Below, piece after piece: positions 1 through 25,342 of a stretch of 25,342 nt of DNA (position 1 is the first letter of the stretch; each line of letters opens with the position of its first letter). Below the pieces are notes generated by a model. That model did not search any database and was not told the DNA's origin. It saw nothing but the letters and a program-made list of their open reading frames with translations. Position numbers and translations under genes: made by a program. The stretch comes from a virus. Location: positions 1-25,342 of IMG/VR virus record IMGVR_UViG_3300007276_000274; one strand, written 5' to 3'.

Positions 1-165
1 ATAAATAATAGAACAAAATATGATGCTGCTATCAGTTCTGGCCTTGCTATTATGGCTTGCCACAAAGATTTATACAGACCCGTCGGAAAACAACAAAAAA
101 CAAAATTAAACCTAAAGATTGCTAGATATAATCAAGAAGGTTATAATTCAACAATAATAAAATAG
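1..165 (+). CDS. Terminase large subunit, C-terminal end (5' truncated)
   Basis: The frame is open from the first base and ends at a TAG stop (163-165), giving the last 54 residues of a protein that begins outside the window. The peptide contains TKYDAAISSGLAIMAC, which resembles the last acidic motif of the RNase H-like nuclease domain of large terminases (an Asp followed by a small-residue/hydrophobic helix). The remainder is a basic tail. A large terminase cuts concatemeric DNA and drives it through the portal by ATP hydrolysis. The next gene starts one base after this stop and encodes the portal, the usual terminase partner, which supports the call. The ATPase domain is not visible, so identification rests on the tail motif and position. 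This is the only rightward gene ending in TAG; it shows that TAG is read as a stop here. Confidence 0.72.
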   Translation: MNNRTKYDAAISSGLAIMACHKDLYRPVGKQQKTKLNLKIARYNQEGYNSTIIK

Positions 166-166
166 T

Positions 167-2596
167 ATGACTAAGCCAACTTCAGGTAATTACTTTCCAA
201 GTCAAGTAGCCAGCGACCAAGAGAAAATGTCATTTGAATATGGCTTAAAGGTTGGGCGAGCTATACAAAATGAATGGCTTTCTAAAAACAATGGTGCTGA
301 TAGTAGATATAATAGTAATCAGGATACTTTCCATAATTTAAGGCTATACTCTAGGGGTGAGCAGTCTATACAAAAATATAAAGACGAACTATCGATTAAC
401 GGTGATTTGTCTTATTTAAATTTAGACTGGAAGCCGGTACCTATATTATCTAAGTTTGTAGACATTGTAGTAAACGGTATTGCCGATAGATCGTTTGACC
501 TTAAAGCTTATTCACAAGACCCGTATGGTGTAGAAAAACGCACTAAGTATATGGAGTCTATAGTAAGGGATATACAAACAAAAGATCTTAACGAATATGT
601 AGAACAAGAGTTTGGTATTAATCTTTTCGAAAACGACCCAGGTAAGCTTCCAACTTCCCAAGAAGAATTGCAACTACACATGCAACTAAGCTATAAGCAA
701 GGCGTTGAGATTGCCGAGGAAACAGCTATAAACACGTTACTTGATGGTAATAATTACGATTTAATTAAAAGAAGGTTATATCACGATTTAACAACCATTG
801 GCATTGGTGCAGTAAAAAATACGTTTAACATATCAGATGGTATAAAAGTTGATTATGTTGACCCCGCTAACCTGGTTTATTCGTATACAGAGTCACCGTA
901 TTTTGAAGACATATATTATGTAGGCGAAATAAAAAGTGTAACGCTTACAGAGCTTAAAAAACAATTTCCCGATTTAAAAGAAGAAGATTTAAATAAAATA
1001 AAGTCACGGGGTAATAATTCTTCAAATACCTCTTATAGCTCTTCTGCTAACGATAATAATTACGACAGTAACACCGTTCAGGTTTTGTATTTTAATTACA
1101 AAACGTATATGAACGAAGTATATAAAGTTAAAGAAACCTCTACGGGAGCGTCTAAAATTATTGTTAGAGACGATCAGTTTGATCCACCTGTAGAAGCTTT
1201 TGAAGCTGAATATGGTAGATTATCTAGGTCTTTAGAAGTTTTATATGAAGGCGCTTTAGTTTTAAACACCGACATACTGCTTAATTGGTCCATGGCTAAA
1301 AACATGATGCGACCAAAGTCTGACCAAACAAAGGTTAAGATGAATTACAGCATTGTAGCACCTAGAATGTATAAAGGGCGTATAGAGTCTATAGTTAGTA
1401 GATGTACCGGTTTTGCTGATATGATACAGCTTACGCATTTAAAAATGCAACAAGTGCTTTCTAAGATGATGCCTGATGGTGTTTATATGGACGCTGATGG
1501 CCTTGCAGAAATAGATTTAGGTAACGGAACAAATTACAACCCACAGGAAGCGCTTAACATGTACTTCCAAACAGGTTCGGTTATTGGGCGCTCTTTTACA
1601 CAAGAAGGTGATATGAATCCTGGTAAAGTGCCTATACAACCTTTGCAAACCGGCGCTGGTGGACAAAAGCTTCAAACGCTTATAGCTACATACAACTACT
1701 ATATGCAAATGATCCGTGATGTAACGGGTCTTAATGAAGCGCGTGACGGTTCAACACCTGATTCGAGAGCTTTGGTAGGAGTACAAAAACTTGCAGCAGC
1801 AAATTCAAATACAGCTACAAGACATATTCTTGATGCGGGTCTGTTTATAACAGCGGATGTAGCTGAAGGATTATCGTTAAGAGTTTCAGATGTATTAGAG
1901 TTTAGCCCTAACCGCGAAAACTTTATACAAAAAATAGGAAGCTTTAACGTAGCTATTCTTGAAGAGCTGGAAGACTTGCATTTATACGACTTTGGTATTG
2001 TTTTAGAATTAGCACCTGATGATGAAGAAAAAAGCAGGTTAGAAAACAATATTCAGACAGCGCTTTCAGCAGGCTTAGTAGATTTAGAAGACGCTATTGA
2101 CATAAGGGAAGTTAAAAATCTTAAGCTAGCTAATCAGTTACTTAAAGTACGCAGAAAGCAAAAACAAGAGCGTGACCAAGCTATGCAACAACAGAATATG
2201 CAGGCACAAGCGCAGGCAAATGCACAAGCACAACAGGTTGCTGCTCAAGCAGAAGTGCAGAAAGACCAAGCGTTATTTCAAACAAAAGCACAGCTTGAAC
2301 AACTTAAGGGTCAACTTGAACAACAAAAAATGCAAGCTGAAGTTGCTGCTAAGAAAGAACTTATGGGTCTTGAGTTCCAGTACAACATGCAGCTTAAAGG
2401 CCTTGAGGTTGACGGTCAGAAGCAAAAAGAATCAGATAAAGAAGACCGCAAAGACGAAAGAACAAAATTACAAGCTTCTCAGCAAAGCGAATTAATAGAG
2501 CAAAGACAGAAGCAATCGGGTCCTAAAAACTTTGAATCTGCTGGAAATGACATCATTGGCGGTGGATTTGGTTTAGGAACCTTCGAACCTAAGTAA
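167..2596 (+). CDS. Portal protein (crAss-like family)
   Basis: This 809-residue protein is the likely dodecameric portal at the unique capsid vertex, through which DNA enters and leaves. Residues 81-108 (LSYLNLDWKPVP followed by a hydrophobic helix ending VVNGIADR) match my recollection of crAss-like portal N-terminal regions, and about 800 residues is normal for that group. A middle alpha/beta region carries the pattern RDVTGLNEARDGSTPDSRA (about 519-537), typical of the helical portal wing and stem. From about residue 645 to 780 the chain becomes a Gln/Ala/Lys-rich helix with coiled-coil character, as expected for a C-terminal barrel or internal coil. The tail (about 785-809) is Gly-rich. 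It lies one base after the terminase stop and 33 bases before the scaffold-like gene, the standard packaging order. The ATG has no Shine-Dalgarno sequence; an A-rich stretch precedes it. The family call is from memory; the portal role is well supported by size and context. Confidence 0.85.
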   Translation: MTKPTSGNYFPSQVASDQEKMSFEYGLKVGRAIQNEWLSKNNGADSRYNSNQDTFHNLRLYSRGEQSIQKYKDELSINGDLSYLNLDWKPVPILSKFVDIVVNGIADRSFDLKAYSQDPYGVEKRTKYMESIVRDIQTKDLNEYVEQEFGINLFENDPGKLPTSQEELQLHMQLSYKQGVEIAEETAINTLLDGNNYDLIKRRLYHDLTTIGIGAVKNTFNISDGIKVDYVDPANLVYSYTESPYFEDIYYVGEIKSVTLTELKKQFPDLKEEDLNKIKSRGNNSSNTSYSSSANDNNYDSNTVQVLYFNYKTYMNEVYKVKETSTGASKIIVRDDQFDPPVEAFEAEYGRLSRSLEVLYEGALVLNTDILLNWSMAKNMMRPKSDQTKVKMNYSIVAPRMYKGRIESIVSRCTGFADMIQLTHLKMQQVLSKMMPDGVYMDADGLAEIDLGNGTNYNPQEALNMYFQTGSVIGRSFTQEGDMNPGKVPIQPLQTGAGGQKLQTLIATYNYYMQMIRDVTGLNEARDGSTPDSRALVGVQKLAAANSNTATRHILDAGLFITADVAEGLSLRVSDVLEFSPNRENFIQKIGSFNVAILEELEDLHLYDFGIVLELAPDDEEKSRLENNIQTALSAGLVDLEDAIDIREVKNLKLANQLLKVRRKQKQERDQAMQQQNMQAQAQANAQAQQVAAQAEVQKDQALFQTKAQLEQLKGQLEQQKMQAEVAAKKELMGLEFQYNMQLKGLEVDGQKQKESDKEDRKDERTKLQASQQSELIEQRQKQSGPKNFESAGNDIIGGGFGLGTFEPK

Positions 2597-2610
2597 TAAT
2601 AACCATATAT

Positions 2611-2632
2611 AATTATATAATATTTTATCATG
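2611..2632 (+). promoter_or_regulatory. AT-rich leader shared with 12716-12737
   Basis: The 22 bases ending in the start codon of the scaffold-like gene match the 22 bases ending in the start codon at 12735 in 18 of 22 positions, ATG included. Both begin AATTATA and contain ATATTTTA. A related shorter stretch, AATTATATTATATCATG, precedes the gene at 5356. These genes have real intergenic gaps rather than coupled starts. The element could be a translation-initiation region suited to a host that lacks Shine-Dalgarno pairing, or part of a late promoter. In DNA this AT-rich a chance match is possible. Confidence 0.35.
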
Positions 2633-3796
2633 AGTGAAGAAACCACTAACCCGGTAGCTAACGTCGACGACGATGGCACCATTAAAGTTAACTTAGATGC
2701 CCTTCAAAAGCAAAGCACAAATGAGGTTCCTGTACAAGACGAACCCGCAGTTAGCGAAGAAGTTCAAACAGAAAACGTCGAGCAACCAGTTGAAGAACTT
2801 GCCGGAGAAGAAGAGCCCATTCAAAATGAAGAGCCCGTTCAAGAGCAAGAAATAGCAGAAGAGCCTGTATTACAGGAAATTACAAACGAAGAAGTTGAAG
2901 AGGTTGTTGAAGAGCTTCAAGAAGAAGTTGCTGAAGCAATTGAAGAAGCACAAGAGTCTGGTGTAGAATTACCTGAAAACATTCAAAAAGTTGTAGACTT
3001 TATGAGTGAAACGGGCGGATCACTTGAAGACTACGTTAAATTAAACACTGATTACTCAGCGTTAAATGAAGACCAGTTGCTTCGAGAATATTATCAAACC
3101 GCGAATCCGCATTTAGATAAAGAGGATGTAGACTTCTTAATGGAAGATAAGTTTTCATTTGATGAGGACATCGACGATGAAAAAGATATACGCCGCAAAA
3201 AAGTAGAGCGCAAACAAGCGCTAGCGGACGCTAAAAACCACTTAGACGGTTTAAAGTCTAAATATTACGAAGAAGTTAAGATGGGTTCCAAACTTAACCC
3301 TGACCAACAAAAAGCGGTTGAATTTTTCAACCGTTATAATAAAGAAAGCGAGGAAAATAGTAAGATTGTACAACGGCAAGTAAACGTTTTTAACAAACAA
3401 ACCGATCAAGTGTTTTCAGATAAGTTCGAAGGTTTCGATTATCAAGTGGGAGACAAAAAGTATAGGTTTAAAGTTAAAAATGCCGATAAGATCAAAAGTA
3501 CTCAAAGCGACATTAATAACTTTACCAAGAAGTTCTTGAATGAAAAAGGAGAGATGTCAGATGCTAAGGGATACCATAAATCTTTATTTACAGCCATGAA
3601 CGCTGATCAAGTTGCAAAACACTTTTACGAGCAAGGCAAAGCTGACGCGATGAAAAGTAGTGTGGAACGCTCTAAAAACGTTGACATGAATCCGAGAGGG
3701 ACTCACGAAGAAGTTACAACGTCAAATGGGTGGAAAATACGTGCAGTAGATAGCAGTAACAATTCTTCTAAATTCCGAGTGAAGTTTAAAAAATAA
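2630..3796 (+). CDS. Putative capsid scaffolding protein
   Basis: The 388-residue product sits between portal and major capsid genes, where tailed phages usually encode their scaffold. The first 120 residues are extremely rich in Glu, with Gln, Val and Pro, and look disordered or helical. About residues 120-190 keep an acidic helical character (PENIQKVVDFMSETGGSLED, then DKEDVDFLMEDKF). The middle and C-terminal parts are mixed-charge helices rich in Lys. The chain ends in a basic peptide, SKFRVKFKK. An acidic or helical body with a short basic C-terminus recalls P22-type scaffolds, whose C-terminus contacts the coat protein. No catalytic motif is visible, so there is no sign that it is a protease. 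The assignment is by position and composition, not by a recognised domain. It ends in three consecutive TAA codons just before the capsid gene. Confidence 0.68.
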   Translation: MSEETTNPVANVDDDGTIKVNLDALQKQSTNEVPVQDEPAVSEEVQTENVEQPVEELAGEEEPIQNEEPVQEQEIAEEPVLQEITNEEVEEVVEELQEEVAEAIEEAQESGVELPENIQKVVDFMSETGGSLEDYVKLNTDYSALNEDQLLREYYQTANPHLDKEDVDFLMEDKFSFDEDIDDEKDIRRKKVERKQALADAKNHLDGLKSKYYEEVKMGSKLNPDQQKAVEFFNRYNKESEENSKIVQRQVNVFNKQTDQVFSDKFEGFDYQVGDKKYRFKVKNADKIKSTQSDINNFTKKFLNEKGEMSDAKGYHKSLFTAMNADQVAKHFYEQGKADAMKSSVERSKNVDMNPRGTHEEVTTSNGWKIRAVDSSNNSSKFRVKFKK

Positions 3797-3823
3797 TAAT
3801 AATCCATTTAAAAAATATAAAAG

Positions 3824-5287
3824 ATGGCATTAGCAGGAACAGGTGCAGAATTGCAGCACCTAACTCCACGCCCAGTAAAAGGGCTTTTTGGAGACAATTA
3901 TATCCCACTTGCGGATATGAATTTTACACAACAATTTCTTCCTGAAGTTTACGAAAAGGAAGTTGAACGTTACGGAAAACGCACAATTGGCGGTTTCTTA
4001 CGTATGGTAGGAGCAGAAATGCCCATGGCGTCTGATCGCGTTGTATGGACAGAGCAGGGTCGTTTGCACATTGCATATGACTATGTAAACTCCGCTACAG
4101 CTACAGTTGGTGGTGCTACAGTACAGCAAATTACAATTGCCCAGTCAGCACAAACCGACAATAGTGCATTCCCGACAGATTCTTCTACAAGCCTTATTGG
4201 TGTGGGTATGACACTCGTTATTTCTGACGGTACTACAACCGCTAAAGGTCGTGTAAGCGTAGTTGCTAACGCCACCGGCACTGGTGCGTCGCGCGCTCAA
4301 ACAATTACAATTCAAGTTTACGGCGAAACCGGCGCAGTATTACCATCTGCGTTAAACAACAAAAGCGCAGGAGAATTAAGTATTTTTGTTTTTGGCTCTG
4401 AATATGCTAAAGGTGCGGATAATGTAGGAAACTCTATTGACGCTAGTTTCACTCAATTTGACAACAAACCAATTATTATTCGTGACAAGTACACGGTTAA
4501 TGGTTCTGATGTTGCTCAAATTGGTTGGGTGGAAGTTACTACTGAAATGGGTACTGGTGGTTACTTATGGTACTTAAAGTCTGAGCACGAGTCACGTCTT
4601 CGTTTCGAGGACTACCTAGAAATGTCTATGGTTGAAGCTGAAAAAGCTGGCGCTGCAACAATTGCCGATGGAGTTACAGGTTCTGAAGGTATGTTTGAAG
4701 CTATTGAATCTCGCGGTCTTATTTACAACGGTTCTGATTTTGATGGAGCTGGTGGTTTAGGGCAGTTTGATGAAATCTTAGCGGAGCTTGACAAGCAAGG
4801 CGCTATTGAAGAAAACATGCTTTTCTTAGATCGCCAAAAGTCTTTGGAGATTGATAACATGTTGGCTGCACAGAATTCTTACGGTGCTGGTGGTACTTCT
4901 TACGGTGTGTTTAATAACGAAGAAGATATGGCACTAAACTTAGGATTTTCTGGTTTCCGTCGTGGTTCTTACGATTTCTACAAAACAGACTGGAAATACT
5001 TGAACGATTCTACAACTCGTGGTTCTATTGGTGATATTGAAGGTGTATTGGTTCCAGCTGGTACTTCTACAGTATATGATGAGCAAATGGGTCAGAACGT
5101 TTCTCGTCCATTCTTACACGTACGTTACCGTGCTTCTGAAGCTGAAGATCGTCGTATGAAGTCTTGGATTACAGGTTCTGTTGGTGGTAACTACACAAGT
5201 GCTGAAGATGCAATGAATGTTCATATGCTATCTGAGCGTGCACTTTGTGTACAAGCTGCAAACAACTTCTTATTATTGAAAAAATAA
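3824..5287 (+). CDS. Major capsid protein (HK97-fold expected)
   Basis: This 487-residue protein is the likely main shell subunit. The opening (ALAGTGAELQHLTPRPVKGL, then FGDNYIPLADMNFTQQFLPE) and GKRTIGGFLRMVGAEMPMAS are patterns I associate with crAss-like and related capsid proteins. Residues about 88-195 are Thr/Ser/Gly/Val-rich and look like a beta domain inserted in the HK97 core. The rest alternates helical stretches (ESRLRFEDYLEMSMVEAEKA) and strands. Length is normal for the group. Codon use supports very high expression: arginine is almost always CGT or CGC and glycine mostly GGT, whereas neighbouring genes lean on AGA. The upstream gap is A/T-rich with no Shine-Dalgarno. A strong hairpin terminator starts 12 bases after the stop, which would let this gene be expressed above those downstream. 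Confidence 0.87.
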   Translation: MALAGTGAELQHLTPRPVKGLFGDNYIPLADMNFTQQFLPEVYEKEVERYGKRTIGGFLRMVGAEMPMASDRVVWTEQGRLHIAYDYVNSATATVGGATVQQITIAQSAQTDNSAFPTDSSTSLIGVGMTLVISDGTTTAKGRVSVVANATGTGASRAQTITIQVYGETGAVLPSALNNKSAGELSIFVFGSEYAKGADNVGNSIDASFTQFDNKPIIIRDKYTVNGSDVAQIGWVEVTTEMGTGGYLWYLKSEHESRLRFEDYLEMSMVEAEKAGAATIADGVTGSEGMFEAIESRGLIYNGSDFDGAGGLGQFDEILAELDKQGAIEENMLFLDRQKSLEIDNMLAAQNSYGAGGTSYGVFNNEEDMALNLGFSGFRRGSYDFYKTDWKYLNDSTTRGSIGDIEGVLVPAGTSTVYDEQMGQNVSRPFLHVRYRASEAEDRRMKSWITGSVGGNYTSAEDAMNVHMLSERALCVQAANNFLLLKK

Positions 5288-5298
5288 GAATATATAAT

Positions 5299-5341
5299 AT
5301 TACCCTCGTCCTTGTGACGGGGGTAATTATTTCTTTTATTT
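5299..5341 (+). terminator. Intrinsic terminator after the capsid gene
   Basis: ATTACCCTCGTC (5299-5310) pairs with GACGGGGGTAAT (5316-5327) in a 12-base-pair stem with one T-G wobble and a CTTGT loop. A T-rich run, TATTTCTTTTATTT, follows. It begins 12 bases after the capsid stop. It may be partial, acting as a brake on the downstream tail genes, because no clear new promoter is seen before 5356. Confidence 0.82.
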
Positions 5342-5358
5342 AATTATATTATATCATG
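5342..5358 (+). promoter_or_regulatory. AT-rich start-proximal element
   Basis: AATTATATTATATCATG ends in the start codon of the 281-residue gene. It resembles the leaders at 2611-2632 and 12716-12737 (same AATTATAT beginning, and ATCATG as at 2627-2632). It may serve translation initiation or promoter melting after the capsid terminator. The evidence is similarity in an AT-rich background only. Confidence 0.25.
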
Positions 5359-6201
5359 GCAACAGCTAAAAAAGCGCCGGCTAAAAAGGCACCGGCTAAA
5401 AAACAAACGCCTACAGAAGCACCGACGGCAACATTTACAGATGAAATGCCGCCAATGCCTACAAAACCAAAATGGGAATATAAAGACAGGTTATATGAAC
5501 TTACCGGCAAAAGAAAACCGCTAATATTTACCATACCAACAGTACACTCGGCAAAAAAGCCGCTTTTATGGTTTGATTCTGAAAAAGGTTACCAGCGCGA
5601 ATTAAGGTACGCTACAAATCAGCAATCACCATTTGTTGACGAGCAGAAAGGTCACGCTACATTAGGGCGAGTTGTATTTAGAGAAGGATCTATTAATGTG
5701 CCTAAGGAAAACGTGGCATTGCAAAAGTTTTTATCGTATCACCCAATGATGTTAAAAGGCCTTATTGAAGAATACAAGCCTGAGGCAATAGCGGAATACC
5801 AGGTGGACTACATTGAAATAGAGCTTGAAGCGATGAATTTAGCTACATCTCTTGATATAGACGAAGCTGAAGCTATTATGCGTGTTCAGGTAGGTTCTAA
5901 GGTGTCTGAGATGAGCTCTAAAGAGCTTAAAAGAGATTTATTAGTATTTGCACGTAATAATCCAAATTTGTTCTTAGATATCGCTAATGATGATAATGTA
6001 CCTTTGCGTAACATTGGTATTAAAGCAACTGAAATGGGTATATTAAGGTTGTCTCAAGATCAACGAACGTTTTATTACGCAGACACTGATCGAAAAATAA
6101 TGACGGTGCCATTTGATGAGCACCCGTACTCGGCATTAGCCGCATATTTCAAAACTGACGAAGGAATGGAAGTTTTGAATGTTGTTGAAAAACGACTATA
6201 A
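5356..6201 (+). CDS. Conserved phage structural-type protein with histone-like N-terminus
   Basis: The function of this 281-residue protein is not known to me. It starts with a Lys/Ala/Pro repeat (AKKAPAKKAPAKK, residues 4-16), a DNA-binding tail like that of H1-type histones, then a Pro/Thr linker to about residue 35. From residue 47 on it contains blocks I recall from marine Bacteroidota phages: KRKPLIFTIPTVHSAKKPLL, RYATNQQSPFVDEQKGHATLG, and near the end MTVPFDEHPYSALAAYFKTD. The middle (about 165-225) is helical and charged, including VGSKVSEMSSKELKRDLLVF. There are no membrane spans or catalytic motifs. Its place between capsid and ring-protein genes suggests a head completion, connector or DNA-contacting virion protein. 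It is flanked on both sides by hairpins with similar loops, so its transcript level may differ from that of its neighbours. Confidence 0.7.
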   Translation: MATAKKAPAKKAPAKKQTPTEAPTATFTDEMPPMPTKPKWEYKDRLYELTGKRKPLIFTIPTVHSAKKPLLWFDSEKGYQRELRYATNQQSPFVDEQKGHATLGRVVFREGSINVPKENVALQKFLSYHPMMLKGLIEEYKPEAIAEYQVDYIEIELEAMNLATSLDIDEAEAIMRVQVGSKVSEMSSKELKRDLLVFARNNPNLFLDIANDDNVPLRNIGIKATEMGILRLSQDQRTFYYADTDRKIMTVPFDEHPYSALAAYFKTDEGMEVLNVVEKRL

Positions 6202-6207
6202 GATAAT

Positions 6208-6244
6208 TAGTAGTTAGGCTCCTCTTATAGGGGCCTAATTACTA
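6208..6244 (+). terminator. Long hairpin after the 281-residue gene (weak terminator or mRNA processing/stability element)
   Basis: Bases 6208-6223 (TAGTTAGGCTCCT at the loop side) pair with 6229-6244 in a 16-base-pair stem containing one T-G and one G-T wobble, with a CTTAT loop. It begins six bases after the stop. Unlike the hairpin at 5299, no good T-run follows (TAATAC), so termination may be weak. It could instead protect or define the 3' end of the upstream message. Confidence 0.62.
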
Positions 6245-6259
6245 TAATACATAAAACAA

Positions 6260-6946
6260 ATGAGCGTAAACGTAGACACTGTTTATCAACGAGTATTAGC
6301 AATACTTAATAAAGAACAAAGAGGTTTTCTTACGCCTCAAGAATTCAATCTATTTGCCAATCAAGCGCAGATGGACCTATTTGAGCAATATTTTTACGAC
6401 GTAAATCAATTCGGTCGTATGCACGGTAACGATACCGAATACTCTGACATGCTCAACATCCTTAATGAAAAAATCGCTGCATTTGCAACAGAAGCTTCTC
6501 CAAGTCAAACAAACGGGTATTTTGTTTTACCTGATAATTTTTATAGGCTAGGTACTGTTTTAGTAGGCAACAATCAAGCCCAGCGTTTAAACAGGAATGA
6601 ATATAAAACTGTTATAAACGCGCCTTTAGCTGCCCCTAGTGACAGATTCCCTGTTTACATAGAAAACGCAAGCGGTTATAAAGTATATGGCACAATAGAA
6701 AAAACAACAGGTGTAACTTTTGAGTACGTTAAAAAACCAACCACAGTTGAATGGGTCGGTACTAATGTAAATGGGATACCCTTATATAATTCTGCATCGT
6801 CTGTTAATTTTGACTTACATCCTTCTGAAGAAACAGAGCTTGTAATAAAAATACTTGAACTTGCCGGAATATTAATTAGAGATTTAAGCATATATCAGGT
6901 AGCAGCAGGCGAAGAGGCTAAAAATACGCAACAAGAAAAATCATAA
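6260..6946 (+). CDS. Putative head-tail adaptor / tail ring protein
   Basis: This 228-residue protein opens with VDTVYQRVLAILNKEQRGFL, then TPQEFNLFANQAQMDLFEQY (about residues 5-44), a helical signature I recall in small structural proteins of crAss-like and marine Bacteroidota phages. The middle contains a beta-rich region (NGYFVLPDNFYRLGTVLV and KVYGTIEKTTGVTFEYVKKP), and the C-terminus returns to helix (ETELVIKILELAGILIRDLS). A helical N-terminus plus beta domain, beside a second small structural gene and the giant nozzle gene, fits one of the ring proteins that plug the portal into the short tail. Which ring it forms cannot be told from sequence alone. Two tandem TAA stops are followed at once by the next ATG, so the two genes are probably coupled. 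Confidence 0.65.
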   Translation: MSVNVDTVYQRVLAILNKEQRGFLTPQEFNLFANQAQMDLFEQYFYDVNQFGRMHGNDTEYSDMLNILNEKIAAFATEASPSQTNGYFVLPDNFYRLGTVLVGNNQAQRLNRNEYKTVINAPLAAPSDRFPVYIENASGYKVYGTIEKTTGVTFEYVKKPTTVEWVGTNVNGIPLYNSASSVNFDLHPSEETELVIKILELAGILIRDLSIYQVAAGEEAKNTQQEKS

Positions 6947-6949
6947 TAA

Positions 6950-7825
6950 ATGGGTTTAATAACAGGCACTCCAGCATCATATTACGAAGGGAATGACTTC
7001 GGTAGTTACCAGTTTGTTAATTTAGCAGACTTAGCTAATAATTTTATTATGGCTTACGTTGGTGAAGATAAAATTATAAGTAAGGTAAAACGTACAGACG
7101 TATTATTTCATACACGCAGAGCTATTCAAGAGCTTAGTTTTGATACCATACCTTCAGATAAATCTTACGAGTCTGAATTAGGGCCTGCGTTAAGCTTTAT
7201 ACTGCCGCAAGACTATGTAAACTACATTAGATTTTCTTATGTAGATAACGACGGTATAGAAAGAATTATATATCCAACTAATCTAACTAATAACCCTACT
7301 TCTTTAAAAGGAACTGCTGATAACCCTACCTTAATCGGAGATAATTTAGATTTAAATGCAGAATCTGTTAGCCTAACAAGGTTTAAAGCTGCTAACAATG
7401 ACGTTGTAAATACTAATGAGGACAGGTTTGAAGATGACGACCTGTTTGATTTATACAGATATGGACGCAGGTATGGCTTAGAGCCTGAGCATGTTCAAGC
7501 AAATGGTTTATTTTATATTGACCAAACAGCGGGTGTGGCTAGGTTTAGTTCCGCTTTGGCAGGTCAAATTATTAAGCTTGCTTATATTTCAGATGGCGTA
7601 GGCTCAGACGACCAGAAGGTGCATAAATTTGCAGAGGAAGCTATATATAAGTACATCGCACATGCTATTCTTGCAACTAGAGCAAATACACCTGAATATC
7701 AGGTAGCTAGATTTAAAAAAGAGGCACGTGCTGCAAAAAGAAGTGCAAAACTGCGCTTGTCTAACCTTAAAATTTCTGAGCTAGCAAGAGTAATGAGAAA
7801 CCAATCCAAGTGGATTAAACACTAA
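6950..7825 (+). CDS. Putative tail ring / connector protein (crAss-like)
   Basis: This 291-residue protein carries FIMAYVGEDKIISKVKRTDV, then LFHTRRAIQELSFDT and LPQDYVNYIRFSYVDNDGIE with RIIYPTNL (about residues 32-110). I associate this string of blocks with a conserved crAss-like structural protein of the portal-tail region. The helical repeat at the end (HKFAEEAIYKYIAHAILATR and KKEARAAKRSAKLRLSNLKI) resembles gp4-type tail accessory proteins, which build a ring of helices under the portal. No enzyme motif or membrane span is seen. It starts three bases after the preceding stop, and the nozzle gene begins three bases after its own stop, giving a tight three-gene tail unit. The ring role is inferred from family memory and position. 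Confidence 0.7.
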   Translation: MGLITGTPASYYEGNDFGSYQFVNLADLANNFIMAYVGEDKIISKVKRTDVLFHTRRAIQELSFDTIPSDKSYESELGPALSFILPQDYVNYIRFSYVDNDGIERIIYPTNLTNNPTSLKGTADNPTLIGDNLDLNAESVSLTRFKAANNDVVNTNEDRFEDDDLFDLYRYGRRYGLEPEHVQANGLFYIDQTAGVARFSSALAGQIIKLAYISDGVGSDDQKVHKFAEEAIYKYIAHAILATRANTPEYQVARFKKEARAAKRSAKLRLSNLKISELARVMRNQSKWIKH

Positions 7826-7828
7826 TAT

Positions 7829-10800
7829 ATGCCTGAATTAAAAAATAATTTTACGCGGGGTCGAATGAACAAAGACCTTGACGATAGATTAGTACCTAAA
7901 GGTGAATATCGCGATGCTACCAATATTCAAGTTAGTACGTCAGAAGGTTCCGATGTTGGGGCTATTGAAAGTGTTTTAGGTAACAGTAAAATAGCTAGTA
8001 AACCCGGTGGTGGTAACTGGGCAAACGATTTTGGCCTTGCAAATCCAGAAGCAATAGGTATTTGTGTTGATACTAAAAACGAAAAAATATACTGGTTTAT
8101 AGCTGCTGATAATGAGGCTGGTGTGGTTATGGAATATGACCAAGCAACAAACATTGTCACCCCTGTACTAGTAGATGTGCGTACAGGTGCAAATAATGTT
8201 CTTAATTTTTCTAAAAGCAATTTAATAACAGGCGTTAATATTATAGACGGGCTATTGTTTTGGACAGACAATTTAAATGAGCCTAAAAAAATAAACATAG
8301 ATACATTTAAAAACGCGAGTGCCGGAACAGATATTGACGGAACAGCTTTATCAGGCGATGTAACCTTAGGTGGTAATACTCTTGTTAGATCAACTAGAAT
8401 ATACGAATATAGCGGAACAGTTAGAGAATTTTTAGAAAGCGATGTTGTGTTAATAAGGAAAGCCCCCAGCAAAGCTTTAAAAGTAAATAGTTATGCTACC
8501 GCATTATCTGAAAGTGAAACTTTTGGCACTATAATAAATCCAGCAACAACAACTAAAAACTTTAATTCCGGAGCCCCTAATTTTGGCCCGCTATCTCCAG
8601 GTAGCACGACTAAAATAACTATTGATGGTACTGAAAACTTAAATCTTTTTACAACAGATTCAGAAATAGTATTAAAAGGGTTTACAGAAGAAGTTGACCA
8701 ATCGCGAAGTAATTATATTGTAGAAGCTAAAATATTATCTGGTTCAGCAGGCAGGGATTTAAATATACAAATAATATCAGCTAATGATGCTCCTATGGCT
8801 TCTATAAGCTGGAATATTGTTATAAAAGAAGGCGACCCTATTTTTAAAGATGAATTTGCTAGATTTTCATATAGATTTAAATATTACGATGGCGAGTATT
8901 CACCATACGCGCCTTTTTCAGCCCCAGCTTTTATGCCTGTTAATTTTTCGTATTCACAAAGCGAATCTTTTAATGAGGGTATGGAAAATCAAATTAGAAA
9001 AGTAAAACTTTCTAACTTTCAAGAAATAAACGGTGTTGACCATAGAGATGTAAAAGCTGTAGAGTTATTATATAAATCTTCTAAATCAAACAACGTATAT
9101 GAAATTGACGTGTTTAACAGAGCCACTTACAATACAAGCCCATTTACTTATAGTATACTAAATACCCCCACAGGCCCTGTAATTGAAAGTAATCAACTTA
9201 TAAGACCTTTTGACGCAGTGCCTAGAAAAGCATTAGCGCAGGAAATTGTAGGCAACAGAGTTGTATTTGCTAATTATTTACAAAACTATACGGTTAGCAA
9301 CGGGGTTGATAATGTAGCATTATCAGCCTCAGTATCTTCAAGCACACCTACTATAGTGGAAAAAATAGGTTCCCCATCTGTAAAATCTAATAGAGACTAC
9401 CAGCTAGGTATAACATGGATTGACAAGTTTGGAAGGGAAACACCTGTATTTACTAAGCAAGCCGCTAATATTACAGTAAATAAGAATGTAAGTGCGCAGG
9501 ACAATACTTTAAAAGGTAAAGTTATTACATCAGGAGCCGGATCTGTAGCAGCTCCCTCCTGGGCTACGCATTATAAATTTTATGTTAAAGACGCGGCTGC
9601 AGGTTATCATAATCTAGCCATGGATAGATTTTATTTTGCTGAAGATGGTAATGTATGGATAAGCTTCCCGTCTTCTGAAAGAAATAAAATAGAAAAAGAC
9701 GAATACATATTACTTAAAAAAGAGCATGACACTGATAATGCGGTAAAATCTAACGACAATAGATTTAAAGTTTTAGATATTTCCAATGAGGTGCCTGATT
9801 TTGTTAAAACAAAAAAGATGCGCGCAGGCGTTGCTGAAATATACGTTACTTCTAAACCTGGCGTGGATTATAAATCATTTAATTTAGGCTCTAGGATAGT
9901 AAAATTTAGAGGTCCAACCGCGGAAGCGGGGGAGCAGTTTCACGCAGCTTTCAATGATAACTCGGGCATTCAATTTTTTACGGAAGATTGGCAAACTTCA
10001 AGTAAACTATATAATATAGAATCCGGGGGTCCTACAGGGCAAACTCAAGTCGCAATAAGTTCTCCAGTTACCCCTGAAACCGCTGAATTTGTACTGAAAT
10101 TAGAAGATCTACCGTCGGTGGCTGACGTGGCTTTTACAACTTTAGGTCCTGCTGGCCTTGCTAAAATTAATGCGGTAATATATAAAAACAAGACAGTACT
10201 GCTACCAGAGTATGAAGGTAGATTTTTTGTAAAAATCGCACAAAATTCTATACTTAGAACAGCTGTTATAGGAAAAATACAGGACATACTTCGTGTTGAT
10301 AGAACTATAGACCAAGAAATAGACGGGTTTTTAAATCTTTATAATCCACTTACTCAATCTTATTCAGGAAGCGGTACAAATGGCTCTTTTAATGTGCCTA
10401 TAATGCCAAGGCAAGTAGAATCTGGTGTAGAATTTAATTCTAAAGTATCTCTTTTACAAGACAACAACGGTTTAGGCATATATGCTGGTTACGGTGACCT
10501 GCAGGCTACTGATAAAACAGTAGCTATGACTCAGTCTGTTCAACAAGGCTATTTCCGGGCTCTAACTTCTACTAGGAACTTTTCTATACCAGGTGAAACT
10601 TATAAAAAACCTAGAGCTAATAGCGCTAAGTTTAGCGTAGGTTTTGTAGCAGGTATGACTAATGATTTTGAAAAACTATTTGGAACAATTGATTTTAAAT
10701 ATCCTAATTCAACAATGGGTCCTTTTACACCGCCGTATGACCCTACATTAAAGCCAGGCGCAAATTTAACAGATGCTCAAAAACAACTTCATAATAATTT

Positions 10801-12700
10801 TGATAAATTAAAACCGGGCACTCAAATAAGGTTTAAAAATATTAACGGTGACGCAGGTCAAATATTTACTATTGTAGAAGCTAATGAACATTATTATTTA
10901 AGAGAACCATCATTAGGATTTAGAAATGATAAAACGGGTCTTCTAGACTTAGCTGACCCAGCCCCTATTGTGTGTTCTTCTGTAGGTAGAAAAATAGATA
11001 TAACATTAGATAGACCTCTTAGTGCTGGTTTTACAGCTGGTTTTGGTATACAAATATTAAAACCTAAAATAGTATCAGATGGCGAGATATATACGTCTAG
11101 TAACCCTGCTGTTTTTGAAACAGAGCCTAAGGAACGTGCTGATATAGACTTGTATTACGAAGCCTCGGATGCAATACCCACTGCTCACTTAACATCTAAA
11201 GGCAGTAATTCAACTGTTATAAATGGTGTAACATACGCAGGTGACTCTTTAATACCTTTAGAATGGTTTAACTGTTATGCTTTTAATAATGGCGTGGAAT
11301 CTATGCAAATACGTGACGATTTTAATTCCGCTGCTATTGGAAAAGGAGTCCGCGTGTCTTCTATTATAAAAGAGCCTTATAACGAAGAAAGAAGAAAAGC
11401 AGGTCTTATATACAGCGGTATATTAAACTCTTTATCAGGCGTAAATAATACCAATCAATTTATAATAGGAGAAAAAATAACAAAAGATTTAAACCCTATT
11501 TATGGGGGTATACAAAAGCTATCTACCAGAGGAGCGGGCGCTCAGGGCGACCTTTTAACGTTATGTGAAGACAAATGCTTCCGTATATTAGCTAATAAAG
11601 ATGCACTTTTTAACGCAGACGGCAATGCTAATTTAACAAGTACTAATACTGTTCTAGGACAAGCAATACCATTTGCTGGAGAATACGGTATATCTAAAAA
11701 TCCAGAGTCTTTTGCGTCATTTGGCTTTAGATCGTATTTTACAGATAAAGCAAGAGGGGCTATTTTAAGGTTATCAGCAGATGGTCTTACAGATATTTCA
11801 GCAAAAGGCATGTCTGACTTTTTTCAAGATAAATTAAGCACCCAAACAGGAAACTATATAGGTTCTTATGATAAAAACACGTCAGCGTATATTATTGGGT
11901 TAGGTAATGAATGTTATTCGTTTAAAGAAGGTGTTGACGGATGGAATACTAGATTAACATATAAACCAGAAATGGGCGCTTCTTTAAATAATATTTACTA
12001 CACTTACAAAACAGGTGAAATATTTAAACATACTAATACCACACGATGCCAGTTTTATGGCACATCTAATAACACTTCGGTTACTACGTTACTTAGCGAT
12101 AACCCCTCTAAAATTAAAAACTTTAAAACAGTTTTATACGAAGGTGATACCGGCTGGCAATGTACTGTAAGCACTAATGAAAATAATGGATTTGTATATA
12201 CAGGTTCAAAAGGTAAATGGGGTAATAAACCAGGCACAACGCCTAGTGCTAGAGATAAAGAAGGTATATACTACGGGTGGATTAGAGGTTTAGAGATACG
12301 GCCAAATGACGATCTTACCGTGGGTGCTGAATTTGCAATGCAGGGTATTGGTAATTGTGCTTCAACTGAGACTATTGACGCTAAATTCCAAATTGTATTT
12401 GGCAGGGTTATAAATACATCATTGCAAGTGGGAGACATTGTGTATTATGTAGACGGTAACGGTGATACGCAAATATCAGGAATTGTATTTTCAATATCAG
12501 CTGACCGAAAAACTATTACACTTACTCCTTCTGATGGTGGAACACTACCAGAAGCATTTAATTTTGTGTTTTTTGTTAAGGATAATGAAATTAACACATC
12601 GGGTATTATAGGGTATTATGCTGAACTTACCTTTACCAACCCTTTACAAAATAAAAACGAGCTATTTGCTGTGGGTTCTGAAATATTTATAAGCAGCTGA
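7829..12700 (+). CDS. Giant tail nozzle ('muzzle') protein
   Basis: This 1623-residue, beta-rich protein is the probable main body of the short tail. Its start, PELKNNFTRGRMNKDLDDRL followed by VPKGEYRDATNIQVSTSEGS, is a pattern shared by nozzle-type proteins of crAss-like and marine podophages. Residues about 75-160 show beta-propeller-like blades (NEKIYWFIAADNEAGVVMEY; ITGVNIIDGLLFWTDN). Near residues 1240-1340 comes a second recognisable block: TRGAGAQGDLLTLCEDKCFR, GEYGISKNPESFASFGFRSY and ARGAILRLSADGLTDISAKG. The central 1000 residues are long beta-strand segments with no known motif, probably surface insertions. T7 gp12 and P22 gp10 are shorter proteins with the comparable job of a DNA channel. 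No peptidase or glycosidase active site is evident. It ends with TGA followed at once by TAG, the only TGA stop in the block. Arginine is mostly AGA, unlike the capsid gene. Confidence 0.78.
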   Translation: MPELKNNFTRGRMNKDLDDRLVPKGEYRDATNIQVSTSEGSDVGAIESVLGNSKIASKPGGGNWANDFGLANPEAIGICVDTKNEKIYWFIAADNEAGVVMEYDQATNIVTPVLVDVRTGANNVLNFSKSNLITGVNIIDGLLFWTDNLNEPKKINIDTFKNASAGTDIDGTALSGDVTLGGNTLVRSTRIYEYSGTVREFLESDVVLIRKAPSKALKVNSYATALSESETFGTIINPATTTKNFNSGAPNFGPLSPGSTTKITIDGTENLNLFTTDSEIVLKGFTEEVDQSRSNYIVEAKILSGSAGRDLNIQIISANDAPMASISWNIVIKEGDPIFKDEFARFSYRFKYYDGEYSPYAPFSAPAFMPVNFSYSQSESFNEGMENQIRKVKLSNFQEINGVDHRDVKAVELLYKSSKSNNVYEIDVFNRATYNTSPFTYSILNTPTGPVIESNQLIRPFDAVPRKALAQEIVGNRVVFANYLQNYTVSNGVDNVALSASVSSSTPTIVEKIGSPSVKSNRDYQLGITWIDKFGRETPVFTKQAANITVNKNVSAQDNTLKGKVITSGAGSVAAPSWATHYKFYVKDAAAGYHNLAMDRFYFAEDGNVWISFPSSERNKIEKDEYILLKKEHDTDNAVKSNDNRFKVLDISNEVPDFVKTKKMRAGVAEIYVTSKPGVDYKSFNLGSRIVKFRGPTAEAGEQFHAAFNDNSGIQFFTEDWQTSSKLYNIESGGPTGQTQVAISSPVTPETAEFVLKLEDLPSVADVAFTTLGPAGLAKINAVIYKNKTVLLPEYEGRFFVKIAQNSILRTAVIGKIQDILRVDRTIDQEIDGFLNLYNPLTQSYSGSGTNGSFNVPIMPRQVESGVEFNSKVSLLQDNNGLGIYAGYGDLQATDKTVAMTQSVQQGYFRALTSTRNFSIPGETYKKPRANSAKFSVGFVAGMTNDFEKLFGTIDFKYPNSTMGPFTPPYDPTLKPGANLTDAQKQLHNNFDKLKPGTQIRFKNINGDAGQIFTIVEANEHYYLREPSLGFRNDKTGLLDLADPAPIVCSSVGRKIDITLDRPLSAGFTAGFGIQILKPKIVSDGEIYTSSNPAVFETEPKERADIDLYYEASDAIPTAHLTSKGSNSTVINGVTYAGDSLIPLEWFNCYAFNNGVESMQIRDDFNSAAIGKGVRVSSIIKEPYNEERRKAGLIYSGILNSLSGVNNTNQFIIGEKITKDLNPIYGGIQKLSTRGAGAQGDLLTLCEDKCFRILANKDALFNADGNANLTSTNTVLGQAIPFAGEYGISKNPESFASFGFRSYFTDKARGAILRLSADGLTDISAKGMSDFFQDKLSTQTGNYIGSYDKNTSAYIIGLGNECYSFKEGVDGWNTRLTYKPEMGASLNNIYYTYKTGEIFKHTNTTRCQFYGTSNNTSVTTLLSDNPSKIKNFKTVLYEGDTGWQCTVSTNENNGFVYTGSKGKWGNKPGTTPSARDKEGIYYGWIRGLEIRPNDDLTVGAEFAMQGIGNCASTETIDAKFQIVFGRVINTSLQVGDIVYYVDGNGDTQISGIVFSISADRKTITLTPSDGGTLPEAFNFVFFVKDNEINTSGIIGYYAELTFTNPLQNKNELFAVGSEIFISS

Positions 12701-12715
12701 TAGTGTGTAATAATT

Positions 12716-12737
12716 AATTATAAGATATTTTAATATG
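12716..12737 (+). promoter_or_regulatory. AT-rich leader shared with 2611-2632
   Basis: This 22-base stretch ends in the start codon of the 211-residue gene and agrees with the leader of the scaffold-like gene at 18 of 22 positions. It fills most of the only sizeable gap between the nozzle gene and the ejection-type genes. It could be a promoter for those genes or an A/T-rich initiation region. Support is limited to the similarity. Confidence 0.35.
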
Positions 12738-13370
12738 GTACCATTAAATTTGATGATACAAGGCGGCTTAGGCATCGCCAGCGGTATAATAGGTAGCAAG
12801 CGTAGAAGAGAAGAACAAGCGCAAGCGCAGATAGAGTTTGATAGAAACATGGCACAGTACCGTAACCAAGACTTGTCAAACCCGTATATGAACATGGAAA
12901 ACACCATGGAAGACCTTACGGTTAATACACAGGCTGCTGATTTTACAGCTGCTCAGCAGCAGCAAGGAATGGCAAACACTATGAGTGCGTTAAGAGGTGC
13001 CGCGGGTGGTTCAGGTATTGCTGCTTTAGCACAGTCTTTAGCGAGTCAACAATCTGCTAATGCTCAATCGGCTTCAGCAAGTATAGCACAACAAGAAGCT
13101 TCAAATCAAGCGGCAGAGCGCAGAATGGCGGGTCAACTGCAATCTTTGGAGCGTCAAGGTGATGTGATGTCTAGAAGCATGAAACGTGAACAATTTAGCA
13201 CTGAACTGGGTATGTCACAAAATAGATTAGCCTCAGCAAACTTAGCACGACAACAAGCTACTCAAGCAATGCTCGGGGGTATTGGTAATGCCATTTCTGG
13301 TGGTATTAACGCTCAAACCGCTTTGCAGGGCACAAACGATCCTCTTAATGCTTTAACGGGTAGAATATAA
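12735..13370 (+). CDS. Putative internal virion (ejection) protein, small Ala/Gln-rich
   Basis: This 211-residue protein has a short hydrophobic Gly-rich N-terminus (LMIQGGLGIASGIIGSKRRR, residues 6-25) followed by a basic patch, then long Ala/Gln/Ser helices with a Gly-rich break (MSALRGAAGGSGIAALAQSL, about 82-101). The C-terminus returns to glycine-rich hydrophobic sequence (MLGGIGNAISGGINAQTALQ). The plan of membrane-seeking N-terminus plus coiled-coil body is that of T7 gp14-like ejection proteins, and similar sequences recur in marine phages. Such proteins leave the capsid with the DNA and help form the channel across the cell envelope. It lies between the nozzle gene and the other two large internal-type proteins and overlaps the next gene (TAATG), so the three are probably translated as a set. 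Function is inferred from architecture and place. Confidence 0.66.
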   Translation: MVPLNLMIQGGLGIASGIIGSKRRREEQAQAQIEFDRNMAQYRNQDLSNPYMNMENTMEDLTVNTQAADFTAAQQQQGMANTMSALRGAAGGSGIAALAQSLASQQSANAQSASASIAQQEASNQAAERRMAGQLQSLERQGDVMSRSMKREQFSTELGMSQNRLASANLARQQATQAMLGGIGNAISGGINAQTALQGTNDPLNALTGRI

Positions 13371-14689
13371 TGGCTGATAAAAGTTTAGTAAAAGGAGCAG
13401 CAGTTTTAGGGTCAACCACGGGGTTTACAGATTATTCCAAACAATTTAAAGGTAGCGATGCTGCAACACAAGCGCGTTTAGGGCTTGCTGTAAAGCAAAA
13501 ACAAGAAGCTGAGGTCGCTAGAGTAACTGGAGAAATAAACTCCTATATGGGCCAATTAAAAAGCGATATTTCTTTTAGAGATTTAGATGCTGGCTCACAG
13601 AATACAATGAAAAGCTGGTTGGGTAGCAAAAGAAATGAATATGCCTATGCAGCTAACCAAATATCTAAAATACAGGACGCATCGTCACCTGAATACCAGC
13701 AGTATGCTGATATAATGAACCAAATAAATAATGACATATCTAATCTTTCAGATCAAGTAAAAGCTTACAAAGAGAATAAGCTTGCATTTGTAGATATGAA
13801 TGAAAAAGACATGTGGTCCGCGGGAAATAACCCGGAAAGTAACCAACAAGCACAGCTTATTTACGGACTTGGCGACTTCACTCCACCTATGCAGATTAAT
13901 AGCAACGGTGATTTAGCCTTTAATGTTAACGGTAATAATATACGTTTTAACGATTACAAATCTCCCTTTTTAAAAGACTATAAAGCCGCTACGTATATTA
14001 CAACGCAAGCAAATACAATATATAACTCCGGAGTTAAGTTAAATGACGCTAAAAGAAATACTATTCGTTTAGGTCTTGAGCAGCAGTTAGCAGATTCTAA
14101 TTCCTTAAGAAGCATTATTAGTAACGACTTTACTGTTGATGGTTTAGACTTTAGTAATATAGTTTTTAATCCAGAAGATATTGCTGGTACTAGAAAACAA
14201 GTTATTGATACTATTCTTAATGGTTTTGATTCTGTAGCAAACGCTGGTTATAGTGAAAAGCAAAACAAAGGAAAAGACTCAAGTGTAAACCCTGGTAATG
14301 TCGTTAAAAATGCAGATGGCACTCAAACATATGTTTCACCAGATAAGACAGGGCCGCTAGCAGGCGATGTTGATAGCTATATCGATACTAAGGAAGGTGA
14401 TTATGCAATGCGTATTGACCAGTCAACAGACTACGCTATAAATAATATGGAGGAAGCAACTATAACAGTCAAAGGGCCCGATGGCAAAGATGTTGAACGA
14501 AAAGTTAAGCGGGGTATTGGTATGCCTTTTAAAATAAAAGGAATGGAATTTACACCTGTATATCAAGCATTTGAAATACAAGGTAAAGGTGGAACAAATA
14601 AAACTAAAGCGGTTTATATATACCAACAAAATGGAGAAATAAGGGAACTTAGTTACGATGGAATGATGCAATACGCAAAACGAGCATAA
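13370..14689 (+). CDS. Putative internal virion / cargo protein
   Basis: I do not recognise an enzyme family in this 439-residue protein. The first 160 residues are helical, with Gln/Lys-rich stretches (ARLGLAVKQKQEAEVARVTG; SSPEYQQYADIMNQINNDIS) that could form coiled coils. Residues about 170-215 are beta-like (GDLAFNVNGNNIRFNDYKSP). Residues about 295-330 are Gly/Asp/Thr-rich and probably a flexible linker, and the C-terminal 100 residues look beta-rich (EEATITVKGPDGKDVERKVK; KAVYIYQQNGEIREL). No signal peptide or membrane segment is seen. Its start overlaps the stop of the Ala/Gln-rich gene, and it lies six bases upstream of the giant gene. That position matches the middle internal core protein of T7-like ejection sets, which is the basis for calling it cargo. 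Confidence 0.58.
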   Translation: MADKSLVKGAAVLGSTTGFTDYSKQFKGSDAATQARLGLAVKQKQEAEVARVTGEINSYMGQLKSDISFRDLDAGSQNTMKSWLGSKRNEYAYAANQISKIQDASSPEYQQYADIMNQINNDISNLSDQVKAYKENKLAFVDMNEKDMWSAGNNPESNQQAQLIYGLGDFTPPMQINSNGDLAFNVNGNNIRFNDYKSPFLKDYKAATYITTQANTIYNSGVKLNDAKRNTIRLGLEQQLADSNSLRSIISNDFTVDGLDFSNIVFNPEDIAGTRKQVIDTILNGFDSVANAGYSEKQNKGKDSSVNPGNVVKNADGTQTYVSPDKTGPLAGDVDSYIDTKEGDYAMRIDQSTDYAINNMEEATITVKGPDGKDVERKVKRGIGMPFKIKGMEFTPVYQAFEIQGKGGTNKTKAVYIYQQNGEIRELSYDGMMQYAKRA

Positions 14690-14694
14690 TAAAT

Positions 14695-17600
14695 ATGAAT
14701 AATCAAGATTTATTAAATCAAGGGGCATTTTCTTCTTTTACTATAGAAGAATTAGAAGCATTAAAGAAAAAAGCTTTAGAGGGAAAGCAAAACGTTCCGG
14801 AGGGCCAGACTCCACCAACGGGACAGAATCAAGAAGCGGCCGCTGGGGATTCCAGTTTGGCCGATACTTCTTTGGGGTCACCTCTAACTATTGATTACGG
14901 TCCAGATGAGTTCGCTCAACAAACCGGGGTTGTAGCTGAAAAAGATTTTGAAGTCAGTGGTATAAACGAAATGCCTAAATCCTATTTAGTAGAACAAGGT
15001 GATTATGGTACTCGTAATAAAATTGAAAAAGAAAACAGAAAAAAAAGGTTAGAACATAATCAAAAATATAATGTACGTACGGCTGGTTTAACAGGAATAG
15101 GTGAATTTTCAGCTAGTCGTATCCCTGTTTTTGAAGATATTGAGCCTACTAAGCAAGAAAGTTTTAATATTGAAATTGAAGAAAACGATTTAGAGTTAGA
15201 GTCTACAAAATCTAACATGTACTTCAATGGTGATAAAGACAATTCGTTTGTAAACCAATATTACAATGTTACAGACCTAGAAAAAATAGGGGTTGATATA
15301 GATGATTTTCAGGGGTACTTAAATGCAAACCAATTTTCAAAAGACTTTGAGCAAGACTTACTAAGAGGTGTATATACATCGAATAGGATTGATGGTACAA
15401 AACTTGAAAACCAAAAAACATTAAACATAGCTAGAGAAAGAGTTCTTGCTTTACATTTAAATAATTATATAGAAGAAACCAACGAAAAAGCTAATAAAAA
15501 AGCATTTTTAGAAAGCTATAATTTAGATCCAAGCGTTTACGATAGCGAAGCTAATTTTGATGAAGCATATATTAAATATTTAGAAGCTGAAGGTACAAAA
15601 ACATTGTATAATCAAGCTGAGTCTGAAAAATATGTTACTAATAACCTTAATTTTTTAGCAAATAGAGCAAAAGAAATTCAGTTAAAAAGATATAACGAAT
15701 TACAAAAACAATTAGATCAAGGTAATACAGAAGGCGCTTTAGATGCTATTGTAACTGGCAGTGCAAAATTTGTAGATGCTTTTCCAAAAGCGTTTATAGA
15801 TTTAAGCATAATGGCTCAAGATATTATAGGCATGGATGCTACAGCTAAAACTAGAAGAGCTGAATTGTATGAAAAAGAACAATTAGATACAAGAGGATAC
15901 GGTTCTTATGTTTATGCTAGTGGAAAAAGCTTAACTATAAATGGTAAAAAATATTTAAAAGACGAAAAAGGCACTATATACGACGTAGACGCTGGAGTAT
16001 CTATAAATGAAATTATGGATCCTTTTAAACTTAAAGGGATTAGTGATAAAATAGATAGAGAAGGTGTAAAAGATTCAGATATAAGCGCAGCGGGTTTAAC
16101 TATACAAGGTGGTGCTGTTGTAGGTGATGTTATAGCGCAAATGATAGGCACAAAAGGCTTAGGAGCAGCAAGAAAGGCTGCTTCTTTACAATATTTAGCC
16201 AAAGCAAAAGGATTTAAAGATGCTGCTTCAGTAGTTAAATTTAGCAAAATGGGTGCTAAAGGAGGCAAAGGAGCAATGAGTAATATAGGCACTTTTGGTA
16301 AAAAATTACCATTTAACGCGGCTATGTTAGATGCTACTATGTTCCAGTCTTTATACGGAGCTGTTAACGGTTATGAAGGTACTATTAGAGCAGCTAAGCA
16401 AGCGGGTTTTTCTGATGAAGAAGCTCAAAGTTTAGCAAACCAAGCTGCATTGCAAATGTCTATATTATATGCAGCCACAGGGCCTATAAACCCTCGGATA
16501 CCTGGTATGAATAAATTAGATGATCTCATTAGTCAATCTAAAGTATTTAACAAAGCATTAAAAAACTATAGAGCCAGCGGTAATGTTAAAGATTTTTCTA
16601 ATACCATAACAAAGTTTGCAAAAGATGTTGCAAAAGGTACCCCTGCTGCTTTAAAAACAATAGCTTCTGAAGGGGCTAAAGAAACTGTACAAGAAAATAT
16701 ACAACAAGCAGGTGAGCTTTTATTAGTTAATAGAAACTTAAACGAAATTGCGGGAGAAGACTTTTTAAACGCTTCTTATTCTAAAGATGATATTGTAACT
16801 ACATCTATACTTTCTTTTGCTGTAGGTGGTTTAGTAGGCGGAAAACTACCAGGTGTTCAATCTTCAGAATACCAAAGATTACAAAATTTATTTGTTATTA
16901 GTAAGGATTTAGAGGGCGCAAAAAAACGTTTTGATTTCATGATTGACAAAGGTAAAATGTCAGCTGATGAAAGAGACGGTATATTAGAACAAGCGGGAGC
17001 TATTAGTGCACAATCCGATAAAATACCAACTTGGATGTTAGGCCAAAATAATCATCAAGAGTTTATTGATGCCGCTGTAACTTTAAATAAAATAAAAAAG
17101 TTACAAGACCAAAAATCAAAAACAGATAAAGCTTTTCACGAGCCTATAGATTTACAAATTGAAGAAGAACAAAAAAATCTTGAAGGCATAATTAACCAAG
17201 CCTTAGAACAGAAAAAACAAGCTGTAGAAACCGCTGTAAAGAAAGACATAGAAACCGTAGAAAATATTGTAGGTAAAGAAAACGTAACTGTATTCAATAC
17301 CAAAAAAGAAATGGAAGACGCTGGATTTGACGAAGGAGCGTTAACCAGCGACGGTTTTATGGAAACGGACGGTAAAATAATTATTAATTTAGAAGTTGCC
17401 GTTAATACGCAGGCTATTAGTGTAGCTTCTCATGAGTTATTACACCGTGTATTAAGAAGTGAATTAGCCACGTTACCCGAGGGAACTAAAGAAAGAATAA
17501 CTAATGAACTTAGAAACTTATTACCAAAAGAGGCTTTAGAACTAATAGAATCTAAACTAAAAACTGGTATAGAACAAGGTTTTTATGATATAAAATTTGA

Positions 17601-20600
17601 TGAAGACGGTAAAGTATCTGGAAATGATATTGATGAATATATGAATTTTCTTTTTGTTGCTTTAAATGAAAAAGAAGTTATAATAAAAGAAAACGTTTTA
17701 ATTGAATTAGGTAGATGGATTGTTAATCAAATTAGAGCATTTAGAGGAATAGATAAAAAATTTGAAAACGGCCAGCAGGTTCTTGATTTTGTAAAAGACT
17801 ATCAAAAGTCAATTACAAAAGGTAGGCTTAGTGCAGCTGCAAGAATAAAAGCAAAACAGTCAGAGGGAATTAAAGGTTCTAAAACAAAAAAATCTGTTAC
17901 TAATAAAAAACAATTATTTGAAACAATTGAATCTGTAGTACCTAAAAAAGCTAAAACTAAAGCTGAGTTTCAAGCAGATCCCGGGTTTACAGATATATAC
18001 ATGCTTTTACAGCCTGGGCAACCTGTACATAATTTTATAGTAAGTAAGTTCCCAGGACAAACGGAAAAAGTTAGAGGTCTAATAGAGTCTTTGGAAGAGC
18101 GTCTTATTAATTTTGACCCTGAAAAGAAAAGAAAGGGTAGTAACGAAACAATTGGAACCGAGGGGTTCGTGGAGTTTCTTATGGCTAATATTAATTTTGC
18201 CGCGCTTGACATCAATAAAAAATTAGCTAAAGAAGCTGCTAGAGAAAAGCAAACAGGAAGCCTTGACAGCGAAACAGCAAAACAAGTCGCTGATATTTCT
18301 AATGAAATTAAAAAAGAGCTGTCTAAAAGACCTGAATATAGAGATTTGCTTAGAAGAAAGGTAGTAGATGAAGATGTTGTAAAAGATATTGAACAAAAAG
18401 TAATTAGAATAGTTGCTCTTTTAAAATCTCGTATAGACGCTAAAGTAAGCAACAATGTTACCGTCGCGCCTTTAATTAAAGAAATTAAAAACCAAGCTGG
18501 TAAGTCAATAGATATTGATTTTAAAAAGGCTATGGGCGGTAAAAAAGATGGGGAGTTACGTAAATTTTTGTTACGGAATAAGGCTGCTATCTTAGAAAAT
18601 ATGTCAACCACTTGGTTAAGCCAAGCAATACCTAATGCTATTCAAAAAAGTGTTGATGGTGTTTTTACAACCGATTGGAAAGGCAAAAAAATAGATAGGG
18701 AAACAATGGAAACAGATTTAGCTGGACGTACATCTGGTGCGGATTTAGTTAGACGTTTACCAAAAGCTCCTGGCGCTATTTCTGATTCAGACTTTTTGTC
18801 GTTATTCTTAGAGCCCAACGGTAATCCCACAAGAGGTAAAAAAGAATCTTTAGCTAAAGCTATGGCTGAAGAAATAACATTTGATATAATTAAAAAATCT
18901 TTTGACGAAAACGGCCCTATTGCGCAAGCACTTATAGAAAATCAAAAGCGCAACGGTGTTGAAAACGCTGAAAATATGGGTCCTGAATTTAAAAGACAGG
19001 CTGAGCGCGGTAATATTAAATTTTCAATTTCACCACCCGCTGTAAATGTTTTAAATGAAGCAGATATTATGGCTACTCTTCAATTGCTTGATTCTGCAGA
19101 TGGTGATTCAAGAGTATTAAAACAAGAATTAATACAAACTGCTTTAACAAAAATTCTTAAAGACAACGGTTATGGAAATAAATTATTTGATTTAAGTAAT
19201 TCAGAGCAACTAGAAACGTATACGCAGACCATTAAAGAGTTTCTTGTTCCTATTATGGAAAAAGATTTTTGGGGAACAAATGAGGCTACTCATTTGCTGC
19301 ATAGTAAGGAAATAATGTTTGGTGGAAAAACTGATAAAAAATTAGAATTTGAAGCCGCAAGAAGTAAGCTTATTGAAGATATATTTAATGACTCAGACCA
19401 AAAATATGGCAAAAAAATAGCTAAGCCTAAAAAATTTAAAAACCCTAAAACAGGTAGAACTATAGATACCACACCTACTAATGTTTTTCAAAATGAAGAA
19501 ATTGCTCGAGCAGCTTATGAAGCAGGAGCTGTTCTTAGTTATAATGTATGGGCAGAACAAACAGGTAAACAATTATGGTTTGGATTAAAAGACGTACTTC
19601 AACAAAACAAAGATAATCCAAATGTAGCAATAGCTATAGCTACCTGGTTAAGCTCTTCTGCTAGTAATACAAAACACCCTATGAGAGCGTTAGCTAGTAT
19701 GATAGGGTATTCTAAAGGGTTTGACAAAAAAGTTGCACCTATAGAAATAGAGCACGCTTTACCAGCTACTACTATGATACAAACGCTCTTTAATACAGCT
19801 TTACAAAACCCTGAAGATTTTGCAACCAACTATTCATATGTAAGTAAGAATTATGTTCTTATAGGAATGAATAAATCAGATGAACTAAAAACTAAAAAAT
19901 TTGCTAAAAAAAGCATAAAAGAATATAATTTAAGATCTGGTACATGGTGGGATAGATATTTAAATCCTGTAATTGCAAAAGAACAAGGATATTTAAGAGG
20001 CGACGACGGTAAAAAGCAGTTTTTTGATGGTGATTTTGGAATAGATCCAAAATCAATTATATTATTTTCAGGAAAATCCTTATATGAGGTAGCTGGTGTT
20101 AAAAAGAACGGTTCTTTTGAAACTAATATTCAAATAGAAGTACCAACTATAGGTTTAAAAGGCGGTAAACAAAAATATTCTTTACGAGATCTTAAAAAAA
20201 TAGCTGCGAAAGATAAAGTGCGGCAAGATAGATTTGAAAACGGTCAAAGAAAATATTCAGCTAGTTTTGCGCCTCCAGAAGTACTAAATGCTCAATTTAA
20301 CGCAATACTTAGTAGAAAAAGTGGTATTGATGGTGCAACGGAAATATCTAGAGCTAGAGGTCAAATTTTAGGAAGAGGAAAAGGAAGGTTTAAATTCTTT
20401 ATTGCTCCTGGCGCTGATGACTTTAGAGGCTTAGTGCACTACGCTTTTGCAGGAAAGGGTAAGCAAGGGGAAAAAGATATGGAGTTCTTTGAAAAGAATC
20501 TTATGGACCCATACTTTAGAGGTATTGCTGCTATAGACGCTATGCGACAACTTATTAAAAGGGAATTTAAAGTTGTTACTACAGAGTTTAAAGACGAGTA

Positions 20601-22389
20601 TAAAATGCTTAAGGAGCCCGTACCTGGCACACCATTTACTTACGATCAAGCACTTCGCGTATATATGTGGGGCCTCGCAGGTATTGAAGTTCCTGGTTTG
20701 GATAAAAGAGACTTAAACACTTTAGAAAATGCTATTTTAGATAACCCAGCGCTTGCGGATTTTGCTGAAGCATTACTCATTGTTGGCCGTCGTGAAGCAT
20801 GGCCTAAACCCTCTGAGTTTTGGCTTGGTGATTCTGTATTAGCTGATCTTAATAGTATGACTGAAAAAGTTGGTCGTAAAGATATACTTGCTCAGTTTAT
20901 TACAAACGTAGATGCAATGTTTGATGAAGCTACACTTAATAAGATTGAAGCTATTAAAGGTAGAAAACATCGTGAAGCCCTTGAAGATTCAATATATGCT
21001 ATGAAAAACGGTAGTAACCGTCCTTCAGGTGCTAATATGCAAACTAACAAATGGCTTAACTGGATTAATGGTTCTACGGCATCAATCATGTTCTTCAACC
21101 GTCGTTCTGCATTATTACAGATGTTATCGTTCACTAACTTTATAAATTGGTCAGATAACAACCCTATAAAAGCAGCAGCAGCATTTGCAAATCAAACACA
21201 GTATTGGAAAGACTTTGTATTCTTATTTAATTCTGATAAGTTAAAAGAACGTCGCGGCGGTTTGAAACAAGATATTAGTGAATCTGAAATTGCTCAAGTA
21301 GCGGGCAAATCTAAAAACAGTCCGCAAGCGGTTCTTGCTCGTATACTTAAAGCTGGATTTTTACCTACACAAATTGCTGATAGTTTTGCTATTGCTACCG
21401 GTGGCGCTACTTTTTATCGTAATCGTGTAAATACATATTTAAAGCAGGGAATGTCGCAAAAGAAAGCTGAAGAAAAAGCATTTGAAGATTTTTCTAAAGC
21501 ATCGGACGTTGCACAGCAGTCTTCTGACCCAGCATTGGTATCACAAGAGCAAAGATCAATTTTAGGGCGTCTTATACTAGCTTTTGCTAATACCCCTATG
21601 CAATACACTCGTTTAATGAAAAAAGCTGGCCAGGACCTTATAAATGGCCGCGGGGATGCTAAGGCACATATAAGTAAGATTCTTTATTACGGAGCAGTAC
21701 AAAACTTTATATTCTCAGCGCTGCAGAGTGCTTTATTTGCATTATTCTTTGACGACGACGAAGAAGACGATGAAAAACGCAAACAAAATGCGGATAAAAA
21801 ATTGTTAAGAACAGTTAATAGCATGGTAGATACTATTCTTCGCGGTTCAGGTATTTACGGCGCGGTTGTTTCTACCATAAAAAACACCATACAAACTTAT
21901 TATGCTCAGGAAGCTAAAGAGTTTATGGCAGATCATACTTATACTGTATTATCAGCTTTAAATATATCTCCGCCTATTGGCTCTAAGTTTAGAAAACTAT
22001 ACGCTGCAATTCAAACAAGAAAATTTGAAAAAGACGCTATTGCTGCAAGAGGCTGGGCGTTAACAGCTAATGGTAAACTTAATTTAGGTCCTAATTGGGC
22101 AATTTTAGGTGCTTTAACTTCCGGTGTGGCTAATGTACCTATAGATCGTATTGAAGCTGAAATTAGCTCTATAGCGGAGGCGCTTGACGCTCGTAATAAA
22201 GCATGGCAACGTATAGCATTAGCTCTTGGGTGGAAAACTTGGGATGTAGGTGCTAAAAACGAAGAAGAAGATTTAATTGAAACCTTAGCTAAAGAAAAGC
22301 GTAAAGAAGAAGGTAAAAAGAAAGCTGCTGAAACACGCCGTAAAAAGCAAAAATCAAAATTTAGTATAGACAAAAGAATTACAGAGTAA
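14695..22389 (+). CDS. Giant multidomain internal virion protein with HELLH metallopeptidase-like motif
   Basis: This 2564-residue protein is probably packaged and ejected with the genome. In order: residues 1-80, a disordered Gly/Pro/Gln linker; scattered hydrophobic Gly/Ala segments near 465-500, 583-600 and 703-717; a charged coiled-coil region near 810-880; H913-E914-L915-L916-H917 in SVASHELLHRVL, the zinc-site pattern of HExxH peptidases, with no clear third ligand; a conserved-looking block near 1095-1165 (MLLQPGQPVHNFIV; LEERLINFDPEKKRK); a possible His-Me-finger-like stretch, 1683-1727; and from about 1895 on, a module I recall widely from marine phages (APGADDFRGLVHYAFAGKGK; NRRSALLQ at 2135; TQIADSFAIATGGATFYRNR). 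A membrane-like helix (2332-2352) is followed by an acidic run and, at the end, a Lys-rich tail. K-[FY]-S occurs at 1442, 1827, 1853 and 2555. No phage RNA polymerase catalytic motif was seen. Confidence 0.72.
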   Translation: MNNQDLLNQGAFSSFTIEELEALKKKALEGKQNVPEGQTPPTGQNQEAAAGDSSLADTSLGSPLTIDYGPDEFAQQTGVVAEKDFEVSGINEMPKSYLVEQGDYGTRNKIEKENRKKRLEHNQKYNVRTAGLTGIGEFSASRIPVFEDIEPTKQESFNIEIEENDLELESTKSNMYFNGDKDNSFVNQYYNVTDLEKIGVDIDDFQGYLNANQFSKDFEQDLLRGVYTSNRIDGTKLENQKTLNIARERVLALHLNNYIEETNEKANKKAFLESYNLDPSVYDSEANFDEAYIKYLEAEGTKTLYNQAESEKYVTNNLNFLANRAKEIQLKRYNELQKQLDQGNTEGALDAIVTGSAKFVDAFPKAFIDLSIMAQDIIGMDATAKTRRAELYEKEQLDTRGYGSYVYASGKSLTINGKKYLKDEKGTIYDVDAGVSINEIMDPFKLKGISDKIDREGVKDSDISAAGLTIQGGAVVGDVIAQMIGTKGLGAARKAASLQYLAKAKGFKDAASVVKFSKMGAKGGKGAMSNIGTFGKKLPFNAAMLDATMFQSLYGAVNGYEGTIRAAKQAGFSDEEAQSLANQAALQMSILYAATGPINPRIPGMNKLDDLISQSKVFNKALKNYRASGNVKDFSNTITKFAKDVAKGTPAALKTIASEGAKETVQENIQQAGELLLVNRNLNEIAGEDFLNASYSKDDIVTTSILSFAVGGLVGGKLPGVQSSEYQRLQNLFVISKDLEGAKKRFDFMIDKGKMSADERDGILEQAGAISAQSDKIPTWMLGQNNHQEFIDAAVTLNKIKKLQDQKSKTDKAFHEPIDLQIEEEQKNLEGIINQALEQKKQAVETAVKKDIETVENIVGKENVTVFNTKKEMEDAGFDEGALTSDGFMETDGKIIINLEVAVNTQAISVASHELLHRVLRSELATLPEGTKERITNELRNLLPKEALELIESKLKTGIEQGFYDIKFDEDGKVSGNDIDEYMNFLFVALNEKEVIIKENVLIELGRWIVNQIRAFRGIDKKFENGQQVLDFVKDYQKSITKGRLSAAARIKAKQSEGIKGSKTKKSVTNKKQLFETIESVVPKKAKTKAEFQADPGFTDIYMLLQPGQPVHNFIVSKFPGQTEKVRGLIESLEERLINFDPEKKRKGSNETIGTEGFVEFLMANINFAALDINKKLAKEAAREKQTGSLDSETAKQVADISNEIKKELSKRPEYRDLLRRKVVDEDVVKDIEQKVIRIVALLKSRIDAKVSNNVTVAPLIKEIKNQAGKSIDIDFKKAMGGKKDGELRKFLLRNKAAILENMSTTWLSQAIPNAIQKSVDGVFTTDWKGKKIDRETMETDLAGRTSGADLVRRLPKAPGAISDSDFLSLFLEPNGNPTRGKKESLAKAMAEEITFDIIKKSFDENGPIAQALIENQKRNGVENAENMGPEFKRQAERGNIKFSISPPAVNVLNEADIMATLQLLDSADGDSRVLKQELIQTALTKILKDNGYGNKLFDLSNSEQLETYTQTIKEFLVPIMEKDFWGTNEATHLLHSKEIMFGGKTDKKLEFEAARSKLIEDIFNDSDQKYGKKIAKPKKFKNPKTGRTIDTTPTNVFQNEEIARAAYEAGAVLSYNVWAEQTGKQLWFGLKDVLQQNKDNPNVAIAIATWLSSSASNTKHPMRALASMIGYSKGFDKKVAPIEIEHALPATTMIQTLFNTALQNPEDFATNYSYVSKNYVLIGMNKSDELKTKKFAKKSIKEYNLRSGTWWDRYLNPVIAKEQGYLRGDDGKKQFFDGDFGIDPKSIILFSGKSLYEVAGVKKNGSFETNIQIEVPTIGLKGGKQKYSLRDLKKIAAKDKVRQDRFENGQRKYSASFAPPEVLNAQFNAILSRKSGIDGATEISRARGQILGRGKGRFKFFIAPGADDFRGLVHYAFAGKGKQGEKDMEFFEKNLMDPYFRGIAAIDAMRQLIKREFKVVTTEFKDEYKMLKEPVPGTPFTYDQALRVYMWGLAGIEVPGLDKRDLNTLENAILDNPALADFAEALLIVGRREAWPKPSEFWLGDSVLADLNSMTEKVGRKDILAQFITNVDAMFDEATLNKIEAIKGRKHREALEDSIYAMKNGSNRPSGANMQTNKWLNWINGSTASIMFFNRRSALLQMLSFTNFINWSDNNPIKAAAAFANQTQYWKDFVFLFNSDKLKERRGGLKQDISESEIAQVAGKSKNSPQAVLARILKAGFLPTQIADSFAIATGGATFYRNRVNTYLKQGMSQKKAEEKAFEDFSKASDVAQQSSDPALVSQEQRSILGRLILAFANTPMQYTRLMKKAGQDLINGRGDAKAHISKILYYGAVQNFIFSALQSALFALFFDDDEEDDEKRKQNADKKLLRTVNSMVDTILRGSGIYGAVVSTIKNTIQTYYAQEAKEFMADHTYTVLSALNISPPIGSKFRKLYAAIQTRKFEKDAIAARGWALTANGKLNLGPNWAILGALTSGVANVPIDRIEAEISSIAEALDARNKAWQRIALALGWKTWDVGAKNEEEDLIETLAKEKRKEEGKKKAAETRRKKQKSKFSIDKRITE

Positions 22390-22862
22390 TGAAATTAGAA
22401 GTATTAAGAATTAGCAGTCAAGAAGACTCAACCAATGGAATATTATTTGACATTACAGACGGCAAGCGAGAGTTCTTATGTTACACGCTTGAAGACGAAC
22501 ACAGAGACATTAAAAAATATGGTGAAACCAGAGTGCCTGCTGGAACATATAACATTACTCTCCGGACGGTGGGAGGATTTCATGGTAGATATTTAAAGAA
22601 ATATGGGGAGATGCACAAAGGAATGCTATGGGTACGTGAGGTTCCTAATTTTGAGTATATCCTTATTCACACTGGTAATACCGATGAACACACTGCTGGG
22701 TGTTTACTTCTTGGTGATACTCAACAAACAAATTTTGAATGGAGTGATGGATTCGTTGGGCGCTCTGTTATTGCATATAAAAGAGTTTACCCGAAAATCG
22801 CGAAGGCATTAACTAATAATGAACAAGTTACAATTACATATACAGATTTTGACGTAATATAA
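22389..22862 (+). CDS. DUF5675-like protein, possible cell-wall-acting or lysis protein
   Basis: This 157-residue protein has the features I recall for the DUF5675 family: RVPAGTYNITLRTVGGFHGR in the middle, GMLWVREVPNFEYILIH, and the core IHTGNTDEHTAGCLLLGD with H94 and C105. A His-Gly...Gly-Cys arrangement on a beta-rich scaffold loosely recalls L,D-transpeptidase active sites, though the spacing and the usual Ser-His-Gly-Cys motif differ, so catalysis is unproven. DUF5675 genes are common in tailed phages, often near lysis or tail genes. It starts inside the stop of the giant gene (TAATG) and is followed eight bases later by a small single-span membrane protein, an arrangement seen in lysis cassettes. 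No signal peptide is present. The family call is fairly secure; the biochemical role is open. Confidence 0.75.
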   Translation: MKLEVLRISSQEDSTNGILFDITDGKREFLCYTLEDEHRDIKKYGETRVPAGTYNITLRTVGGFHGRYLKKYGEMHKGMLWVREVPNFEYILIHTGNTDEHTAGCLLLGDTQQTNFEWSDGFVGRSVIAYKRVYPKIAKALTNNEQVTITYTDFDVI

Positions 22863-22869
22863 TATATAT

Positions 22870-23037
22870 ATGATGACTGAGCAAGATGCAACTAACTTAG
22901 TACTTAACGCTACTGCTATAGGGCTAACTTTAGCACACGTAGAAACCATACTTACTATATCGGTTTTAGTTGTATCTTTTGGATACACTGCTCAGAGATG
23001 GTATTTGCAAAATAAAAACAGAAACAAAAACAAATAA
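22870..23037 (+). CDS. Small single-span membrane protein, holin-like candidate
   Basis: This 55-residue frame starts at tandem ATG codons (22870 and 22873) and ends in TAA three bases of sequence before the next gene. A short acidic N-terminus (MTEQDATN) is followed by a hydrophobic stretch at about residues 14-40 (ETILTISVLVVSFGYTAQRW near its end) and a strongly basic tail (KNRNKNK). Acidic outside, one membrane span and a positive C-terminus is a common design for small phage holins and for short envelope proteins. The preceding DUF5675-like gene may be a wall-acting partner. Nothing in the sequence is family-specific, so holin is a positional guess. The tight packing between two genes, with no other use for the space, argues that it is real. 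Confidence 0.68.
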   Translation: MMTEQDATNLVLNATAIGLTLAHVETILTISVLVVSFGYTAQRWYLQNKNRNKNK

Positions 23038-23039
23038 AA

Positions 23040-24095
23040 ATGTACAAGCAATCTCCCAAATCACCTTTAATGAAAGCATTAATAGGTAAACAAAAAAATC
23101 TACCACAAGCTTTAAAAGCACAAATACAAGCAGCGCCTGAATCTCCAGCTAAAGCTATGGAGGGTCCAGGTATTCCAAAAGAAGCTGGTAAAACCGGAAC
23201 AGCTGGGGCAAACAGTGCTCAAGGTGAAAATGCTTCCGCACCAGGTGCATCACGTAGTTACGCACCAGGAACACAGGCTTCTAAGTTTAATCCTGCTGAA
23301 GTAAAGCCTAAAAAATCAGCTACTACTTCAAAGTCAGCTACTACTTCAAAACCTAAATATGATAAAGAATTAAATTCTTTAGTTTCTCAAAGAAAAGGTT
23401 TAAAGAAAGGTACTGCTGAATACAATAAAGTACAAAATCGCATTAACGAAAAATTAGGTAGTAAAGTACGTCGTAGAACAGAAGAAACTACAAAGCTAAA
23501 ACCTAAATCAGGAGATAGCTATTCTAAAAATACTCGTGTAGAGCCAACCGCTAAAAAACCTACTGTTAAAAAACAATCTGCAGCTGATAAGCAAGCAGCG
23601 TCGTTTGAAGCGGATCTTGCTAAACAAAATGCAAAAGCCCCTATGGGTTCTGAAAAAGGCTCTAAAGCACCTGCTACAAAGCCTGCTGCTAAAAAGCCTG
23701 TTGTCACTAAAAAGCCTGCTGCAAAGAAAACAGCCGGTCAAAAGCTTAAAGGCACTGTAAGAAAAGCTAGACTTGCTCAATTAGACAGAAAAGCAACTAG
23801 AAAAACCGCAAGAGCAGATAAATTGCGTAAAAAAGCAGATAAGCTAAGTTCTCCTGCTAAACAAACGGCCAACGCGCTTAAAAACGCTGCAATTTCAGAT
23901 TTACGGTCAAAAACTAAACCAGCTGTTGCTACTGAAAACAAACCACTTGGCGGACCAGGAACTTCAGGTCTTTCAAAAGAAAGTAAAGAAAAAATTGCTA
24001 GATTAGGAGTTAAAGCAAACCGAAAAGCTAGCGGTAAACCGGATCTTGTAAGAACACCCGCAAAAAACTATAAGAAAGGATACTATGGCAAGTAA
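23040..24095 (+). CDS. Very basic Ala/Lys-rich, histone H1-like protein
   Basis: This 351-residue protein is low-complexity throughout. The N-terminus, MYKQSPKSPLMKALIGKQKN, shares MYKQ and a Ser-Pro-hydrophobic motif with the product at 24243. A Gly/Ala/Pro/Ser region follows (about 35-95) with a tandem SATTSK repeat. A short helical section near 110-145 (KELNSLVSQRKGLKKGTAEY) then leads into Ala/Lys/Pro-rich sequence (AKAPMGSEKGSKAPATKPAA; KKPVVTKKPAAKKTAGQK) and a helical basic tract at about 238-285 (RKARLAQLDRKATRKTARAD). The tail ends KKGYYGK. Such composition is that of a nucleic-acid-binding protein, which might neutralise packaged DNA or travel with it; this is inference. No known domain is recognised. 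It overlaps the next gene by 11 bases in another frame. Confidence 0.72.
   Translation: MYKQSPKSPLMKALIGKQKNLPQALKAQIQAAPESPAKAMEGPGIPKEAGKTGTAGANSAQGENASAPGASRSYAPGTQASKFNPAEVKPKKSATTSKSATTSKPKYDKELNSLVSQRKGLKKGTAEYNKVQNRINEKLGSKVRRRTEETTKLKPKSGDSYSKNTRVEPTAKKPTVKKQSAADKQAASFEADLAKQNAKAPMGSEKGSKAPATKPAAKKPVVTKKPAAKKTAGQKLKGTVRKARLAQLDRKATRKTARADKLRKKADKLSSPAKQTANALKNAAISDLRSKTKPAVATENKPLGGPGTSGLSKESKEKIARLGVKANRKASGKPDLVRTPAKNYKKGYYGK
23316..23351 (+). repeat. 18-bp tandem duplication inside the basic-protein gene
   Basis: Two adjacent 18-base copies (TCAGCTACTACTTCAAAG, then the same with a final A) encode the repeated peptide SATTSK. The single mismatch at the last base suggests a recent in-frame duplication within a flexible region. 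Confidence 0.8.
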
Positions 24096-24243
24096 AGGCT
24101 GTGGACCAAGAAGGCTCGGTAGTCCTTTAAAACTTAAAGACGCTTGCTATCATAAAGTAAAAGCCCAGTACGACGTATTCCCTTCGGCATACGCGTCTGG
24201 CGCTATTGCTAAGTGTCGTAAAAACAAAGGAAAGAAAAAGTAA
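24085..24243 (+). CDS. Small basic Cys-containing protein with SAYASGAIAKCRK motif
   Basis: The 52-residue frame begins at ATGGCAAGT, overlapping the last 11 bases of the basic-protein gene, and ends in TAATG shared with the next start. It carries GCGPRRLGSPLKLKD at residues 5-19 and KVKAQYDVFPSAYASGAIAK with CRKNKGKKK after it (residues 24-52). The pattern K-V-K-x-x-Y-x-V-x-P-S-A-Y-A-S-G-x-x-x-K-C-R is one I have met in short phage and giant-virus proteins, often in virion-associated contexts, with no known function. Cysteines at 6, 21 and 44 are too scattered for a clear zinc site. LGSPLK matches the Ser-Pro motif of its two neighbours. The strong motif and tight coupling make this a real gene despite its size. 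Confidence 0.75.
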   Translation: MASKGCGPRRLGSPLKLKDACYHKVKAQYDVFPSAYASGAIAKCRKNKGKKK

Positions 24244-24521
24244 TGTACAAGCAGCTAAACTCACCTTTTAAAGTTAGAAAAACTAAAGAAGGCTTAGCTC
24301 TTAAACGTTGGTTTAAAGAAGATTGGAGAACACCTAGCGGTAGCAAAGATTACAGTGATGGTGATGTCGTCTTTAGACCTACAAAAAAAGTTAGCAAAGA
24401 CACTCCTAAAACATATAGTGAACTAAGTCCCTCAGACATAGCTGCTGGTAGAAAGGAAAGAAAAGCTAAAGGTAGGGTATCTAAATACGATAGATCAGAA
24501 CTTAAAAAGAATAAAAAATAA
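24243..24521 (+). CDS. Small basic phage protein (DUF5872-like family)
   Basis: This 92-residue protein starts MYKQLNSPFKVRK, echoing the 351-residue protein upstream. The body, ALKRWFKEDWRTPSG, DYSDGDVVFRPTKKVSKDTP and KTYSELSPSDIAAGRKERKA, fits a family of short basic proteins found in marine phages and large DNA viruses that I connect with DUF5872; that name is from memory. Lys and Arg dominate, and the C-terminus (YDRSELKKNKK) is probably disordered. No enzyme motif is seen. Its start overlaps the preceding stop, and its own stop overlaps the next start (TAATG on both sides), so it belongs to a coupled run. A role as a packaged DNA-binding or virion accessory protein is plausible but unproven. 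Confidence 0.7.
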   Translation: MYKQLNSPFKVRKTKEGLALKRWFKEDWRTPSGSKDYSDGDVVFRPTKKVSKDTPKTYSELSPSDIAAGRKERKAKGRVSKYDRSELKKNKK

Positions 24522-25003
24522 TGGCTACATTAACAGTAACACATTCTGAAAGCTTAACATTAAATTCCAGAGAAAGAGATACGTTGTCTACGTTTCAAAT
24601 CACGAATATAGACAACATTTATGAAAGAACAGTAAAATGCACTCAAGGAGTGAATACTACTATTTTATTAATGGCTGACACTGAAGCCACTAGCGACGCA
24701 GCTCTAGATGTTGGTGAAATAAAATATATTAGGTTAACTAATTTAGACGATTCGACTGCTGTGCGTGTAGGTTTAGATGTGGGTGTATTGGTTGGTGAAA
24801 ATCCTGTTATAGAACGTAATTTAACTTATATATTACCTGCTGGACAAAGTTTAGTTTTACCAAGTATGGACGCTAGTATTCTACCTAAAGGATCCGCGGG
24901 AATTTCAACAGGAACTTTAAAATCGTTAGAAAGCATTATAATAGTACCGGAAGGTAGTCACGATGTTGTTGTAGAAGTTTATGCAGCGGGAACAGATGTA
25001 TAA
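24521..25003 (+). CDS. Beta-rich protein of unknown function, possible virion decoration protein
   Basis: I do not recognise the family of this 160-residue protein. It is rich in Thr, Val, Ile and Leu in alternating strand patterns (TLTVTHSESLTLNS; VKCTQGVNTTILLMAD; KYIRLTNLDDSTAVRVGLDV; ESIIIVPEGSHDVVVEVYAA), with a Pro/Ser/Gly turn region at about 120-137 (LPSMDASILPKGSAGISTG). This reads as a compact beta-sandwich or jelly roll, a fold common in phage decoration or fibre-tip proteins. Low Lys/Arg content separates it from the three basic proteins before it. It is the last gene of the rightward block, coupled to the previous gene by TAATG, and is followed after tandem stops by a strong terminator. 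Confidence 0.62.
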   Translation: MATLTVTHSESLTLNSRERDTLSTFQITNIDNIYERTVKCTQGVNTTILLMADTEATSDAALDVGEIKYIRLTNLDDSTAVRVGLDVGVLVGENPVIERNLTYILPAGQSLVLPSMDASILPKGSAGISTGTLKSLESIIIVPEGSHDVVVEVYAAGTDV

Positions 25004-25017
25004 TAAATAAATTGCTT

Positions 25018-25056
25018 AAAAAAACAAAGGGGATCCAGTTACGGGTCCCCTTTTTT
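25018..25056. terminator. Bidirectional intrinsic terminator between converging transcripts
   Basis: GGGGATCC (25029-25036) pairs with GGGTCCCC (25043-25050) in an 8-base-pair stem with one T-G wobble and an AGTTAC loop. Six Ts follow on the plus strand, and an A-rich run (25018-25028) gives the matching T-run for leftward transcripts. It closes the late operon and also lies just past the stop of the leftward frame at 25058. Confidence 0.88.
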
Positions 25057-25057
25057 A

Positions 25058-25198
25058 TTATTCGATATTCAACAATCGATCACCTTTCTCTTTATCCAGT
25101 GCTCTTATTTCGTAGAGCAGCTGTTGTTCTTTTGCATAAGCATCTGGGCGTTCTTCTTATGTTGAATCTTTACGTAAATTGGTAAAGATTGTAGGCAC
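25058..25198 (-). pseudogene. Short frame interrupted by an in-frame TAA
   Basis: Read leftward, a GTG at 25198-25196 opens VPTIFTNLRKDST, stops at TAA (25159-25157), and the same frame continues EERPDAYAKEQQLLYEIRAL, DKEKGDRLLNIE to a second TAA (25060-25058). The downstream 32 codons have helical, charged composition typical of real protein but no ATG in frame. One base change at the TAA would give a 46-residue protein. The frame ends right beside the terminator stem, as a last gene would. It may be a decayed gene, a sequencing error, or two unrelated scraps; nothing identifies its function. Confidence 0.45.
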
Positions 25199-25267
25199 TT
25201 ACTTTAATTTTTTATTGATGAGGTCCTTTTTGCAAGCATCACACATCTTAGCATGTTTGGCACACAT
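25199..25267 (-). CDS. Tiny Cys/His-rich frame, possibly the second half of a split zinc-binding protein
   Basis: A 22-residue leftward frame starts in a TAATG overlap with the frame at 25267. It begins MCAKHAKMCDACKKDL and therefore has C-x2-H and C-x2-C pairs (C2, H5, C9, C12), the spacing of a zinc knuckle. It is very short. It may be the continuation, after a frame change, of the cysteine-rich C-terminus encoded just upstream. Confidence 0.42.
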   Translation of the reverse strand: MCAKHAKMCDACKKDLINKKLK

Positions 25268-25342
25268 TACGAGCCACAACCTTCACATTCTGGATTATCA
25301 ATGCTACAAGCGTTAGCATTCTTTTCATCTGCTGCCAGCTCA
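25267..25342 (-). CDS. C-terminal end of a cysteine-rich protein (5' truncated by window edge)
   Basis: Read leftward from the window end, this frame gives ELAADEKNANACSID then NPECEGCGS and a TAA at 25269-25267. The C-x2-C at the end (CEGC), with another Cys seven residues earlier, suggests zinc binding. Only 24 residues are visible and the start is outside the window, so neither family nor length can be given. It belongs to the module transcribed opposite to the virion genes. Confidence 0.5.
   Translation of the reverse strand, partial: ELAADEKNANACSIDNPECEGCGS

What the first reader, a model, noticed from the sequence alone, without database searches (positions are those of the whole stretch)
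14695..22389. 2564-residue modular virion protein with a peptidase-like motif and a membrane-seeking C-terminal module
One polypeptide joins a linker, several Gly/Ala hydrophobic segments, HELLH (913-917), coiled coils, a conserved marine-phage module (about 1895-2350) with a membrane-like helix, and a Lys-rich tail. If ejected, it could digest peptidoglycan crosslinks or host protein and line a channel. No third zinc ligand is obvious, so activity is uncertain.
Basis: partly seen in the sequence, partly recalled or inferred. Interest (0 to 1): 0.6.

Follow-up and report, generated by a model that had tools for sequence, protein, structure and literature searches.

The report
Phage polyprotein with a zincin-like peptidase
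A marine virus of Bacteroidota-type bacteria makes one giant protein, probably injected into the host at infection, that carries a genuine-looking zinc-peptidase domain, a probable transcription-factor-like domain and other modules separated by the same short tag, which suggests that it may cut itself into working pieces.

Summary
The ORF is real (2564 aa, 14695-22389) and HELLH is at 913-917. In 142 homologues HExxH is followed by an invariant Glu (E981 here). Across 88 aligned diverse homologues the only invariant columns are H913, E914, H917 and E981. AlphaFold predicts a confident domain (pLDDT 91) with the three-strand, two-helix layout described for zincin peptidases of phage 'polyvalent proteins'.

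The protein is the last and largest of three genes after the muzzle gene in a marine, crAss-related podovirus, the slot of the ejected giants of N4 and T7. Architecture across about 150 relatives: N-terminal part, zincin, often a sigma-70-region-2-like domain, swappable cassette(s), and a universal all-helical C-terminal module.

A new observation is a pentamer, K[FYLKR]S.[ST]. It occurs three times in this protein, exactly at the three domain junctions. In the family it is about 15-fold denser between the zincin and the C-terminal module than inside domains; a weaker enrichment held in an independent set.

Best reading: an ejected polyvalent protein whose zincin cuts these linkers. Cleavage is inferred, not shown. 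Peptidoglycan digestion is unsupported; the 'membrane' helix is marginal. Filed as a new variant of a known kind.

The parts
14695..22389 (+). ORF of the 2564-residue giant protein
   Evidence: same slot after muzzle and two smaller genes in L002-L005, L007 and in isolate phages
14695..16059 (+). N-terminal region (residues 1-455), variable; detected in only 17 relatives
16057..16854 (+). Gly/Ala-rich hydrophobic region (residues 455-720), detected in 16 relatives
17116..17862 (+). zincin-like metallopeptidase domain (residues 808-1056)
   Evidence: 88-sequence alignment, AF2 pLDDT 91 / pTM 0.85; homologous to Elemovirus gp90
17431..17445 (+). HELLH, residues 913-917: two predicted zinc ligands and the general base
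   Evidence: invariant columns
17635..17637 (+). E981, predicted third zinc ligand, 68 residues after H913
   Evidence: invariant in 142/142 and in the 88-sequence alignment
17887..17901 (+). linker motif 1, KKSVT (1065-1069), zincin/sigma-like junction
17953..19014 (+). middle domain (1087-1440); its first ~100 residues resemble sigma-70 region 2 (FDP motif at 1140)
   Evidence: 62 relatives; profile matches to solved sigma factors, negative control on the upstream part
19018..19032 (+). linker motif 2, KFSIS (1442-1446)
19033..20244 (+). swappable cassette (1447-1850), conserved H1661, E1686, H1687, Y1720, R1754; function unknown
   Evidence: 19 relatives
20251..20265 (+). linker motif 3, KYSAS (1853-1857)
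20266..22269 (+). universal C-terminal all-alpha module (1858-2525)
   Evidence: 136 relatives; AF2 pLDDT 88.7 / pTM 0.85; no solved relative
21694..21750 (+). most hydrophobic segment (2334-2352), Kyte-Doolittle 1.54, followed by an acidic run
22282..22386 (+). Lys/Arg-rich tail (2530-2564), 15 of 35 residues
12735..13370 (+). 211-aa upstream neighbour with an N-terminal hydrophobic segment, probable small ejection protein
   Evidence: role by gene order only
13370..14689 (+). 439-aa upstream neighbour, probable second ejection protein
   Evidence: role by gene order only

Best explanation
This is an internal virion protein of the polyvalent type, carried in the particle of a crAss-related marine podovirus and injected with the DNA. 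Its zincin-like domain (H913/E914/H917 + E981) is a working zinc endopeptidase. It cuts the polypeptide at the K[FYLKR]S.[ST] linkers (1065, 1442, 1853), during maturation or after ejection, and so releases separate pieces: an N-terminal part with the peptidase, a sigma-like domain that could steer host RNA polymerase, a variable effector cassette, and the C-terminal module, which as the universal part probably serves packaging or ejection. Shown here: the ORF, the conserved active site, the confident fold, the modular swapping, and the junction motif and its enrichment. Inferred: zinc binding and catalysis, presence in virions, ejection, cleavage at the motif, and every function of the released pieces.
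For: Only four invariant columns in 88 diverse homologues, and they are exactly HExxH plus E981, at 16% mean column identity. HExxH to Glu spacing varies from 52 to 109 while the Glu is kept in 142/142. The AF2 model has three strands, the HExxH helix and a helix starting at E981, which is the layout given for polyvalent-protein zincins (PMC5512222). The domain is homologous to one in gp90 of a cultured Flavobacterium phage, in the same gene slot (hhalign 94%, E 1.2e-7). Weak fold matches include large polyvalent proteins. Order of domains is fixed while cassettes swap. Three linker motifs lie in this protein, all at junctions; 3 or more occur in 1.7% of shuffles. Density is 1.84 per 1000 aa between zincin and C-terminal module, against 0.12 in domain cores, 0.17 in the N-terminal part and 0.16 in other long ORFs of the same loci. 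In an independent set it is 0.69 against 0.09-0.22, with 9/49 at the module's start against 0.9 expected. The large-protein slot follows two smaller genes after the muzzle, as in N4.
Against: No cleavage, virion or activity data exist for this protein or its close relatives. N4 vRNAP, which also has an HExxH domain, is reported to be packaged unprocessed (PMC5512222). Elemovirus gp90 has the zincin but essentially no linker motif. Nine of 100 module-bearing giants in the second set lack the zincin, and three of them still have KFSKA or KYSKV at the C-terminal module's start, so motif and peptidase are not strictly coupled. About 44 of 149 giants have no strict motif. No solved structure matched the zincin model. 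Domain borders were first drawn after I had seen the motif, so junction counts are partly circular; the density test and the independent set are less affected.
Confidence: 0.5

Rival explanations
1. Same ejected polyvalent protein, but the zincin is an effector that cuts host proteins (for example defence or regulatory proteins). The K[FYLKR]S.[ST] segments are flexible joints or recombination borders between cassettes, not cleavage sites.
For: Published as an alternative for polyvalent zincins. Some zincin-less giants keep a related motif and some zincin-bearing ones lack it. Cassettes are swapped between motifs.
Against: A mere flexible joint would not need a conserved K-aromatic/basic-S-x-S/T pattern at three non-homologous junctions.
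Confidence: 0.25
2. The zincin is structural or only needed for packaging and keeps its active-site residues for folding; the protein works as one intact chain, as in N4, where a C-terminal region with an HExxH domain is linked to a large helical domain that regulates the enzyme.
For: N4 vRNAP is packaged whole although it carries HExxH, and its C-terminal part is an HExxH domain followed by a large helical domain without homologues (PMC12633501), which resembles the present layout.
Against: Invariance limited to the four catalytic residues at 16% mean identity is what catalysis, rather than folding, would select. No sequence homology to the N4 domains was found.
Confidence: 0.17
3. One reading: the domain digests peptidoglycan cross-links or the C-terminal module lines a membrane channel during ejection.
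For: Position in an ejection-protein slot and one fairly hydrophobic helix.
Against: No cell-wall hydrolase or DD-peptidase family matched. The helix scores 1.54 with conserved Gln/Asn, and the module is predicted as a compact all-helical fold. Fold matches to transporters have TM-scores (query-normalised) of 0.13 or less, i.e. chance.
Confidence: 0.06

Closest known systems
Polyvalent proteins of phages and conjugative elements with zincin-like MPTase domains (Iyer et al. 2017, PMC5512222)
   Same: One long chain joining unrelated domains, a zincin with HExxH plus a helix Glu, predicted delivery at the start of infection, cassette swapping
   Different: No Pfam polyvalent or LPD family reaches its cut-off here. 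Sigma-like domain is not mentioned in that paper's main text and no linker motif was named in the passages read. The C-terminal module has no described family
Phage N4 virion RNA polymerase gp50 (3500 aa)
   Same: Giant, last of a small-medium-giant gene series; HExxH domain followed by a large helical C-terminal domain
   Different: No detectable sequence homology in either domain. No polymerase DxDxD motif in the window protein. N4 gp50 has only two chance-level copies of the linker pattern
Elemovirus gp90 (Flavobacterium phage vB_FspP_elemoA_7-9A, 3694 aa)
   Same: Same gene slot and a homologous zincin domain
   Different: Different C-terminal part, no linker motif series
Crassvirus cargo proteins (gp45-gp50 of phi-crAss001, PMC10172136)
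   Same: Genes follow the muzzle gene; the window muzzle matches PF25731; cargo includes very large proteins
   Different: No polymerase motif here, and no peptidase is mentioned in that paper
Syntenic giant of Cellulophaga phage phi38:1, gp101 (Pervagoviridae)
   Same: Same slot, annotated structural protein by similarity to phi18:1 gp101
   Different: 1691 aa, no HExxH, no linker motif

Membership tests
Zincin-like metallopeptidase (polyvalent-protein MPTase) | HExxH motif in a helix | tested here: met
   HELLH 913-917 in the predicted helix, model positions 104-118
Zincin-like metallopeptidase (polyvalent-protein MPTase) | Glu in a second, later helix as third zinc ligand | tested here: met
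[quoted passage not shown]
   Secondary structure order of the AF2 model
Zincin-like metallopeptidase (polyvalent-protein MPTase) | Match to a known zincin family or fold | tested here: inconclusive
   Weak member hits to DUF6782, M78, M90; no PDB match; BFVD best E 0.004; hhalign to Elemovirus gp90 94%
Zincin-like metallopeptidase (polyvalent-protein MPTase) | Zinc binding and proteolysis | not testable with these tools
   needs biochemistry
Polyvalent protein | Two or more domains of unrelated activity in one polypeptide, with swapping between relatives | tested here: met
   Zincin + sigma-like + H/E-H cassette or HAD-like cassette + C-terminal module; the sigma part is probable, not certain
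Polyvalent protein | Delivered into the host at the start of infection | not testable with these tools
   only gene position supports it
Sigma-70 region 2 | Significant profile similarity to sigma factors | tested here: inconclusive
   Selected set E 2.6e-4 with 10 of 11 hits sigma factors; unselected set E about 0.5, 4 of 13; upstream part alone gives none; Pfam Sigma70_r2 only 0.03-0.04
N4-like virion RNA polymerase | RNA polymerase domain | tested here: not met
   No polymerase family, no DxDxD
Peptidoglycan hydrolase / DD-peptidase | Recognisable cell-wall hydrolase domain | tested here: not met
   No Pfam or PHROG match
Integral membrane channel protein | Clear transmembrane helix | tested here: not met
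   Highest hydropathy 1.54

The most novel reading that the evidence does not exclude
A self-processing injected polyprotein system: hundreds of marine phages carry giants in which swappable effector cassettes, including a sigma-like transcription module, are bounded by a common cleavage tag K[FYLKR]S.[ST] recognised by a built-in zincin, so that one packaged chain delivers several separate effectors.
Probability: 0.33. Interest if true: 0.8.

Novelty: new variant of a known kind. Interest (0 to 1): 0.58.

Why it matters
Self-processing of injected phage giants by their zincins was proposed in 2017 on domain grounds (PMC5512222), but no recognition site was named in the passages I read. The junction motif gives exact predicted cut sites, so the proposal becomes testable by peptide mapping and point mutants. 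It also offers a way to find the borders of unknown effector domains in a large, mostly uncultured group of marine phages, and it points to a sigma-like domain that may be delivered from the virion.

Tried and rejected
Pfam, PHROGs and solved-structure searches with the whole protein or single modules gave nothing at family cut-offs. tblastn of the whole protein in 50,697 phage records gave no match. Homology of the C-terminal module to the giants of phi38:1, phi19:3, Elemovirus and MW202828, or to N4, was not found. Foldseek of the C-terminal module gave only chance helical matches. A natural split of the giant in L029 looked like support for separate pieces, but it lies inside the middle domain and looks like a sequencing frameshift. 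The sigma resemblance fails when only the part upstream of FDP is used, so I call it probable, not established. A nuclease (HNH-like) reading of the H/E-H cassette was considered: one member hits Tox-GHH at E 0.06, too weak to claim. A strict link between motif and zincin was tested and not found.

Full report
Observation. The ORF and the HELLH motif are as described. The window is a 25,342-base viral record with portal, capsid and muzzle genes; the portal matches phages of Flavobacterium, Cellulophaga, Maribacter and Tenacibaculum, and the muzzle matches the crassvirus muzzle family PF25731. Relatives of the C-terminal module in genome bins are often, not only, labelled as Bacteroidota, which agrees with a Bacteroidota host.

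Family. Whole-protein tblastn found nothing in isolate phages, but six viral loci and then hundreds encode relatives. I collected 149 distinct giants. The domain order is fixed: an N-terminal part, zincin, often a middle domain, a variable cassette, and a C-terminal module that is always last. Cassettes differ even between close relatives: L005 has a divergent version of the 1447-1850 cassette, and L006 and L007 carry a HAD-like FDFD[DE]TL segment there; 27 giants match the HAD-like pattern.

Zincin. Across 88 diverse sequences with 16% mean column identity, only H913, E914, H917 and E981 are invariant. E981 is kept in all 142 giants aligned, although its distance from HExxH ranges from 52 to 109. 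Caveat: about half of these loci were found with a pattern containing HExxH, so HExxH frequency is inflated there, but the Glu was not selected for. In an independent set found by the C-terminal module alone, 49 of 54 intact giants have HExxH; the others have no detectable zincin at all rather than a decayed one. AlphaFold gives pLDDT 91 and pTM 0.85, with the strand and helix order expected of these zincins (definition in PMC5512222). No solved structure matched, and the best viral models are weak, including large polyvalent proteins. Profile comparison finds the same domain in gp90 of Elemovirus, a cultured Flavobacterium phage, in the same gene slot.

Linker motif. K[FYLKR]S.[ST] occurs three times in the window protein, at 1065, 1442 and 1853, which are the three junctions; shuffled copies average 0.53. 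Across the first set it is found at the end of the zincin (36/141 against 3.8 expected), the end of the middle domain (38/62 against 1.4) and the start of the C-terminal module (54/136 against 3.7). Its density is 1.84 per 1000 residues between zincin and C-terminal module, against 0.12 in domain cores and 0.16 in other long ORFs of the same loci. The junctions at the middle domain and C-terminal module are each conserved by descent, so counts are not independent events, and I drew the first borders after seeing the motif. Two facts reduce this worry: the three junctions are not homologous to one another, and the pattern, fixed beforehand, held in a second set from more divergent relatives, more weakly (0.69 against 0.09-0.22; 9/49 against 0.9). 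Coupling to the zincin is loose: zincin-less giants have no strict motif between domains apart from one hit at residue 560 of L207, but three keep KFSKA or KYSKV at the module's start, and Elemovirus has a zincin without the motif series.

Sigma-like domain. The first hundred residues of the middle domain contain a pattern like (F/Y)(D/N)P..(N/G)..L..Y(I)N......R. A profile of 33 sequences chosen with an FDP-type pattern matches solved sigma factors (best E 2.6e-4; 10 of the 11 hits are sigma factors). An unselected profile of 42 gives four sigma factors among 13 hits at E about 0.5. The part upstream of FDP alone gives none. I therefore call it probable. The window's own copy is one of the most divergent.

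C-terminal module. 136 relatives, many invariant residues, confident all-helical prediction, no solved relative. The most hydrophobic stretch, 2334-2352, scores 1.54. It is universal in the family as collected, so packaging or ejection is a reasonable but untested role.

Mechanism. The series 211 aa, 439 aa, 2564 aa after the muzzle resembles the small-medium-giant order of N4 gp52, gp51, gp50 and, from general knowledge, T7 gp14, gp15, gp16. N4 gp50 too has an HExxH domain followed by a large helical domain (PMC12633501), but no sequence homology was found, and N4 gp50 is reported to be packaged whole. I therefore commit to an ejected polyvalent protein with an active zincin, most likely processing the chain at the linkers, at 0.5; a host-directed peptidase at 0.25; an intact-chain, non-cleaving role at 0.17; and cell-wall digestion or channel lining at 0.06.

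Novelty. Zincin-bearing polyvalent proteins and their possible self-processing are published (PMC5512222). New here are the family, the invariant third-ligand candidate, the junction motif and the probable sigma-like cassette; the paper's main text does not mention sigma, and my literature searches found no description of the motif, though they were limited.

Noticed in passing
window 22389-22862: Gene directly after the giant encodes a DUF5675 / phrog_1501 protein of unknown function, also adjacent in L002 and L005.
   Followed up: no
window 24243-24521: 92-aa protein matching DUF5872.
   Followed up: no
window 19651-19755 (residues 1653-1687) and L005, L007: Cassette with conserved H...R...EHA.PA, NY and W.RY.N motifs; enzyme-like conservation but no family. 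Two divergent versions occupy the same place in L002 and L005.
   Followed up: partly
L005 residue 187 and window nt 21940: An N-terminal insertion in L005 repeats ADHTYTVLSA, with 17 identical bases to the C-terminal module of the window protein; L002 lacks it. Possible recombination or assembly scar.
   Followed up: partly
window about 14836-14880 (residues about 48-62): AAGDSSLADTSL near the N-terminus is nearly identical in four relatives whose surroundings differ; might be a packaging or portal-binding signal.
   Followed up: no
L029:4290-12322: The giant is split in two ORFs inside the middle domain, probably a sequencing frameshift.
   Followed up: partly
L007:2783-12247, L006: HAD-like FDFD[DE]TL cassette before the C-terminal module; 27 giants match the pattern, usually 161-165 residues before the module.
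   Followed up: partly
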